Positions 1-64,000 of a stretch of DNA of 64,000 nt are shown piece by piece (positions within the stretch are counted from its first letter, which is position 1; each line of letters begins with the position of its first letter). The notes beneath the pieces were generated by a model that saw only the letters and a program-made list of their open reading frames with translations, searched no databases and had not been told where the DNA came from. The stretch is from Azoarcus sp. CIB (GTDB lineage Bacteria; Pseudomonadota; Gammaproteobacteria; Burkholderiales; Rhodocyclaceae): positions 4,340,001 through 4,404,000 of the forward strand of contig NZ_CP011072.1 in the NCBI RefSeq assembly GCF_001190925.1, written 5' to 3'. The position numbers and the translations under genes are program-made.

Positions 1-3000
1 TTCCGCCGGCCACGAAGGCCGCCCCGACTGCAGCGCCCCTCGCGACACCCGCGCCGGAGCCGGTGGTCGAAGCGCCCGCGCCTGCTGCGCCCGAAGCTCC
101 CGCCCGCGAAGTCCTGGCCGCGGAGGAGCCCGCGATCGAGCCCCTCGTGCCGATCGAGGAAGTCGAAACCGACCTCAATTTCCAGCCGCCGCTCGAACCC
201 GCCGAACCGGCCCCGCCCGAGATCCGCTTCGATTTCGCGCCAATCGAGTTGCCGCCCGAAATACCGGAGGCCGCACCAACGGCTCCGCCGGCATTGCCGG
301 TTGCAGCACCGGCCGCCCCGGCGCCCAGCGCGGCCGAGATCGACGCGGAGCTGCTCGAGATCTTCATCGAGGAAGCCCACGAAGTCCTCGCCAACGTCGC
401 GGAACAGCTCGAGCTGTCGCGCACGTCACCGGGCAACGTCGAGCACCTTACGTCGATCCGGCGCGGCTTCCACACCCTCAAGGGGAGCGGTCGCATGGTC
501 GGCCTGCGCGATCTCGGCGAAGCCGCATGGGGCGTGGAACAGACGCTCAATCGCTGGCTCCAGCTCGAATGGCCCCCCACACCGGCGCTCCACCACCTCC
601 TCGGGGACGCTTGCGAGAGTCTCGCCGAATGGGTTTCGGAGCTGGAGGCCGGCGGCAGCCAGACGCGCGACGTCGCCGCCCTGATGGCCGAGGCCGAACG
701 CCTGCGCAGCAGCGACGCGCCGATCAGCGAACCGGCGCCCGAGGCGACGCCCGCGCGCGCGGCTGAGCCCGCGGCAACGGAAGAGGCCGCCCTCGGGCTC
801 GCAACGCTCGAACTGGCGGAAACCGGCGAAATCCTGCCCATCGCGGCGCCCGCCGCCGAAGAGGAGGTCGTCGTCGAAGAAGCGCTCGAAGCACTCGAAC
901 TCGAGGCGCCGGGCGAAGAAATCGCGCTCGATGAGGCGGCTGCAGGCGAGGGCTTCGAGCCGGCGATCGCGAGCGAGTACGTTGCCGCGGCAAGCCCGCT
1001 TGCCGCGGAAGAGACGGCCGGCGAAATCGCTTTGCCGGAAGAGGCCGCGACGTTCGAGGAATTGTCTCTCGAACCAGCAGTTGACTTGACTGCAGCAGCC
1101 GAGGAATCGATCACTCTCGATGCACTGCCCGGGTTCGAGCTCCCGCCGGCAGCCGAAGAGCTTCTCGCGCTCGACGCATCCGTCGCATTGGAGCGGACAG
1201 CCGGGATAGATGCACCCATCGAACTGGTGGAATCGACGGAGGCCGAGGACGCCGAAAGGCTAGAGGAACTGGCCGAACTCGAGGAGGTGGTCGATCTCGA
1301 GGACACGATCGATCTCGAGGAAGCCCTCGAGCTGGAGGCCCCCCTCGAGGAGGAAGCGCCCGCCGCAGCCGTCGTATCGGAGGAACTCGAGGAAGCGACC
1401 GTCGACCTCGAGGAAATCGATACGCCGATCGATCGTGACGTCGTCTACGTCGGCGACAGCGAGATCAGCCGGCCCCTTTACGACCTGTATCTCGGCGAAG
1501 CGCGGCACCACCTGGGCACCCTGCGGGACGAGCTCGGCCGCCTTGCTGCCAACCCGCTGCTGGTCCCCACCGAGGCCGCCTTGCGCGCCGCGCACACGCT
1601 CGCCGGCATCTCGGGCACCACACGCCTGATGAGCGCGCAAGCGCTTGCCCGCGCGCTCGAACACGCGATCGAGCGACTGCGCGAGGGCGCCCACCCGCCG
1701 ACCGCGGAGCAGTCGGCGGTCATGAAGAGTTCCAACGACACCCTCGAGGCGATGGTCGCCCAGATCGCGCTGCGCCAGATGCCGCTCGAGGTGCCCGAAC
1801 TGACCGAGCAGCTCGACGGCATCGGTCGCACGATTGCGCTCGACACCGGTTTCGAGCCCGACGGCGTGGCCGTCGAGGAAGCCGCCCCCGAACTGCCGTC
1901 GGCCGCAACCGAAGCTGCCGAGGGCGCCGCCCGCGCGGCGACCGTCGCCGATGACCTCGACGAGCAACTACTGCCGGTCTTCCTCGAGGAAGGCGCGGAG
2001 CTGCTTGCAGACCTGCACGCGACGCTGCGGCGCTGGAGCAGCGGCGACGCCTCGGACGATCACGCCAAGGCGACGGCCCGGCTGCTGCACACGCTGAAGG
2101 GCAGCGCGCGCATGGCCGGAGCGATGAGCCTCGGCGAACACGTGCACCAGCTCGAATCGCAACTCGAGGCGGGCCGCGAAGCCGGGCGCGACGCCGCCGA
2201 GATGATCGACGAACTGGTCGGTGGCCTGGACCGCACCGAGCAGTTGATGGGCGCGCTCACCGGCGCTCCTGCCCCGGCAGCCGCGGCCACCGGCACGGCG
2301 ACCGAAGTCGCGGTCTCCGTCGTCACCCCGGAAACGCCGACAGCCGAAGGCGAAGGCAGCGCAACGGCCACGTTGCGCGTGCGCGCAGACACCGTCGACC
2401 GCTTCGTCAACGAAGCCGGCGAGATCGGCATCGCGCGCACCCGCATCGCTGGCGAACTGCGCACGCTGCGCCGCTCGCTGCTGGACCTGACCGAAAACGT
2501 CATCCGCCTGCGCAACCAGTTGCGCGAGGTCGAGATCCAGGCCGACGTGCAGATGCAGTCGCGCATCGCCCATACCGGCACGCACGAAGGCGAATTCGAC
2601 CCACTGGAGATGGACCGCTACACCCGCCTGCAGGAACTCACGCGGATGATGGCGGAGAGCGTCGGCGACGTCACGACGGTGCAGCAGAGCCTGCTGCGCA
2701 ACCTCGACGGCGCCGAACTCGCGCTGAACAGCCAGGCCAGGCTGTCGCGCGACCTGCAGCAGGCGCTGATGCAGGTGCGCATGGTGCCCTTCGACAGCCT
2801 CGCCGACCGCCTCTACCGCGTGACGCGCCAAACCGCGAAGGACCTCGGCAAGCGCGCGAACCTCGATCTGCGCGGCGGGCGCATCGAAATCGACCGCAGC
2901 GTGCTGGAACATATCACCGCGCCGCTCGAACACCTGCTGCGCAACGCCATCGCGCACGGCCTCGAGGAGCCCGAGGCCCGCAGCGCCAGCGGCAAGAACG

Positions 3001-4193
3001 AGATCGGCCAGATCACGCTGAGCGTCAGCCAGGAAGGCAATGAAATCGCGATCAGCCTCGCCGACGACGGCGCGGGCCTCGACTACGAGCGGATCGCCGA
3101 ACGGGCACGCGCACACGGCCTGCTCGGCCCGGCCGAAATCGCCGACGAGCGCCGCCTGACGAACCTGATCTTCCTGCCCGGCTTCTCGACCGCCAGCAAC
3201 GTGTCGACGGTGTCCGGCCGCGGTGTCGGCATGGACGTCGTGAAATCCGAGACCGCGGCGGTCGGCGGACGCATCGACATCCGCTCGACGCGCGGCGCCG
3301 GCACGGAATTCCGCATCTACCTGCCCCTCACGCTGGCCGTGACGCAGGCCCTGCTGGTCAGCGCGGGCGGCCGCACCTTCGCGATTCCGTCGAGCATGGT
3401 CGCCCAAGTGATGGAGCTGAAGATGGGCGCGCTGCAGGAGCTGCGCGCCGCCGGCGGCACGGACTGGCAGGACATGCACTTCAACTACCGCTACCTGCCG
3501 CGTCTGCTCGGCGACCCGACGAGCCAGCCGGAGGAACAGCGCTTCAACTGGGTGCTGCTGCTGCGCGCCGGCGCCCAGACGCTCGCGCTGCACGTCGATG
3601 CGCTACGCGGCAACCAGGAAATCGTCGTCAAGAACGCCGGCCCGCAACTCGCGCGCGTCGTCGGCATCTCCGGTGCGACGGTGCTGGGCGACGGCGAGAT
3701 CGTGCTGATCCTCAACCCCGTCGCGCTCGCCAGCCGCAGCCTCGCGGAGACCACGGCGGAAGGCGTCGCGGACGCGGGCGCTACCGCAGCGGTCGAACCG
3801 GCGCAGGCCGTCCAGCCGACCGTGATGGTCGTCGACGACTCGCTGACGGTGCGCAAGATCACCGGCCGCCTGCTCGAGCGCGAAGGCTATCGCGTGATCA
3901 CGGCCAAAGACGGCGTCGAGGCGCTGGAGCGCCTTATCGAGTCGGTGCCCGACGTGATCCTGTCGGACATCGAGATGCCGCGCATGGACGGCTTCGATCT
4001 GCTGCGCAACATCCGCGCCGACGCGCGCACCCACGACGTGCCGGTGATCATGATCACCTCGCGCCTGGCGGACAAGCACCGCCAGTTCGCCGAGAAGATC
4101 GGCGCCAGCGAGTACCTCGGCAAACCCTACGAGGAAGGCGAGCTGCTGGCCCTGCTGCAGCACTACACCGCGAAGGCGCGCGCGGAGGCCTGA
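1..4193 (+). CDS. chpA: ChpA/PilL-type hybrid chemotaxis histidine kinase, 5' end outside window
   Basis: CheA-like hybrid kinase of the type IV pilus (Chp/Pil) chemosensory pathway, which in this family controls twitching through PilG/PilH-type regulators. The frame is open to the window edge, so the start lies upstream; numbers here count from the in-frame GTG at 63. Three Hpt-like domains carry histidines near residues 137 (HTLKGS), 511 (HTLAGI) and 676 (HTLKGS). A very acidic Glu/Ala/Leu-rich linker (about 220-460) separates the first two. Then come the CheA dimerisation region (about 770-900), the ATPase domain with the N box near N961 and the GRGVGMD box, a CheW-like domain (about 1090-1230) and a receiver (about 1255-1370) with phospho-acceptor D1302. 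Family members carry more Hpt domains upstream. It converges on the photolyase gene with 25 bp between them. Confidence 0.95.
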   Translation, partial: PPATKAAPTAAPLATPAPEPVVEAPAPAAPEAPAREVLAAEEPAIEPLVPIEEVETDLNFQPPLEPAEPAPPEIRFDFAPIELPPEIPEAAPTAPPALPVAAPAAPAPSAAEIDAELLEIFIEEAHEVLANVAEQLELSRTSPGNVEHLTSIRRGFHTLKGSGRMVGLRDLGEAAWGVEQTLNRWLQLEWPPTPALHHLLGDACESLAEWVSELEAGGSQTRDVAALMAEAERLRSSDAPISEPAPEATPARAAEPAATEEAALGLATLELAETGEILPIAAPAAEEEVVVEEALEALELEAPGEEIALDEAAAGEGFEPAIASEYVAAASPLAAEETAGEIALPEEAATFEELSLEPAVDLTAAAEESITLDALPGFELPPAAEELLALDASVALERTAGIDAPIELVESTEAEDAERLEELAELEEVVDLEDTIDLEEALELEAPLEEEAPAAAVVSEELEEATVDLEEIDTPIDRDVVYVGDSEISRPLYDLYLGEARHHLGTLRDELGRLAANPLLVPTEAALRAAHTLAGISGTTRLMSAQALARALEHAIERLREGAHPPTAEQSAVMKSSNDTLEAMVAQIALRQMPLEVPELTEQLDGIGRTIALDTGFEPDGVAVEEAAPELPSAATEAAEGAARAATVADDLDEQLLPVFLEEGAELLADLHATLRRWSSGDASDDHAKATARLLHTLKGSARMAGAMSLGEHVHQLESQLEAGREAGRDAAEMIDELVGGLDRTEQLMGALTGAPAPAAAATGTATEVAVSVVTPETPTAEGEGSATATLRVRADTVDRFVNEAGEIGIARTRIAGELRTLRRSLLDLTENVIRLRNQLREVEIQADVQMQSRIAHTGTHEGEFDPLEMDRYTRLQELTRMMAESVGDVTTVQQSLLRNLDGAELALNSQARLSRDLQQALMQVRMVPFDSLADRLYRVTRQTAKDLGKRANLDLRGGRIEIDRSVLEHITAPLEHLLRNAIAHGLEEPEARSASGKNEIGQITLSVSQEGNEIAISLADDGAGLDYERIAERARAHGLLGPAEIADERRLTNLIFLPGFSTASNVSTVSGRGVGMDVVKSETAAVGGRIDIRSTRGAGTEFRIYLPLTLAVTQALLVSAGGRTFAIPSSMVAQVMELKMGALQELRAAGGTDWQDMHFNYRYLPRLLGDPTSQPEEQRFNWVLLLRAGAQTLALHVDALRGNQEIVVKNAGPQLARVVGISGATVLGDGEIVLILNPVALASRSLAETTAEGVADAGATAAVEPAQAVQPTVMVVDDSLTVRKITGRLLEREGYRVITAKDGVEALERLIESVPDVILSDIEMPRMDGFDLLRNIRADARTHDVPVIMITSRLADKHRQFAEKIGASEYLGKPYEEGELLALLQHYTAKARAEA

Positions 4194-4194
4194 C

Positions 4195-4217
4195 GCCGGC
4201 GGCGGAGCGCCTCCGGC
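4195..4217. terminator. Hairpin filling the gap between chpA and phrB
   Basis: The 25-bp gap between the two convergent genes is almost entirely an inverted repeat: 10-bp arms at 4195-4204 and 4208-4217 (9 of 10 paired) with a 3-nt loop. There is no T-run on either side, so it would be a weak or factor-assisted bidirectional terminator. The function is inferred from its position. Confidence 0.45.
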
Positions 4218-4218
4218 A

Positions 4219-5658
4219 TCAGCTCCGCACGACGGCGAAGCGCGCGAGCGTGCGCTCGCGCGCCAACCCGTGATCGACGACCGGCGCCGGATAATCCCGG
4301 CCGAGGCGCACGCCCGCAGCCACTTGGTCTGCCGCGCCCATCTTCCACGGCGCATGGATGTACTTGTCCGGGACGCGTGCGAGTTCCGGCACGTAGCGGC
4401 GGATGAAGCGCCCCTCCGGATCGAAGCGCGCCGACTGCGTCACCGGATTGAAGATGCGGAAATACGGCTGCGCATCGCAGCCCGTCGACGCCGCCCACTG
4501 CCATCCGCCGTTGTTTGCCGCCAGATCGTAATCGATCAGTTGGTCGGCGAAATGCCGCTCGCCGCGGCGCCAGTCGATGCCCAAGTCCTTGGTCAGGAAG
4601 GACGCGACGATCATGCGCAGGCGGTTGTGCATGTAGCCCGTCGTGTCGAGCTGGCGCATCGCCGCGTCGACGAGCGGATAACCCGTGCGCCCCTCGCACC
4701 ACGCCGCGAACAGGTCGGGCGCAGCGTCCCACGCGATACGATCGTACTCGGGCCGAAAGCACCCCGTCACGACGCGCGGGTGGTGCCACAGGATCATGTG
4801 GTAGAAGTCGCGCCACACCAGCTCGCCGAGCCAACTCTCCGCCCCGGCCCCACCGTCGGCCCACGCGAACGCCGCCAGTTCGCGGATCGACACGGTGCCG
4901 AAACGCAGATGCGCGGAAAGATAGGACACGCCCTTCACGGCCGGATAATCGCGCGCCTCGCGGTAGCGCCCGATACGCCCGGCGAAGTCCCCGAACAGGG
5001 CGCGGCCGCCGGACATGCCGGTCGGCAGGCGCAGTTCGGCGAGGTTCGTCGCCACGAAGCCAAGCTCATCGAGGCCCGGCACGCGCTCCCCGTCCGCCTT
5101 GGGCGCCAGCTGCGCGGCGTAGCGTTCGACCGGATACGCCTGCACGTAGAAGCCATCGAGCTTCTTCAGCCACGCGTTCCGGTAGGGCGTGAACACGCTG
5201 TACGGTTGCCCGCCCTGCGTGAGAATCTCGTCGCGCTCGAAGATCACCTGGTCCTTGAAATCCTCGAAACCGATCCCTTCCGCGGCGAGGCCCTCCGCCA
5301 CCCGCCGGTCGCGTGCGATCGCGGCAGGCTCGTAGTCGCGATTGGTCAGCACCGCCGTCACGCCCAGCTGCGCCGCCAGGGCCGGGATCAATTCGTCGGA
5401 GCGCCCGTGCCGCACGACGATGCCCGCCCCGCCGCCGCCCGCCCGGCGCGACAGCGCGTCGAGCTCGATATCCAGCTCCTGCAGGCTGCGCCAGATGAAC
5501 TCGACGCGCCGGTCGCTGCGGCCCGGCAAGGCGTCGAGGATCTCCGTGTCGAAGACGAACGCGCAATGCCCTTGGTCGAAGCGGCTCAGCGCGTGATACA
5601 GCGCGGCGTGATCGTGACTGCGCAGGTCGCGGCGGAACCAGACGAGGGCGGAACGCAT
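4219..5658 (-). CDS. phrB: Deoxyribodipyrimidine photolyase (class I CPD photolyase)
   Basis: A 479-residue flavoprotein that would repair UV-induced cyclobutane pyrimidine dimers using light. The N-terminal alpha/beta antenna domain begins with VWFRRDLRSHDH, as in class I photolyases. The C-terminal FAD-binding domain contains the family motif around STGCDAQPYFRIFNP and the preceding NNGGWQW, which form the FAD and electron-transfer core. The length matches the family (about 470). The ATG at 5658 is the first good start, and the next gene (yqgE) diverges 96 bp away. It stands alone and is not in an operon with either neighbour. A cryptochrome-like role cannot be excluded from sequence alone. 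Confidence 0.93.
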   Translation of the reverse strand: MRSALVWFRRDLRSHDHAALYHALSRFDQGHCAFVFDTEILDALPGRSDRRVEFIWRSLQELDIELDALSRRAGGGGAGIVVRHGRSDELIPALAAQLGVTAVLTNRDYEPAAIARDRRVAEGLAAEGIGFEDFKDQVIFERDEILTQGGQPYSVFTPYRNAWLKKLDGFYVQAYPVERYAAQLAPKADGERVPGLDELGFVATNLAELRLPTGMSGGRALFGDFAGRIGRYREARDYPAVKGVSYLSAHLRFGTVSIRELAAFAWADGGAGAESWLGELVWRDFYHMILWHHPRVVTGCFRPEYDRIAWDAAPDLFAAWCEGRTGYPLVDAAMRQLDTTGYMHNRLRMIVASFLTKDLGIDWRRGERHFADQLIDYDLAANNGGWQWAASTGCDAQPYFRIFNPVTQSARFDPEGRFIRRYVPELARVPDKYIHAPWKMGAADQVAAGVRLGRDYPAPVVDHGLARERTLARFAVVRS

Positions 5659-5754
5659 CGGGGGAAGTCAGCGAAAGCGGAAAGTCGCATTGTGACGCAA
5701 TCATGCCGCGCAGGTTCCTGCTCAATGCCCCGCGCGAGAGGCTAAAATGCAGCC

Positions 5755-6321
5755 ATGAGCGAAATCATGTCGAACCTCACGCATCATTTTCTGATCGCCA
5801 TGCCCAGCATGGCCGATCCGAATTTCTCGCGTACGCTGACCTACATCGCCGAGCACAACGACCAGGGCGCGCTCGGGATCATCGTCAACCGCCCGATCGA
5901 CATGACGCTCGGTACCCTCTTCGAGCGCGTCGAACTGCCGCTCGACGCCGCAGGGTTCGCCGAACAGCCGGTGTATTTCGGCGGTCCGGTGCAGACCGAT
6001 CGCGGGTTCGTGCTGCATCGGCCGGCAGGCGAATGGCACTCGACCCTGAACGTGAACGACGAAGCCGGCCTGACGAGTTCGCGCGACATCCTGCAGGCGA
6101 TCGGCAGCACCGGCCAGCCGTCCGACGTGCTCGTGACGCTGGGCTACGCCGGCTGGACTGCCGGCCAGCTCGAGCAGGAGATCGCCGACAACGCGTGGCT
6201 CACCGTGCGCGCCGATCTCTCCATCGTCTTCGGCCTGCCGCCCGAAGAGCGCCTCGCCGCCGCCATGCAGAAGCTCGGCATCGACTTCACGAACCTCAGC
6301 GAGACGGCCGGGCATGCCTGA
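5755..6321 (+). CDS. yqgE: YqgE/AlgH family protein (UPF0301)
   Basis: A 188-residue cytoplasmic protein of the UPF0301 family, recognised from the start [12 protein letters not shown] and the following ALGIIVNRP segment. No biochemical activity is established; in Pseudomonas the homologue was named AlgH after an alginate phenotype. A second in-frame ATG at 5767 is a possible start; 5755 follows an AGAGG-type sequence. Its stop overlaps the start of ruvX by 8 bp, so the two are probably co-translated. This pairing is conserved in many gamma- and betaproteobacteria. Confidence 0.92.
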
Positions 6322-6793
6322 GGCGGCCGCGCCCGAACCCCGGCCAGCCCCGGACCTCCCCGCACGCGGCACCCTGCTCGGCTTCGACTTCGGCCTCGTA
6401 CGCCTCGGCGTCGCCATCGGCGAACTCGAAACCGGTCAGGCCAGTGCCCTCATGACAATCAGCGGCGAGGCCAACGCCCCGCGTTTCGCCGCGATCGAAA
6501 CGCTCATCGCGGAGTGGCGCCCGGCCGCCCTCGTCGTCGGCATTCCCACGCACCTCGACAGCACCCCGCACGAGATGACCGCACGCTGCCGCCGCTTCGC
6601 GAACCAGCTGCGCGGCCGCTACGGCCTTCCCGTCATGGAAAGCGACGAACGCCTGTCCTCCGCCGCGGCCGAAGCCGCGTTGGAGGAAGCGGGGCAGCGC
6701 AGCTGGCGCGCACGCAAGCCGATGCTCGACGCCGTCGCCGCCCAGATCATCCTGCAACACTTCCTGGACACCCTCCAACATGCAAAAGCTTGA
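6314..6793 (+). CDS. ruvX: Putative Holliday junction resolvase / pre-16S rRNA nuclease YqgF
   Basis: A 159-residue RNase H-fold nuclease. The N-terminal [16 protein letters not shown] is the family's metal-binding DxG strand, in the form DFG. SDERLSS in the middle and a late conserved aspartate ([12 protein letters not shown]) complete the expected acidic site. In E. coli YqgF processes the 5' end of 16S rRNA; resolvase activity is a prediction for the family. An extra Pro/Ala-rich segment of about 18 residues precedes the fold. It overlaps yqgE by 8 bp and pyrR by 14 bp, so it lies in one tightly coupled operon. Confidence 0.92.
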
Positions 6794-7280
6794 TGCCGAA
6801 GCGCTCTTCCAGACCCTGGTCGAGCAGATGCGGCCGCACGTGACGCCCGACACCGCACTGGTCGGCATCCACACGGGCGGCGTCTGGCTGGCCGAACGCC
6901 TGCACCAGGCCCTGGGCCTGAAGCAGCCGCCGGGCTCGATCGACGTGTCCTTCTACCGCGACGACTTCGGCTCCAAGGGCCTGCACCCTCAGCCCAAGCG
7001 CACCGACATCCCGTTCGATGTCGAAGGCGCCCACGTCATCATCGTGGACGACGTGCTCTACACCGGCCGCACGACGCGCGCCGCAATCAACGAGCTGTTC
7101 GACTTCGGCCGCCCCGCGCGCGTCGACCTCGCGGTGCTGATCGACCGCGGCGGCCGCGAACTACCGATCGCCGCGCGCTACTGCGCCCTCACCCTGCCCC
7201 AACCCTTGCCCGCAAGCCAGAACCTGCAGCTTGAAACCGACGCTGCCGGCGCGCTCACCCTGAGGCTGATCGATGCGTAA
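6780..7280 (+). CDS. pyrR: PyrR bifunctional regulator / uracil phosphoribosyltransferase
   Basis: A 166-residue type I phosphoribosyltransferase-fold protein. The PRPP-binding motif [17 protein letters not shown] lies near residues 82-98, and the [10 protein letters not shown] segment is typical of PyrR. In Gram-positive bacteria PyrR attenuates pyr operons through RNA binding and has weak UPRTase activity. In proteobacteria it heads pyrRBC' operons and its regulatory role is less defined. I saw no clear attenuator hairpin upstream, where the region is coding. Its 3' end overlaps pyrB by 8 bp. Confidence 0.93.
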
Positions 7281-8247
7281 CCCCCAGCTCAACCAACACG
7301 GCGAACTGCAGCACCTGCTGACGATCGACGGCCTGCCACGCGACGTCATCACCGCGATCCTCGACACCGCCGCCCCCTTCACCGAGGTCGCCGAGCGCGA
7401 AGTGAAGAAACTGCCGCTGCTGCGCGGCAAGAGCATCTTCAACCTGTTCTTCGAGAACTCGACGCGCACGCGCACCACCTTCGAGATCGCCGCCAAGCGC
7501 CTGTCGGCCGACGTCGTGAACCTCAACGTGTCGACCAGCTCGACGGCCAAGGGCGAGAGCCTGCTCGACACCGTCGACAACCTGTGCGCGATGCAGGCCG
7601 ACATGTTCGTCGTGCGCCACGCCGCGAGCGGCGCGCCCTTCCTGATCGCGCAGCACCTGCTGGCGACCGGGCGCGACCACATCCACGTCGTCAATGCCGG
7701 CGACGGCCGCCACGCGCACCCGACGCAGGGCCTGCTGGACATGTACACCATCCGGCACTACAAGCGCGACTTCAGCAACCTCACCGTCGCGATCGTCGGC
7801 GACGTGCTGCACTCGCGCGTTGCGCGCTCGCAGATCAGCGCCCTCACGACGCTGGGCGTGCCCGAAGTGCGCGTGATCGGCCCCAAGACGCTGCTGCCGA
7901 CCGAGGTCGAGCGCATGGGCGTGCGCGTCTTCCATGACATCCGCGAAGGCCTCAAGGGCGTCGACGTCGTGATGATGCTGCGCCTGCAGAACGAGCGCAT
8001 GAACGGCGCGCTGCTGCCGACCCCGCAGGAGTACTACAAGGTGTGGGGCCTCACCGCCGAGAAGCTGGCGCTGGCCAAGCCCGACGCCATCGTCATGCAC
8101 CCGGGGCCGATGAACCGCGGCGTCGAAATCGACTCCTCCGTCGCCGACGGCGCGCAGGCCGTGATCCTGCCCCAGGTGACCTTCGGCATCGCGGTCCGGA
8201 TGGCCGTCATGAGCATGCTGGCCGGCCAGCAAGGGAGCAACAAGTAA
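7273..8247 (+). CDS. pyrB: Aspartate carbamoyltransferase catalytic chain
   Basis: A 324-residue ATCase catalytic chain that condenses carbamoyl phosphate with aspartate in the committed step of UMP synthesis. The carbamoyl phosphate site [13 protein letters not shown] is intact. The later HPTQGLLD and HPGPMNRG motifs are the expected aspartate-domain and C-terminal signatures. No pyrI regulatory chain follows; the next gene is an inactive dihydroorotase homologue overlapping by one base (TAATG). That matches the class A ATCase organisation known from Pseudomonas, where the catalytic chain assembles with PyrC'. Confidence 0.96.
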
Positions 8248-9527
8248 TGAAGATCCGCATCACCAACGGCCGCCTCATCGACCCCGCGAACGGCCTCGAC
8301 GACAAGCGCGACCTGTATCTCGCCGACGGCAAGATCGTCGCAAGCGGCCAGGCACCGGACGGCTTCGCCGCCGAGCGCACGATCGACGCCGCCAATCTCG
8401 TCGTCGCGCCGGGTCTCATCGATCTGGCCGCACGCCTGCGCGAACCCGGCTTCGAATACCGCGCCACGCTCGAATCCGAAATGGACGCGGCGATGGCCGG
8501 CGGCGTCACCAGCCTCGCGATCCCGCCCGACACCGACCCCGCACTGGATGAGCCGGGCTTGGTCGAGATGCTGTGCTACCGCGCGAAGCGGCTCAACCGC
8601 GCCCACGTCTACCCGGTCGGCGCGCTCACCATCGGGCTCAAGGGCGAACGCCTGTCCGAAATGGCAGAACTGGTGGAGGCCGGCTGCGTCGCCTTCAGCC
8701 AGGCCAATGTGCCCATCATCGACAACAACGTGCTGATGCGCGCGCTGCAGTATGCTGCGACCTTCGACTTCCGCGTGTGGCTGCAGCCGCTCGCACCCTT
8801 CCTGGCGCGCACCGGTGTCGCGCACGACGGCGAAGTCGCTACGCGACTGGGCCTACCGGGCATTCCCGTCGCGACCGAGACCATCGCTCTGTACACCTAC
8901 ATCCAGCTCGCCCGCGCCACCGGCGCGCGCCTGCATGTCACGCGACTTTCCAGCGCCGCGGGCCTCGCGCTCGTCGAGCAGGCGCGCGCCGAAGGCATGG
9001 ACATCAGCTGCGACGTCTCGATCAACCACCTGCACCTGTCCGACATGGACATCGGCTACTTCAACAGCAACTGCCACCTCGTGCCGCCGCTGCGCAGCCA
9101 GCGCGACCGCGACGCGCTGCGCCAGGGGCTCGCCGACGGCCGCATCGACGCGCTGTGTTCGGACCACACCCCAGTGGACGACGACGGCAAGCTCACCCCC
9201 TTCAGCGAATCGGAACCGGGCGCGACCGGTCTCGAACTGCTGCTGCCACTTACGCTCAAGTGGGCGCAGGAAACGGGCCTGCCGCTGGTGAAGGCGCTCG
9301 CACGCGTGACCTCGGACGCCGCGCGCATCGTCGGCATCACCAAGGCCGGCCATCTGACGCCGGGCGCGCGCGCCGACTTGTGCCTGTTCGACCCTGCCGC
9401 GCATGTCACCGTGAGCCGCGAGCAGCTGCGCAGCCAGGGCAAGAACACGCCCTTCCTGGGCATGGAGCTGCCGGGCCGCGTGCACTACACCCTGGTCGAA
9501 GGCCAGGTCATGCACGAACTGGCCTGA
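8247..9527 (+). CDS. pyrC': Dihydroorotase-like protein PyrC' lacking metal ligands
   Basis: A 426-residue member of the dihydroorotase/amidohydrolase family. The start at 8247 follows the pyrB stop with a one-base overlap; a longer reading back to 8043 runs through pyrB and is not believed. The TIM-barrel layout is recognisable, but the metal-binding D-x-H-x-H motif reads DLAARLR (residues 59-65) instead of DLHVHLR. The lysine/HCED region is QPLAPFL, and the next histidine site reads VTRLSS. Only the DH of CSDHTPV remains. It is therefore predicted to be catalytically dead and, as shown for Pseudomonas PyrC', to serve as a structural partner of PyrB. A separate active dihydroorotase must exist elsewhere in the genome. 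Confidence 0.93.
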   Translation: MKIRITNGRLIDPANGLDDKRDLYLADGKIVASGQAPDGFAAERTIDAANLVVAPGLIDLAARLREPGFEYRATLESEMDAAMAGGVTSLAIPPDTDPALDEPGLVEMLCYRAKRLNRAHVYPVGALTIGLKGERLSEMAELVEAGCVAFSQANVPIIDNNVLMRALQYAATFDFRVWLQPLAPFLARTGVAHDGEVATRLGLPGIPVATETIALYTYIQLARATGARLHVTRLSSAAGLALVEQARAEGMDISCDVSINHLHLSDMDIGYFNSNCHLVPPLRSQRDRDALRQGLADGRIDALCSDHTPVDDDGKLTPFSESEPGATGLELLLPLTLKWAQETGLPLVKALARVTSDAARIVGITKAGHLTPGARADLCLFDPAAHVTVSREQLRSQGKNTPFLGMELPGRVHYTLVEGQVMHELA

Positions 9528-9551
9528 GAACGGCCCCGCGGGCCGCCGGCG

Positions 9552-9854
9552 TCAGCCGAGCGCCCGCAGCCGCGCGAGCGCCCCGGCGCTCGCGCCGTCT
9601 ATCCGCACCCGCTTGGCGCGCGAAGTATCGCCGCTGAGCAGCGTCACCGCTGCTTTCGGAACATCGCAAAAATCCGCGAGAAAGGCGCACAGCGCCGCGT
9701 TGGCCTTGCCATCCACCGGCGGCGCGGCGAGCCGGACCTTCATCGCCTCTCCGTGCAGGCCGACGAATTCGGTCTTCTTCGCACCCGGCTGGATGTGCAG
9801 CGTCAGCACGAGGCTGCGGTCAGCCGCCTCGCGCAGCCACACAGCTGCCGTCAT
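9552..9854 (-). CDS. yggU: DUF167/YggU family protein
   Basis: A 100-residue small basic protein of the UPF0235/DUF167 family. It is recognised from IQPGAKKTEFVG near the N-terminus and the following LAAPPVDGKANAAL. The function is unknown in the family. It overlaps the end of the upstream yggT gene by 4 bp (start 9854, yggT stop 9851), so it is the last gene of yggS-proC-yggT-yggU. It converges on pyrC' with a 24-bp gap that contains a weak 5-bp hairpin. Confidence 0.9.
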   Translation of the reverse strand: MTAAVWLREAADRSLVLTLHIQPGAKKTEFVGLHGEAMKVRLAAPPVDGKANAALCAFLADFCDVPKAAVTLLSGDTSRAKRVRIDGASAGALARLRALG

Positions 9855-10429
9855 CCCACCAGCAGCGAAGCGAAGCTGCCGCGCAGGCTGCCCAGCACCA
9901 TCAGCACGACCTGCAACACCAGCAGCAGGACCAGCGGTGACAGGTCGACGTTCGCGATCGGAGGGAGGATGCGCCGGAACGGGCGCAGGAAAGGGGCCGA
10001 GAGGTTATGGAAGATCGGCGCGGCCGGCGCGTGCGGACTCACCCACGACAGGATCGCCGACATCAGCACGACGCCGAACACCAGATAGATCGCCATACGG
10101 GCGACTTCCAGCAGGCCCAGCCCCCACAGACCGAGAATCAGGCCACCGGGACTGCCGCCCAGCGATGCCCCGCGCAGCTGCAGCTCGATGAACACGAACA
10201 GCGTCTGGAACACCCACGCCGGCAGCAGGCTGGCGAAGTCCAGCCCCAACACGCCCGGAATCACGCGGCGCAGCGGGCGCACGATCCAGTCGGTGGTGGC
10301 GACGACGAAAGCGCCCACCTGATTGCGGAAGGATACGCGTTGCCACTGCATGAAAAAGCGCGCCAGCAGCATCAGCGTGATAAAACCGAAGGCCGTGTCG
10401 AGGATCAGGAGCAGTACGTTGCCCAGCAT
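9851..10429 (-). CDS. yggT: YggT family integral membrane protein
   Basis: A 192-residue inner-membrane protein with two copies of the YggT repeat. Each copy is a membrane helix pair around a conserved segment: NQVGAFVVATTDWIVRPLRRVIP in the first half, and a matching PFLRPFRRILPP in the second. I chose the ATG at 10429 because MLGNVLLLILDTAFGF begins the first helix; the longer open frame upstream overlaps proC in another frame. The gene lies 5 bp after proC. Proposed roles in the family (osmotic or membrane homeostasis) are not established. Confidence 0.9.
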   Translation of the reverse strand: MLGNVLLLILDTAFGFITLMLLARFFMQWQRVSFRNQVGAFVVATTDWIVRPLRRVIPGVLGLDFASLLPAWVFQTLFVFIELQLRGASLGGSPGGLILGLWGLGLLEVARMAIYLVFGVVLMSAILSWVSPHAPAAPIFHNLSAPFLRPFRRILPPIANVDLSPLVLLLVLQVVLMVLGSLRGSFASLLVG

Positions 10430-10434
10430 AGCGC

Positions 10435-11259
10435 TCAGTCCTTCCCCAGCTGCTCGCCGAGTTCGCGCCCGCGCACCTCGGCGGCCTTCACCGCAGTCAC
10501 CATCGCATCGAAGAAGCCCGACGCCTTCATGCTCGCGAGCGCCGCCTCGGTCGTGCCGCCCTTCGACGTCACCCGCTCGCGCAGCACGCCCGGCGCCTCG
10601 TCCGAACCGGCCGCGAGCTTCGCTGCGCCAAGCACCGTGTCGATCGCGAGCTTGCGCGCGGTCGCCGCGTCGAAGCCTAGCGACGCGCCGGCCGCCTCCA
10701 GCGCCTCGATGAAGTGGAAGACGTAAGCCGGGCCGCTGCCCGACACCGCCGTGACCGCATCCATCTGCGCCTCGTCGGCGATCCACACCGTGCTACCGAC
10801 CGCAGCGAGCACGCGCTCGGCCGCGGCACGTCCGGCGGCGTCCACCGACGGATCCGCATACAGGCCCGACACGCCCGCCCCGATCAGCGCCGGCGTGTTC
10901 GGCATCACGCGCACGAGCCCGGCATAGCCACCCAGCCAGCGTCCGATGTCGGCGAGGCGCAGGCCCGCCGCGATGCTCACGACCACCTGGCGCGCCAGCC
11001 GGCCCGCCAGCGGCGCAAGCGCCGCCTTCATCTGCTGCGGCTTCACCGCCAGCACCAGCACGTCGCAGTCCAGCAGCGCGTCATCGACCGCGCCCACTGC
11101 ACGCACGCCGAAGCGCTCCGCCAGATGCTTGCGCCCGTCTTCCTGCAGCTCCACGACCTGGATGTCGCCCGCGGCGAACCCGCGCTCCAGCATGCCGCCG
11201 ATCAACGCCGACGCCATGTTGCCGCCCCCCAGGAAACTGATCCTGATCCGTTCCGTCAT
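10435..11259 (-). CDS. proC: Pyrroline-5-carboxylate reductase
   Basis: A 274-residue NAD(P)H-dependent enzyme for the last step of proline synthesis. The N-terminal Rossmann motif ISFLGGGNMASALIGG (residues 8-23) and the C-terminal substrate/dimer motif, from about SGSGPAYVFHFIEAL to TSKGGTTEAAL, are intact. The length matches the family. The start at 11259 overlaps the stop of yggS by 4 bp, so translation is probably coupled. The gene order yggS-proC-yggT is common across proteobacteria. Confidence 0.96.
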   Translation of the reverse strand: MTERIRISFLGGGNMASALIGGMLERGFAAGDIQVVELQEDGRKHLAERFGVRAVGAVDDALLDCDVLVLAVKPQQMKAALAPLAGRLARQVVVSIAAGLRLADIGRWLGGYAGLVRVMPNTPALIGAGVSGLYADPSVDAAGRAAAERVLAAVGSTVWIADEAQMDAVTAVSGSGPAYVFHFIEALEAAGASLGFDAATARKLAIDTVLGAAKLAAGSDEAPGVLRERVTSKGGTTEAALASMKASGFFDAMVTAVKAAEVRGRELGEQLGKD

Positions 11260-11957
11260 GTCTGTTCCTCACGCAGCTTGCGCGTTCCGAAAATCGCGGT
11301 ACCCACCCGCACCATGGTCGCCCCTTCGGCGACAGCCAGTTCGAGGTCGTGCGACATCCCCATCGACAACGTGTCGAGCGCGAAGTCGGCGGCGTTGAGT
11401 TCGTCGCGCAGCCGGCGCAGGGTCGCAAAGCGGCTGCGCAGCAGCCCCTCGTCCCCATCCGGCTCCGGAATCGCCATCAGTCCCCGCAGGCACAACCGCG
11501 GCAGGGCTGCCACCTGCCGCGCCAGCCCGGGCACCTCTTCCGGCGCAACCCCACTCTTGCTCGCCTCGCCGCTCACGTTCACCTGGATGCACAGATTGAG
11601 CGGCGGCAATTCCGCGTCCCGCTGCTCCGACAGGCGCTCGGCAAGCTTCAGGCGATCGACCGAATGCACCCAGTCGAAGTGGGCCGCGACGGGCCGCGTC
11701 TTGTTGCTCTGGAGCGGACCGATGAAATGCCATTCCAGTTCGCGCCCCTTCAGCTCGGCGATCTTCGCGACGCCTTCCTGGACGTAGTTCTCCCCGAACA
11801 GCCGCTGCCCGGCATCGGCCGCCTCGGCCACGCGATATGCCGGCCAGGTCTTGCTGACGGCCAGCAGGATGACCTCCTCGGGCCTGCGCCCTGCGTCGAT
11901 CGCAGCACTGGCGACGCGCTCGCGCACGGCTTGCAAGTTGGCGGCGATTGTTGTCAT
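11256..11957 (-). CDS. yggS: YggS/PROSC family pyridoxal phosphate homeostasis protein
   Basis: A 233-residue PLP-binding protein of the alanine-racemase-like barrel fold. The PLP lysine lies in LLAVSKTWPA. GENYVQE, EWHFIGPLQSNKTR and GLMAIPEP are the typical family blocks, and SMGMSHDLELAV near the C-terminus contacts the phosphate. Homologues lack enzyme activity and buffer PLP in the cell. The start at 11957 gives the family length; the open frame continues far upstream antisense to pilT, which is not credible. It diverges from pilT across 102 bp. Confidence 0.94.
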   Translation of the reverse strand: MTTIAANLQAVRERVASAAIDAGRRPEEVILLAVSKTWPAYRVAEAADAGQRLFGENYVQEGVAKIAELKGRELEWHFIGPLQSNKTRPVAAHFDWVHSVDRLKLAERLSEQRDAELPPLNLCIQVNVSGEASKSGVAPEEVPGLARQVAALPRLCLRGLMAIPEPDGDEGLLRSRFATLRRLRDELNAADFALDTLSMGMSHDLELAVAEGATMVRVGTAIFGTRKLREEQT

Positions 11958-12059
11958 ATAGCGGCGGCACTGGTCTCGAAAATCGGGCCCGGGCGAGTAT
12001 AGCACCGCGCACCGGCCGGCCTTTCCGCACGCTCCTTTCCGAACACCGTCGAAGAATCC

Positions 12060-13100
12060 ATGGACATCACCGAACTGCTGGCCTTTGCGGTCAAGAACAA
12101 GGCCTCCGACCTCCATCTCTCGTCCGGCCTGCCGCCCATGATCCGCGTGCATGGCGACGTGCGGCGCATCAACTTGCCGCCGATGGAGCACAAGGACGTG
12201 CACTCCATGGTGTATGACATCATGAACGACCAGCAGCGCAAACAGTACGAAGAAATACTGGAATGCGACTTCTCGTTCGCGGTGCCCAACCTCGCGCGCT
12301 TCCGCGTCAACGCCTTCAACCAGAACCGCGGCGCGGCCGCCGTGTTCCGGACCATTCCGTCGAAGGTGCTGAGCCTCGAAGAGCTCAACTGCCCGAAGAT
12401 CTTCAAGGACATCTCCAACCAGCCGCGCGGCATCGTGCTCGTCACCGGCCCGACGGGCTCGGGCAAGTCGACGACCCTCGCGGCGATGGTCGACCACGTC
12501 AACGACAACGAATACGGCCACATCCTCACGATCGAGGACCCGATCGAATTCGTGCATGAGTCGAAGCGCTGCCTGATCAACCAGCGCGAGGTCGCGCGCG
12601 ACACGCTGTCGTTCAACAACGCGCTGCGTTCGGCGCTGCGCGAAGACCCGGACGTGATCCTCGTCGGCGAATTGCGCGACCTCGAAACCATCCGCCTCGC
12701 GCTGACCGGCGCCGAGACCGGCCACCTCGTATTCGGAACCCTGCACACTTCCTCAGCTGCCAAGACCATCGACCGTATCGTCGACGTGTTCCCGGCCGCC
12801 GAAAAGGAGATGGTGCGATCGATGCTGTCCGAATCGCTGCGCGCAGTGATCTCGCAGACCCTGCTGAAGACCAAGGACGGCCAGGGCCGCGTCGCCGCGC
12901 ACGAAATCATGATCGGCACCCCCGCCATCCGCAACCTGATCCGCGAGAACAAGATCGCGCAGATGTACTCGTCGATCCAGACCGGCCAGAACGTCGGCAT
13001 GCAGACGCTGGACCAGTGCCTGCTCGATCTCGTACGCCGCAACATCATCTCGCCCGCGGAAGCCAAGCTCAAGGCGCAGAACAAGGACAACTTCGGCTGA
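12060..13100 (+). CDS. pilT: Type IV pilus retraction ATPase PilT
   Basis: A 346-residue hexameric secretion-type ATPase that powers pilus retraction and twitching. The Walker A motif GPTGSGKSTT has its lysine at residue 136, the same number as in Pseudomonas PilT. The Asp box (TIEDPIE), Walker B region (ALREDPDVILVGELRD) and His box follow. The C-terminal AIRNLIRENK segment, diagnostic of PilT over PilB, is present. The ATG at 12060 starts the expected MDITELLAF. pilU follows 131 bp downstream on the same strand. With the ChpA kinase at the start of the window this supports a pilus motility locus. Confidence 0.97.
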   Translation: MDITELLAFAVKNKASDLHLSSGLPPMIRVHGDVRRINLPPMEHKDVHSMVYDIMNDQQRKQYEEILECDFSFAVPNLARFRVNAFNQNRGAAAVFRTIPSKVLSLEELNCPKIFKDISNQPRGIVLVTGPTGSGKSTTLAAMVDHVNDNEYGHILTIEDPIEFVHESKRCLINQREVARDTLSFNNALRSALREDPDVILVGELRDLETIRLALTGAETGHLVFGTLHTSSAAKTIDRIVDVFPAAEKEMVRSMLSESLRAVISQTLLKTKDGQGRVAAHEIMIGTPAIRNLIRENKIAQMYSSIQTGQNVGMQTLDQCLLDLVRRNIISPAEAKLKAQNKDNFG

Positions 13101-13231
13101 CCGCCGCGCCACGGAACGGCCACTACGTCACGCCCGCCGGCGCATCCCGCTCGCAGCGCCGTTCACGCGGGCACGCGCGAGGAACATAATTCAAATTTGC
13201 AGCACCCCGAAACTCCGCTGGAGCGCAACAC

Positions 13232-14365
13232 ATGGAACGCGATCAGGCCCTCAAGTTCATGCACGACCTGCTCAGGCTGATGGTGCAGAAGAACGGCTCC
13301 GACCTCTTCATCACCGGGGGCTTCCCGCCCGCGATCAAGATCGACGGACGCGTCATCCCGCAATCGAACCAGTCGCTCACGCAGCAGCACACCGCCGAAC
13401 TCGCGCGCGCGGTCATGAACGACCGTCAGGCGGCCGAATTCGAGTCCACCAAGGAATGCAACTTCGCGATCTCGCCGGCGGGCATCGGCCGCTTCCGTGC
13501 CAACGCCTTCATCCAGCAGGGCAAGGTCGGCCTCGTGCTGCGCACGATCGCGCAGAAGATTCCGACCTTCGACGACTTGGGCATGCCCACGGTGCTGCGC
13601 GACGTCGCGATGGCCAAGCGCGGCCTCGTGATCTTCGTCGGCGGCACCGGCACCGGCAAGACGACCTCGCTCGCGGCGATGGTGGACTTCCGCAACGAAC
13701 ACTCCTACGGCCACATCATCACGGTCGAGGACCCGATCGAATACGTGCACCTGCACAAGAATTGCATCGTTACGCAGCGCGAGATCGGCATCGACACCGA
13801 CAACTGGGAAGCGGCACTGAAGAACACCCTGCGCCAAGCCCCGGACGTGATCCTGATGGGCGAAATCCGCGACCGCGAAACCATGGACTACGCGATCGCG
13901 TTCGCCGAGACCGGCCACCTGTGCCTCGCCACGCTGCACGCGAACAGCGCAAACCAGGCGCTCGACCGCATCATCAACTTCTTCCCGGAAGACCGCCGCC
14001 AGCAGCTGCTGATGGACCTTTCACTCAACCTGCGGGCGCTGATCTCGCAGCGCCTGCTCCCCAAGAAGGGCGAGAAAGGGCGAGTGCCGGCCGTCGAGGT
14101 GCTGCTCAACTCGCCGCTGATCTCCGACCTGATCTTCAAGGGCGAGGTGCCGGGCATCAAGGAAGTGATGAAGCGCTCGCGCGAACTCGGGATGCAGACC
14201 TTCGACCAGGCACTCTTCGACCTCTACGAGGACGAGAGGATCACCTACGAGGACGCCCTGCGCAACGCCGACTCGGTGAACGACCTGCGCCTGCAGATCA
14301 AGCTCAACAGCAAGCTTGGCGAGAAGGACCTCGTGTCAGGAATCCAGCACCTCGACATCGTTTGA
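13232..14365 (+). CDS. pilU: Type IV pilus PilT-like ATPase PilU
   Basis: A 377-residue PilT paralogue that supports retraction together with PilT. Walker A is GGTGTGKTTS (lysine 143), with the Asp box TVEDPIEY and Walker B APDVILMGEIRD. The longer tail after the ATPase core (ERITYEDALRNADSVNDLRL) distinguishes PilU from PilT. GGAG in the sequence before 13232 serves as ribosome binding site. The gap to pilT contains a short AT-rich segment (about 13186-13200), so PilU may have its own promoter. A strong hairpin lies just after the stop. Confidence 0.96.
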   Translation: MERDQALKFMHDLLRLMVQKNGSDLFITGGFPPAIKIDGRVIPQSNQSLTQQHTAELARAVMNDRQAAEFESTKECNFAISPAGIGRFRANAFIQQGKVGLVLRTIAQKIPTFDDLGMPTVLRDVAMAKRGLVIFVGGTGTGKTTSLAAMVDFRNEHSYGHIITVEDPIEYVHLHKNCIVTQREIGIDTDNWEAALKNTLRQAPDVILMGEIRDRETMDYAIAFAETGHLCLATLHANSANQALDRIINFFPEDRRQQLLMDLSLNLRALISQRLLPKKGEKGRVPAVEVLLNSPLISDLIFKGEVPGIKEVMKRSRELGMQTFDQALFDLYEDERITYEDALRNADSVNDLRLQIKLNSKLGEKDLVSGIQHLDIV

Positions 14366-14404
14366 CGCCAATGCGCTGCGTTTTCCAGCCCCGCACACGC
14401 AGCA

Positions 14405-14439
14405 GATCGTAGGGCGGGATGGAATCCCGCACTACGATC
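14405..14439. terminator. Strong inverted repeat between pilU and the RNA methyltransferase
   Basis: Arms of 16 bp at 14405-14420 and 14424-14439 pair at 15 of 16 positions around a 3-nt loop. It sits between two convergent genes, so it may end both transcripts. The central GGGCGGGAT/ATCCCGC core resembles dispersed REP-like elements of betaproteobacteria, and no T-run follows. Whether it is a repeat element or a terminator cannot be decided from one copy. Confidence 0.55.
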
Positions 14440-14447
14440 TGGCGGCT

Positions 14448-15608
14448 TCAGCCCTCTTCCGCCGGTTTGCGCCGGTTGCTGCCCGCGATCACCTTATATT
14501 CGAACACGCGGCACTCGAGCGCGCCGTTGAAGAGCGGCGTGCGCTTGCTCGCCTTCAGTCCGATCAGCTTCGGCAGCGCCGGATCCGCCGACAGGAAGTA
14601 GCACCGCCAGCCGCTCCAGCGCTTTTTCAGGGCGTCGCCGAACTGCGGATACAGCGCCGCCAGTTCTTCCGCCTCGCCGATGCGCACGCCGTAGGGCGGG
14701 TTGGTCACCATCACCCCTTCCGGCGCCGGCACCTCCCGCGCGAGGAAGTCCACGCGATCGAGCGTCACGCAGTCCGCGAGCCCCGCCGCCTGCAGGTTCA
14801 CGCGCGAGCGCCGCACCTGCTCGCCGACCACGTCGGAGCCGTAGATGCGCAAGGGGCGCGGCGACTTGCGCCGCGCCTCCGCAGCCTTGCGGATGGCCGC
14901 CCAGGCGGCACGGTCGAAGTGGCGGAAGCGCTCGAAGGCAAAGCTGCGCCCCAGACCGGGCGCGATGTCGAGCGCGATCTGTGCCGCTTCGATCAGGAAG
15001 GTGCCGCTGCCGCACATCGGATCGATGAGCGCCTCGCCCGGCCGCCAGCCGCTGATGCGCAGGATGCCCGCGGCGAGGTTCTCCTTCAGGGGCGCCTCGA
15101 CGGCTGCAGGCTTGTAGCCGCGCTTGTACAAGGGCTCGCCCGAGGTATCGAGATAGAGCGTGACGCGGTCGCGCGTCAGGAAGGCGTGGATGCGTACCGC
15201 CGGGTTCGCCGTATCGACGCTGGGGCGCTTGCCGGTCACGGTGCGGAAGTGGTCGCACACAGCATCCTTGATCTTCAGCGTGACGAACTCGAGACTCCGC
15301 AAGGGCGATTGCTTCGCGGTCACGTTGATGCGGATCGTGTCGTCGACGGTGAACCATTTAGCCCAGGTCGCGCCATAGGCGAGCCGGTAAATGTCCTCCT
15401 CGGACTGGTAGCGCCCCTGCGCGAGGCGCCACATCACGCGGGTGGCGATCCGGCTCTCGAGGTTGGCGCGGTAACAGGTCTGCCAGTCGCCGGAGAAACC
15501 GACGCCGCCGTGGGTCGCCTCGACGTCCCGCGCGCCGAGCGCGGTGAGTTCCTCGGCGAGCATCGGCTCGAGACCGCGCGGACAGGGGGAAAAGAAGGAT
15601 TCGGACAT
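14448..15608 (-). CDS. THUMP-domain class I SAM-dependent RNA methyltransferase (RlmL N-half type)
   Basis: A 386-residue protein with an N-terminal ferredoxin-like/THUMP RNA-binding region (about 1-160) and a Rossmann methyltransferase domain. DPMCGSGTFLIEAA is the SAM-binding motif I, and TNPPYGVRIGE is the N6/N2-amino methyltransferase NPPY motif. It corresponds to the N-terminal half of E. coli RlmL, which makes m2G2445 in 23S rRNA, without the fused RlmK half. The 23S target is inferred from the family. It is followed on the same strand only by the hairpin at 14405-14439; hemJ lies upstream of it. Confidence 0.9.
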   Translation of the reverse strand: MSESFFSPCPRGLEPMLAEELTALGARDVEATHGGVGFSGDWQTCYRANLESRIATRVMWRLAQGRYQSEEDIYRLAYGATWAKWFTVDDTIRINVTAKQSPLRSLEFVTLKIKDAVCDHFRTVTGKRPSVDTANPAVRIHAFLTRDRVTLYLDTSGEPLYKRGYKPAAVEAPLKENLAAGILRISGWRPGEALIDPMCGSGTFLIEAAQIALDIAPGLGRSFAFERFRHFDRAAWAAIRKAAEARRKSPRPLRIYGSDVVGEQVRRSRVNLQAAGLADCVTLDRVDFLAREVPAPEGVMVTNPPYGVRIGEAEELAALYPQFGDALKKRWSGWRCYFLSADPALPKLIGLKASKRTPLFNGALECRVFEYKVIAGSNRRKPAEEG

Positions 15609-15693
15609 GAGGGACGAAGTCAGTTGAAGGCGGACGGGAATGGAAATGGCTCGAAGCCCGCGCGGGAAACGATCCCGGCGCGGGCGGTGCCGC

Positions 15694-16113
15694 TCAGAAG
15701 GGTTTCAGCACGACAAGGAACACGGCCGCGAACATCACCAGCACCGGAACCTCGTTGAACACGCGGTACCACTTGTGGCTGCGGGTGTTGCGCCCGGCGG
15801 CGAAATCGCGCATGAGCCTGCCGCAGTAGAGGTGATAGACGATCAGGAAGCTCACGAGCGCGGTCTTCACATGCAGCCAGCCACCGATGGCGATCATGTC
15901 GCCGTAGCCGAACCACAGCCAGAAGCCGAGCACGACGGCGAGGATTCCCAGCGGCGTCATGAAGCGGTAGAGCTTGTGCTCCATCAGCGCCAGCCGCTCG
16001 CGCGTCGCCGCATCATCCACCATCGCATGGTTCACGAACAGGCGCGGGAGGTAGAACAGGCCGGCGAACCAGGCCACGACGAAGGAAATGTGCAGGGCTT
16101 TCACTACCAGCAT
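15694..16113 (-). CDS. hemJ: HemJ-type protoporphyrinogen IX oxidase
   Basis: A 139-residue membrane protein with four predicted helices, of the TIGR00701/UPF0093 family. It begins VVKALHISFVVAWFAGLFYLPRLFV, with the conserved histidine in the first helix, and contains WLHVKTALV and YHLYCGRLM. HemJ oxidises protoporphyrinogen IX to protoporphyrin in many Gram-negatives that lack HemG/HemY. The length fits the family. It follows the SDR epimerase gene with a 9-bp gap and is probably co-transcribed with it. Confidence 0.88.
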   Translation of the reverse strand: MLVVKALHISFVVAWFAGLFYLPRLFVNHAMVDDAATRERLALMEHKLYRFMTPLGILAVVLGFWLWFGYGDMIAIGGWLHVKTALVSFLIVYHLYCGRLMRDFAAGRNTRSHKWYRVFNEVPVLVMFAAVFLVVLKPF

Positions 16114-16122
16114 CGAATACTC

Positions 16123-17007
16123 CTAGCTTGATTGTTTGCGGTTGAGCGCCGCGGCGAAGCCTTCGCGCACGGTCGGGTACAGCAGCCGCGCCCGCAGCTC
16201 CCGCCGGATGCGGCGATTGTCCAGCTGCCGCGACTCGCTCATGAAGGACAGGGCCATCGGCGAAATCCGGGTCGCTAGTTCCGCGCGCGACAGGCGCTGC
16301 GGCCGCGGCAGGCCGAAGCAGTCGGCGGCGAAATCGAAATAGTCGCCCATCTTCATGCCCGTATCATCGACGGCATTGTAGACGCGTCCCGCGCCGGCAC
16401 GAAAAAGCGCGAGGCACGCGAGGCGCGCGAGATCCTCGGCGTGGATGTGATTGGTGTGGACATCCTCATCCGCCCGCAGCACCGGTTCGCCGCGCTCCAG
16501 CCGCGCCACCGGCAGACGGTCGCCCGCATAGATGCCCGGCGCACGCAGCACGCACACGCGCACCCCGTTGCGCGCCCCGAAGCGCCGCAAGCGATCCTCG
16601 GCATCGACGCGCCGCTGCGCCCGCGCAGTCTGCGGCCGGCATGGATAGGTCTCGTCGATGTGCCGTCCACCGCAATCGCCATACACGCCCGTCGTACTTA
16701 TATAGACGAGGCGCTGTGGTAGACTCGTCGCGCACGCGAGTGCTGCCAGCAGTCTTGCCGTACGCGTATCCCGCGTGCCGCGGTCGGGGGGAGGCGCGAA
16801 ATGCATGACCGCATCCGCGATCCCGGCCAGGCGCCGCAGGCTGCGCCGGTCGTCGAGGTCGGCGAACACCGGCGTTGCACCGAGCGCCCGCAGTCCGGCG
16901 AGCCCGTCTGTGTTGCGCACCAGGGCGAACACCCTGAAGCGCCGCACCAGCCACGGAATCGCGCGCCGGGCCACGTCGCCGCTGCCGACGATCAATATTC
17001 TTTTCAT
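16123..17007 (-). CDS. NAD(P)-binding SDR / NAD-dependent epimerase-like protein
   Basis: A 294-residue extended-type Rossmann protein. The N-terminal ILIVGSGDVARRAIPWL supplies a GxGxxA-like dinucleotide motif, and YISTTGVYGD holds the conserved serine/tyrosine region. The catalytic YxxxK is not obvious: the expected tyrosine is absent in the stretch CRPQTARAQRRVDAEDRL, so activity as a sugar epimerase is doubtful. Similar proteins are annotated as NAD-dependent epimerase/dehydratase of unknown substrate. It starts only 21 bp from the divergent reductase gene, so the two promoters must overlap, and it is 9 bp upstream of hemJ. Confidence 0.8.
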   Translation of the reverse strand: MKRILIVGSGDVARRAIPWLVRRFRVFALVRNTDGLAGLRALGATPVFADLDDRRSLRRLAGIADAVMHFAPPPDRGTRDTRTARLLAALACATSLPQRLVYISTTGVYGDCGGRHIDETYPCRPQTARAQRRVDAEDRLRRFGARNGVRVCVLRAPGIYAGDRLPVARLERGEPVLRADEDVHTNHIHAEDLARLACLALFRAGAGRVYNAVDDTGMKMGDYFDFAADCFGLPRPQRLSRAELATRISPMALSFMSESRQLDNRRIRRELRARLLYPTVREGFAAALNRKQSS

Positions 17008-17028
17008 CGACGGATTATCTCACGCCCG

Positions 17029-18048
17029 ATGTCGTTCCAGATTTCACTCGAGCCCGGCGGCCAACAGTTCCCTGCCGATGCCGACCAGACCATCCTCGAG
17101 GCAGCCCTCGCGGCGGGCCTCGTGCTGCCCTACGGTTGCCGCGACGGCGCCTGCGGCGCCTGCAAGGGCAAGATCATCCAGGGCGAGGTCACCCTCGCCG
17201 GCTCGGCCACCGCGCTCAGCGATGCGGACCGTGCGGCCGGCATGACACTCTTCTGCAGCGCGCATGCACATTCGGACCTGGTCCTCGAGGCACGCAACGT
17301 GAGCCGCGCCGGCGACATCCCGATCAAGAAGCTCCCGTGCCGCGTGCAGCGCCTGACCCGCGTCGCGCCCGACGTGATGGTGATCGAACTGAAACTCCCC
17401 GCGAGCGAGCCCTTCCGCTTCCGGGCCGGCCAGTACGCCGACTTCCTGCTCGCCGACGGCCGCCGCCGCAGCTTCTCGATCGCGAACGGCACCCACCGCG
17501 AGGACGTCATGGAGCTGCACGTACGCCTCGTGCCCGGCGGCGAATTCACCGAACACGTGTTCAACGGCATGAAGGAACGGGACATCCTGCGTTTCGAGGG
17601 GCCACTCGGCAGCTTCGGGCTGCGCGAGGAGTCGCAGGCGCCGATCGTGCTGCTCGCGGGCGGCACCGGCTTCGCGCCGATCAAGAGCATCGTCGAGCAC
17701 GCGATCCATGCCGGCATCACGCGGCCGATGACCCTCTACTGGGGTTCGCGCAACCGCGCGGGCCTTTATATGGGCGAACTCGCGCGCTCGTGGGAGAACA
17801 CCCTTCCCGGCTTCCGCTACATTCCGGTATTGTCCGAAGCCGGGCCACAAGACGACTGGCACGGCCGGACCGGCCTCGTGCATCGTGCCGTCGTCGAGGA
17901 CCTGCCGAACCTTTCTGCGCACGAAGTCTATGCCTGCGGATCACCGGCCATGATCGACGCTGCGCGCAGCGCATTCACCGCACAGTGTGCGCTGCCGCAG
18001 GAGGCGTTCTTCGCGGACGCCTTCACCTTCGCCACCGACGCACGCTGA
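17029..18048 (+). CDS. 2Fe-2S / FAD / NAD(P)H reductase (AscD/CDP-6-deoxyglucoseen reductase-like)
   Basis: A 339-residue flavin reductase. An N-terminal plant-type ferredoxin domain (about 1-90) carries the cluster cysteines in YGCRDGACGACKG plus a later FCSAH. It is followed by a ferredoxin-NADP reductase-like FAD domain (RRSFSIANG) and an NAD domain (LLAGGTGFAPIKSI, ending in YACGSP). Betaproteobacterial homologues are annotated as CDP-6-deoxy-delta-3,4-glucoseen reductase, but no sugar genes are nearby, so it may simply supply electrons to an unknown oxygenase. The start at 17029 is chosen because the longer frame reads through the divergent gene. An HDOD gene follows 4 bp later. Confidence 0.87.
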   Translation: MSFQISLEPGGQQFPADADQTILEAALAAGLVLPYGCRDGACGACKGKIIQGEVTLAGSATALSDADRAAGMTLFCSAHAHSDLVLEARNVSRAGDIPIKKLPCRVQRLTRVAPDVMVIELKLPASEPFRFRAGQYADFLLADGRRRSFSIANGTHREDVMELHVRLVPGGEFTEHVFNGMKERDILRFEGPLGSFGLREESQAPIVLLAGGTGFAPIKSIVEHAIHAGITRPMTLYWGSRNRAGLYMGELARSWENTLPGFRYIPVLSEAGPQDDWHGRTGLVHRAVVEDLPNLSAHEVYACGSPAMIDAARSAFTAQCALPQEAFFADAFTFATDAR

Positions 18049-18052
18049 AGTT

Positions 18053-19189
18053 ATGACCCAGACCACGATCCTCACCCGCGAACCCGTCGTCAACCGGAAT
18101 CGCGCGATCACGGCCAACCGGCTCATCGCCCACGCACCGAACATCGGTGCGGTGGTCGAGACGCTGAATGGCCTCGCCGACATCTGGCCCACGCATCACA
18201 CGGTGTTCGTCTGCCTGGGACGGCTCGTTCCGACGCCCGAGCTGATGAACTGGCAGGCGCCTCCCAACGCGATGGTGGAAATTCCGTCGCAGGCGCTCGC
18301 GCACCCGCAGACGCAGGCACTGCTACCGCAGTTGCGCGACGCGGGAGTCAGCATGTGCCTGAGCTGGTTCGCCCCGGGAACGGCCCTGCCGCCCGACGCC
18401 GACTGGCGCTTTGTGCTGATGGACCACCGCCGGCACACCACACCGGCCGGCTCGCCCGGCATTACCCTCGCTTGGGGCCTGCCCAACGTCAATGCCTTCC
18501 AGGAATCCGTACAGGCGGGGTTCGACGGTGCCTCGGGCTGGTTCTTCCTGTATGGCAATCCGGCGGCAAAAGAGCTGTCGCCGGCACACGCGCAGATCGT
18601 GCGGCTCCTCAACCTCGTGCGCAACAATGCCGACATCAAGGAGATCGAGGCGGTGCTGCGCCAGGACGTCGCGGTGTCGTACAAGCTGCTGCGCTACATC
18701 AACTCGGCGGGTTTCGGCCTGAGCTGCGAGATCCAGTCCTTCCGCCACGCGGTGACCATCCTCGGCTACGCCAACCTGAACAAGTGGTTGTCGCTGCTGC
18801 TGGTCAGCGCGAGCCGCGACCCCGGCGCGCCGGCGATGATGCAGACCTCGATCGCACGCGGACGCTTCATGGAGCAGATCGGTGCATCGTTCTTCGACAA
18901 GTCGGAGCTCGACAACCTGTTCATCACCGGCGCGTTCTCGCTGCTGAACACACTGCTGGGCACATCGATGCAGAGCGTGCTCGAGGAGATGCACCTGCCC
19001 TCGGCTATCACCGACGCGCTGCTGTTCGAGCAGGGCCCGTACGCCCCCTTTCTCAAGCTCGCCAGCCTGTGCGAGTCTTTCGACGCGACCGAACTACAGA
19101 AGCAGGCGACCGAGCTGCAGCTCGCGCCCGAGCAGATCAACCGCGCGATCGTCGGCGCGCTGGGCTTCGCCGACAGCCTGCAGTCCTGA
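18053..19189 (+). CDS. HDOD-domain protein with degenerate EAL-like N-terminus
   Basis: A 378-residue protein whose C-terminal half (about 185-375) is an HDOD signalling domain, including RLLNLVRNNADIKEIEAVLRQD and the YKLLRYINSAGF block. The N-terminal half resembles a decayed EAL domain with no EAL or metal residues, as in YuxH-type proteins. HDOD proteins are scaffolds in signalling and motility and have no known catalysis. It starts 4 bp after the reductase gene and ends at a clear terminator (19212-19238). A second, related EAL-like/HDOD gene lies at 36871-38316. Confidence 0.87.
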   Translation: MTQTTILTREPVVNRNRAITANRLIAHAPNIGAVVETLNGLADIWPTHHTVFVCLGRLVPTPELMNWQAPPNAMVEIPSQALAHPQTQALLPQLRDAGVSMCLSWFAPGTALPPDADWRFVLMDHRRHTTPAGSPGITLAWGLPNVNAFQESVQAGFDGASGWFFLYGNPAAKELSPAHAQIVRLLNLVRNNADIKEIEAVLRQDVAVSYKLLRYINSAGFGLSCEIQSFRHAVTILGYANLNKWLSLLLVSASRDPGAPAMMQTSIARGRFMEQIGASFFDKSELDNLFITGAFSLLNTLLGTSMQSVLEEMHLPSAITDALLFEQGPYAPFLKLASLCESFDATELQKQATELQLAPEQINRAIVGALGFADSLQS

Positions 19190-19211
19190 CCGGCCGACAA
19201 CCGGGCAACAG

Positions 19212-19238
19212 AAAGCCAGCCCGCGGGCTGGCTTTTTT
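19212..19238. terminator. Rho-independent bidirectional terminator
   Basis: A fully self-complementary GC-rich stem centred at 19223/19224 carries A-rich sequence on the left and seven T on the right. It lies 22 bp after the HDOD stop (plus strand) and 18 bp after the cytochrome c stop (minus strand), so it can end both convergent transcripts. Confidence 0.88.
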
Positions 19239-19256
19239 TGCACCGACCGAAGCCGA

Positions 19257-19565
19257 TTACTTCTGCGACAGCACCCAGGTAGCCAGGGTCTTGGCTTCTT
19301 CGGCGTTGACCTGCGGGTTGGCCGGCATCGGCATCGTGCCCCAGACACCCGAACCACCCTTCTGGATCTTCTCGGCCAGCTTGGCAACGGCGCCAGCGTC
19401 GCCGGCGTACTTCTTGGCGACTTCCTGGTAGGCCGGGCCGACCAGCTTCTTGTCTACGGCGTGACAGGCGAGGCAGTTCTTGGCCTTGGCGAGGTCAGCG
19501 GAAGCGAAAGCCGGAGCGGCGGAGAGAAGGCCCGCGGCAACCGCGGCAGCAACGAAAACTTTCAT
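19257..19565 (-). CDS. Small periplasmic cytochrome c (c551/c8 type)
   Basis: A 102-residue monohaem cytochrome c. A signal peptide (about 1-21, cut after AFA) is followed by the CLACH haem motif and a distal methionine in GTMPMPAN. Size and fold match the cytochrome c551 electron-carrier family, which donates electrons to terminal or nitrite reductases. The start at 19565 has AAAGGAAAAG just upstream. A poor continuation of the frame to 19697 lacks a signal. It is monocistronic between a terminator and the outer-membrane protein gene. Confidence 0.93.
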   Translation of the reverse strand: MKVFVAAAVAAGLLSAAPAFASADLAKAKNCLACHAVDKKLVGPAYQEVAKKYAGDAGAVAKLAEKIQKGGSGVWGTMPMPANPQVNAEEAKTLATWVLSQK

Positions 19566-19741
19566 GCTCTTTTCCTTTAGATGGTGGTGTGAAACCGGCC
19601 GGATATTAAACCAAGCATCCCCGCCTTGACTACCCGGAAAACGCCTCTTGCACTTTGGCGTCCCGGGTTGCCTCGCCGGATCGTCCGACCCATGCATTTA
19701 ACGCCCCTCCCCGAAGGAGCGTTGACACGAATGCGCGCGCC

Positions 19742-20473
19742 TCAGAACTCCCACGCGCAACCGACATTGGCGATAGTGCGGTCGCTGCCCCGCCCGACCG
19801 CAGCGGACACGGTGAAGCCGTCGACCACTTCGTAGCGCAGGCCGATCTGGCGATCCGGCCGACCATCCTCCGCCCCGAACACTTCGGCACCGAATGTGAG
19901 CCGATCACCGAGCGGCTGCTCGAAGCCGACGCCCCAGGTGTTCGCGACCTCGTTCGCGCCGCTGATGCGCACCCATTCGCGACCGAGGTTGAGGTGCACG
20001 TGCTGACCCGACGCGAAGCCCCAGCTCAGCAAAGCGGTGATGGCGTTTGCCCGGGCGACTTCGTCCGGCTCGCCGCGAAGGTCGACGCGCGCCCTTTCGT
20101 AGTCGTATCTGAGGCCGGCCGACAGGCCCGTCTCGGCCTGCAGCGGCACCCATTTGAGCGCGACGCCGAGGCCGTGCGCCCACAGCGACGGATCGGGATC
20201 ATGATCGCGCACGCGCGAATAACCCAGCTCGACCTTCAGGTTCTCGAGCGGGATATAGGCGATCGAAGCCTCCCCACCCCGCTCCTTGTGATCGCGCACC
20301 CAACCGAATTCGAGCTCTGCGCTGCCCTTCTCGCCCGTAACCGCATCGTCCACGGCCATCGGTCGCTCGGCCAGTGCCGGAGCCGCTACGCAGGCCATGA
20401 TGACCGCAGCACCGATCAGTGCGATTTGCCGCACGCGTGCGTCCCTCGGTCCATTCTTAGGCTCCACCGACAT
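19742..20473 (-). CDS. Putative outer-membrane beta-barrel protein, unknown function
   Basis: A 243-residue protein with a cleavable signal peptide (about 1-36, ending APALA). It is followed by alternating short amphipathic strands and a C-terminal aromatic residue (NVGCAWEF), as expected for a small outer-membrane barrel. I do not recognise a precise family; similar sequences are called hypothetical or transporter. The start at 20473 follows AGGGAGAGGGGG, a strong ribosome binding site. The gene lies 89 bp downstream of queF on the same strand, and no partner suggests a substrate. Confidence 0.72.
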   Translation of the reverse strand: MSVEPKNGPRDARVRQIALIGAAVIMACVAAPALAERPMAVDDAVTGEKGSAELEFGWVRDHKERGGEASIAYIPLENLKVELGYSRVRDHDPDPSLWAHGLGVALKWVPLQAETGLSAGLRYDYERARVDLRGEPDEVARANAITALLSWGFASGQHVHLNLGREWVRISGANEVANTWGVGFEQPLGDRLTFGAEVFGAEDGRPDRQIGLRYEVVDGFTVSAAVGRGSDRTIANVGCAWEF

Positions 20474-20562
20474 CCCCCTCTCCCTTGGGTAAAAAACCTC
20501 AATGCTAGCGCACTCCCGTGATGCAGGAGCATGGCGCAGCCGAAATCCCCGCGAGCAAGAGG

Positions 20563-21414
20563 CTACTGGCGGACCTCGGCGTCGTTGTCCGGCGGCAGGA
20601 AGGAGCCGGTCGAGCGGAAGGGGTTGATGTCGAGCCCGCCGCGGCGCGTGTAGCGCGCCCAGACCGCGAGTTGCCGCGGGCTGCAACGCTGCAGGATGTC
20701 GCAGAAGACGCGCTCGACGCATTGCTCGTGGAACTCGTTGTGCTTGCGGAACGAGACGATGTAACGCAACAGGCCGGCGCGGTCGATCGCCGGCCCGGTA
20801 TAGCGCACGACGACGCAGCCCCAGTCCGGCTGACCGGTGACGAGGCAGTTGGACTTGAGCAGATGCGAGTACAGGGTTTCGCTGACCTCGCTGCCGTCGC
20901 GCGCGGAGGACAGGAAATCCGGGCACGGCTGGTAGGTATCGATGTCGATGTCGAGCTCGTCGAGCGACTCGCCGGGCGGCGGCGCGATCACGCGCACCGG
21001 GCAGGCGCCCAGCGGCTGGATCTCGACGGCGACGACGGCGCCCGCAGCCGCGGAGAGATCGTGCGCGAAGGTCGCCTTGACTGCGTCGATGCTGTCGAAG
21101 CGCGTCTGGTTGCAGGAGTTGAGGTAGAGCTTGAGCGACTTCGACTCGATCAAGCGCGGCGAATCGGCCGGCACGCGGAAGGTCGCGAGCGCGACGACGG
21201 GCTTGCCGCGCGGGTTGAGCCACGACAGCTCGTAGGCGTTCCACAGGTCCTCGCCGACGAAGGGCAGCTTGCCGGCGACGATGCCGATCTCGTCGCGCTT
21301 GATCTGGCGCGCGATCGGGAACAGGAGATCGGGAGAATAGGTGTCGCAGTAGTCGGCGGGCTTGCCCAGCGGCGAGGACTCGGCACCATGCGCAAGGGAA
21401 GCGGAAGGGTTCAT
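20563..21414 (-). CDS. queF: NADPH-dependent 7-cyano-7-deazaguanine reductase
   Basis: A 283-residue two-lobed (E. coli-type, long) QueF that reduces preQ0 to preQ1 in queuosine synthesis. The motif [17 protein letters not shown], which binds NADPH and substrate, is present. The nucleophilic cysteine lies in [12 protein letters not shown]. The C-terminal half also carries the E/H substrate contact [10 protein letters not shown]. The start at 21414 gives the family length; the frame extends upstream without support. It is an isolated gene downstream of the lapE terminator. Confidence 0.96.
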
Positions 21415-21500
21415 GCGGCGAATTGTACGGGATCGTGCCCGATCGACCGAGGGAGCGGACGGTCGTTCCGGTGCGCCGGATACGTGTGCCGGATACAAAA

Positions 21501-21528
21501 CCGCCGGCCTCCGTGAGGAGGCCGGCGG
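21501..21528 (-). terminator. Terminator of lapE
   Basis: A perfect 12-bp GC-rich stem (21501-21512 with 21517-21528) and a GTGA loop. On the minus strand it is followed by a TTTTG run. It lies 29 bp after the lapE stop codon and ahead of the queF gene. Confidence 0.8.
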
Positions 21529-21557
21529 CAAGGTGACACCTGTCGGCCGTTACCTGC

Positions 21558-23021
21558 TTACTTGCCCGTGGTGCCGGCCGGAGGCACCGAACCCGCGGCC
21601 TTCATCGCTTCCGACAACAGCGCAGCCTTGTCGATGGTCATCGGCACCGGCGAGTCGGGCGGACACATCGTCTCGGGATCGATGCCGGTGCGATCCTGGC
21701 CGAGATCGGCCGGCGTCGGCAGATCCTCGCGGGCGACGCCCAGCGTTCCCATCAACTGCCCCATGCCCGAAAGCGCGCGCGCCTGCGCGATGACCTGATC
21801 GTAACCCGCATTGACGTAGGCGCGCCGCGCCTGGAAGTACTCGTTCTCGGTATCCAGCAGGTCGAGCAGCGTACGCTGTCCGATATCGAACTGGCGACGA
21901 TAGGCTTCGCGGGCCTTTTCGATCGACAGTTGGTGCTGGTCGAGGTAACGCATCTGTTCCTGCAGGCGTTGCACGTCGTTATAGGCGATCGCCAGTGTCT
22001 GACGCAGGTCGCGGCAGGCTTTTTCGCGCAAGTCCTTGGCCTGGTTGCTCAGATCGCCAGCCTGGCGCAGCCGGGCGTCGTCGGCGCCGCCACGGAAGAT
22101 GTTGTAGCTGAGCACCAGCTCGACGACGCCTTCGCGAGAATTCCCGTCGAAGCCGTCGAGGTTGTGGTCGACGGCCTGGCGCGCACGCAAGTCGAGGCGC
22201 GGATGGAAGGCGGCACGGCGGGAGTCGATGAGCGCCTGACTGGCGCGCACGTTCTCGACGGCCGCATTGAGGCCGGGGCTCGTGTTGAAGGCGGTGCGCA
22301 GCGCCTCCTTCGCGGTCGGCGGGATCTGCCCGAGGGCTGTGCCGGCGGGCAGGCCGGGCATGCCCTCCTGCGGCAGCTCGCCGACGATGCGCTGGTAGCG
22401 CGCGCTCACGTCGTGCAGGTTCGACACCTCGGTGAGCAGATTGGATTCGGCCAGAGCCAGACGCCCGGTCGCCTGCTCGAGGTCGACACGGCGGCCGACC
22501 CCGGCGCCGGCACGCTCGGCGATCTGGTCATAGATCTGCTTGTGCTGCACGTAGTTCGCCTGCGCATGCCGGGTGAGCTCGCGATAGCGCATTACGTCGC
22601 CATAGGCGCGCACCGCTTCGAGTGCGGCGCCTTCGGAGGCGTCGACAAGCTCGTAGTAGCGCGTCAGCTTGGCATAGCCGAACCGGGCAACCTCGCTGCG
22701 GGTGAAGAACCCGTCATACACCATCTGGTTGAGCGACAGCGTCAGGTTGCGATGGGTAAAGGTGTCGGTCGACTGCCCGGAACGCCGCAACTCCTCACGG
22801 CCGACACTCGCGACGGCATCCACCTGAGGCAGATAGCCGGCACGTGCGGCCGCTTGGTCTTCGCGGGCGGCACGGAACGCGTTCCATGTTGCCTGCACTT
22901 CGGGATTGGCCACCACGGCCTTGCGCGCCGCATCGCGCAGGGCATCCGGTCCCGCCCCCGTTGCAACGAACGGGAGCGCGGCCAGCAGAGCCATCGCAAT
23001 CACGGATCGACACGTTTTCAT
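21558..23021 (-). CDS. lapE: TolC-family outer-membrane channel of a Lap type I secretion system
   Basis: A 487-residue TolC-like protein with a signal peptide (1-22) and the duplicated outer-membrane efflux domain. Features include the NLTLSLNQMVYDGF and VVELVLSYNIFRGG strand-forming blocks and the long coiled-coil helices (EQATGRLALAESNL, QRTLLDLLDTENEYFQARRAY). It would be the outer-membrane exit for a giant adhesin exported by LapB-LapC. The ATG at 23021 has GGAGAAAAT before it. It diverges from lapG across about 220 bp of less GC-rich sequence that must hold both promoters, and it ends at a strong terminator. The Lap assignment rests on the neighbouring lapG and lapD. Confidence 0.88.
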   Translation of the reverse strand: MKTCRSVIAMALLAALPFVATGAGPDALRDAARKAVVANPEVQATWNAFRAAREDQAAARAGYLPQVDAVASVGREELRRSGQSTDTFTHRNLTLSLNQMVYDGFFTRSEVARFGYAKLTRYYELVDASEGAALEAVRAYGDVMRYRELTRHAQANYVQHKQIYDQIAERAGAGVGRRVDLEQATGRLALAESNLLTEVSNLHDVSARYQRIVGELPQEGMPGLPAGTALGQIPPTAKEALRTAFNTSPGLNAAVENVRASQALIDSRRAAFHPRLDLRARQAVDHNLDGFDGNSREGVVELVLSYNIFRGGADDARLRQAGDLSNQAKDLREKACRDLRQTLAIAYNDVQRLQEQMRYLDQHQLSIEKAREAYRRQFDIGQRTLLDLLDTENEYFQARRAYVNAGYDQVIAQARALSGMGQLMGTLGVAREDLPTPADLGQDRTGIDPETMCPPDSPVPMTIDKAALLSEAMKAAGSVPPAGTTGK

Positions 23022-23242
23022 ATTTTCTCCAGTCAGAGTGACAGCTATGCATATGGAATATACGCGATTCTCTCGCCATCCAGTGCCGCGTCAACTGCAT
23101 AATCAATCTTGTAAGAGAATATTACTGCCCACTACCCCCTGCAGAACGCCAAATACGCAACACTGGCGAGGCGAAAAATGCCGAAAGCGCTTGCAGGACG
23201 AAGCGCCCGACGACGCTGGTGGCCGATAATGCGCATCACACC

Positions 23243-23965
23243 ATGCCCCCCGACGCGATGACAGGAGCCTCTTGCCCGCGCAGACAGCACGCCTTTCCGG
23301 GCGCGTTTTCTGCGGTCGTGTGCAGCCTCGCGGCACTCGCGAGCCTGCTATTCGGCCTGTCGTTCGCGGCACCGGATCTGGATCGCATGCTGCGGCTGGC
23401 GCGCGAACGCTACGGCCCGGAAGCGGGCGAATCCGTCGGCGCCTGGCGCCGGATGCTCGGCGACGCGGCCACCCTCGACGAGCAGGAAAAGCTGCAGCGC
23501 GTAAACACCTTCTTCAATCGCCGCACCGCGTTTGAAGACGACATCGTGATCTGGCAGCAGAAGGATTACTGGGCCACGCCGCTGGAGACGCTCGGACGCA
23601 AGGCCGGCGACTGCGAGGACTTTTCGATCGCCAAGTACATGAGCCTGCGCCTGCTGGGCGTCCCGGCCGACAGGCTGCGCCTGATCTATGTCCGGGCCAC
23701 CATGGGCGCGCCGGGCAGCGGCATATCGCAGGCGCACATGGTGCTCGGCTATTACCCATCGCCCGCGGACGAACCGCTGGTGCTCGACAACCTCATCGGC
23801 GATATCCGCACTGCTGCGCGCCGGCCCGACCTGTTCCCGATCTTCAGCTTCAATGCCGAGGGCCTGTGGGTGAGCGGCGCCAGCAGTTCGTCGGCCGACC
23901 CGACGACGCGCTTGTCACGCTGGCGCAGCGTGCTCGAACGCATGCGCGAGGAGGGCTTGCCATGA
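23243..23965 (+). CDS. lapG: LapG-type periplasmic cysteine protease (BTLCP family)
   Basis: A 240-residue transglutaminase-like cysteine protease that in this system cuts the surface adhesin near its N-terminus and releases the biofilm. The catalytic triad is visible as C124 (KAGDCEDF), H165 (SQAHMVLGY) and D182 (LVLDNL), numbered from 23243. DCED also provides acidic residues of the calcium site known in LapG. A hydrophobic segment (about residues 18-40) is a signal sequence or anchor. The start is uncertain: GTG 23219, ATG 23243 and ATG 23258 are in frame and none has a good ribosome binding site. lapD follows after 37 bp. Confidence 0.9.
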   Translation: MPPDAMTGASCPRRQHAFPGAFSAVVCSLAALASLLFGLSFAAPDLDRMLRLARERYGPEAGESVGAWRRMLGDAATLDEQEKLQRVNTFFNRRTAFEDDIVIWQQKDYWATPLETLGRKAGDCEDFSIAKYMSLRLLGVPADRLRLIYVRATMGAPGSGISQAHMVLGYYPSPADEPLVLDNLIGDIRTAARRPDLFPIFSFNAEGLWVSGASSSSADPTTRLSRWRSVLERMREEGLP

Positions 23966-24002
23966 ATGCCGCCACGGCCAGGATTTCCGGAGAACCATCG
24001 TC

Positions 24003-25919
24003 ATGTCCCTGATCAAGCAGCTTTGGATCGCGATCGCGATCGTGACGCTCATCGCCCTGGGCGGCAGCCTGGTCGTGAGCACGCTGTCCGCCCGCCATTA
24101 CCTGGAGCAGCAACTGCAGGTGAAGAACCTCGACAACGCGACCTCGCTCGCGCTATCGCTGTCGCAAATGCCGAAGGACGCTGTGACCGTGGAGTTGCAG
24201 ATCTCGGCCCAGTTCGACGCAGGCCATTACCGCCTGATCCGGCTGACCAGCCCGACCGGCGAGGTTCTGGCGGAGCGCGAGTATTCCGGCGTCCTCGATG
24301 GAGCGCCCGAGTGGTTCATCCGCCTGATCCCGATCGAGCCGCATGCCGGTGTCGCGCAGGTGCAGGACGGATGGCGCCAGTTCGGCACGCTCACGCTGGA
24401 AAGTCACCAGCGCTACGCCTATGCAGCACTGTGGCAGGGCACGCTGCAGCTGCTGGGATGGTTCGCGCTGGGCGGGGTGCTGACCGGCCTCATCGGCACA
24501 CTGATCATCAGGCACATCACGCGCCCCCTCGGTCGCGTGGTCGAGCAGGCCGAGGCGATCGGCGGGCGCCGCTTCGTGACGACCCCCGAACCCAGCACGC
24601 GTGAGTTCCGCAGCGTCGTGCGCGCGATGAACACCCTGTCGGAGCGCGTCCGCGCGATCCTGGCGGAGGAATCCCGGCGCCTCGAACAACTGCGGCGGCA
24701 GACGCAGCACGACGAGATGACGGGGCTGCTCAATCGCGGCCAGTTCCTGAACCAGCTGGACTCGGCACTTTCCCGCGACGATGCGCACGCGGCCGGTGCC
24801 CTGCTGCTGGCACGCGTGGGCGACCTCGCGGGGCTGAACCAGCGCATCGGCCGCGAGGCAACCGACCGCCTGCTGCGCGACCTCGCGGAGCAGTTTGGCG
24901 GCTTGGCCGCAAGCAACGGGAACTGGGAAGCCGGGCGCATGAATGGCAGCGACTTCGCACTGCTGGCGCCCGGCCGCGAGGATGCGGGCGAGCTCGCGCA
25001 CGAGCTGGCGCGAAAACTCCACGACACGCTGGACGCACACCTGAAGGATGTCCGGGTCGCCCTGCCGGTTGCGGCGACGAACTACGCCGCGGGCCAAACC
25101 CGCTCGCAGGTCCTTGCCCGTGCGGACGGGGCGCTCGCGACGGCCGAACAGGCGGGCGATCGCAGCCTGCGCGTGGAAAGCGGCGGCACCCACGCGCCCT
25201 ACCCCGACCTCCAGGCCTGGCGTGCCGCCTTGCTGTCGGCGATCGAGCGCGACGGCGTGCGTCTGGGCGCCTATCCGGTCGTCGCGAATGACGGGCGCCT
25301 GCTGCACGACGAAGCGCCGATCCGCGTACTGCTCGATGGCGTCTGGCAACCCGCGGGCTTTTTCATGCCGCACGCCGCACGCCTGGGCGTTATGCCGCGC
25401 TTCGACATTGCAGTCGTGCATGCGGCCTTGCGTGCCATCGCGCAAGACGGCAGGGAGCGCGGCATCAACGTGTCGGCCGAATCGCTGCGCGACGCGAACT
25501 TCCGCGGCGAACTGTTCTCCTTGCTGCAAGCGGACCCGGCGACGGCGCAGCGGCTATGGATCGAGGTGCCGGAGTACGGCGCGCTGCGCCACCTCGCCGA
25601 GTTTCGCACGCTATGCGTGGCCTTGCAGCCGCTGGGCTGCCGGGTCGGCATCGAGCACGTGGGGGCGCATTTCGGCGAGCTGGGCGACCTGCACGAGCTG
25701 GGGCTCGACTACGTGAAGATCGACTCGGCAATCGTCCGGGGCATCGACTCCAACGCGGGCAACCAGGCCTTCCTGCGCGGACTGTGCATGATCGCGCACT
25801 CGCTCGGACTGATGACGATTGCGGAAGGCGTAAGTTCGGCGGCGGAACAGCAGGCTTTGCCGGGACTCGGCATCGACGGCATGACGGGACCGGCCGTGCG
25901 CGAAGGGTCGGCGGCGTAG
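24003..25919 (+). CDS. lapD: LapD-type inside-out c-di-GMP receptor
   Basis: A 638-residue inner-membrane receptor. Helix about 7-28 and helix about 150-170 flank a periplasmic LapD/MoxY-N sensor domain. HAMP (about 170-222), a degenerate GGDEF (site reads MNGSDF) and a degenerate EAL domain (LGAYPVV where EAL should be) follow. Loss of both active sites fits a receptor that binds c-di-GMP in its EAL domain and sequesters LapG at the membrane. The ATG at 24003 follows CCGGAGAACC. It is co-directional with lapG and converges on the small gene at 25985. Confidence 0.93.
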   Translation: MSLIKQLWIAIAIVTLIALGGSLVVSTLSARHYLEQQLQVKNLDNATSLALSLSQMPKDAVTVELQISAQFDAGHYRLIRLTSPTGEVLAEREYSGVLDGAPEWFIRLIPIEPHAGVAQVQDGWRQFGTLTLESHQRYAYAALWQGTLQLLGWFALGGVLTGLIGTLIIRHITRPLGRVVEQAEAIGGRRFVTTPEPSTREFRSVVRAMNTLSERVRAILAEESRRLEQLRRQTQHDEMTGLLNRGQFLNQLDSALSRDDAHAAGALLLARVGDLAGLNQRIGREATDRLLRDLAEQFGGLAASNGNWEAGRMNGSDFALLAPGREDAGELAHELARKLHDTLDAHLKDVRVALPVAATNYAAGQTRSQVLARADGALATAEQAGDRSLRVESGGTHAPYPDLQAWRAALLSAIERDGVRLGAYPVVANDGRLLHDEAPIRVLLDGVWQPAGFFMPHAARLGVMPRFDIAVVHAALRAIAQDGRERGINVSAESLRDANFRGELFSLLQADPATAQRLWIEVPEYGALRHLAEFRTLCVALQPLGCRVGIEHVGAHFGELGDLHELGLDYVKIDSAIVRGIDSNAGNQAFLRGLCMIAHSLGLMTIAEGVSSAAEQQALPGLGIDGMTGPAVREGSAA

Positions 25920-25952
25920 CGCAGAGCCTCGGGCACGACGAACGGACGGCGC

Positions 25953-26019
25953 GGCTCAGATCACGCCGTCGTCGTCGAGCAGGCTCAGATCACGCCGTCG
26001 TCGTCGAGCAGGCTCAGAT
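25953..26019. repeat. 29-bp tandem duplication at a gene's 3' end
   Basis: Two perfect 29-bp copies (25953-25981 and 25982-26010) and the first 9 bp of a third (26011-26019). On the minus strand the second copy contains the last codons and stop of the small lap-operon gene; the first copy is a post-stop duplicate. The unit length is not a multiple of three. Confidence 0.9.
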
Positions 26020-26308
26020 GCTGCATCGCCTCGCGCGCGCCGCGGCGCTCCATGAGCTTGTGCTGCGCGGGCACCGGCAGGTCGGTGAAGCGGATCAGCG
26101 AGCGCTCGACGAGGAGCTCGATCAGATCCTCCAGCACGCGCACCAGACCGAGGTCGGTAGCCCCCATCGGGTTCGCGCCTTCGATGATGTCGCGCCCGAA
26201 CCCGAGCAGGTCGGCGTCGTCCGCGCCGGCGGCACTCCAGCCGTCGCCGTCGGCCGGCTCGCGGCTCACGGCGACGATCTTCCCCTGCATGTCTCTTCTT
26301 ATGTACAT
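25985..26308 (-). CDS. Conserved small protein of lap-type clusters (called tryptophan synthase beta-like)
   Basis: A 107-residue cytoplasmic protein beginning MYIRRDMQGKIVAVSREP. It has an acidic middle and a helical tail (LVRVLEDLIELLVERSLIRF, then LPVPAQHKLMERR). Close homologues in Pseudomonas and betaproteobacteria are annotated as tryptophan synthase subunit beta-like, but nothing here resembles the TrpB fold or PLP site, so I treat the function as unknown. The start at 26308 is 2 bp after the luxR stop, making it the last gene of lapB-lapC-luxR. The 3' end is duplicated in tandem. Confidence 0.8.
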   Translation of the reverse strand: MYIRRDMQGKIVAVSREPADGDGWSAAGADDADLLGFGRDIIEGANPMGATDLGLVRVLEDLIELLVERSLIRFTDLPVPAQHKLMERRGAREAMQHLSLLDDDGVI

Positions 26309-26310
26309 CG

Positions 26311-26934
26311 TCAATGCACCGGCAGCGAAACGTCGCGATGTTCGGACAGGCGCAGCACCAGTTGCAGCCGGTCGCGCACCCCGAGCTTCTCGAAGATCGC
26401 GCCCATGTGGGCCTTCACGGTGCGCTCGGTGATGCCGAGCTTCGCGGCGATCTCCTTGTTGCTCAGGCCGTTGACGACCTCGCGGGCCACTTCGGCCTCG
26501 CGGCCCGACAGCAGCGGCTGTTGCGCCTCCGCGTGCGGAGCGAGCGCACGTCCGGCGGCGCCGACGACGCGCGCCATTAGTTCGGGGCCGACCCACAGGC
26601 CACCGTGGCGGACGACCAGCTCGACGTCCCTGAACACGGAAGGGACCGCCAGCGCGTGACAGTAGGCCCGCGCGCCGCGATCCAGGGCGGCGAGCGCCTC
26701 GGCGCTGTCCGGCGTCATGCTGACGACGACGAGGTGACAGCCGGGCAGCGTCGTCACCAGCGTTCCGAGCGTGTCCAGCCAGTTGCCGTGCGCAGCTTCG
26801 ACCCAGACCACGTCACCGGGGCGGGCCGCCGCGGCCAAGGCTGGCTGCTCGTGGCAGACCCCTTCGGGAAACGCGTCCAGCCAACGCGCCGATGGGCGGA
26901 CCGTTTCGGAGCAGAGAAAGATGTTCTGGCTCAT
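26311..26934 (-). CDS. LuxR-family regulator with atypical receiver-like domain
   Basis: A 207-residue protein with a C-terminal LuxR/FixJ helix-turn-helix (about 140-200: LSGREAEVAREVVNGLSNKE, then ITERTVKAHMGAIFEKLGV). The N-terminal domain has a receiver-like layout, but the acidic pair near the N-terminus is missing. The position of the phospho-acceptor aspartate reads VVWVEAAHG, so phosphorylation is unlikely. Its start overlaps the lapC stop by 4 bp, so it is coupled to the secretion genes and may regulate the adhesin locus. That role is inferred from position. Confidence 0.85.
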   Translation of the reverse strand: MSQNIFLCSETVRPSARWLDAFPEGVCHEQPALAAAARPGDVVWVEAAHGNWLDTLGTLVTTLPGCHLVVVSMTPDSAEALAALDRGARAYCHALAVPSVFRDVELVVRHGGLWVGPELMARVVGAAGRALAPHAEAQQPLLSGREAEVAREVVNGLSNKEIAAKLGITERTVKAHMGAIFEKLGVRDRLQLVLRLSEHRDVSLPVH

Positions 26935-28352
26935 CGTTCGGATAGTGCGTTGGCCTTGGCCCGCAGGACGGGCTTCAGCAGGTACGAAAGAATGGTCTTC
27001 TTGCCGGTGAGGATGTCGATTTCGGCCACCATGCCCGGAATGATCGGCAGGCTCTCGCCCAGGCTCGACTTCAGGGTTCTCACGCGCACAGTGTAGAAGG
27101 CATTGCCCTTCTCGTCGGTGACGGTATCCGCACCGATGTGCTCGACGACCGCATCGAGCCCGCCGTAGATCGCGAAGTCGTAAGCCGTGAATTTGACGAG
27201 GGCTTTCTGCCCCGGTCGCAGGAAGGCGATGTCCTTGGGCTTGACCTGCGCCTCGAGGATCAGCGCGTCGTCCAGCGGCACGATCTCGACGACCTCCTTG
27301 CCCGGCTGCACGACACCCCCGACCGTATTCACGAGCAGGCGCTTGACCGTGCCGCGCACCGGCGAACGCACCTCCGCGTGCTTGACGCGGTCGGCGAGCG
27401 CGCGCCCGCCTTCGGTGAGACCGGCAAGTTTGGCCATCGTGTCGGAGAGTTCGTTGCGCTGCACGTTGCGCACGTTCAGCTCCACCTCCTGGATCTTGCG
27501 CGTGGCCTCGGAGATCGCGGAATGGATGCGCTGGATCTGCGCCGCGGCCTGGTCGCGCTCGCCCCGCAGGCGTGCGACGTCGCGCTGCAGGCGCAGGATC
27601 TCGACCTCGGACACCGCCCCGGAGGTCATCAACGGCCGGGTGACGTTCAACTCCTGCTGCACCAGCTCGAGGCCGCTGCTGCTCTGCGCGTGGCGTGCGC
27701 GCACCTCGTTGAGCTCCTGCTGTCGCTGCTCGAGCTGCTGCCGCGCGATCGACAGCTGGGCGTCGAGTTCGGCGACGGTCGAGTTGTACAGGCGCCGTTC
27801 ATGGTCGGCGATCTCGGGCGCCTCGCGCAGCACGTCGCTTGGCATGTTCAGCGCCGTGCCGGCAGTGACGGCCTCCAGCCGGGCAGCCTTGGCGCGCAGG
27901 GCGAAATACTGCGAGCGGTTTTCCGCAAGCGACGCCACGAAGCGCGTCGGGTCGATGCGCAGGAGCAGCGCCCCCGCCTCCACGATCTGACCTTCGCGCA
28001 CCGGCATCTCCTCGACGACACCGCCATCCACGGTCTGGATGATCTGTACCTGCGAGGACGGAATCACTTTCGCATCGCCGCGCGTGACCTCGTCGACCGA
28101 CGCGAAGGCCGACCACACCAGCAGCAGCACCAGAACGACGGCAACGACGCGCAGCAGCATGCGCGCACGCAGCGGCTCCTCCTGGATGAGCGCCCAGTCG
28201 GCATCCGCGGCCCAGTCGAGGCGTCCGCTTGCGGACGCCTCGGGCACGAAGCGCGCGAAGAGACGGTCGAGCCAAGGCCGCAGCGGCCTGCCGACCCGCT
28301 CCGATACGTCGCCGATGCGCCGGAAGGACTCCTGACCGATCTCACTCATCAC
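26931..28352 (-). CDS. lapC: HlyD-family type I secretion membrane fusion protein
   Basis: A 473-residue periplasmic adaptor. One N-terminal membrane helix (about 65-88: LLRVVAVVLVLLLVWSAFAS) is followed by a biotinyl-lipoyl-like half motif and a long coiled-coil hairpin (about 190-340, Gln/Glu/Arg rich). The C-terminal HlyD beta domain includes VRSPVRGTVKRLLVNTVGG. It would bridge the LapB ABC exporter and LapE. Its start overlaps the lapB stop by 4 bp, and its stop overlaps the luxR start by 4 bp. Confidence 0.94.
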   Translation of the reverse strand: MMSEIGQESFRRIGDVSERVGRPLRPWLDRLFARFVPEASASGRLDWAADADWALIQEEPLRARMLLRVVAVVLVLLLVWSAFASVDEVTRGDAKVIPSSQVQIIQTVDGGVVEEMPVREGQIVEAGALLLRIDPTRFVASLAENRSQYFALRAKAARLEAVTAGTALNMPSDVLREAPEIADHERRLYNSTVAELDAQLSIARQQLEQRQQELNEVRARHAQSSSGLELVQQELNVTRPLMTSGAVSEVEILRLQRDVARLRGERDQAAAQIQRIHSAISEATRKIQEVELNVRNVQRNELSDTMAKLAGLTEGGRALADRVKHAEVRSPVRGTVKRLLVNTVGGVVQPGKEVVEIVPLDDALILEAQVKPKDIAFLRPGQKALVKFTAYDFAIYGGLDAVVEHIGADTVTDEKGNAFYTVRVRTLKSSLGESLPIIPGMVAEIDILTGKKTILSYLLKPVLRAKANALSER

Positions 28353-30547
28353 TTGGCCCTCCCGACCCGCCCCTGACGCAAGGCATCGACGACCTGGTCC
28401 TTGGGCCCGTCGGCAACGATCCGCCCGCCATCAACCACGATGATGCGGTCGACCAGCTCCAGCAACGAGGTCCGGTGGGTGACGACGAGCATCGTCCGGC
28501 CCTGCGCGAAGCCGCGCAGGCGGCGCTTGAGTTCCTCCTCGCTGGTGAAGTCCATCGATGCGGTGGGCTCGTCGAGCAGCAGCATCGGCGGCTGGTGGAT
28601 CACCGCCCGCGCGATCGCCACGCACTGGCGCTGCCCGCCCGACAGCGACGCGCCGCGCTCGCCGACCTGCATGTCGAATCCCTGCGGGTGGGTGTTGGCG
28701 AACTCCGTCACGCCCGCGATCTCCGCCGCGTGCAGCACTTCGGCATCGTCCGCCAGCGGGCTGGCCAGCGTGATGTTCTCGCGCAGCGTCCCATAGAACA
28801 GGATCACGTCCTGCGGCACGTAGCCGATGTGGCGGCGCAGCTCGGCCGGATCGAGCTGACGCTGGTCGATGCCATCGATCAGGATCGCTCCGGAAGTCGG
28901 GCGGTACAGGCCGAGGATGAGCTTTTCCAGCGTCGTCTTGCCCGAGCCGACACGGCCGATGATACCCACGTGCTCGCCGGCGCGGATGCGCAGCGAAATG
29001 TCGGACAGGGCCGCGGTTTCCTGCCCGGGGTACTGGAAGCCGACATTGCGGAACTCGATCTCGCCGCGGAAGCTCTGGCGACTGATGAAGCTGGTGTCGT
29101 CCGGACGCTCCACCTCCTGGTTCATCAGCTTGTCGAGGGAGGTCAGCGCGGTCGCAGCGTTATGGTACTGGACAAGCAGGCCGGCAACCTGGCCGATCGG
29201 CGCCATGGCGCGCGACGACAGCATGTAGCACGCGATCAGGCCACCCATGCTGAGCTCGTTGTCGCGGATGAGGTAGACGCCGAGGATGATGATCGCAACG
29301 CTGACCGCCTGCTGCACCCACGCGGCACCGTTCATCGCGGTCGACGACAGCAGGCGCAGCTGCGTACCGACACGCGCCAGCAGGGCCGCGCTCTTCTCCC
29401 ACTTGCGCTGGATCGGCCCTTCGGCACACACCGCCTTCACCGTCTCCATTGCGACCAGCCCTTCGACCAGCGTCGCGTTGCGCTGCGCGCCCGCGCGGTA
29501 GGTCGTCTCGGCGAGTTCGTGCATGCGTCCCTGCACCGTCATCGCATACACGAGCAGCACGACGACGCCGACGAGGAAGGGCAATACCAGCGGCCAGCCG
29601 ATCCAGCCGATCACAATCAGGAACACCAGCGCGAACGGCACGTCGATGAAGGCCACCACGGTCGCCGAGCTGATGAAGTCGCGCACCGACTCGAAGGCGC
29701 GCAGGTTCGCGGCGAAGGAGCCGGCCGACTCGGGACGCTGTTCCATGCGCAGGCCGAGCACGCGCTCCATGATCGCCGCCGACAGCTTCACGTCGGCACG
29801 GCTGCTCGCGAGATCGACGAAGTAGCCGCGCATCGTGCGCAGGATGAGATCGCCGGCGAGCACGATCAACACGCCGATGCCGAGCACCCACAGCGTTTCG
29901 ATCGCGTGGTTGGGCACCACCCTGTCGTACACGTTCATGACGAACAGCGGCATCGCGATCGCGAACAGATTGATCATGAAGGCCGCGAGCAGCACGTCGC
30001 GATACAGGGCACTGTTTTCCGCAATCACGCCCCAGAACCAGTGCTGACGCTTGACCGGCCGGACTTCCGGCGTGCGCGCATCGAAGCGGAACATCGGACG
30101 GGCATAGATCGCATGGCCGTCGTGCCGCGCCGCGAGTTCCGCGCGCGTCATCTCGACCGCGGCCTCGCCCAACTCGGGGAACACGACCTGGGCGCGCTCG
30201 CCGTCCTCGCTCCACCCGAGCAGCACGCAGGCCTTCTCGCCCTTTAGCAGGAGCACGGCGGGCAGCAAGGAAGGGTTCAGTCTTTCCGGCGCGCAGCGCA
30301 CGAGTTTGCTGCTCAGCCCGGCACGCCTCGCCGCGCGCGCGAACAGCGCAGGATTAAGCCGCCCGTCTTCCAGCGGCAGTCCCGCAAGCGCCGCATCCCG
30401 CGTCGTCGCCGCACCGTGCGCCCTGGCTATCAGCAGGAGACAGTCGAGGAGCGCATCGGCATCCGCGTGCATCTCATTCGGATTGTTTTCGGGGCGCGCA
30501 AACACGCCATTCAGTTCGAACACTTCTGACACGCAATTTCCCGCCAT
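28349..30547 (-). CDS. lapB: Type I secretion ABC transporter with C39-like domain
   Basis: A 732-residue exporter with three parts. An N-terminal C39-like domain (about 20-150) lacks a catalytic peptidase cysteine motif, so it should dock rather than cleave substrate. Six membrane helices follow (about 170-460), then an ABC ATPase with Walker A GRVGSGKTT (lysine near 537), signature LSGGQRQ and Walker B MLLLDEPTASMD. It matches LapB-type exporters of large RTX adhesins. The start is uncertain: ATG 30547 is chosen, ATG 30472 and a GTG slightly downstream are alternatives, and none has a clear ribosome binding site. It is first gene of a four-gene operon. Confidence 0.93.
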   Translation of the reverse strand: MAGNCVSEVFELNGVFARPENNPNEMHADADALLDCLLLIARAHGAATTRDAALAGLPLEDGRLNPALFARAARRAGLSSKLVRCAPERLNPSLLPAVLLLKGEKACVLLGWSEDGERAQVVFPELGEAAVEMTRAELAARHDGHAIYARPMFRFDARTPEVRPVKRQHWFWGVIAENSALYRDVLLAAFMINLFAIAMPLFVMNVYDRVVPNHAIETLWVLGIGVLIVLAGDLILRTMRGYFVDLASSRADVKLSAAIMERVLGLRMEQRPESAGSFAANLRAFESVRDFISSATVVAFIDVPFALVFLIVIGWIGWPLVLPFLVGVVVLLVYAMTVQGRMHELAETTYRAGAQRNATLVEGLVAMETVKAVCAEGPIQRKWEKSAALLARVGTQLRLLSSTAMNGAAWVQQAVSVAIIILGVYLIRDNELSMGGLIACYMLSSRAMAPIGQVAGLLVQYHNAATALTSLDKLMNQEVERPDDTSFISRQSFRGEIEFRNVGFQYPGQETAALSDISLRIRAGEHVGIIGRVGSGKTTLEKLILGLYRPTSGAILIDGIDQRQLDPAELRRHIGYVPQDVILFYGTLRENITLASPLADDAEVLHAAEIAGVTEFANTHPQGFDMQVGERGASLSGGQRQCVAIARAVIHQPPMLLLDEPTASMDFTSEEELKRRLRGFAQGRTMLVVTHRTSLLELVDRIIVVDGGRIVADGPKDQVVDALRQGRVGRAK

Positions 30548-30804
30548 GTGATCACGATGACCCGCGCCCGGTCGCGTCTGCAATTCTCGCAGCAAACGTA
30601 ACAATATGCGTCATCCGGGTGAATTGTCCCATCTGCCCGGAAACCGGTACGTGACAGGCTGCTCAAACTTCACACCGAGCGGCGATGCCCGGGCACGGGC
30701 TCCCGTACCGCGACTCACCCTTGCGACGATGGCGACTCCGTCCCAGAATCGAGCGTAGACACCCGTCCCCACTCCCTCACCATGCATTTTGCAAGGACTC
30801 TGCC

Positions 30805-31170
30805 ATGCAGCAAGCGCAACGCAGGCATTTCTCGCGCATCCGCTTCAACGCAGGCGCCCGCTTGCTGGTCGGCGACCGCGAAGCCCCGTGCGACGTCCGC
30901 GACCTGTCGCTCAAGGGCGCCCTGATCCGGTCGGCGCCCGAACTGCTACCGGCCCCGGGCGAGCGCTGCCTGCTCGAAATCACACTCGACGACGAAGGCG
31001 CAGCGATCCGCATGGAGGGGGACGTCGTACATACCGAAAATGGCTGTATCGGGCTCGCTTGCCGCGAGATCGATCTCGACAGCATCACCCATCTGCGCCG
31101 GCTGCTGGAACTCAATCTCGGCGCCCCAGAATTGCTGCAGCGCGAACTCGGAGCGCTGCAGGAGCACTGA
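30805..31170 (+). CDS. PilZ-domain c-di-GMP binding protein
   Basis: A 121-residue single-domain PilZ protein. The RRxxR c-di-GMP motif is in QRRHFSRIRF (residues 6-15), and the DxSxxG motif is DLSLKG. The remaining barrel and C-terminal helix are intact, so binding is expected. The start at 30805 follows GCAAGGACTC. It lies between the lap operon and the zinc operon and could be an effector for surface attachment or pili; the target is unknown. Its stop lies just before the 57-bp palindrome. Confidence 0.9.
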   Translation: MQQAQRRHFSRIRFNAGARLLVGDREAPCDVRDLSLKGALIRSAPELLPAPGERCLLEITLDDEGAAIRMEGDVVHTENGCIGLACREIDLDSITHLRRLLELNLGAPELLQRELGALQEH

Positions 31171-31177
31171 GCCGTCC

Positions 31178-31234
31178 GGCGGTGAACATGGCAGCTAATG
31201 CTACAATGTTGCATTAGCTGCCATGTTCACCGCC
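31178..31234. promoter_or_regulatory. 57-bp near-perfect palindrome with embedded Zur-box candidate
   Basis: Arms 31178-31201 and 31211-31234 are perfectly complementary (24 bp each). The 9-nt centre is itself symmetric except for one pair and the middle base. The core 31196-31216 matches the AT-rich proteobacterial Zur consensus at about 12 of 20 positions (AATG-n-TA-n-A, centre, mirrored). It ends 5 bp before the zur start codon, so it may be the autoregulatory operator for zur-znuCBA. The arms beyond the core are longer than a Zur site needs. Confidence 0.7.
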
Positions 31235-31239
31235 CCGCG

Positions 31240-31683
31240 ATGCCCACTCCGGATATATCTCCTGCCGCCCACCTGATAGCCGCCTGCGGCGGCCGCGTCA
31301 CGCGCACGCGCATCGCGGTGCTCGAGATCCTGCAGGACAGCCCGCGCTCGCTGAACCACGACGATGTCGCGGCACGACTTGCGGCGGACGGCATGCCGCA
31401 CGACCGCGTGACGCTGTACCGCACGCTCGACTGGCTCGTCGAGCAGGGACTCGCGCATCGCATCATCGGCCCCGACCGCGCGCGGCGCTTCAAGGCGGGC
31501 GGTGAGCCCCGCAGCCAACACGCGCACTTCCACTGCGACCGCTGCGGCCACGTGCTGTGCCTCGAATCGATCCGGCCCGACGAACAATTCACGCTGCCGG
31601 CCGGATACCAGCCGGAGCGGGCCGAACTGGTGTTCCACGGCACCTGCGCGGATTGCGGTCGCCAGCGTGGGGCAAAGGTCTGA
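31240..31683 (+). CDS. zur: Zur-type zinc-responsive Fur-family repressor
   Basis: A 147-residue Fur-family regulator. The winged helix (about 10-85) is followed by a dimerisation domain with the metal-site segment HAHFHCDRCGHVLC and the structural zinc pair CADCG near the C-terminus. Assignment to Zur rather than Fur rests on the downstream znuCBA genes. The ATG at 31240 gives the family length; the frame also runs back to 31198 inside the palindrome, which would add 14 unlikely residues. The ribosome binding site is poor, as expected if the leader is mainly operator. Confidence 0.9.
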   Translation: MPTPDISPAAHLIAACGGRVTRTRIAVLEILQDSPRSLNHDDVAARLAADGMPHDRVTLYRTLDWLVEQGLAHRIIGPDRARRFKAGGEPRSQHAHFHCDRCGHVLCLESIRPDEQFTLPAGYQPERAELVFHGTCADCGRQRGAKV

Positions 31684-31724
31684 GCGCGCGCGACGCTCCG
31701 GCCGCAGCCCCTTCAATAACAACA

Positions 31725-31940
31725 ATGCCCCGACACAAAGAGATCATGCCCCCGACATCGAGCAGTGCACTCCCGCACACTCATCACCACCATGACCATG
31801 AAGACGGCCATGTGCACGGCGCAGTCGCCGCGGCCTCCTTCCCCGGCACCGCGCTGCTGCTCGGCGTCGGCGCACGCATCGCCCTCGCAGCCGGCGCAGC
31901 CGCCGTGCTGTGGCTCACCGTAGGCTGGGCCCTCGCATGA
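31725..31940 (+). CDS. His-rich small membrane protein in the zinc operon
   Basis: A 71-residue protein (ATG 31725, or 50-odd to 64 residues from later ATGs). It has an N-terminal metal-binding-like stretch rich in histidine and acidic residues (HTHHHHDHEDGHVHG, about 18-32) and one C-terminal membrane helix (about 42-70). It lies between zur and znuC and overlaps the znuC start by 4 bp (ATGA), so it is translated with the transporter. I know no characterised homologue. A zinc-chelating or zinc-delivery role is inferred from composition and position. Confidence 0.75.
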   Translation: MPRHKEIMPPTSSSALPHTHHHHDHEDGHVHGAVAAASFPGTALLLGVGARIALAAGAAAVLWLTVGWALA

Positions 31941-32695
31941 ACGCCCGCGACGCCATCCTCGAACTCGACAACCTGACCCTGGGCTATGACCGCCATCCGG
32001 CCGTCCACCACCTCAGGTGCCGTATCGCCCCAGGCGCATTGGTCGCGATCGTCGGGCCCAACGGCGCGGGCAAGTCGACGCTTTTCAAGGCGCTGACCGG
32101 GGAGCTGCCCCCGCTGCAAGGTCACTTCCGCGTGCACGCGGGCAAGCGCGGCATCGCCTACCTGCCGCAGCAAAGCGAACTCGATCGCAGCTTCCCGGTA
32201 TCCGTGTTCGACATGGTCTCGATGGGGCTGTGGCGCGAGATCGGCGCCTTTCGCGGACTCAGCCGCAGCCAGGCGGAGCGCGTGCGCGCGGCCCTCGCGG
32301 CGGTCGGCCTGTCGGGCTTCGAGGCGCGCCAGATCGGCACCCTCTCCGGTGGCCAGCTGCAGCGCGCGCGCTTTGCGCGGATGATGCTGCAGGACGCGAA
32401 CCTCCTCCTTCTCGACGAGCCGTTCAACGCGATCGACGCGCGCACGATCGAGGACCTCATCGCCCTGATCCTGCTGTGGCATGCCGAAGGACGGACCATC
32501 CTCGCCGTTCTCCACGATCTCACCCTGGTGCGACGCCACTTCCCCGAGTGCCTGCTGCTCGCGCGCGAATGTCTCGGCTTCGGCCCGACCGACGAGATCC
32601 TCACCCCCGAACGCCTCGCCACCGCGCGCCGCCTTGCCGGCGAGTTCGACGCCACCGCTCCGGTGTGCCACCGCCCCGAAGCGGAGGCCGCATGA
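31937..32695 (+). CDS. znuC: Zinc ABC transporter ATPase
   Basis: A 252-residue ABC ATPase of the metal-uptake (ZnuC/MntB) family. Walker A is GPNGAGKSTL, the signature LSGGQLQRARFARM, and Walker B LLLLDEPFNAID. Further family marks are YLPQQSELDRSFPVSV (Q loop) and the switch histidine in AVLHDLTLV. It is overlapped at the start by the His-rich gene and at the end by znuB (4 bp). Zinc rather than manganese specificity is inferred from the Zur regulator and the His-rich binding protein. Confidence 0.94.
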   Translation: MNARDAILELDNLTLGYDRHPAVHHLRCRIAPGALVAIVGPNGAGKSTLFKALTGELPPLQGHFRVHAGKRGIAYLPQQSELDRSFPVSVFDMVSMGLWREIGAFRGLSRSQAERVRAALAAVGLSGFEARQIGTLSGGQLQRARFARMMLQDANLLLLDEPFNAIDARTIEDLIALILLWHAEGRTILAVLHDLTLVRRHFPECLLLARECLGFGPTDEILTPERLATARRLAGEFDATAPVCHRPEAEAA

Positions 32696-33561
32696 TCGCG
32701 GAAACCCTGTTCGGCCCCTTCGCCGAATTCGAGTTCATGCGCCGTGCGCTCGCGGGATGTCTCGCGCTTGCGCTGGGGGCGACGCCGGTCGGCGTGTTCC
32801 TGCTGCTGCGGCGCATGAGCCTGATGGGCGACGCGATGGCGCACGCGATCCTGCCCGGCGCCGCGCTCGGCTATCTCGCCTTCGGCCTGTCGCTCGGGGC
32901 GATGACGGTCGGCGGCATCATCGCCGGCATCGTCGTCGCGCTCGCGGCCGGCCTCGTCGCGCGGTCGTCCATCCTCAAGGAGGATGCCAGCCTCGCTGCC
33001 TTCTACCTGCTGTCGATCGCCACCGGCGTGATGATCGTGTCGCTGCGCGGACGCAACCTCGACCTGCTGCACGTGCTGTTCGGCTCCGTGCTCGCGCTCG
33101 ACGACCCCTCGCTACTGCTGATCAGCGCGATCACGACTGCGACGCTCGTCGCACTCGCGCTGCTGTACCGGCCGCTGGTGCTCGAATGCTTCGATGCCGC
33201 CTTCCTGCGCGGCGTCAGCGCCGCCAGCCCGATCGCGCACTACGGCTTTCTGGTGCTCGTGGTGCTCAACCTCGTCGCCGGCTTCCATGCCCTCGGCACG
33301 CTGATGGCGGTCGGCATCATGATCCTGCCTTCGGCCGCGGCACGCCTGTGGGTCAAGCGCCTGCCGGCGATGCTCGGCCTCGCAGTCATCATCGCCTTCG
33401 CCAGCGGCATCGGCGGGCTGCTCGCCTCCTTCCACGCGGACGTTCCGGCCGGGCCGGCGATCATCCTCGCCGCCGGCATCGTCTACCTGCTGTCGCTCAT
33501 CCTCGCCCCGGGCGGCATGCTGGGCGCCCGGCTCAACCGCCGCCCCCACCTCGAATCCTGA
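32692..33561 (+). CDS. znuB: Zinc ABC transporter permease
   Basis: A 289-residue membrane protein of the ABC-3 family with eight or nine predicted helices. The family motif RRMSLMGDAMAHAILPGAALGY lies near residues 40-61, and HALGTLMAVGIMILPSAAARLW (about 200-222) is the other conserved block. It overlaps znuC by 4 bp, and znuA follows 16 bp later. Confidence 0.95.
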   Translation: MIAETLFGPFAEFEFMRRALAGCLALALGATPVGVFLLLRRMSLMGDAMAHAILPGAALGYLAFGLSLGAMTVGGIIAGIVVALAAGLVARSSILKEDASLAAFYLLSIATGVMIVSLRGRNLDLLHVLFGSVLALDDPSLLLISAITTATLVALALLYRPLVLECFDAAFLRGVSAASPIAHYGFLVLVVLNLVAGFHALGTLMAVGIMILPSAAARLWVKRLPAMLGLAVIIAFASGIGGLLASFHADVPAGPAIILAAGIVYLLSLILAPGGMLGARLNRRPHLES

Positions 33562-33577
33562 ACTGCTGCACGAACGC

Positions 33578-34525
33578 ATGCGCCACATCCTGCACCGCCT
33601 GCTCGCCCCCCTCATTGCGCCATTCCTCGTGCTGCTCGGGCTCGCCGCCCATCCCGTACAGGCAGCCCCCCTCGAAGTGGTCACGAGCTTCAGCATCCTC
33701 GGCGACTTCATCCGCCAGGTCGGCGGAGACCGGGTCAAGGTCACGATGCTCGTCGCGGCCGACCAGGACGCACACAACTTCCAGCCCCGCCCCTCCGACG
33801 CCCGCCGCATCGGCGCCGCGCAGCTGGTGGTCGCCAGCGGTCTCGGATTCGACCCCTGGCTCGAGCGGCTGGCGCAGACAGCGGGGTACAAGGGTCGCGT
33901 CCTCGTCGCCAGCCACGGCGTCGAACCGATCGCGGCCGCCGACGAGCACGACGACGCACACGGTCACGGCAAGGGATCCCATCAGGACGCCGTCGATCCG
34001 CACGCGTGGCAGGACGTCGCGCGTGCGCAGCGCTACGTCGCGAACATCGCCGACGCGCTCGCGCAGGCCGACCCGGCGAACGCGAAGGCCTATCGGGACA
34101 ATGCCGCCAGTTATGCAGCCGAGCTGAAGGCGCTGGACACAGAAATCCGCAACGCCCTGGCCGCAGTCCCGGCCGAGCGGCGCAAGGTCGTCAGCGCCCA
34201 CGACGCCTTCGGCTACTTCGCCCACGCCTACGGCGTGCGCTTCCTCGCCCCTGCCGGCATCAGCAACCAGTCGGAACCCTCGGCGGCCGGCGTCGCGAAG
34301 CTCATACGCCAGTTGCGGCACGAGAAAGTGCCCGCGGTATTCGTCGAGAGCGTCAGTGACCCGCGCCTGATCGAGCGCATCCGCAAGGAGAGCGGCGCGC
34401 GCCTCGGCGGCACGCTGTATTCGGATGCGCTATCGGCGGCCGACGGCCCGGCACCGACCTACGTGGCGATGATGCGTCACAACCTGCGCACGCTGCTGGA
34501 CGGAATGACCCCGACCAGCCGCTAG
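33578..34525 (+). CDS. znuA: Zinc-binding periplasmic protein
   Basis: A 315-residue cluster A-I metal-binding protein with a signal peptide (about 1-29, AHPVQA). The first metal histidine is in DAHNFQPRPSD, the second in VDPHAWQD, the third in VSAHDAFGYF, and the last acidic ligand lies near GTLYSDAL. A charged loop DEHDDAHGHGKGSHQD (about 127-142) is the His-rich loop typical of zinc rather than manganese binders. It is the last gene of the zinc operon and converges on a LysE gene with 20 bp between stops. Confidence 0.94.
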   Translation: MRHILHRLLAPLIAPFLVLLGLAAHPVQAAPLEVVTSFSILGDFIRQVGGDRVKVTMLVAADQDAHNFQPRPSDARRIGAAQLVVASGLGFDPWLERLAQTAGYKGRVLVASHGVEPIAAADEHDDAHGHGKGSHQDAVDPHAWQDVARAQRYVANIADALAQADPANAKAYRDNAASYAAELKALDTEIRNALAAVPAERRKVVSAHDAFGYFAHAYGVRFLAPAGISNQSEPSAAGVAKLIRQLRHEKVPAVFVESVSDPRLIERIRKESGARLGGTLYSDALSAADGPAPTYVAMMRHNLRTLLDGMTPTSR

Positions 34526-34545
34526 GACTGCCGCATACGGCCGCT

Positions 34546-35160
34546 TCAGCGCGACGACGCGGCGAGCAGCGAACCCGCCGCGACGAACATCCCGCCAAAC
34601 ACGCGGTTCTGCGCCTTCATCATGCGCGGACTGCGCAGCCAGCGGCGGCAGCGGCCTGCGAGCAGCGCGTAGCAGGACATCACGACCATGTCGGTGCCGA
34701 CCATCGTCGCCGCGATGATGAAGAACTGCGGCCACTGCGGCAGCTGCGGGTCGATGAACTGTGGCACCAGCGCGACCATGAAGACGATGGCTTTGGGATT
34801 GGTGAGGTTCACAAGCACGCCCTGCAGATACACGCCACGGGCGTCGCGCGCTTCGGCGCCGTCGTCGAGCAACTCGACCGGCGCGCGCCATTTGCGCACA
34901 CCCAGCCAGATCAGGTAGGCCGCCCCGGCGATCTTCACCGCCAGGAAGGCCGTCGCCGACGCCGCCAGCACGGCGCCCAGGCCGAGCACGACGATCGCGA
35001 GCTGGATCAGCAACGCCGTCTGCAGGCCCAGGATCGCGCGCAGCGCGACCGCATAGCCGTGACGCAGCCCCGTCGCCATGCTCAGCACCGCCCCAGGCCC
35101 CGGCGACACGGCGATCACCACCGCCGCGGCAAGAAACGCCAGCCACATGTTCCAGCTCAT
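34546..35160 (-). CDS. LysE family amino acid exporter
   Basis: A 204-residue, six-helix inner-membrane protein of the LysE/RhtB family. The first helix carries VIAVSPGPGAVLSMATGLRHG, the family signature, and the NLTNPKAIVFMVALVPQF block is conserved. The substrate is unknown. The ATG at 35160 has GGAG 10 nt upstream and is preferred to the GTG at 35169. It is 31 bp downstream of the TSUP gene. Confidence 0.9.
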   Translation of the reverse strand: MSWNMWLAFLAAAVVIAVSPGPGAVLSMATGLRHGYAVALRAILGLQTALLIQLAIVVLGLGAVLAASATAFLAVKIAGAAYLIWLGVRKWRAPVELLDDGAEARDARGVYLQGVLVNLTNPKAIVFMVALVPQFIDPQLPQWPQFFIIAATMVGTDMVVMSCYALLAGRCRRWLRSPRMMKAQNRVFGGMFVAAGSLLAASSR

Positions 35161-35191
35161 CGCATCCACTCCATACGTTCCATGTCGCCGT

Positions 35192-35998
35192 TCAGAAGAA
35201 CAGCGCGTGCAACATCTTCGCCGACAGCAGCATCAGCACGCCGGCGAAGACTTTCCTCAACACCGCGACCGGAAGCCGGTGCGCAAGCCGTGCGCCCAAC
35301 GGCGCGGTCCAGGTGCTCACGACGCTGATCAGCACCAGCGCCGGAAGGTAGATGAACCCGAGGCTGTACGGCGGCATCCCGGTGCTGCCCCAGCCATTCA
35401 CCAGATAGCCGATCGTGCCGGCGAGCGCAATCGGCAGGCCGATCGCCGCCGAAGTGCCGATCGCTTGATGCACCTTCACGTTGCACCAGGTCATGAACGG
35501 CACCGACAGCGAACCGCCGCCGATCGCCACCAGCGCCGAAACCCCGCCGATGCCGGCCCCCACGGCGCTCATCCCGACCGGCCCGGGCAGCTCGCGTGAG
35601 GGCTTGGGCTTGACGTTCGCGAGCATCTGCAGCGACACGTAGGCCATGAAGCAGGCGAAGAAGATCGCCAGCGGCTGCGACTCGATCCGCGCGGCGATGA
35701 AGGTCGCAGCGAAGGTGCCGACGAGGATCCCCGGCGCGATGAAGCGCACGACGTCCCAGCGCACCGCGCCGTGCTTGTGGTGCGCGCGCAGGCTCGCGAT
35801 GGAGGTCATCACGATCGCCGCCATCGAGGTGCCGAGCGCCAGATGCACGACGTTGTCGCGCGGCATCCCCTGCGCAACGAACAGCGAAGCCAGGACCGGC
35901 ACCATGATCCCGCCGCCGCCGACGCCCAACAGGCCGGCGAAGAAGCCGACAAAGGCCCCCAGCGCGAGGTAGCTCAGCCACCACACATCGAAATCCAT
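35192..35998 (-). CDS. TauE/SafE (TSUP) family anion transporter
   Basis: A 268-residue membrane protein with about eight helices in two repeats. Each repeat begins with a glycine-rich motif: GLLGVGGGGIMVPVL in the first and ALVAIGGGSLSVPFM in the second. The family moves sulfite, sulfonates or related organic anions; the substrate here is not indicated. The start at 35998 follows AAAGGAATTG; a continuation to 36256 would run through the 6S RNA and its terminator. Confidence 0.9.
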   Translation of the reverse strand: MDFDVWWLSYLALGAFVGFFAGLLGVGGGGIMVPVLASLFVAQGMPRDNVVHLALGTSMAAIVMTSIASLRAHHKHGAVRWDVVRFIAPGILVGTFAATFIAARIESQPLAIFFACFMAYVSLQMLANVKPKPSRELPGPVGMSAVGAGIGGVSALVAIGGGSLSVPFMTWCNVKVHQAIGTSAAIGLPIALAGTIGYLVNGWGSTGMPPYSLGFIYLPALVLISVVSTWTAPLGARLAHRLPVAVLRKVFAGVLMLLSAKMLHALFF

Positions 35999-36071
35999 CA
36001 ATTCCTTTCCCGAAGCTGCGCGGAATCCGCTCCGCGGCGTTCCGGCCCGGCGCCGGACAAGGCAAAAAAAG

Positions 36072-36104
36072 CAAAAAAGAGGCGCGGATCGAAATCCGCG
36101 CCTC
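36072..36104 (-). terminator. Rho-independent terminator after 6S RNA
   Basis: An 11-bp perfect stem (36079-36089 with 36094-36104) and a CGAA tetraloop. On the minus strand it is followed by TTTTTT and a second T-run. It lies just 3' of the 6S RNA closing stem and upstream of the TSUP gene. Confidence 0.88.
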
Positions 36105-36113
36105 TCTCGTTTG

Positions 36114-36291
36114 GCCCCCGCAGTGTCGCCTCCGCCGGCATCCTGAACCTGGGGTTCAGGGAGGTCGCTTTCCTTCCGCATCAGGCTCACCCGGCTAGGG
36201 GCGTGCACACCTGCGGCATCCATGGTCCGCGACCAAGTCTCTCGACATTGGTCCAAGGAATCTACGACTTCGACGACACAGCGGGGATTGA
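36114..36291 (-). ncRNA. ssrS: 6S RNA
   Basis: About 178 nt immediately downstream of zapA, the standard proteobacterial location of ssrS. The 5' end (CCCCGC, then GTGTCG) pairs with the 3' end (CGACAC, then GCGGGG) with one mismatch, forming the closing stem. The 3' half carries the typical hairpin CCTGAACC-CC-AGGTTCAGG followed by GCCGGCGG, matching the conserved TTGAACC-AAGGGTTCAAGG region of E. coli 6S RNA. It binds sigma70 RNA polymerase as a promoter mimic. Ends are approximate. A rho-independent terminator follows directly. Confidence 0.87.
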
Positions 36292-36325
36292 CCTTACATA
36301 TGCGCCAACCCGCGCTAACTACCTG

Positions 36326-36628
36326 TTAGAAAAGCTTTTCCTGCTGCGCCAGAACCCCATCGAGGCGCGCATTCACGAGACCGATTCTACGCTTCGCGGC
36401 CTGCATGTCAAACCCGCCGGAACGCTGAAACTGCAAAAATTCGTGCGCGATGTTCAGCGCGGTCATGACAGCCAGTTTCTCGCCGGACGCATTTGTCCGC
36501 GCCGCAAGGCTGTTGAGCTTTTCTTCGAGGAAGGCGATGGCCGCGAGCAGACCTTCGCGGTCCTCCGGGCGGCAGGCCACGGAATAGGTCTTCCCGAGCA
36601 GGGAGATGTCGAGGGTGTCGGTGGGCAT
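36326..36628 (-). CDS. zapA: Cell division protein ZapA
   Basis: A 100-residue FtsZ-ring stabiliser. LDISLLGKTYSVACRPEDRE (about 6-25) is the ZapA N-terminal fold, and the C-terminal helix for coiled-coil dimerisation begins near LAVMTALNIAHEFLQ. The start at 36628 is 1 bp after the stop of the upstream ZapB-like gene, so the pair is coupled. 6S RNA follows 34 bp downstream, the same order as in many proteobacteria. Confidence 0.93.
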   Translation of the reverse strand: MPTDTLDISLLGKTYSVACRPEDREGLLAAIAFLEEKLNSLAARTNASGEKLAVMTALNIAHEFLQFQRSGGFDMQAAKRRIGLVNARLDGVLAQQEKLF

Positions 36629-36629
36629 G

Positions 36630-36824
36630 TCAGGATTCCGGCAACTGCGCGAGCAGGGCTTCGAGCTTTTCCGTTGCAAGCCGGACCTTGTCCGCCAGCA
36701 CACGGTTCTCGGCCTCCAGACGCACGACGCGCGTGCGCAACTCGCGCCCTTCCGCGCGGCACGATTCGAGCAGGCCGACAATCCGTTCGACCTGGTTCTC
36801 CAGCTTATTGAGTTCTGCATCCAT
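36630..36824 (-). CDS. ZapB-like small coiled-coil protein (TIGR02449 type)
   Basis: A 64-residue, almost wholly helical heptad protein (LNKLENQVERIVGLLES, then LRTRVVRLEAENRVL). It precedes zapA with a 1-bp spacing. This family is found beside zapA in beta- and gammaproteobacteria and is thought to act at the division ring like ZapB. The function is not proved. The ATG at 36824 removes an unlikely upstream extension. Confidence 0.85.
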   Translation of the reverse strand: MDAELNKLENQVERIVGLLESCRAEGRELRTRVVRLEAENRVLADKVRLATEKLEALLAQLPES

Positions 36825-36870
36825 CGGCGGGATGGTAGAGGCGCCCCGAAAGGCGGTCAAGGCGGTCCGC

Positions 36871-38316
36871 TCAGGCCTCGGCCGAATGCACCCAGTCGAG
36901 CGCCTCGAACTGCAGCCGGTTGAGTTCGCCGACATCGATGCCCAGCACATTGGCAAACGACGTCACGCGTTGTGCATCGCCGCGCTCGAATGCGAGCACC
37001 AGTTCGAGATACGGCGCCATCGGCCCGCGCTGATACAACAGGGCATCCTGCATCGGCTCGGGCAGCTTCAGCGGACGGATCGCATCCTCGAGCGGCACCT
37101 TCAATGCAACATCGAGCAGCGAGAACAGGCCCAGCACGAAAAGCTGGGCGGCGGGATCGCGTTCGCCGCGCAGACCGCCCAGGAGCTCCAGCAGACGGCC
37201 GCGCACGAGGGCATCCTCCATCACGACCGCGGCACCCGGCGCGCTGCGCGCACTGCCCAGCAACATCATCGACACCCAGCGCTGCAGCGGCTGCTGCCCG
37301 AGCACGAGGATCGCCTGTTCGACCGAGCTGATGTGGTGATTGAGACCCCACGCGGCCGCGTTCACGTAGCGCAGCAGCCGGTACGCGAGCGCAAGGTCGT
37401 GCTTGAGGATGACGGCGATTTCCTGGGTATCCACGCCGGTGCGCAGGCGCTGCAGCAGGGATGCGAGGCGCATGCCGTGCGGCGACAGCGAGTTGCCCTT
37501 CCAGTCCTCGCGGCGCGTCACGAAACCGCCGGAGAACGCCGTGCAGCCAAGTTTGGCCGCGAGTTCGAACTCGTCCGGCGTACCCACCTCCCAGGCCCAC
37601 ACGGGCAGCTCGGCGCGCCGCTGCCGCACTGCGCGGAGGTACAGGCCGAGGTCTTCAGGCAGGCAGAATCCCATGCGGAACAGCGCCGCGTCGGCCTGCG
37701 GCAGCACGCTGTCGAGCCACACCCCGGGCTCGCCGTGATCGAGCACGATCTTTACGCCTGCCTCGCGCAGGCGCGCAGCGCTCGCCACAGTTTCGGCGGA
37801 CGCGGCACGCGTGGGCAGTTCGGGGCGCACGAGCAGGGTCGCGTCGAGCCCCTGCAAGCGCTCCAGTGCGGGGTTGGCGAGGAAGCCCTCCCACACCCTC
37901 AGGCACACCCGGCGGGCCTTCAGCGCCGCGCCATGGCCGTAACGGTCGATCTGCTCGACCAGCAGGCTGTCGATGAAATCGCGCGCGCGCCGCCCCGTTG
38001 CGCGGATGCGCCCGGCGACGTCCTCGCGCAGTTCGAAGGCGTAACCGGTCAGGTTCTGGTCGCGATCGAGCACCTCGCTGCGACACAGCAGCGAAAGCGA
38101 CGCGTCGGCTGCGCGCAGCTCGTCCTCGACCGGAGGCGGCACGACGCTCGCGGCAGCCGGCGCGACGGTCGGCGACAGACTCGCAGGCGAAGCGGCGGGC
38201 GACGGCTGCGGCGGCACCGCAGATGGCACCGGCTCGCGCGGCGGTAAGGGAATGGCCGGCGAGAACGCCGGCCGCTCGGGCTCGATGCCTAAGAGACGCT
38301 TCAACCAGCCCAGCAT
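36871..38316 (-). CDS. EAL-like/HDOD signalling protein (YuxH type)
   Basis: A 481-residue protein. After a Pro/Ala-rich N-terminus (about 15-70) it has an EAL-type domain (about 75-260) without the EAL, metal or catalytic residues. A C-terminal HDOD domain (about 275-475) includes IAVILKHDLALAYRLLRYVNAAAWG. It is a paralogue of the protein at 18053-19189, sharing the LLRYxNxA block and the QRGPMAPYLEL / EQGPYAPFLKL block. It lies 56 bp downstream of ilvD and 46 bp upstream of the zapB-like gene. A scaffold role in c-di-GMP or motility signalling is inferred. Confidence 0.87.
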   Translation of the reverse strand: MLGWLKRLLGIEPERPAFSPAIPLPPREPVPSAVPPQPSPAASPASLSPTVAPAAASVVPPPVEDELRAADASLSLLCRSEVLDRDQNLTGYAFELREDVAGRIRATGRRARDFIDSLLVEQIDRYGHGAALKARRVCLRVWEGFLANPALERLQGLDATLLVRPELPTRAASAETVASAARLREAGVKIVLDHGEPGVWLDSVLPQADAALFRMGFCLPEDLGLYLRAVRQRRAELPVWAWEVGTPDEFELAAKLGCTAFSGGFVTRREDWKGNSLSPHGMRLASLLQRLRTGVDTQEIAVILKHDLALAYRLLRYVNAAAWGLNHHISSVEQAILVLGQQPLQRWVSMMLLGSARSAPGAAVVMEDALVRGRLLELLGGLRGERDPAAQLFVLGLFSLLDVALKVPLEDAIRPLKLPEPMQDALLYQRGPMAPYLELVLAFERGDAQRVTSFANVLGIDVGELNRLQFEALDWVHSAEA

Positions 38317-38372
38317 CTCAGGGCCTGCCGCCGTCGAGGGTCGCCGCAACCGCCGCGCGCCGGTTCATCGTG

Positions 38373-40223
38373 TCAGCGCTGCACCTGGGTCACGTCGCGC
38401 ACCGCGCCGGTGTCGGCGCTGGTCGTGAGCGCCGCGTAGGCCTGCAGCGCGGCCGACACGACACGCTGGCGATTGGCCGGCTTCCACGCCAGACTGCCCT
38501 TCGCCTCCATGGCGGCACGGCGCCGGGTGAGTTCCTCGTCACTCACCGCCAGGCGGATGCTGCGATTGGGGATGTCGATCTCGATCGTGTCGTCCTCCTC
38601 GACCAGGGCGATCGCGCCGCCGCACGCCGCTTCGGGCGAGGCGTGGCCGATCGACAGGCCGGAGGTGCCGCCGGAGAAGCGGCCGTCGGTAAGCAGCGCG
38701 CACGCCTTGCCCAGTCCCTTGGACTTCAGGTAGCTCGTCGGGTACAGCATCTCCTGCATGCCGGGGCCACCCTTGGGGCCTTCGTAGCGGATGATCACGA
38801 CGTCGCCCGCGCCGACCTTGTCGCCGAGGATGCCTTCGACCGCCGCTTCCTGGCTCTCGAACACGCGCGCCTTGCCGGTGAATTTCCAGATCGACTCGTC
38901 GACGCCGGCCGTCTTCACGATGCAGCCCTTCTCGGCGATGTTGCCGTACAGCACGGCGAGGCCGCCGTCCTGGGTGAAGGCGTTGGCGCGGTCGCGGATG
39001 ATGCCCTTGGAGCGGTCCATGTCGAGCTCGTTCCAGCGGCGGTTCTGCGAGAACGCGACCTGGGTCGGCACGCCACCCGGCGCGGCCTTGTAGAACTCGA
39101 ACACGGCATTGTCGTGCGCCTGCATGATGTCCCAGCGCGCGATCGCTTCGCCCAGGGTCTTGCTATGCACGGTCGGCACTTCGGCGTGCAGCAGACCGGC
39201 GCGATTGAGCTCGCCGAGGATGCCCATGATGCCGCCAGCACGATGCACGTCCTCGATATGCACGTCGGCCACCGCGGGCGCGACCTTGCACAGGCAGGGC
39301 ACCTTGCGCGAGACGCGGTCGATGTCGGCCATCGTGAAATCCACCTGCGCTTCGCGGGCGGCGGCGAGCAGGTGCAGCACGGTGTTCGTGGAGCCGCCCA
39401 TCGCGACGTCGAGGCTGATCGCGTTTTCGAAGGCCTTGAAGCTCGCGATCGCGCGCGGCAGGACCGACGCGTCGTCCTGCTCGTACCAGCGGCGCGCCAT
39501 GTCGACGATGGTGCGACCGGCCCTGCGGAAGAGCTGTTCGCGGTCGGCGTGCGTCGCGAGCACGGTGCCGTTGCCCGGCAGCGACAGACCCAGCGCCTCG
39601 GTCAGGCAGTTCATCGAGTTCGCCGTGAACATGCCCGAACACGAACCGCAGGTCGGACAGGCGGAGCGCTCGATCGCATCGACCTCTTCGTCGGAGCAGC
39701 TACTGTCGGCGGCCTTGACCATCGCGTCGACGAGGTCGAGCGAGATCACCTTGGCTTCCCACTTGACCTTGCCCGCCTCCATCGGACCGCCCGAGACAAA
39801 GATCGCCGGGATGTTGAGGCGCAGCGCGGCCATCAGCATCCCCGGGGTGATCTTGTCGCAGTTCGAAATGCACACCATGGCGTCGGCGGTGTGCGCGTTC
39901 ACCATGTATTCGACGCTGTCGGCGATCAGCTCGCGCGAGGGCAGCGAATACAGCATGCCGCCGTGGCCCATCGCGATGCCGTCATCGACGGCGATGGTAT
40001 TGAATTCCTTGGCGACGCCACCCGCGGCTTCGATCTCGCGCGCGACGAGCTGGCCGAGGTCCTTCAGGTGCACATGCCCCGGAACGAACTGCGTGAAGCT
40101 GTTGACGACGGCGATGATCGGCTTTTCGAAGTCGCCGTCCTTCATGCCGGTGGCGCGCCACAAGGCGCGGGCGCCCGCCATGTTGCGGCCGGCGGTGGAG
40201 GTACGGGAACGGTATTGGGGCAT
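38373..40223 (-). CDS. ilvD: Dihydroxy-acid dehydratase
   Basis: A 616-residue Fe-S enzyme of valine, isoleucine and pantothenate synthesis. The cluster cysteines are visible in SNCDKIT and [16 protein letters not shown]. The C-terminal [17 protein letters not shown] motif is the IlvD/Edd signature. Length and N-terminus ([19 protein letters not shown]) match long-form IlvD. It is divergent from yceH with 141 bp between. Confidence 0.97.
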
Positions 40224-40364
40224 GAAGTCCTCGGCTCAGGGTTCGGGCGCACGCTGCATCGGCGGTGCGTCACGCGGAATCAAGACTTGGAATTCTAACC
40301 GAAGGGAAACGGCGCTCGGCTATCATTGCCCACCCGAGAACCTGCGCCGACACCAACGATAACC

Positions 40365-41051
40365 ATGACCGAGCAAAGCGCCCCCGATTCCGCCACCGAT
40401 GGCTTCGACCTCGATCCGATAGAAACCCGCGTGCTGGGCGTCCTGATCGAAAAGGCCTTCGTGACCCCGGACGCCTATCCCTTGTCCCTGAACGGCATCG
40501 TCACCGGGTGCAACCAGCTGACCGGGCGCGAGCCCGTGATGAGCCTGTCGGACGGCGAAGTCCAGGCCGCGGTCGACAGCCTGATGGCGCGCAAGCTGGT
40601 GTCGCGGCGCGATCAGGCAAGCGGACGGGTGGCCAAGTACGAGCACCTCGTGCGCCTGCGCCATTCGCTGCCGCCGCCCGAACAGTCCGTCCTCGCGGTA
40701 TTGCTGCTGCGCGGCGCGCAGACGGCCGGGGAAATCCGCCAGCGCGCCGAACGCATGCACCGCTTCGACGACATCGCGGCGGTCGAGACGGTGCTGGAGC
40801 ACCTCGCGGAGAAGTACCCGCCCATGGCCGACGCGCTGCCGCGCGCACCCGGCACCAAGGAGACGCGCTACGCGCACCTGCTGGGCGGAACGGCGGCCTT
40901 CGAGGCGATGGGCGAGTCGCTCGCGGGCGCACCCGCCGGCGGCGCGGCACGCGGGCGCACGACCGAACTGGAAGACGAGGTGCGCCGCCTGCGCGAGGAA
41001 CTCGACCGGCTGCGCAGCGAATTCGACACCTTCCGCACCCAGTTCGACTGA
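40365..41051 (+). CDS. yceH: DUF480/YceH family winged-helix protein
   Basis: A 228-residue protein with tandem winged-helix-like domains. It is recognised from [19 protein letters not shown] and [14 protein letters not shown] near the start, and a C-terminal coiled coil ([16 protein letters not shown]). The family is conserved but uncharacterised. The ATG at 40365 gives the usual N-terminus. lgt follows 19 bp downstream on the same strand. Confidence 0.9.
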
Positions 41052-41070
41052 AGCGGAGCGCGTCGCAACC

Positions 41071-41871
41071 ATGCTGATCCATCCGCAGTTCGACCCGATC
41101 GCCCTGTCGATCGGACCGCTGTCGGTCCGTTGGTACGGCCTGATGTATCTCGTCGCGTTCGTGCTGTTCATGCTGCTCGGGCGCGCCCACGCGCGCCGCC
41201 GCCCCGAAACGGGATGGACGCCGCAGCAGATCGACGACCTGCTGATGTACGGGATGCTGGGCGTCGTGATCGGCGGACGGCTGGGCGAGGTGCTGTTCTT
41301 CCAGCCGGCCTACTATCTCGCGCATCCGGCCGAGATCCTCGCCGTATGGAAAGGCGGGATGAGCTTCCACGGCGGGTTCCTCGGCGTGCTAGCGGCGATG
41401 TGGCTGTATGGCAGGCGCACGGGCAAGGGTTTCTGGAACGTCACGGATTTCATTGCGCCGCTGGTGCCGACCGGCCTCGCCGCGGGGCGCATCGGCAACT
41501 TCATCAATGGCGAGCTGTGGGGCCGGCCGGTGGACGGCGACCTGCCCTGGGCGATGATCTACCCGTGGGTAGATAGTCTGCCGCGCCATCCGTCGCAGCT
41601 CTACCAGGCGGCCGGAGAGGGGCTCCTGCTGTTCGTGCTGCTGTGGCTGTATGCGGCAACGCCACGCCCTGCGCGGGCGGTGTCGGCGATGTTCCTGATC
41701 GGATACGCGACATTGCGTTTTGCCGCGGAATTCTTCCGTACCCCGGATCCGGGGATTTTCGGCATTCTCTCGCTGGGGCTGTCGACGGCGCAGTGGCTGT
41801 GCGTGCCGATGTTTGTCGCCGGAGCATGGCTGCTCGCAGTGAGTCGCGGCAAGGGTGCAGGCACCCGCTGA
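41071..41871 (+). CDS. lgt: Prolipoprotein diacylglyceryl transferase
   Basis: A 266-residue, seven-helix inner-membrane enzyme that attaches diacylglycerol to the lipobox cysteine of prolipoproteins. The Lgt signature [15 protein letters not shown] (about 140-154) and the SFHGGFLG block are present. Length and N-terminus ([20 protein letters not shown]) match the family. It probably shares a transcript with yceH. Confidence 0.96.
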
Positions 41872-41940
41872 AGAATAACCGACGCCCGCGCAGACGGGCG
41901 CAACAGATTAGCCAGATGACATAAGCGGCATGCCGGCACC

Positions 41941-41956
41941 GTGCAAAAGTTCGCAC
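41941..41956. promoter_or_regulatory. Candidate operator upstream of malonyl-CoA decarboxylase
   Basis: An imperfect inverted repeat GTGCAAAAGTTCGCAC (6 of 8 pairs) in the 130-bp gap before the decarboxylase gene, with a second small palindrome ATGTACAT at 41963-41970. Decarboxylase genes are often controlled by GntR-type MatR repressors, but no such regulator gene is adjacent. Weak evidence. Confidence 0.25.
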
Positions 41957-42001
41957 GATGACATGTACATTTCTGGCAGGATGATGCAAAGGAGAGTGCA
42001 G

Positions 42002-43381
42002 ATGGCACCCGGATTGGTATCGCGCAGTCTTTCGAAAGTCCGCGAAATCGTCGCCGGCGCGACCGGCCGCAACGGCGAACCGACCGAGAAGCAGCTGGAC
42101 CGGATCCGCCGTCTACTGCACGAATGTGCGGAGAACCGGGGGGGCGAGGTCTCGACACGCATCCGCGCGGCACGCCTTGCCGACACCTACCTGAAGCTCG
42201 ACGACGCCGGGCGCCATGCCTTCCTGCGCATCATCGCACTCGAGTTCGGCCCCGAGCCGAAACGCATCGCCAAGGCGCACGAGGCCTATCAGGCTGCCGT
42301 CGGCACGGCGAAGCAGTGGGATGCCGAGGCGCAGCTGCGCGCGGCGATGCGCTCGTCGCGCATCCGCATCCTGACCCAGTTCAACGCGATTCCGCAGGGC
42401 GTGAAGTTCCTCGTGGACCTGCGCGCCGACCTGCTGCGCTTTCTCGACGACGACAAGGAGCTGAAGTCGCTCGACCGCGAACTCGAGGCGCGCCTCACGG
42501 CGTGGTTCGACGTCGGCTTCCTCGAGCTCGCACGGGTGACATGGAACTCTCCCGCGGCGCTGCTGGAGAAGATCGTCCAGTACGAGGCGGTGCACGAGAT
42601 CCGCTCGTGGAAGGACCTCAAGAACCGGCTCGGCTCGGACCGCCGCTGCTACGCCTTCTTCCATCCGCGCATGCCGCAGGAGCCGCTGATCTTCGTCGAG
42701 ATCGCGCTGCTCGACGACCTCGCCGACAACGTCCAGAAGCTGCTCGACGAGAACGCACCGGCGGCGGACGCGGAGCGTGCCGACACGGCGATCTTCTATT
42801 CGATCAGCGCCACGCAGGACGGATTGCGCGGGGTTTCCTTCGGCAACTTCCTGCTCAAGCGCGTCGTCGATGACCTGCAGCGCGACTTCCCCCGCCTGAA
42901 GACCTTTGCAACGCTGTCGCCGATCCCGGGTCTGGTGAAATGGGCGGCCAGGAATGCCAAGGAGATCGTGGCCACGTTCGGCGAAGAGGACTGGAAACGC
43001 CTTGCCGCCGCCGGCATAGAAGGGCCGGAATCCCCCCTCCTCGCCCAAGTGCTTGCGGGCGACCCGGAGTGGGCGGGCAATCCGGCCGTCGCCCGCGCGC
43101 TGCGCGATCCGCTGCTCAAGGCGACCGCCGCCTATCTCCTCGAAGCCAAGCGCGACAAGCTGCCGCTCGATGCCGTCGCCCGCTTCCATCTCGGCAACGG
43201 CGCGCGCGTCGAGCGGCTCAACTGGCTCGCCGACACCTCGGCGAAGGGGCTCGGCCAGTCGTGGGGCGTCATGGTCAATTACCTGTACGACCCGGACCGC
43301 ATCGTCGACAACGTCGAGGCCTTCGTGGACACGGGCCGTATCGACGCCGCGGCGGGCGTCAGGCGCCTCGCACGACGATAA
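42002..43381 (+). CDS. Malonyl-CoA decarboxylase
   Basis: A 459-residue enzyme of the MCD family, converting malonyl-CoA to acetyl-CoA and CO2. The N-terminal helical domain (about 1-170) is followed by the GNAT-like catalytic domain. That domain has FYSISATQDGLRGVSFGNFL (catalytic serine region), the LSPIPGLVKW block and the FHLGNGARVERLNWLAD histidine region. AAAGGAGAG at 41988-41996 fixes the start at 42002 rather than upstream ATGs. No mat transport genes are nearby. The GGDEF/EAL gene follows 21 bp later, so read-through is likely. Confidence 0.93.
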   Translation: MAPGLVSRSLSKVREIVAGATGRNGEPTEKQLDRIRRLLHECAENRGGEVSTRIRAARLADTYLKLDDAGRHAFLRIIALEFGPEPKRIAKAHEAYQAAVGTAKQWDAEAQLRAAMRSSRIRILTQFNAIPQGVKFLVDLRADLLRFLDDDKELKSLDRELEARLTAWFDVGFLELARVTWNSPAALLEKIVQYEAVHEIRSWKDLKNRLGSDRRCYAFFHPRMPQEPLIFVEIALLDDLADNVQKLLDENAPAADAERADTAIFYSISATQDGLRGVSFGNFLLKRVVDDLQRDFPRLKTFATLSPIPGLVKWAARNAKEIVATFGEEDWKRLAAAGIEGPESPLLAQVLAGDPEWAGNPAVARALRDPLLKATAAYLLEAKRDKLPLDAVARFHLGNGARVERLNWLADTSAKGLGQSWGVMVNYLYDPDRIVDNVEAFVDTGRIDAAAGVRRLARR

Positions 43382-43402
43382 GCACAGGGAACGGCTCCGA
43401 TC

Positions 43403-45856
43403 GTGAAACTCTCGCTCCGTCTCAGCTCGATCCGCATGCGGCTGCTGCTCGCCAGCACCGTGGTGCAGGTCGTGCTCTTGACGCTGCTGCTCGCGAACAG
43501 CGTCCGCCTGATGAACCAGGCGACCAACGCGAGCCTCAACACGCTCGTCAACCAGAACGCCACGATGCTGCATGCGATGGCGGTCGCGTACGGCGACATG
43601 GGCGAGTTCGACGCCCTGCAGGATGTGCTCGGCGAACTGTTGAGCGAGGCCGACGAAGGCCTCATCTACGTGCGTATCGTCGCGCCGGACCGGCGCGTGC
43701 TGGTCAACGCCGGTTTGCCGGACACGCAGTCCTTGCCGGAGGTCGACCACACCAACGCCCGGGGCGGAGCCGGCGGCGGGGTCGTGCATGTGCGCCGGCC
43801 GCTGCTGCTCGAACGCAACGAGGTCGGGTTCCTGCAGTTCGGCGTGTCCGTGTCGGTGCTGGCGGCGGCGCGCAAGGCGATCACGGAACAGGGCGCGGCG
43901 ATCGCGCTGGCGGAAATCCTGCTGACCTTCGGCCTGTTGTCGGGCATCGGCTACCTGCTGACACGCAACCTGAGCCGCTTGCTCGCGGGCAGCGAGGCGA
44001 TCGCGGCAGGCAAACTGGACCATCGCCTGCCCGAGAACGGCCACGACGAACTGGCCCGGCTGGCACGGCGTTTCAACGTGATGGCGGCGAACCTGCAGGA
44101 CCGCATCGGCGAACTGCAGGACTCGGCCGAACGCCTGAAGACCAGCGAACAGCGCTACGAACTGGCGATCCAGGGCGCGCACGACGGCCTGTGGGACTGG
44201 AACATCCCCGAGGGACAGGTCTACTGCTCGCCGCGCTACTGCGAGATCGCGGGCCTGACGGCCGGACGCCTCTACTACAGCCCCGACGAAGTCCTGACCG
44301 GCATCCACCCCGACGATGCGCCGGGCTACCGGGCGAAGATGATCGAGCACCTGAAGGGTTTCAGTACCCAGTTCAAGTGCGAATACCGGGCGCGCCAGCA
44401 GGACGGCAGCTACCGCTGGGTCATGACGCGGGGGGTCGCAGTGCGCGGCGGCGACGACCTCGCCGTGCGCATGGCCGGATCGATCAGCGACGTACACGAC
44501 CACAAGCTGGCACAGGTCCGCCTGCAGTACGACGCGCTGCACGACGGCCTGACCGGACTGCCGAACCGCGCCCTGTTCCTCGAACACGTGCGAAGCGCCC
44601 TTGGGCAGCAGCGCCGCGCGGGCGGGCAGGACTTCGCGGTGCTGGCGATCAACCTGCAACGCTTCCGGCTCGTGAATGACAGTTTCGGCCACGAGGCCGG
44701 CGATGCGCTGCTCCGCCAGGTCGCGCGCACGCTCCAGGAAACGCTGCGCTACGGCGATATCGCGGCACGGGTCGGCGGCGACCAGTTCGCGCTGCTGCTC
44801 AACCGCATCGAGAACCCCGCCGAGGCGCTGCGTCTCGCCGAAGCGCTGCGCGAGCGCCTATCCAAGCCGACCAGTGTTGCGGGCCAGATACTGTATCCGA
44901 AGTTCCGCATCGGCATGGCGTTGAGCAGTGACTACCAGGACAGCGAGAACGGCGACACGATGCTGCGCGATGCGGACAACGCGTTGCAGCGCACCCGCCA
45001 GCGCGGCGGGGACTCGGTCGCGATCTTCCATGCCTCCATGCACGCGCAGGCGCTGGAAAGCCTGCAGCTCGAGGGCGACCTGCGCGACGCGCTGACGCGC
45101 AACGAACTCAGCGTGCATTTCCAGCCCATCGTCGCGCTCGCCAGCGGCTCGATTACTAGCTTCGAGGCACTTGTGCGCTGGCGCCACCCCGCCCGCGGCA
45201 TGCTGCCGCCGAATCTGTTCGTGCCGCTGGCCGAGACGCTGGGCCTCATCCATGAACTCGACATGCGGGTGCTGACGCGCGCCTGCGAGCGCATCGCGCA
45301 GTGGCGCGAACGCGCATGCAACGATGCCGCCGTTCCCAAGGTCAGCGTCAACCTGTCGGCGACGCAGTTCGCGCGCCCGGATCTCGCCGGCGAGATCATC
45401 GCCGAGGTGGACCGCCACGGCCTGCCGCGGGAGATGCTGCGCTTCGAGGTCACCGAGAGCGTGCTCGCCCAACCGGAAGGGCCCGCAGCCGAGATCCTGC
45501 AGAAGCTACGCACGGCGGGGATGTCGGTACTGATCGACGACTTCGGTACAGGCTATTCGGCACTGAGCTACCTGCACACGATCCCTTGCGACCTCGTGAA
45601 GCTCGACGGGTCCTTCGTGCGCTCGCTCGAGAACGACGAGCGCCTGCGCACGATCGTCGCACGCAGCATAGAACTCGCCCACGACCTCGGAATGCGCGTG
45701 GTCGCGGAATGCATCGAAACTACACGGCAGGCGGAACTGCTGCTCGGGATGGGCTGCGACTACGGTCAGGGTTATCTGTTCGCACGTCCGCTCGATGACG
45801 ACGCGGTCGAACACTTGCTGTTCGGCCAACAGTTGGCCCAGGAGGCCAGTGCATGA
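43403..45856 (+). CDS. Membrane GGDEF/EAL c-di-GMP enzyme with HAMP and PAS
   Basis: An 817-residue inner-membrane sensor. A helix at about 10-32, a periplasmic sensor (about 33-160), a second helix (about 165-185), HAMP (about 186-240), PAS/PAC (about 245-375), GGDEF (about 380-545) and EAL (about 560-805). The GGDEF site reads VGGDQF, so cyclase activity is doubtful. The EAL domain looks intact (SFEALVRWRHP, VNLSATQF, DDFGTGYSALSYL, VKLDGSF), so it is probably a phosphodiesterase. The start is GTG at 43403. Its stop overlaps the next gene by 4 bp, which couples it to an outer-membrane protein and a periplasmic binding protein. Confidence 0.93.
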   Translation: MKLSLRLSSIRMRLLLASTVVQVVLLTLLLANSVRLMNQATNASLNTLVNQNATMLHAMAVAYGDMGEFDALQDVLGELLSEADEGLIYVRIVAPDRRVLVNAGLPDTQSLPEVDHTNARGGAGGGVVHVRRPLLLERNEVGFLQFGVSVSVLAAARKAITEQGAAIALAEILLTFGLLSGIGYLLTRNLSRLLAGSEAIAAGKLDHRLPENGHDELARLARRFNVMAANLQDRIGELQDSAERLKTSEQRYELAIQGAHDGLWDWNIPEGQVYCSPRYCEIAGLTAGRLYYSPDEVLTGIHPDDAPGYRAKMIEHLKGFSTQFKCEYRARQQDGSYRWVMTRGVAVRGGDDLAVRMAGSISDVHDHKLAQVRLQYDALHDGLTGLPNRALFLEHVRSALGQQRRAGGQDFAVLAINLQRFRLVNDSFGHEAGDALLRQVARTLQETLRYGDIAARVGGDQFALLLNRIENPAEALRLAEALRERLSKPTSVAGQILYPKFRIGMALSSDYQDSENGDTMLRDADNALQRTRQRGGDSVAIFHASMHAQALESLQLEGDLRDALTRNELSVHFQPIVALASGSITSFEALVRWRHPARGMLPPNLFVPLAETLGLIHELDMRVLTRACERIAQWRERACNDAAVPKVSVNLSATQFARPDLAGEIIAEVDRHGLPREMLRFEVTESVLAQPEGPAAEILQKLRTAGMSVLIDDFGTGYSALSYLHTIPCDLVKLDGSFVRSLENDERLRTIVARSIELAHDLGMRVVAECIETTRQAELLLGMGCDYGQGYLFARPLDDDAVEHLLFGQQLAQEASA

Positions 45857-47079
45857 GCTTGATGAGGCTGCTCCGCCGCCGCGCCGCGACGATCCTCCTC
45901 GCATTCGCCGTGGCGCCGGCACATGCGGAAACGGACGCACCGGCATCTCCGCCGCGCTTCGAACTTTCCGGCTTTGGCACGCTGGGCGCAGTGACCACGG
46001 ACGACAAGGACGTGTGGTTTACGCGCTATGGCGTCAATTTTCCCGGAACAAAGGATCCGGATTTCAGCCCGGACAGTCTCGTCGGCGTCCAGGGCAGCCT
46101 GCGTCTCACGCCCTACAACGACATCACGCTGCAAGGGCTGGTGCGCGAGGACGGCGACGCGAGCCAGGATCCGCAGCTGACGCTCGCCTTCTTCCGGCAG
46201 ACGCTCGCCCCGGGCCTGTCGATGCGCCTCGGCCGCGTTCGCGTGCCCTTCTTCATGCTGTCGGATTCGCTCTACGTGAATTACGCGAATCCGTGGGTGC
46301 GCCCCCCCGTGGAAGTCTACGGACTCAATCCGTTCAACGACCTCGACGGCGTGGACTTCATCTACAACACGCGGCTCGGCGCTTTCGACATCGAGATCCA
46401 TCCGTACTATGGAGGCGGTCGCATTCCATTTCCTCAGGGCAAGGCCCGCCTGAAGGAGGCCCTCGGCGTGAACCTCGGGCTGAGCCGCGGAGATTTCTCG
46501 CTGCACCTGGGTCACGGCGAAGGCACCTTCACGCTGGAGCGCGGCGACACCCTGTTCCTCGCGGTTTCGAACATCCTGCAGCTGACCGGCCAGGGCGGGG
46601 TGATCTCCGACCTGTCGGGCACGCACGGTCGCACGCGCTTCGATTCCGTCGGCGTGCAGTGGGACGACGGCAGCTGGCAGCTCATTGGCGAGTTCGCGCG
46701 GCGCAAGACCAACCGCTACGCCGCGAGCGCTAACGGCTGGTACCTGAGCCTGGGCAGGCGCTTCGGGCCGGTGATGCCGTACGTCGTGGTGGCGCGCCAG
46801 ACGCTGGATGAACAGTTTGCCGAAGCCAGGCTGCCCCCCGGGCGGCTTGCAGCCGCGTGGGACCTGTTCCGGGTGTCGCGCAACAACGCCCAGCGCAGCG
46901 TCACCCTGGGTGCCCGCTGGGAGTTCGCCGCCTATGCCGCGGTGAAGGCTGAAGTCACGCAGGCCAAGCCGGACGATGACGCCTGGGGCTCATATGCTCC
47001 GCGGGGCGACGCGCAGACGACTCGCATAGGCGGGCGTACGCTGAACACGTTCAGCCTGTCGCTTGACCTGAGTTTCTGA
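45853..47079 (+). CDS. Porin-like outer-membrane protein coupled to the GGDEF/EAL gene
   Basis: A 408-residue protein with a signal peptide (about 1-25, APAHA). It is followed by a barrel of alternating strands that ends in phenylalanine (LSLDLSF). The N-terminal SGFGTLGAV and FFRQTLAPGLSMRLGRVRVP segments resemble porin strands; I cannot name a substrate. The start (ATGA) overlaps the upstream enzyme by 4 bp, and a small PstS-like gene follows after 10 bp, so the three are one operon. Confidence 0.82.
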   Translation: MSLMRLLRRRAATILLAFAVAPAHAETDAPASPPRFELSGFGTLGAVTTDDKDVWFTRYGVNFPGTKDPDFSPDSLVGVQGSLRLTPYNDITLQGLVREDGDASQDPQLTLAFFRQTLAPGLSMRLGRVRVPFFMLSDSLYVNYANPWVRPPVEVYGLNPFNDLDGVDFIYNTRLGAFDIEIHPYYGGGRIPFPQGKARLKEALGVNLGLSRGDFSLHLGHGEGTFTLERGDTLFLAVSNILQLTGQGGVISDLSGTHGRTRFDSVGVQWDDGSWQLIGEFARRKTNRYAASANGWYLSLGRRFGPVMPYVVVARQTLDEQFAEARLPPGRLAAAWDLFRVSRNNAQRSVTLGARWEFAAYAAVKAEVTQAKPDDDAWGSYAPRGDAQTTRIGGRTLNTFSLSLDLSF

Positions 47080-47089
47080 GGGGGCGCCG

Positions 47090-47512
47090 GTGATTCGCTT
47101 GGTTCGCGCCTGTTTCCTCGTATTTTCGCTGCTGGCTGCGCCCTCCGCGCTCGCCCAGATCGTCATCGTCGCGGGCGCCCGCAGCCCGCTGCCCGAACTC
47201 ACGCTCGAGCAGGCCGAGCAGTTCTACCTCGGCCGCGCGCACACGCTGCCCGACGGCAGCGGCCTGACGCTGGCGGACCTGCCCCCGGGACAGATCCGCG
47301 ATCAGTTCTACCAGCAGCTGACGCGCAAGAACGCCAACCAGATCCGTGCCCATTGGTCACGCATGGTGTTCACCGGGCGCGCGCTACCGCCCCAGCAGGC
47401 GGAGAGCGTGGCCCAGCTGCGGCTGTGGCTGGCGTCGCAGCCCAACCTCATCGGCTACATGCCCGCCGCGGACGCGGACGGGCGCGTGAAGGTGCTGTTG
47501 CGCCTACCCTGA
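47090..47512 (+). CDS. Small PstS-like periplasmic protein
   Basis: A 140-residue exported protein (signal about 1-22, APSALA) of the short phosphate-ABC substrate-binding-like family. LTLEQAEQFYLGRAHTLPDGSGL and the later LASQPNLIGYMPA are typical of PstS-like proteins. Only about one lobe of the usual two-lobe fold is present, so it is unlikely to serve a transporter alone. It starts with GTG at 47090, has no ABC transporter partner nearby, and follows a membrane c-di-GMP enzyme and a porin. A sensor-ligand role is inferred. Confidence 0.8.
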   Translation: MIRLVRACFLVFSLLAAPSALAQIVIVAGARSPLPELTLEQAEQFYLGRAHTLPDGSGLTLADLPPGQIRDQFYQQLTRKNANQIRAHWSRMVFTGRALPPQQAESVAQLRLWLASQPNLIGYMPAADADGRVKVLLRLP

Positions 47513-47533
47513 CCCCTCTGCATTGAGGCGCCC

Positions 47534-47550
47534 GGCCCCGACTCGGGGCC
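47534..47550. terminator. Hairpin between convergent operons
   Basis: A 7-bp GC stem (47534-47540 with 47544-47550) and a 3-nt loop in the 45-bp gap between the PstS-like gene and the FAH-family gene. No T-run follows. It is a plausible weak bidirectional terminator. Confidence 0.35.
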
Positions 47551-47557
47551 TCGGGGC

Positions 47558-48265
47558 TCAGCGTGGCGCGACGACTTGAAGCGCCAGTTCCCCCACACCG
47601 GCGACGACACCGCGCAGGCGATCACCGACGACGACCGGCCCGACGCCCTCCGGCGTACCCGTGAAGATCAGGTCGCCCGCCTCCAGGCGGTAGTAGCGGG
47701 AGAAGAAGGCGATGATCTCGGGGATCGTCCAGATCATGTCGGAGAGGTCGCCGCGCTGGCGCATCTCGCCGTTGATGTCGAGGCGGATCTCGCCCGCCTC
47801 GAGGACTCGCCCCGCGGCCGGGACGATCTGCGAGATCGGCGCCGCGCAGTCGAAGGCCTTGCCGCTGTCCCACGGCCGGCCGTGGGCCTTCGCTTCGGCC
47901 TGCAGGTCGCGGCGCGTCATGTCCAGCCCCACGGCATAACCCCAGATGCAGGCGCGCGCCGCTTCGGGCGTGAGATTGCTGCCGCCGGCCCCCAGTGCGA
48001 CGACGAGTTCGATCTCGTGGTGCACGTCGCTGCTGGCCGGCGGATAGGGAAACTCGCCGCAACGACCCGCGGTCACGGGCAGCACGGTATCGGCCGGCTT
48101 GGTGAAGAAGAAGGGCGCCTCGCGGCTCGGGTCCCCGCCCATTTCGCGTGCGTGTGCCGCGTAGTTGCGCGCGATGCAGTAGATGCGGCGCACGGGGAAC
48201 AATCCGCCTCCCGCGACGGGCACGGCGGGACGCGGGGCGGGTTCGATCACATAGGCTTCGGACAT
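47558..48265 (-). CDS. Fumarylacetoacetate hydrolase family protein
   Basis: A 235-residue FAH-fold enzyme. IYCIARNYAAHAREMGGDP near residues 28-46, the metal-binding HHEIELVVAL, and FTGTPEGVGPV near the C-terminus are the family signatures. Members cleave or decarboxylate acylpyruvates and similar metabolites; the specific substrate is not indicated. The start at 48265 follows CCGGAGAAACGAG. It is a single gene, divergent from hemP. Confidence 0.93.
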   Translation of the reverse strand: MSEAYVIEPAPRPAVPVAGGGLFPVRRIYCIARNYAAHAREMGGDPSREAPFFFTKPADTVLPVTAGRCGEFPYPPASSDVHHEIELVVALGAGGSNLTPEAARACIWGYAVGLDMTRRDLQAEAKAHGRPWDSGKAFDCAAPISQIVPAAGRVLEAGEIRLDINGEMRQRGDLSDMIWTIPEIIAFFSRYYRLEAGDLIFTGTPEGVGPVVVGDRLRGVVAGVGELALQVVAPR

Positions 48266-48395
48266 CTCTCGTTTCTCCGGAATCCGCGGGGGACTTCCGC
48301 CCCCGGAACGGAACGCGGAAGGCCATGCATGGCGGCGCATGACGGGTGGCGATCAGAACACAGGGGGAGTTGACCGGGCAAGCGCTCGATGTTGT

Positions 48396-48414
48396 AATGC
48401 GAATCGTTACCATT
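48396..48414 (+). promoter_or_regulatory. Fur-box candidate upstream of hemP
   Basis: The 19-bp segment contains the core TGCGAATCGTTACCA, which matches the 7-1-7 Fur consensus TGATAATNATTATCA at 11 of 15 positions. It lies 19 bp before the hemP ATG, where iron-loaded Fur would block transcription. Confidence 0.6.
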
Positions 48415-48432
48415 TGCCTTACCGCTCACATC

Positions 48433-48636
48433 ATGCAGGCACAGGCCAATCCGCATTGCACCCTTCCCCGCTCCGCGGAAGCCGCACCGCACGCCCGCGA
48501 TGCCGGCCGTCCGGCCAGTGCCGTGATTCCCAGCGAGCGGCTGCTGCTCGGCCAGACCTGCGTGACGATCGACCATGACGGCACCCACTACGTGCTACGC
48601 GCCACGCGTGCCGGGAAACTTATCCTGACGAAGTAA
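48433..48636 (+). CDS. hemP: Hemin uptake protein HemP
   Basis: A 67-residue protein whose C-terminal half (SERLLLGQTCVTIDHDG, then YVLRATRAGKLILTK) is the HemP domain. The N-terminal part is Ala/Pro/Arg rich and unconserved. In Burkholderia HemP is needed for haem receptor expression. No haem receptor gene is adjacent; bfd and bfr follow. The ATG at 48433 is chosen because the Fur-box candidate lies just upstream. Confidence 0.85.
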   Translation: MQAQANPHCTLPRSAEAAPHARDAGRPASAVIPSERLLLGQTCVTIDHDGTHYVLRATRAGKLILTK

Positions 48637-48679
48637 TCGGCTTCCACCACCACGACAAACGGAACAACGAGGCTAGACT

Positions 48680-48916
48680 ATGTATGTCTGCATCTGCAAC
48701 GCAGTAACCGAACGCCACATCGGCGAGGCAGTCAGCGAAGGCGTCTCGACCTTGCGCGAGCTGCGGACCCGGCTGGGCGTCGCAGGCGAATGCGGCCGCT
48801 GCGCGACGTGCGCACGCGACTGCCTGCGCACTGCGATGGCGGAGCAGACGGCGACCGCGAATCCGGTGATGGCCGGCTTCGCGCCCTCGTATTCCCTTGC
48901 CGTGGAGGCCGTATGA
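48680..48916 (+). CDS. bfd: Bacterioferritin-associated ferredoxin
   Basis: A 78-residue [2Fe-2S] protein with cysteines in [10 protein letters not shown] (4 and 6) and ECGRCATC (spacing C-x2-C). That is the Bfd pattern. It reduces the haem of bacterioferritin to release stored iron. About 20 residues after the cluster domain are unconserved. Its stop overlaps the bfr start by 4 bp, confirming the pairing. Confidence 0.95.
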
Positions 48917-49389
48917 AAGGCGACAAGAAAGTCATTCAATACCTCAACAAGCAGCTGACCATCGAACTCACCGCAATCAACCAGTACTTCCTGCATGCGC
49001 GCATGTACAAGAACTGGGGCCTCGGAAAACTCGGCCATCACGAGTACGAAGAGTCGATCGAGGAGATGAAGCACGCCGACAAGCTGATCGAACGCGTGCT
49101 GTTCCTCGAGGGACTGCCCAACCTGCAGAACCTCAACAAGCTGATGATCGGCGAGAACGTTCCCGAATGCCTGCAGGGCGACCTCAAGCTCGAACAGGGC
49201 GGGCGCACGGAGCTGATCGAGGCGATCGCGTACTGCGAATCCTGTAAGGACTATGTGTCGCGGGAGGTCTTCGAGGAGATCCTCGAGGACACCGAGGAGC
49301 ACATCGACTACCTGGAAACGCAACTCGAACTGATCGACAAGGTCGGGCTGCAGAACTACCTGCAGTCGCAGATGGGCGACGCGAGCTGA
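48913..49389 (+). CDS. bfr: Bacterioferritin
   Basis: A 158-residue 24-mer iron-storage subunit. The haem ligand M52 and ferroxidase residues E18, E51, H54, E94 and H130 are at the E. coli numbering. The residue aligned with E127 is threonine ([10 protein letters not shown]), so the di-iron site may be altered. It starts at 48913, overlapping bfd by 4 bp; the frame upstream lies inside bfd and is not real. Confidence 0.95.
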
Positions 49390-49500
49390 CGCGCGTCCGT
49401 CATTCGCGCCGGCATCACCGTGCCGGCGCCCACGAACACCGCAAGCCAGTTCTCCCGCAGAACGAGCCAGCGTCAATGATCGAACGGAGAACTGGCAAGC

Positions 49501-49626
49501 ATGCATACCCGAACCGTGGGTGAACTCAAGGATCCCGCGCTGCGGCACGGCCCCGCCTTTGCCGTGCACCGCCTCGTGCTGTACGTGGCGTTCGCGGCGC
49601 TGCTCATCGACCAGCTGATCCGCTGA
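49501..49626 (+). CDS. Possible 41-residue membrane peptide
   Basis: An open frame of 41 residues (MHTRTVGELKDPALRHG, then a hydrophobic helix VLYVAFAALLIDQLI) with GC-rich third positions like its neighbours. GGAG lies about 12-15 nt upstream, somewhat far. It sits 24 bp before tonB. No homologue is recognised. It may be a real small gene or part of the tonB leader. Confidence 0.4.
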   Translation: MHTRTVGELKDPALRHGPAFAVHRLVLYVAFAALLIDQLIR

Positions 49627-49650
49627 ACGCTGCGACAAGTCCAGCGACAC

Positions 49651-50460
49651 ATGGCCCAGTCCCACGCCCTGCCTTCGGCTTCCTGCGCGCCGCCGCTGAA
49701 CCCCTCGGGGCGTCGGTCGCTCAATTTTGCGCCGCCGCGCGAACCGGCAGCGCAGCAGGAGGCGGTCACGGCGCACGCCGCACGCAGAGGCCACCACGGG
49801 CAACCGCTGCTCCTCGCGCTGGTGGTGTTCGCCCACGCCGCGGGCCTCGCCGGCCTGGCACAGCTCGCCCGGCAACCTGCCGCCGTGGCCGAAACGCCAA
49901 TTTCCGTGTCGCTGATCGAAATGCCGGTTCCGCGACCGACCGTTGCTCCGACTCCTCCCACGCCCGTCGTCGAACCGCCGCCGAAGCCGGCCCCGCGCCC
50001 GCAGACACGCGCACCGAAACCCGCACCGAAGGTGACCGAAGCGCCGACTGCGATCCGCGCCGAAACGCCCCCGCCGCAGGCGACGCCGGAACCCGTACGC
50101 GAGACCGTCGCGCCAGCCCCTCCGGCCCCGCCCGCACCGCCGGCGCGCCCTGCCCCCGAGGCGCCGCCCGCGGTTGTCGCCGCCCGTTTCGACGCGGCCT
50201 ACCTGAACAACCCCGCGCCCGCCTACCCGCCGCTGTCGCGCCGCATGCGCGAGGAGGGCAAGGTGATGCTGCGCGTGCAGGTCACCGCGGAGGGCTTGCC
50301 CGCGCAGGTCGATCTGGCGGAGAGTTCCGGCTTCGCACGTCTCGACACTGCTGCGCGCGAGGCGGTGCAGCGCTGGCGCTTCGTGCCGGCGAAACAGGGC
50401 GGACAGCCCGTCGCCGCGGCGGTGATCGTCCCCATCGTATTCAAACTCGAAGGAAACTGA
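49651..50460 (+). CDS. tonB: TonB energy transducer
   Basis: A 269-residue TonB. It has an N-terminal cytoplasmic extension (about 1-50), one membrane helix (about 51-72), a long periplasmic Pro/Lys/Ala-rich spacer (about 85-175) and a TonB C-terminal domain. The domain runs NPAPAYPPLSRRMREEGKV through AVQRWRFVPAK. It passes proton-motive energy from ExbB-ExbD to outer-membrane iron receptors. exbB follows 2 bp later. Confidence 0.94.
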   Translation: MAQSHALPSASCAPPLNPSGRRSLNFAPPREPAAQQEAVTAHAARRGHHGQPLLLALVVFAHAAGLAGLAQLARQPAAVAETPISVSLIEMPVPRPTVAPTPPTPVVEPPPKPAPRPQTRAPKPAPKVTEAPTAIRAETPPPQATPEPVRETVAPAPPAPPAPPARPAPEAPPAVVAARFDAAYLNNPAPAYPPLSRRMREEGKVMLRVQVTAEGLPAQVDLAESSGFARLDTAAREAVQRWRFVPAKQGGQPVAAAVIVPIVFKLEGN

Positions 50461-50462
50461 AC

Positions 50463-51218
50463 ATGCTCACCGACACTTTCGGGCTGTCCCACCTTTGGGC
50501 CCAGTCGGATATCGTCATCAAACTCGTCGCCTTCACCCTCGTGGTGATGTCGGTCGCGAGCTGGTATCTGATCGCCGTGCGCACGACGCGCCAGCTGCGC
50601 GCCCGCCGCTTCGACAGCGCAGTCGAGGGCTTCTGGAGCGCGGCCAGCCTCGACGAGGGTCTGCGCCGCGTGTCGCAGGTGGCGCCGGACTCGCCCTTCG
50701 AGGCGCTTGCGCGCCAGGGCGCGGCGGCCGCCGAGCACCTGCGCCGCCATACCGCGGCGGATACGCTGGGCGGCAAGCTCGACGCCGACGAATTCGTCAC
50801 GCGCGCGCTGCGCAAGTCGATCGCCCTGTCGACGGCGCAACTCGAATCGGGACTCACGGTGCTCGCCTCCATCGGCTCGACCGCGCCCTTCGTCGGTCTG
50901 TTCGGGACCGTGTGGGGCATCTACCACGCCCTGATCGGCATCAGCACCTCGGGCGTCGCGACGCTCGACAAGGTCGCCGGCCCAGTGGGCGAGGCGCTGA
51001 TCATGACGGCCTTCGGCCTGTTCGTCGCGATTCCCGCCGTGCTCGCGTACAACACCTTCACGCGGGCGAACCGGCTCGAGCTCTCCGAACTCGACGCCTT
51101 CGCGCACGATCTGCTGGCCTGGTTCACGACCGGGACGCGCCTTGCGAGCGCCCCCGCCGAACAGGCGCCGCGCGCGGTCGCACCGGCTGCGGCGGCCAAG
51201 CTCGCGGGAGCGGCGTGA
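50463..51218 (+). CDS. exbB: ExbB proton channel protein
   Basis: A 251-residue MotA/TolQ/ExbB family protein with three helices. The conserved block GLTVLASIGSTAPFVGLFGTVWGIYHAL (about 130-160) and the following GPVGEALIMTAFGLFVAIPAVLAYN are typical. It overlaps exbD by one base (TGATG), consistent with a tonB-exbB-exbD operon. Confidence 0.95.
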   Translation: MLTDTFGLSHLWAQSDIVIKLVAFTLVVMSVASWYLIAVRTTRQLRARRFDSAVEGFWSAASLDEGLRRVSQVAPDSPFEALARQGAAAAEHLRRHTAADTLGGKLDADEFVTRALRKSIALSTAQLESGLTVLASIGSTAPFVGLFGTVWGIYHALIGISTSGVATLDKVAGPVGEALIMTAFGLFVAIPAVLAYNTFTRANRLELSELDAFAHDLLAWFTTGTRLASAPAEQAPRAVAPAAAAKLAGAA

Positions 51219-51634
51219 TGGCCTTCGGCAGCTTCAACGAGCAGGGCGGCTCGGCGCCGATGAGCGAGATCAACATGGTCCCCCTCATCGATGTGATGCT
51301 GGTGCTGCTGATCGTGTTCATGATCACGGCACCGCTGCTCACGCACTCGGTCAAGATCGACCTGCCGACCGCGGCGAGCCAGGCCAGCAACGAGAAGCCC
51401 GACACCGTGACGCTGGCGCTCGACGCGGCCGGCGCGCTGTACTGGAACGACCAGAAGATCGGCGACGAGGAACTGGGCACGCGGCTCGCCGCGGCTGCGG
51501 CCCAAGCGGTGCAGCCCGAGCTGCATCTGCGCGCCGACCGCGAGACGCGCTACCAGAAGCTCGCCGAGATCATGTCGGCGGCGCGCGCCGCCGGCATCCA
51601 GAAGATGGGCTTCATCACCGTTCCCGAGCACTGA
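51218..51634 (+). CDS. exbD: ExbD proton channel protein
   Basis: A 138-residue single-pass protein. The membrane helix carries the essential aspartate in MVPLIDVMLVLLIVFMI (about 20-36), followed by the periplasmic ExbD/TolR domain. It ends tonB-exbB-exbD. The 268 bp downstream, before the macA gene, contain no gene and only a 6-bp GC hairpin (51697-51715) without a T-run. Confidence 0.95.
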   Translation: MAFGSFNEQGGSAPMSEINMVPLIDVMLVLLIVFMITAPLLTHSVKIDLPTAASQASNEKPDTVTLALDAAGALYWNDQKIGDEELGTRLAAAAAQAVQPELHLRADRETRYQKLAEIMSAARAAGIQKMGFITVPEH

Positions 51635-51902
51635 ACGACGGGGGCCGCCCGGCCCCTGTCGCGCGTTTCACTCCCCTCCCCCTCGCCGGCAAGCTGCCCC
51701 GCTGCAGCTGCGGGGAACCCCGCGCTGCAATACGATACAAAGCAGCAGCGCACATTCGTTATGCTTGCGCCGAGCTGCATGCCGGAGTCCGCCCGACTCC
51801 AGCGCGGCGGAATATCCATTTGCCAACCCGCGGCGCAGCGGGGCAAGATCGGTCGCGATCCGCCACAATCCGCCGCAATCCGAAAACCTCCAGAACGAAA
51901 TC

Positions 51903-53198
51903 ATGACATCCACCCCCGCGTCCAAACCGCGCCGACTGCGCCGCGCCGTGATTGCCCTCGTCACCCTGGGCGTGCTGGGAGCGGGCGGATGGTTCGCGTG
52001 GAGCCGATATTTCGCGCCGCCCGACGAGCTGGCGCGCTACCAGTTCGCGACCGTGACGCGCGGGGACATCGAGGACGTCGTCACGGCCACCGGCACGCTG
52101 CAGCCGCGCGACTACGTCGATGTCGGCGCGCAGGTGTCGGGCCAGCTGAAGAAGATCCATGTCGAGGTCGGCTCGGAAGTGAAGGCGGGAGACCTGCTCG
52201 CCGAGATCGACCCGGTGGTGCTGCAGAGCCGTGTCGACGCGACGCGCGCGTCGCTGCGCAACCTGCGCGCGCAGCTGATGGACCGCGAGGCGAGCCGGAC
52301 GCTGGCCGATGTGCAGGTGAAGCGCCAGCGCAACCTGATGGCCGAGGACGCCACGACGCGCGAGAGCCTGCAGAACGCGGAGGCCGCACTGCTGTCGGCG
52401 CAGGCGCAGGTCGAGGCGATCAAGGCGCAGATCGACCAGACCGATTCGAACCTGCGCGCGGACGAGGCCAACCTGAACTACGCGCGCATCTACGCGCCGA
52501 TCTCGGGCACCGTCGTGTCGATCACCGCGCGCCAGGGCCAGACGCTGATCGCGAGCCAGCAGGCGCCCGTGATCCTGCGCGTCGCGGACCTGTCGACGAT
52601 GACGGTGCAGACCCAGGTTTCGGAAGCGGACGTGAGCCGCCTGCGCCTCGGCATGGACGCCTACTTCACCATCCTCGGCGGCGAGGGACGGCGCTGGGAG
52701 GGCAAGCTGCGCAAGGTCGAGCCGACGCCGGTGGTGCAGAACAACGTGGTGCTCTACAACGCGCTGTTCGACGTCTCCAACCCGAACCAGGCGCTGATGA
52801 CGCAGATGACGGCGCAGGTGTTCTTCGTCGTCGCCTCGGCCAGGGACACGCTGCTCGTGCCGATGTCGGCACTGGCCGCCGGCCGCGGCGGGCGCGCGGA
52901 ACGCATGAAGACCGGGGCGGCAGGCGGGGACGCGCGTCCCTCCGGCGCGCCGGGCGGGGATGCGCCCAAGGGGCCGGATGCCAAGAAGGGCACGGGCGGC
53001 ACGCCGCGCACGGTGACGCTCAAGGTCGCCCCGGCGGAAGGGCCGTTGCAGGACCGCCAGGTCGAGATCGGCGTGCGCAGCCGCATCCACGCCCAGGTCC
53101 TGTCCGGCCTCGAGGAAGGGGAGCGGATCGTGTCCGGCATGGCCCCCGCGGACAAGGGCGGCAACGGCAGCGCACCGCGCCGCACGCCGCGCATATGA
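51903..53198 (+). CDS. macA: MacA-like periplasmic adaptor
   Basis: A 431-residue membrane fusion protein. An N-terminal membrane anchor (about 16-33) is followed by the lipoyl-type halves ([39 protein letters not shown]) around a coiled-coil hairpin (about 110-180). A beta-barrel domain and a Gly/Pro/Ala-rich insertion (about 330-365) come next. It would link MacB to the outer-membrane factor. Its stop overlaps the macB start by 4 bp. Confidence 0.92.
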
Positions 53199-55183
53199 AA
53201 GCCGAACCGCTGATCGCCGGACTGGACGCGGATTCGCCCCGGCGCCAGCCGTCGGGCGAGCCGCTAATCGAGCTGTCCGGCGTCACCAAGACCTTCCGCA
53301 CCGGCGAGCTCGCCGTCGAGGTGCTGCACGGCATCGACCTGACGATCTATCCGGGCGAGTTCGTCGCCATCGTCGGCAGCTCGGGTTCGGGCAAGTCGAC
53401 GCTGATGAACATCCTCGGCTGTCTCGACCGCCCGACCACCGGCACCTACCGCTTCATGGGGCGGGACGTCGCAGGCTTCGAGCGCGACGAGCTCGCGCGC
53501 CTGCGGCGCGAGACGTTCGGCTTCGTGTTCCAGAGCTACAACCTGATCGGCGGCGCCAGCGCGCGCGAGAACGTCGAGGTGCCGGCGGTCTACTCGGGCA
53601 TGCCACCAGCCGAACGCCATGCGCGCGCGATCGAACTGCTGACGACGCTGGGGCTGGGCGAGCGCACGACCAACCGCCCGAGCCAGCTTTCCGGCGGCCA
53701 GCAGCAGCGCGTGTCGATCGCCCGCGCGCTGATGAACGGCGGCCGCGTGATCCTCGCCGACGAGCCGACCGGCGCGCTCGACAGCAAGAGCGGCGCCGAG
53801 GTGATGCAGCTGCTGCGCGAGCTCTCGGCGGCCGGGCACACGATCATCCTGATCACGCACGAGCGCGAGGTCGCCGAGCAAGCGCAGCGCATCATCGAGA
53901 TCCGCGACGGCAACGTTGTCTCGGATCCGGGCCCGCGGCCACCCGTGGCCCCCGAACCCGATTTCGCCCCCCACATCGACCGCACCTCCCAGCTCTCGGA
54001 CGTCGTCGAGGCGACCCGCACGGCGCTGCGGGCGCTGCGCGCCAACCTGTTCCGCGCCGCGCTGACGCTGCTGGGCATCGTCATCGGCGTCGCGGCGGTG
54101 ATCGCGATGCTGGCGATCGGCGACGGCGCCAAGCAGGACGTCATCGACCGCATCAGCGCGATGGGCACGAACCTCCTCACGGTGCGGCCCGGCGCACCGA
54201 ACCAGCGCGGCCGCGACACCACCGCGACGCTGGTGCGCGAGGACGTGGAGGCGATCGTCGAACTGCCCAACGTGCTCGCCGCGGTGCCGGAGCAGAGCAC
54301 GGGCGTGACGGTGCGTTACGGCAACGCCGACCACCGCACCTCGGCGACGGCGACCGGCGCCGACTACACGATCGCGCGCGACTGGCCGGTCGCGCGCGGC
54401 ACCTTCTTCAGCGCCGCCGACGAGCGCCGCTATGCGACGGTCGCCACCGTCGGCCAGACGGTCGCGAAGGCCCTGTTCGGCGACGAGGATCCGATCGGCA
54501 AGTACGTGCTCGTGAACAACCTCGTATTCCAGGTGGTCGGGGTGATGGGGCCGATGGGCGCGACGCCGTGGGGATCGGACCAGGACGACGTGATCTTCGT
54601 GCCCTTCTCGACCGGCAGCCTGCGCCTGACCGGCCAACGCCACCTGCGCAGCGCCATCGTCGCGGTGGAGGACGTCGAGCAGATCGACGACACGCAGGAG
54701 GCCGTGCGCGCGCTGCTGCAGACGCGCCATTCGGGCATCGAGGACTTCCAGATCCGCAACATGGCGCAGGTGATCGAGAGCGCGTCGGAGACGCAGAACA
54801 CGCTGACCGTGCTGCTCGGCACGGTCGCGGCGATCTCGCTGCTGGTGGGCGGCATCGGCGTCATGAACATCATGCTGGTGTCGGTTACCGAGCGCACGCG
54901 CGAGATCGGCATCCGCATGGCGACCGGCGCGCGCATGAAGAACATCCTGCAGCAGTTCCTGATCGAAGCGCTGGTCGTATCCGCGCTGGGCGGCCTGATC
55001 GGGGTCGCCGTCGGCCTCGGTGCCGCGGCGGTGATCGAAGCCTTCGACAAACCTGTCGTGTATTCCCTGCCCCCCGTGCTGCTCGCCTTCGGTTGCGCGT
55101 TCGCGACCGGCCTGATCTTCGGCTACCTGCCCGCGCGCAAGGCCGCCCGCCTCGACCCGGTGGTCGCCCTTGCGTCGGAGTGA
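53195..55183 (+). CDS. macB: MacB-like ABC exporter
   Basis: A 662-residue fusion of an N-terminal ABC ATPase and a C-terminal MacB/FtsX permease. The ATPase has Walker [11 protein letters not shown], signature [15 protein letters not shown] and Walker [13 protein letters not shown]. The permease has one helix near 275-295 and three C-terminal helices, including [29 protein letters not shown]. The family exports macrolides, peptides or siderophores; proximity to iron genes makes siderophore export possible but unproved. An apparent longer frame starting at 51761 runs through macA out of frame and is rejected. Confidence 0.95.
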
Positions 55184-55190
55184 CCCCTCG

Positions 55191-56591
55191 ATGAACCGCA
55201 TTCCTCCGCGCCGGCTTGCTCCGGTGCTCGCCACCAGCCTCCTGCTCGCATTGTCCGCGTGTGCGGTCACCGAACCGGCGACGCGGGCCGACGTACCCGT
55301 GCCTGCCGGCTGGATCGAACCTGCCGCGAGCGGCGCGCAGCAGCCCGACCCGCAGTGGTGGCGCGGCTTCGCGTCGCCCCGGCTGGAATCGCTGGTCGCC
55401 GCCGCAGTCGCGGACAACCCGGATTTCCGCGCCGCAGTGGAACGCGTCCGCCAGGCGGAGATCGCGCTGCGCGTCGCCGGTGCGTCGCTGTTGCCCTCCG
55501 CCGGCATCGGCGGCGACACCGGGTGGCGGCGCAGCGACCCGGGCGACGGCGGACGCGCAGTCGATAGCGAATCGTCCGGCGCGAGCCTGTCCATCAGCTA
55601 CGAAGTGGACGTGTGGGGCCGCATCGCGGCCAACGTGCGCGGCGCGGAAGCGAGCTTCGCCGCCAGCCGCCACGATCACGATGCGGCACGCCTGACGCTG
55701 GTCGCGGGCGTCGCGAACACCTATTTCCAGCTGCTCGCCGCACGCGAGCGGCTGGTCATCGCGCGCGACAACCTCGCGATCGCCGAGCGCGTGTTCGGCA
55801 TCGTCGAAGCGCGCTACCGCAACGGCGCGGCGTCCGCCCTAGACGTGAGCCGCCAGCGCAGCACCGTGCTCGCACAGCGTGCCGCCTTGCTGCCGCTGGA
55901 GACGCTCGAACGCCAGACGCATAGCGCGCTGGCGCTCCTCGTCGGGCAGGCGCCGCAGGCTTTCAGCCTCGCCGCCGAATCCTTCACCGGCCTCGCAATC
56001 CCCCCGGTCGCTCCCGGCTTGCCCGCGGAACTGCTCACGCGCCGCCCGGACCTCGCCAGCGCCGAGGCCCAGCTGGCCGCGGCCGACGCCGATGTCGTGG
56101 CGGCGCGTGCGGCCTTGCTGCCGCGCATCGACCTGTCCGGCTCGGCCGGTCTCGCGAGCACCGCGCTGCTGTCGCTGGCGAATCCCGCCAGCACGCTGGG
56201 CCTGACGGCCGGCCTCACGCAGAGCCTGTTCGACGGCGGGCGCCTGCGCAACGAAGTCGAAGCGGCACGTTCGCGCCGGCGGGCGCTGGTCGAACACTAT
56301 CGCTCGGCGGTGCATGTCGCGCTAAAGGAAGTCGAGGATGCCCTCGGCAATGCCGAGCGCGACCGTCGCCTCGAGGACAGCCAGCAGGAGATCCGCCGCG
56401 AGGCGGCGCGCAGCCTGCGCCTCGCGGAGATGCGCTACCGCGAAGGGGCGGACGAGCTGCTGACGGTGCTCGACGCGCAGCGCACGCTGTTCCAGGCGCA
56501 GGACCAGCTCGCCCAGCTGCGGCTCTCCCGCCTCACGGGCACCGTGGACCTCTACAAGGCGCTCGGCGGCGGCTGGTCCGTACCGGGCTGA
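55191..56591 (+). CDS. NodT-family outer-membrane lipoprotein
   Basis: A 466-residue RND/ABC-type outer-membrane factor. A lipoprotein signal ends with the lipobox LSAC (about residue 21). It is followed by the duplicated OEP domain with [37 protein letters not shown] and the strand-forming end. It completes a MacA-MacB-NodT tripartite exporter, starting 7 bp after macB. Confidence 0.94.
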
Positions 56592-56650
56592 TCGCACACC
56601 CCGGCCGGCGCTCCCGGCGCCGGCGCGCTCCCCGAGCCCTCCCCCCCCCG

Positions 56651-56732
56651 CGTCATGACGAATGTCATGCACAAGATGGGAGCATATGCGGATGTGCCGG
56701 CATGGGCCGAACCCTATGCTGTTGGTCATAGG
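56651..56732. promoter_or_regulatory. Cluster of small repeats upstream of the acyltransferase-like gene
   Basis: The 199-bp gap before 56791 holds a run of nine C (56641-56649), a perfect 10-bp palindrome CGTCATGACG (56651-56660) and a second GTCATG copy 12 bp on (56664-56669). It also holds an inverted repeat CCTATG-N8-CATAGG (56713-56732). These could be regulator sites; none matches a box I can name with confidence. Confidence 0.3.
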
Positions 56733-56790
56733 CGTCCGGGCGGGCCTCCGCAGCCCGCGGCACGCCTCCCGAGCGCATGGGGAGGGTTTC

Positions 56791-57561
56791 ATGTGGGCGA
56801 TCGCTTCCGCTGATTCCGGCTGCCGCAGCACGCACCCCGAGCCGGGCTGCATTCCGGTTCCCTGCGCGGCGAGCGATGCGCGCAAGGCGGCGTGCAGGGC
56901 CTCGATCAATTCCGGCGTATGCGGCTACAAGTGCGGCGGGTACTGCTACGGGATCGCCGAATGCAGCGTACTCGCGCAGGTCCGCGCCCTGGTCGAACGG
57001 CTGTATGCGCGGCGCGGCTATCGCACGTCGGAGACCGCGCCGCGCGTGGATTCGCCCGACCGCGTGGTGTTCGCCGGCGCAAGCCGCGGACAGGTGATCG
57101 CAACCATCACGCTCGGGCTGGACTCGCCCGCCGGGCTGCTCGTCGATGAGTTGTACGGCCCCGAGGTTGCCGTGTTCCGCCGGATGAAACGCCGGATCTG
57201 CGAACTGTCCGCCTTTGCGATCGACCCGCAGTACAGCTCGCACGGCGTGCTCTCCGCGCTGTTCTACCTCGCCTACCTGTACGGACGGACGCGACACCGC
57301 GTCACCGACGCGTTCATCGAGGTGAATCCCCGCCACGCGGGGTTCTACGAGCGCATCTTCCGCTTCCGCCGCATCGGAGACGTCCGTCAGTGCCCGCGCG
57401 TCGAAGCTCCGGCAGTGCTGATGCACCTAGACCTGGAACGCACCGGCGTCCGCGATGCACCGTCCGGCAAGGCCGAAACGACGCGCACACCCGTTCCGGG
57501 CATTGACGCCGCTTCGACCTCGCCAGCCGCGGCGCGCAGCCCGGCCCTCATGCCCGACTAG
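56791..57561 (+). CDS. FeeM-like N-acyl amino acid synthase domain protein, Cys-rich N-terminus
   Basis: A 256-residue protein. Residues about 58-215 fit the GNAT-like N-acyl amino acid synthase/autoinducer synthase fold (LVERLYARRGYRTSE, then ICELSAFAIDPQYS, then VNPRHAGFYERIFRFRRIGD and a final VLMHLDLER). That family joins a fatty acyl chain to an amino acid. The first 58 residues contain eight cysteines, not known to me in the family. GGGGAGGG just before 56791 supports this start. The C-terminal 35 residues are Ala/Thr/Pro rich. It stands alone between the efflux and iron operons. Confidence 0.65.
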   Translation: MWAIASADSGCRSTHPEPGCIPVPCAASDARKAACRASINSGVCGYKCGGYCYGIAECSVLAQVRALVERLYARRGYRTSETAPRVDSPDRVVFAGASRGQVIATITLGLDSPAGLLVDELYGPEVAVFRRMKRRICELSAFAIDPQYSSHGVLSALFYLAYLYGRTRHRVTDAFIEVNPRHAGFYERIFRFRRIGDVRQCPRVEAPAVLMHLDLERTGVRDAPSGKAETTRTPVPGIDAASTSPAAARSPALMPD

Positions 57562-57636
57562 CGACCGTTCCGCAGCGCGACGCGCGAAGGGCAGCCGATG
57601 GCCGCAACACCATTGCTTAAATCATTATTGCGATCA

Positions 57637-57657
57637 ATTCTCATTGTCGTTATCATT
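57637..57657 (-). promoter_or_regulatory. Fur-box candidate upstream of the Ftr iron operon
   Basis: On the minus strand this reads AAT followed by three adjacent hexamers GATAAC, GACAAT and GAGAAT. Each is close to the GATAAT Fur hexamer. It lies 70 bp before the iron-transporter start in an unusually AT-rich stretch, so repression of the whole operon by iron-loaded Fur is likely. Confidence 0.72.
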
Positions 57658-57726
57658 CGCAACAGCATTCAACCGATCCGGATACTCGCGATCGTTCCCC
57701 ACATTCGCCAGAAAGAGGAAAGCTCC

Positions 57727-58272
57727 ATGCTTCGCGTCCCGTTCCGCCCGCTTGCCATTGCGGCCTTCGCCGCCCTGTCTTTCGCCGCACACGCCCTCGA
57801 GTACCCGATCGGCGCGCCGCAGCAGCGCAATGGCATGGAGATCGCCGCCGTGTACCTGCAGCCGATCGACATGGAGCCGGAAGGCATGATGAAGAAGGCG
57901 GCCGAAACCGACGTCCATATCGAGGCCGACGTCCGTGCGCTGGCGAACAACCCCAACGGCTTCGAGGAAGGCAGCTGGATCCCCTACCTGACGGTGAAGT
58001 TCGAGATCGCCAAGGTCGGCAGCGACTGGAAGCTCGCCGGCGAGTTCATGCCCATGGTCGCGAGCGACGGTCCGCACTACGGCGACAACATCAAGCTCGC
58101 CGGCCCGGGCAAGTACAAGGTCAAGTACACGATCCTTCCGCCGGGCGCGAGCCACGGCAGCCACTTCGGCCGCCACACCGACCGCGCCACCGGCGTGCGT
58201 CCGTGGTTCAAGGCCTTCGAGGTCGAGAACGAATTCACCTACGCCGGCATCGGCAAGAAGGGCGGCTACTGA
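57727..58272 (+). CDS. Periplasmic iron-binding protein (Tp34/P19/FtrA type)
   Basis: A 181-residue exported protein of the iron-transporter (P19/Tp34) family: signal about 1-22, then EYPIGAPQQRNGMEIAAVYL. The Met/His copper-iron ligands lie near MEIAAVY and in the HGSHFGRHTDR segment. Such proteins oxidise or deliver ferrous iron to an FTR1 permease. The start at 57727 follows AGAGGAAAGC. It begins an operon with a porin, a cupredoxin, FTR1 and an Fe-S protein, under a Fur-box candidate, and overlaps the porin start by one base. Confidence 0.88.
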   Translation: MLRVPFRPLAIAAFAALSFAAHALEYPIGAPQQRNGMEIAAVYLQPIDMEPEGMMKKAAETDVHIEADVRALANNPNGFEEGSWIPYLTVKFEIAKVGSDWKLAGEFMPMVASDGPHYGDNIKLAGPGKYKVKYTILPPGASHGSHFGRHTDRATGVRPWFKAFEVENEFTYAGIGKKGGY

Positions 58273-59780
58273 TGAGGGCCGCACGCATTGCCCGCACGGC
58301 GATCGCCATCGCCGTGGCGGGCATGTCGTGCGCGAGCCAGGCGGCACCGACGGCGCAGGACACGCTCCTCGCCGAACTGAGACGCCTGGCCGAGCGCGTC
58401 GAAAAGCTCGAGAAACGCAACACCGAGCTTGAAGAGAAGCTCGCGACGGGCACCGCGGCGCCGGCGTCGGCCCTCGCGCAGCGCGTGCAGGCCCTGGAGC
58501 GGGCGAACCAGGAACTGAATGCGAGCCTCGAAAGCGACCGTATCAGCGAACGCGAACCCGAACTCGCGATCCGGCTCAAGGCCGTCGAGGAGCGCACCAA
58601 TTCGATGGGCGCGCCGACGCGCCTCGCGAGCGCCCTTGAAGGGATCGCGATCGAAGGCAGCGTCGCCGCGGTGGCCCAGCAGATCAACGGCCGCGCGCGC
58701 GACAACGGTGAGCGCGAATCACAGCTGTCGTGGCGTGGCGACCTCGGCATCACCGTGCCGGCCGGTGACCTCGGCCGCGGCACGGGCGAGTTCTTCACCC
58801 AGCTGCGCATGGGTCAGGGCGAGAGCTTCACGCGCCTGCACCCGAGCTTCACCGCCGCCTTCAACAGCCTCGCGTTCCAGACCGGCGGCGGCTCGGAGGA
58901 GACCTACGCGATCGTCGCGCAGGCCTGGTACCAGCTCACGACACCGCTCGGGGATCGCCCGAACTCGCCCCACAGCCTGCGGTTCACGGTCGGCAAGATG
59001 GACCCCTTCGTGTTCTTCGACCAGAACGCGATCGCCGACAACGAGGCGGAGAAATTCCTCAACAACGTCTTCGTGCATAACCCGATGCTGGACTCGGGCG
59101 GCGTGGTCGGCGCCGACAGCTACGGCTTCACGCCAGGCGTGCGCCTCGCTTACCGCAACGAGATGGACAAGCCGGACTGGTGGCAGGTCTCGCTCGCGGC
59201 GTTCGGCGCCGGCGAAGGCGCGCAGTTCGGCCGCAGCTTCGACAAACCCTTCGTCATCGGCCAGCTCGAATACGGCCGCAAGAACTACGGCTTCGACGGC
59301 ACCTACCGCCTGTACGCCTGGCGCAACGGCCAGTACGAGGGCTTCGACGGGTCGCGCGACACGGCGAGCGGCTGGGGCGCGAGCGTCGACCAGCGCGTGC
59401 ATGAGGACGTGACCTTGTTCGCCCGTTACGGACAGGGGACTTCGGGCAAGACGCCGTTCGACCGCGCATTCACTGTGGGCGGCGAACTGACCGGCGACGC
59501 GTGGGGCCGCGGCGCCGACAGCGTCGGCCTCGCGTGGGGCTGGCTGCGCGCGAGCAAGGATTTCCGCCGCGAAGCCGCCGGCCTGCAGGACGAGGACGGC
59601 AACTTCCTGTTCGGCTACACGCCGAGCGGGGCCGAACAGGTCGCCGAGCTGTACTACCGCTGGCACCTGAACAACCAGCTGTCGCTGACGCCCGACCTGC
59701 AGTACGTGCGCCGTGCCGCGGCGAACCGCGACGCGAAGAACATGACCGCTTTCGGGGTGCGCGCCCTGTATGCGTTCTGA
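58272..59780 (+). CDS. OprB-like porin with N-terminal coiled coil
   Basis: A 502-residue outer-membrane protein with a signal peptide (about 1-25). A short coiled coil (about 32-75, LRRLAERVEKLEKRNTELEE) resembles SlpA/OprB-type envelope proteins. The carbohydrate-selective-porin barrel that follows ends in phenylalanine (VRALYAF). Its one-base overlap (TGATG) with the iron-binding protein, and the other ftr genes beyond, suggest it lets iron or a chelate into the periplasm. That substrate is inferred. A terminator follows, perhaps giving lower expression of the downstream genes. Confidence 0.85.
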   Translation: MRAARIARTAIAIAVAGMSCASQAAPTAQDTLLAELRRLAERVEKLEKRNTELEEKLATGTAAPASALAQRVQALERANQELNASLESDRISEREPELAIRLKAVEERTNSMGAPTRLASALEGIAIEGSVAAVAQQINGRARDNGERESQLSWRGDLGITVPAGDLGRGTGEFFTQLRMGQGESFTRLHPSFTAAFNSLAFQTGGGSEETYAIVAQAWYQLTTPLGDRPNSPHSLRFTVGKMDPFVFFDQNAIADNEAEKFLNNVFVHNPMLDSGGVVGADSYGFTPGVRLAYRNEMDKPDWWQVSLAAFGAGEGAQFGRSFDKPFVIGQLEYGRKNYGFDGTYRLYAWRNGQYEGFDGSRDTASGWGASVDQRVHEDVTLFARYGQGTSGKTPFDRAFTVGGELTGDAWGRGADSVGLAWGWLRASKDFRREAAGLQDEDGNFLFGYTPSGAEQVAELYYRWHLNNQLSLTPDLQYVRRAAANRDAKNMTAFGVRALYAF

Positions 59781-59797
59781 GCGCCAACGCTCCTCCT

Positions 59798-59830
59798 GCC
59801 CTGCCCGGCTTTCCGCCGGGCGGGGCTTTT
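59798..59830 (+). terminator. Intra-operon terminator after the porin
   Basis: A 12-bp GC stem (59798-59809 with 59815-59826, one G-U pair) and a TTTT run. It lies between the porin stop and the cupredoxin gene, so the downstream ftr genes may be read by partial read-through. Confidence 0.75.
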
Positions 59831-59858
59831 GCATTTCCACGGTGAGAACCTGCCAGCC

Positions 59859-60206
59859 ATGATGAAACCAGCCAGCCTGAGCGCCTCCGTCCTTGGCCTT
59901 GCCGCCGCCCTCCTCGCGGCGCCTGCCGTGGCGCGCGCCGACATGCCGACCTTCGAGGTTGTCGCGGAGAACGACCGCTTCACGCCCGAGACGATCGAAG
60001 TGCCCGCCAACACGCGCTTCCGCCTGCAGCTCACGAACCGCAACGTCGGCCCCGAAGAGTTCGAGACCAGTACGCCGTTCAAGGAGCTCGTCGTGGGGCC
60101 GGGCGTGACCCGCAGCACCATCTTTCCGCCGCTGAAGCCGGGTTCCTACCCCTTCTTCGGCGAGTTCCATCCCGACACGGCCAAGGGCCGCTTCGTCGCG
60201 AAGTAA
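59859..60206 (+). CDS. Periplasmic cupredoxin-domain protein (FtrB type)
   Basis: A 115-residue exported protein (signal about 1-25, ARA) with a single cupredoxin fold: FEVVAENDRFTPETIEVPAN, then YPFFGEFHPDTAKG. It is like the FtrB/cupredoxin-1 component next to FTR1 permeases. It may oxidise ferrous iron for the permease. Start codons ATG 59859 and 59862 are adjacent. The FTR1 gene follows 21 bp later. Confidence 0.87.
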   Translation: MMKPASLSASVLGLAAALLAAPAVARADMPTFEVVAENDRFTPETIEVPANTRFRLQLTNRNVGPEEFETSTPFKELVVGPGVTRSTIFPPLKPGSYPFFGEFHPDTAKGRFVAK

Positions 60207-60227
60207 GGCTTTCCGGAGGCAGGCATC

Positions 60228-61046
60228 ATGGGCAACGCCCTGTTCATCGTGTGGCGCGAGAGCGTCGAGGCGATCCTGATCATCAGCATCCTGCTCGCGT
60301 GGATCCGCGACCGCGACGATGCGCGCATCGGCGTGCATCACCTGTGGGCGGGCGTCGGCGGCGGACTCGCGCTGGCGGGCTTCCTCGCGCTCGCGATGCT
60401 GGGCGTGCACGGCTGGCTCGCGGCCGACGCGCTGGATCTCTTCCAGACCGCCATCGTGTTCGCCGCCGCCGGCCTGATCACGCACATGGTGCTGTGGATG
60501 CGTTCGCACGGGCGCCACATGAAGCGCGAGCTCGAAGCGGGTCTCACGCGCGCGGCCCAAACCGCCGGCGGGACTTCGGTCGCCATGCTCGCGGCGATCG
60601 CTGTGGGCCGCGAGGGGGCGGAAACGGTGCTGTTCCTGTACGGACTGGCGATGGAGCAGTCCGGCGAAACGCTCGCACGCCTGTTCGCCGGCGCGGGCAT
60701 CGGCTTCGCGCTGGCGCTCGCGACCGCATGGGTGATCCTGTCGGGCGCGCGCTGGCTGCCGGGGCGCCTGTTCTTCCGCGCGAGCGAGATCGTGCTGTTG
60801 CTGCTCGCGGCGGCGTTGCTGGTATCGGGCGTCGAGCGCCTGATCGACATGGAGTGGCTGCCGCCGCTCATCGAGCCGGTGTGGGACAGCTCGGCGCTGC
60901 TCGAAGACGGCAGCACCGCAGGCGGCATCGCCGCAGCCTTCGCCGGCTACCGCGCGCAGCCCTCGCTGATGGTGCTGATCGCGTGGCTGGGCTACTGGGG
61001 CGTGGTCGCGCTACTCGGGCGCCTACAGCGGAGGACTGCGGCATGA
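60228..61046 (+). CDS. FTR1-family iron permease
   Basis: A 272-residue, seven-helix permease. The two iron motifs are WRESVEAIL (residues 9-17, in place of the canonical REGLE) and GREGAETVLFLYG (about 125-137). It imports iron after oxidation by the periplasmic partners. It overlaps the following Fe-S gene start by 4 bp. The first motif has serine in place of glycine. Confidence 0.93.
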   Translation: MGNALFIVWRESVEAILIISILLAWIRDRDDARIGVHHLWAGVGGGLALAGFLALAMLGVHGWLAADALDLFQTAIVFAAAGLITHMVLWMRSHGRHMKRELEAGLTRAAQTAGGTSVAMLAAIAVGREGAETVLFLYGLAMEQSGETLARLFAGAGIGFALALATAWVILSGARWLPGRLFFRASEIVLLLLAAALLVSGVERLIDMEWLPPLIEPVWDSSALLEDGSTAGGIAAAFAGYRAQPSLMVLIAWLGYWGVVALLGRLQRRTAA

Positions 61047-62419
61047 ACACCTGCGCGGTCGCTGCCGCCCCCTCAGCCGCCCGCCCATACCTCGCCCGCG
61101 TGGGCGAACTGATGCGCCGCCATCGCGGCTGGATCGTCGGCGCGCAATGGGCGATCCTCGCGGCCTACCTGTTCCTCGTCATCACCCCCGCCTTCCTGCC
61201 ACTGCCGGAATCCGGCGCGCACCTGTGGAACAACCTGACGCTGTTCGCGCAGTTCGCCTTCTGGGGCATCTGGTGGCCCTTCGTGCTGGTGTCGATGATG
61301 CTGATGGGGCGCGTGTGGTGCGGCACGATGTGCCCGGAAGGCTTTCTCTCCGAGCAGGTGTCGCGCTTCGGCCTCGGCCGCCCGGTGCCGCGCTGGATCA
61401 AGTGGGGCGGCTGGCCCTTCGTCGCCTTCCTCGGCACGACCGTGTATGGCCAGCTCGTGAGCGTGTACGAGTACCCCAAGGCGGCGCTGCTGGTGCTGGG
61501 CGGCTCGACCGTCGCGGCGGTCGCCGTGGGCTTGGTCTACGGCCGCGGCAAGCGCGTGTGGTGCCGCCACCTGTGCCCGGTCAACGGCGTCTTCGGCCTG
61601 CTGTCGCGGCTCGCGCCGGTGCATTTCCGCACCGACCGCGCGGCGTGGGAGTCGTACGGCGCGAAGAAGGTGATCCCGATCAACTGCGCCCCGCTGGTCG
61701 ACATCCGCCGCATGGAAAGCGCCGCCGACTGCCACATGTGCGGGCGCTGCGCGGGGCATCGCGACGCGGTGAGCCTCGCCGCGCGCGTGCCCGGCAGCGA
61801 GGTCGCGCAGCTCGACGCGCAGGACACGGACCACTGGGAAGTACGCCTGCTGGTGTTCGGCATCATCGGCACGGCGATCGGCGCCTTCCAGTGGTCGGCC
61901 TCGCCGTGGTTCGTGCGCGCGAAACTCGCGGCTGCGGAGTGGCTGGTCGAGCGCGACGCCTTCGCGCTGCTCGCGGACGACATCCCGTGGTGGCTGCTGA
62001 CCCACTACCCCGAAGCGAACGACGTGTTCACCTGGCTCGACGGGATCATGATCCTCGCGTACATCGGCGTCACGGCGCTGGTGCTCGGCGGCTGGATCAC
62101 GCTGTGGCTGCGCGCCGCCGCCGGCCTGCTCGGCGACACGGCCGCGCGCCTGCGGCTCGCCTACGCGCTGATCCCGCTCGGCGGTGCCGGCGTGTTCCTC
62201 GGGCTCTCGGGACTCACCGTGACCCTGCTGACGGCCGAAGGGGTGATCCTCACGGCACTGCCCGAAGCGCGCGCCACCCTGCTCGCGGCGGCGGCACTGG
62301 CGAGCCTGGTCCTGGCCGCCATCCACGTCCGCCACAGACGGCGCCGCGGGCGCGCAAGCTCGGCGCCCTGCTCGCCTTCGCCGCGGCGTCGGCAGCCGCG
62401 GTCGTGCCGTGGGTGTTGA
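61043..62419 (+). CDS. Membrane 4Fe-4S protein (FtrD/NapH-like), probable 3' frameshift
   Basis: A polytopic Fe-S protein of 458 residues as read. Its cysteine sets are VWCGTMCPEGF, WCRHLCPVNG and CHMCGRCAGH. It is likely to pass electrons or recycle iron with the FTR1 system. The last 25 or so residues in this frame are Arg/Ser/Pro rich and unlike a membrane protein. In the frame one base back, 62362-62436 reads LGALLAFAAASAAAVVPWVL and ends MYYVW, a normal final helix. A one-base loss near 62320-62365, or a sequencing error, is likely, so the true end is probably 62436. Confidence 0.87.
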   Translation: MNTCAVAAAPSAARPYLARVGELMRRHRGWIVGAQWAILAAYLFLVITPAFLPLPESGAHLWNNLTLFAQFAFWGIWWPFVLVSMMLMGRVWCGTMCPEGFLSEQVSRFGLGRPVPRWIKWGGWPFVAFLGTTVYGQLVSVYEYPKAALLVLGGSTVAAVAVGLVYGRGKRVWCRHLCPVNGVFGLLSRLAPVHFRTDRAAWESYGAKKVIPINCAPLVDIRRMESAADCHMCGRCAGHRDAVSLAARVPGSEVAQLDAQDTDHWEVRLLVFGIIGTAIGAFQWSASPWFVRAKLAAAEWLVERDAFALLADDIPWWLLTHYPEANDVFTWLDGIMILAYIGVTALVLGGWITLWLRAAAGLLGDTAARLRLAYALIPLGGAGVFLGLSGLTVTLLTAEGVILTALPEARATLLAAAALASLVLAAIHVRHRRRRGRASSAPCSPSPRRRQPRSCRGC

Positions 62420-62530
62420 TGTATTACGTCTGGTAATGCGCGCCGGGTCGATCTTGCAAGATAAATAATCTAACCTGTGGGCATCGGCATCCCGGCCGCA
62501 GACCGGGGCCGCCCCGACAGGAGATTGCAG

Positions 62531-63004
62531 ATGACCCGATTCATCCTCAACGGGCAGAAGGTCAACACCTCCATGCCCGAGGACACCCCGCTGCTGTGGG
62601 TGCTGCGCGACGGACTGGAACTCACCGGCACCAAGTTCGGCTGCGGCATGGGGTTGTGCGGCGCGTGCACGGTGCATGTCGACGGCGTCGCGGTGAAGTC
62701 CTGTTCGACGCCGGTTTCGGAGGTCGCCGACAAACACGTCACGACCATCGAACAGATCGGCAGGAACCGCGTCGGCGCGGCGGTGCAGGCGGCGTGGCAG
62801 AAGCTCGACGTCGTCCAGTGCGGCTACTGCCAGTCCGGCCAGATCATGGCGGCAACCGCCTTGCTGACGAACACGCCGCGACCGAGCGACGCGGACATCG
62901 ACGCGGCGATGGCCGCCAACCTGTGCCGCTGCGCGACCTACGTGCGCATCCGCGCCGCGATCCACGAAGCCGCGAAGCGCCTCGCGGGGAGGGGCGCGGC
63001 ATGA
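62531..63004 (+). CDS. iorA: 2Fe-2S subunit of isoquinoline 1-oxidoreductase-type enzyme
   Basis: A 157-residue small subunit of a xanthine-dehydrogenase-family enzyme. The plant-type cluster is in FGCGMGLCGACTVHVDG, and the second, four-helix cluster is in VVQCGYCQSGQ and NLCRCATY. It has no signal peptide. The start at 62531 follows AGGAGATTGCAG. Its stop overlaps the iorB start by 4 bp. No promoter is certain in the 110-bp gap, which contains a 12-bp palindrome ATCTTGCAAGAT (62451-62462). Confidence 0.94.
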   Translation: MTRFILNGQKVNTSMPEDTPLLWVLRDGLELTGTKFGCGMGLCGACTVHVDGVAVKSCSTPVSEVADKHVTTIEQIGRNRVGAAVQAAWQKLDVVQCGYCQSGQIMAATALLTNTPRPSDADIDAAMAANLCRCATYVRIRAAIHEAAKRLAGRGAA

Positions 63005-64000
63005 CGACCCGCATCGAGAACGTGTCGCGTCGCGACTTCCTCAAGGCCGGCGCCGGCCTCACGCTGGGGCTGGTGCTGCCGGGCGCGGGCTCCGCGCTGG
63101 CTGCGACGGCGAAGGACGCACCCCAAGCGGAAGCCGCCTTCGCTCCGAATGCCTTCGTGCGCATCGGCACCGACAACCGCGTGACGGTGATCGCCAAGCA
63201 TCTGGAGATGGGCCAGGGCACTTACACCGGCCTTGCGACCCTGGTCGCCGAGGAACTGGACGCCGACTGGGCGCAGGTGATGGTCGAAGGCGCTCCGGCC
63301 GACGCGAAGCGCTACAACAACCTGCTGTGGGGCCCGTCGCAGGGCACCGGCGGCAGCACCGCGATCGCCAACTCCTTCGACCAGTTGCGCCAGGCGGGCG
63401 CGAGCGCGCGGGCAATGCTGGTGCAGGCGGCAGCCGCGCGCTGGAAGGTGCCGGCCGGCGAAATCCGCGTCAGGGCGGGCGTCGTCAGCCATGCGAAGAG
63501 CGGCCGCAAGGCGAGCTTCGGCGAACTGGCCGAGGCCGCGGCGAAGCAGGCGGTGCCGCAGGAAGTGCGCCTGAAGGATCCCAAGGACTTCACGCTGATC
63601 GGGCGGCACGTGCCGCGCAAGGACAGCGTCGAGAAGACCACCGGCCGCGCGCAGTTCACGCAGGACGTGAAGCTGCCGGGGATGCTCGTCGCGGTCGTCG
63701 CGCACCCGCCACGCTTCGGCGCGACCGTGCGCACGGTCGATGAACGCGCGGCGCGCGCGGTGCCGGGCGTGCTGCGCGTCGTGCGCATCCCGCAGGGCGT
63801 CGCAGTGCTGGCGCGCGACTACTGGACCGCGAAGAAGGGGCGCGACGCGCTGCAGATCGACTGGGACGACAGCGCCGCCTACCGCGGCAGCTCCGAGCAG
63901 ATCTTCGCCGATTACCGGAAACTCGCCGCGACGCCGGGACGGGTCGCGCGCCGCGACGGCGACACGGACAAGGCGCTGGCCGAGGGCGCGCAGGCGCTGG
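63001..64000 (+). CDS. iorB: Molybdopterin subunit of isoquinoline 1-oxidoreductase-type enzyme, 3' truncated
   Basis: The first 333 residues of a large molybdopterin-binding subunit, cut by the window end. A twin-arginine signal begins SRRDFLKAGAG (about 9-19), and the segment from AFVRIGTDNRVTVIAKH to EMGQGTYTGLATLVAEEL is the IorB N-terminal domain. IorAB-type enzymes hydroxylate N-heterocycles or oxidise aldehydes; the actual substrate cannot be read here. Tat export of IorB would carry the signal-less IorA with it. The partner cytochrome, if any, lies downstream of the window. Confidence 0.92.
   Translation, partial: MTTRIENVSRRDFLKAGAGLTLGLVLPGAGSALAATAKDAPQAEAAFAPNAFVRIGTDNRVTVIAKHLEMGQGTYTGLATLVAEELDADWAQVMVEGAPADAKRYNNLLWGPSQGTGGSTAIANSFDQLRQAGASARAMLVQAAAARWKVPAGEIRVRAGVVSHAKSGRKASFGELAEAAAKQAVPQEVRLKDPKDFTLIGRHVPRKDSVEKTTGRAQFTQDVKLPGMLVAVVAHPPRFGATVRTVDERAARAVPGVLRVVRIPQGVAVLARDYWTAKKGRDALQIDWDDSAAYRGSSEQIFADYRKLAATPGRVARRDGDTDKALAEGAQAL

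Follow-up and report, generated by a model that had tools for sequence, protein, structure and literature searches.

A long palindrome at the predicted Zur operator of Azoarcus sp. CIB: a conserved core, perfect but unconserved arms, and template switching as their probable source

Results and discussion

The zur-znuCBA locus and its palindrome

The window analysed here is a stretch of 64,000 nucleotides from the genome of Azoarcus sp. CIB (contig NZ_CP011072.1, positions 4,340,001 to 4,404,000), and all coordinates are counted from its first letter. A pilZ-domain gene, a long palindrome, zur, znuC, znuB and znuA follow one another in this order (Table 1). The palindrome, GGCGGTGAACATGGCAGCTAATGC-TACAATGTT-GCATTAGCTGCCATGTTCACCGCC, is made up of a left arm (31178-31201), a centre and a right arm (31211-31234); the arms are 24 bp long and complementary without any mismatch, and the 9-nt centre (TACAATGTT) is symmetric about its central A, save for one pair. 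The stem stops 5 nt ahead of the zur ATG. An inverted-repeat search recovered the same site with 28-nt arms that are 96% complementary and stand 1 nt apart.

Table 1. Features of the zur-znuCBA locus, with positions in the 64,000-nt window.
Feature	Position	Strand	Basis or remark
pilZ-domain gene	30805..31170	+	Pfam PilZ; same direction as zur; ends 7 nt before the palindrome
Palindrome (operator core with its extended arms)	31178..31234	.	57 bp; arm search and fold
Species-specific left flank, outside the 23-bp CTAATGC..GCATTAG core	31178..31194	.	Cross-species comparison
Predicted Zur operator, the conserved core AATGCTACAATGTTGCATT (9-1-9 with one pair asymmetric)	31197..31215	+	Conservation, position
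Predicted extended -10 element TG-C-TACAAT (TGcTACAAT) of the zur promoter	31199..31207	+	Sequence
Predicted region of the transcription start, some 7 nt past the -10	31213..31216	+	Sequence, with general knowledge of promoters
Right flank, species-specific and exactly complementary to the left one	31218..31234	.	Cross-species comparison
zur, Fur family, 147 aa	31240..31683	+	Pfam FUR
znuC, ABC ATPase	31937..32695	+	Pfam ABC_tran; start codon picked by eye
znuB, ABC-3 permease	32692..33561	+	Pfam ABC-3
znuA, zinc-binding protein	33578..34525	+	Pfam ZnuA

Folded as RNA, positions 31160-31260 reach -59 kcal/mol; 200 shuffled versions averaged -29.0 (sd 3.4), which gives z -8.9, and none of them matched the real energy. 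The exact arms, the near-symmetric centre and this fold together bear out an earlier note on this DNA, written from the letters alone, which had pointed to a long palindrome here. Rfam returned five weak matches, all far under their gathering scores, and no known structured RNA leader. The length of the arms is unusual for this genome: among 20 evenly spaced 20-kb stretches (400,000 of its 5,257,030 bases) there were 16 perfect hairpins with arms of at least 12 bp and loops of at most 12 nt, and their longest arm, at 19 bp, falls short of the 24 bp seen here. Inside the window itself, the second-longest perfect hairpin arm is 12 bp.

The gap between zur and znuC holds a 64-aa reading frame (31746-31940) with a His-rich stretch (HTHHHHDHEDGHVHG) and a hydrophobic tail. 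Pfam gave no match to this frame; by eye, A. toluolicum (L004) and A. tolulyticum (L006) have similar DNA. The product could be a small zinc-related membrane protein.

A conserved core over a predicted promoter

Within the palindrome, and upstream of the zinc uptake genes, stands a pseudo-palindrome of Zur-operator size (~15-23 bp). We compared it across 17 zur loci of the genus, one genome per species and CIB, the window's own genome, included. The core AATGCTACAATGTTGCATT precedes zur without mismatch in 15 of the 17, with one mismatch in one more and in a three-mismatch form in the last (G010, L018), and it is kept across these genomes better than its flanks. All 22 of a further set of family loci (L083-L104) carry the same core with zero to three mismatches. 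Conservation and position support the earlier note's statement that the core fits a Zur box, and we treat it as a predicted Zur operator.

The asymmetric base of the core is the first T of TACAAT, and a TG lies one base upstream of this hexamer, giving a predicted extended -10 element within the operator. Transcription is expected to start about 7 nt downstream of a -10 element. This would place the start of zur in the right arm, so that RNA made from the promoter of zur itself would be without the left arm. In the 22 family loci the hexamer reads TACAAT (14), TACTAT (six), TACACT (one) or TACCCT (one); a standard sigma-70 scan, which also requires a -35 element, found no promoter at the CIB site. 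Seven loci of genus g8 have another core (TTGCAAC..GTTGCAA or near) and, by eye, TACAAT immediately after it and outside the symmetric box, which fits the idea that the asymmetry of the CIB core pays for its promoter.

Comparison with known Zur sites rests here on excerpts of two papers. At E. coli znuABC, two Zur dimers sit on an 18-bp motif with an even centre (PMC4219657); a review holds this two-dimer state unlikely to carry over to other Zurs, names boxes of 9-1-9, 7-1-7 and 23-bp type, and notes that the recognised sequences differ between species (PMC6103462). Like these boxes, the zur core is a pseudo-palindrome over promoter elements before zinc uptake genes, but, by eye, its centre is odd, unlike that of the 18-bp E. 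coli motif (RNNNYRNNRYNNYRNNNY). Since boxes of these three types are known, the core would suffice for Zur, and further sites in the arms are not called for; the excerpts of PMC4219657 and PMC6103462 contain no Zur box with 24-bp arms.

The CIB genome holds only one other near copy of the core, with three mismatches (L034, 1501-1519), which is also present in G002 (L050, 1501-1519). The gap at L034 is flanked, by eye, by enoyl-ACP reductase-like and HAD-type genes, and the copy there is without extended arms. We considered this site as a second Zur target; it is probably a promoter match and not a Zur site.

Perfect but unconserved arms

The arms behave quite differently from the core. Past the 19-bp core, perfect flanks run for 19 bp in CIB and in A. 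toluolicum, 18 bp in Aa7 and 17 bp in A. toluclasticum. They are shorter in A. toluvorans (8 bp), G009 (7 bp), G012 (6 bp) and A. evansii (4 bp), and the remaining nine of the 17 loci show at most 2 bp of perfect extension (six of the 17 have 0 bp). A. tolulyticum and G014 have longer but imperfect flank matches. At L019 (G008, A. anaerobium), zur itself was matched as two pieces in different frames, and the gene seems broken or misassembled.

The long perfect flanks of these four genomes represent three unlike sequence types. The arms of CIB and A. toluolicum are alike: among their first 17 pairs, three have changed, each on both sides. Every other pairing among the four long-armed loci differs in 7-10 of the first 17 pairs, again on both sides and in ungapped alignment; since perfect arms alone were compared, one-sided changes are excluded by construction, and it is the amount of change that is informative. 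Comparing the same gap in related genomes, as the earlier note had proposed, yields a core that is kept and arm letters that are unlike between species. That note had offered two overlapping Zur dimer sites as one explanation of the extra length, and an arm whose letters differ between species lends this no support.

The amount of change is best judged against the surrounding DNA. CIB and Aa7 are sisters in a 3.4-kb tree from which the operator was removed (support 95/96). Their arms differ by 0.36-0.53 per aligned site overall (left 0.39; right 0.36-0.53 depending on the stretch), whereas the surroundings differ far less: 0.10 in the stretch upstream of pilZ, 0.07 within pilZ, 0.04 within zur (third positions 0.10) and 0.07 downstream of zur. 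In this one sister pair, the arms have turned over completely. The other pairs are closer to their background: 0.16 in the arms of CIB and A. toluolicum against 0.03-0.15 around them (upstream of pilZ 0.15; zur third positions 0.08), 0.24-0.29 against 0.05-0.18 for A. toluolicum and Aa7, and 0.21 (left) and 0.28-0.53 (right) against 0.08-0.24 for A. tolulyticum and A. toluclasticum. A joint change of both arms beyond local divergence is clear for CIB and Aa7 only, and not for CIB and A. toluolicum. Selection on pairing alone should slow the evolution of a stem; the arms of CIB and Aa7 outrun their surroundings, which argues against stepwise compensatory evolution. The lack of G-U pairs in the stems (0 of 73), which we had considered as evidence, was dropped, as the run is defined by Watson-Crick pairs.

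A long inverted repeat in an intergenic gap might also be a captured miniature mobile element, another idea of the earlier note, which had called for a genome-wide search for further copies of the arms. In the 5,257,030-bp genome, no arm copy with up to three mismatches exists beyond the palindrome's own two halves, so the CIB arm is single-copy. In the 17 genomes, the arms of Aa7 and A. toluclasticum are paired only at their own zur palindromes (the A. toluclasticum arm has two further, unpaired matches with three mismatches). The core, moreover, is common to the species and the arms at the same spot are unlike. These searches contradict the mobile element, and we give it practically no credence.

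Extended arms in a second genus and in the wider family

Extended arms recur in a second genus, g19, of which we searched 28 genomes. Twenty have a zur match (four of them without a core by the pattern used), and the core before zur reads TGCAAC-NNN-GTTGCA. Perfect extension reaches 13 bp in G195, G285 and G288, 8 bp in G245 and 4 bp in G295; G283 has a near-perfect extension with one mismatch and wobbles. Between G195, G285, G288 and G245, one to five arm pairs have changed, on both sides. Fast turnover is clear for CIB and Aa7 alone; what the g19 loci show is that perfect arms recur.

The setting of the g19 palindrome also differs. Upstream of zur, on the opposite strand, lie msrB and msrA (Pfam SelR and PMSR in G288, SelR in G295), and similar msr protein endings are visible by eye upstream in G195, G285, G245 and G222. 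The presumed zur -10 (TGnTCTAAT) is, by eye, to the right of the palindrome. Lying between the divergent msrB and zur, with the -10 to its right, the g19 palindrome is probably not transcribed, and an RNA hairpin is probably a poor explanation for it.

In three g19 genomes (G290, G264 and G279; L145, L146 and L147), zur is 56-57% identical to that of the window, and in the other 17 g19 matches the figure is 39-47%, a difference hinting at replacement by transfer.

The family search gave 123 match rows, and we examined the upstream DNA of 77. The 22 loci L083-L104, with their conserved core, extend by only 0-3 bp. Of 40 further family loci, 24 have the core (at most five mismatches) with extensions of 0-4 bp and 16 lack it, the latter including two of the extended g19 palindromes (L140, L143); in L020-L032, partly from other families of the order, nine of 13 lack the core by the pattern used. 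Among the 77 loci, perfect extensions outside the Aromatoleum group and g19 are short. As the same core so often occurs without extension, in the 17-genome genus, in L083-L104 and in the 24 further loci, the core by itself does not suffice to produce the arms.

Some other palindromes were seen along the way. Genus g8 includes a 61-bp quasi-palindrome in L020 (G023), at roughly -74 to -14 relative to the zur match, and one of 55 bp in L130, and those of the rest of its six other loci are shorter or unrelated. A slightly extended (4 bp) Zur-like palindrome, GGTTAATGCAATAATGTTGCATTAACC, precedes zur in G072 of genus g57 (L144).

Functional readings of the arms

The best functional rival to a mutational origin of the arms is a read-through insulator: RNA entering from pilZ would fold and hide the zur start, and RNA begun at the promoter in the loop, lacking the left arm, would be translated normally. 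Hairpins of the T4 gene e and IS10 type hide a start in read-through RNA and not in the gene's own RNA. The zur start would be hidden in the same way, but the zur arms, unlike such hairpins, are unconserved, and the pattern recurs where read-through is not expected.

The layout is well suited to an insulator, with a co-directional pilZ ending 7 nt before the palindrome and a stem ending 5 nt before the zur ATG, and so is part of the distribution. Arms of at least 17 bp occur in the genus only with pilZ upstream (all four long-armed loci), as a read-through function would predict, and the six loci with zero extension are without a PilZ match in the 1500 nt upstream. On the other hand, four of the ten pilZ-linked loci of the genus extend by just 1-4 bp (L006, L008, L012, L013), L011 extends by 6 bp although no pilZ precedes it, and L099, from another genus, has pilZ with zero extension. 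The orientation of the upstream gene thus accounts for the arms only in part. Predicted folds point both ways: the mean unpaired probability from -15 to +13 of the AUG is 0.36 and 0.32 in two read-through RNAs, compared with 0.59 when zur is transcribed from its presumed own starts, whereas the AUG itself has an openness of 0.60 (longer read-through fold) or 0.12 (shorter one), the presumed own starts giving 0.29-0.30. No clear ribosome binding site is visible by eye within the arm, the g19 palindrome lies between divergent genes, and the arms of CIB and Aa7 have changed far beyond their surroundings, unlike stepwise compensatory evolution. We consider the insulator unlikely. Of the earlier note's leader hairpin hiding the zur start, then, the part that might stand concerns read-through RNA from pilZ; it does not hold for RNA begun at the presumed zur promoter, since the -10 of that promoter is in the loop, or for g19.

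The hairpin might instead belong to the 3' end of the pilZ mRNA, as a terminator or stabiliser, and its place right after the pilZ stop codon would suit this. A terminator scan, however, found no intrinsic terminator at the palindrome and no T run follows the stem; the stem would also swallow the presumed zur promoter, and the g19 palindromes would be left unexplained. We regard this role as very improbable.

A DNA cruciform under selection would allow for the variation between species. Symmetric arms of any sequence would aid extrusion under supercoiling and might tune the promoter or Zur occupancy; symmetry suffices, so that both species-specific arms and the g19 site between divergent genes fit. 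Most of the relatives examined, however, have the same core without extended arms, and some mutational source of perfect arms would still be required. In E. coli, according to an excerpt of PMC6060812, cruciform-prone inverted repeats are enriched in promoters and after stop codons and few lie just before start codons; the zur site agrees with the first two settings, yet its stem ends just before a start codon, and turnover of arms goes unmentioned in that excerpt. Selection for a cruciform seems to us quite unlikely.

Template switching seeded by the operator

The interpretation that we favour, and think probable though far from assured, is that the core is a Zur operator laid over the zur promoter, and that the arms are recurrent template-switch (quasipalindrome) mutations which this operator seeds. 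Template switching was not among the three ideas that the earlier note had put forward for the extra length. The central ~19-23 bp would be the operator, overlying the extended -10 of zur-znuCBA, and zinc-loaded Zur bound there would block RNA polymerase. The same short, imperfect palindrome would also serve to seed a hairpin when the DNA is replicated: the nascent strand would fold back, the polymerase would briefly copy the opposite flank, and on its return at short matching letters one flank would have become the exact reverse complement of the other. Selection would retain the core and its asymmetric T, the first base of the -10, and the arms would have no sequence-specific role. Repeated events of this kind would explain perfect arms that are unlike between close relatives.

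The mechanism itself has precedent, cited here from excerpts. Quasipalindrome template switching is an established mutation mechanism in E. coli (PMC7202029) and is known in yeast coding DNA (PMC8604942). As in those mutations, an imperfect repeat at zur would have been made perfect or longer, with the arms homogenised and several bases changed at once; unlike them, the zur case comes from species comparison, at a predicted repressor operator, and repeatedly. Template switching has also been put forward as a source of RNA stems and as a means of their upkeep (Monttinen and Loytynoja, 2022; PMC8794818). The zur loci resemble that proposal in their perfect stems, which would form in one step, and in coupled multi-base changes that mimic compensatory evolution, but the proposal concerns RNA genes, whereas the seed at zur is a predicted DNA operator and the g19 stem is probably untranscribed. 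A literature search on template switching at operators or promoters, and on Zur in Azoarcus or Aromatoleum, turned up, among the papers listed, no title or abstract opening on this case, most subscription papers lying outside its reach.

Copying of one arm from the other should leave a template arm that resembles the arm of relatives and a copy that does not. We compared 21 species pairs in this way, and all z values given here are uncorrected for that number. In a first test, in which the stretches on the right ran up to the start codon and gained from the conserved letters there, the right arms of CIB and A. toluolicum resembled A. tolulyticum (z 4.4 and 4.7; left 0.9 and 1.4), and the left arm of A. 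toluclasticum resembled A. tolulyticum and G009 (5.0 and 4.1; right 1.4 and -0.6). With equal 17-nt stretches, the values against A. tolulyticum became 3.2 and 3.3 (right) and 2.3 and 2.5 (left) for CIB and A. toluolicum; against G009, CIB gave 1.3 (right) and 1.8 (left). The values for Aa7 were 1.9 (right) and 1.0 (left). The first test had favoured copying from right to left in these three genomes, CIB, A. toluolicum and Aa7, which the equal stretches did not bear out. For A. toluclasticum the equal stretches gave 2.4 and 2.2 (left) against A. tolulyticum and G009 and -0.7 and 0.2 (right), weakly suggesting that its right flank may have been copied from its left. Overall, the support for a direction of copying is weak, and it is best taken as a lead.

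A more general idea follows, which we offer tentatively and think less likely than not: repressor operators may act as self-templating seeds. The dimer symmetry of a repressor site would let it fold during replication, its flanks would be rewritten again and again, and the process may generate or repair the symmetry itself, with the zur loci as one series in at least two genera.

Coupled changes in a stem are usually taken as proof of a selected RNA structure, and at the zur locus this signature appears in the DNA of a promoter. That the g19 stem, probably untranscribed, has this signature too is a warning against reading it as selected RNA. The zur loci also form a small natural set in which the rate of operator rewriting by template switching could be measured, and their arms bear on the origin of palindromic repressor sites.
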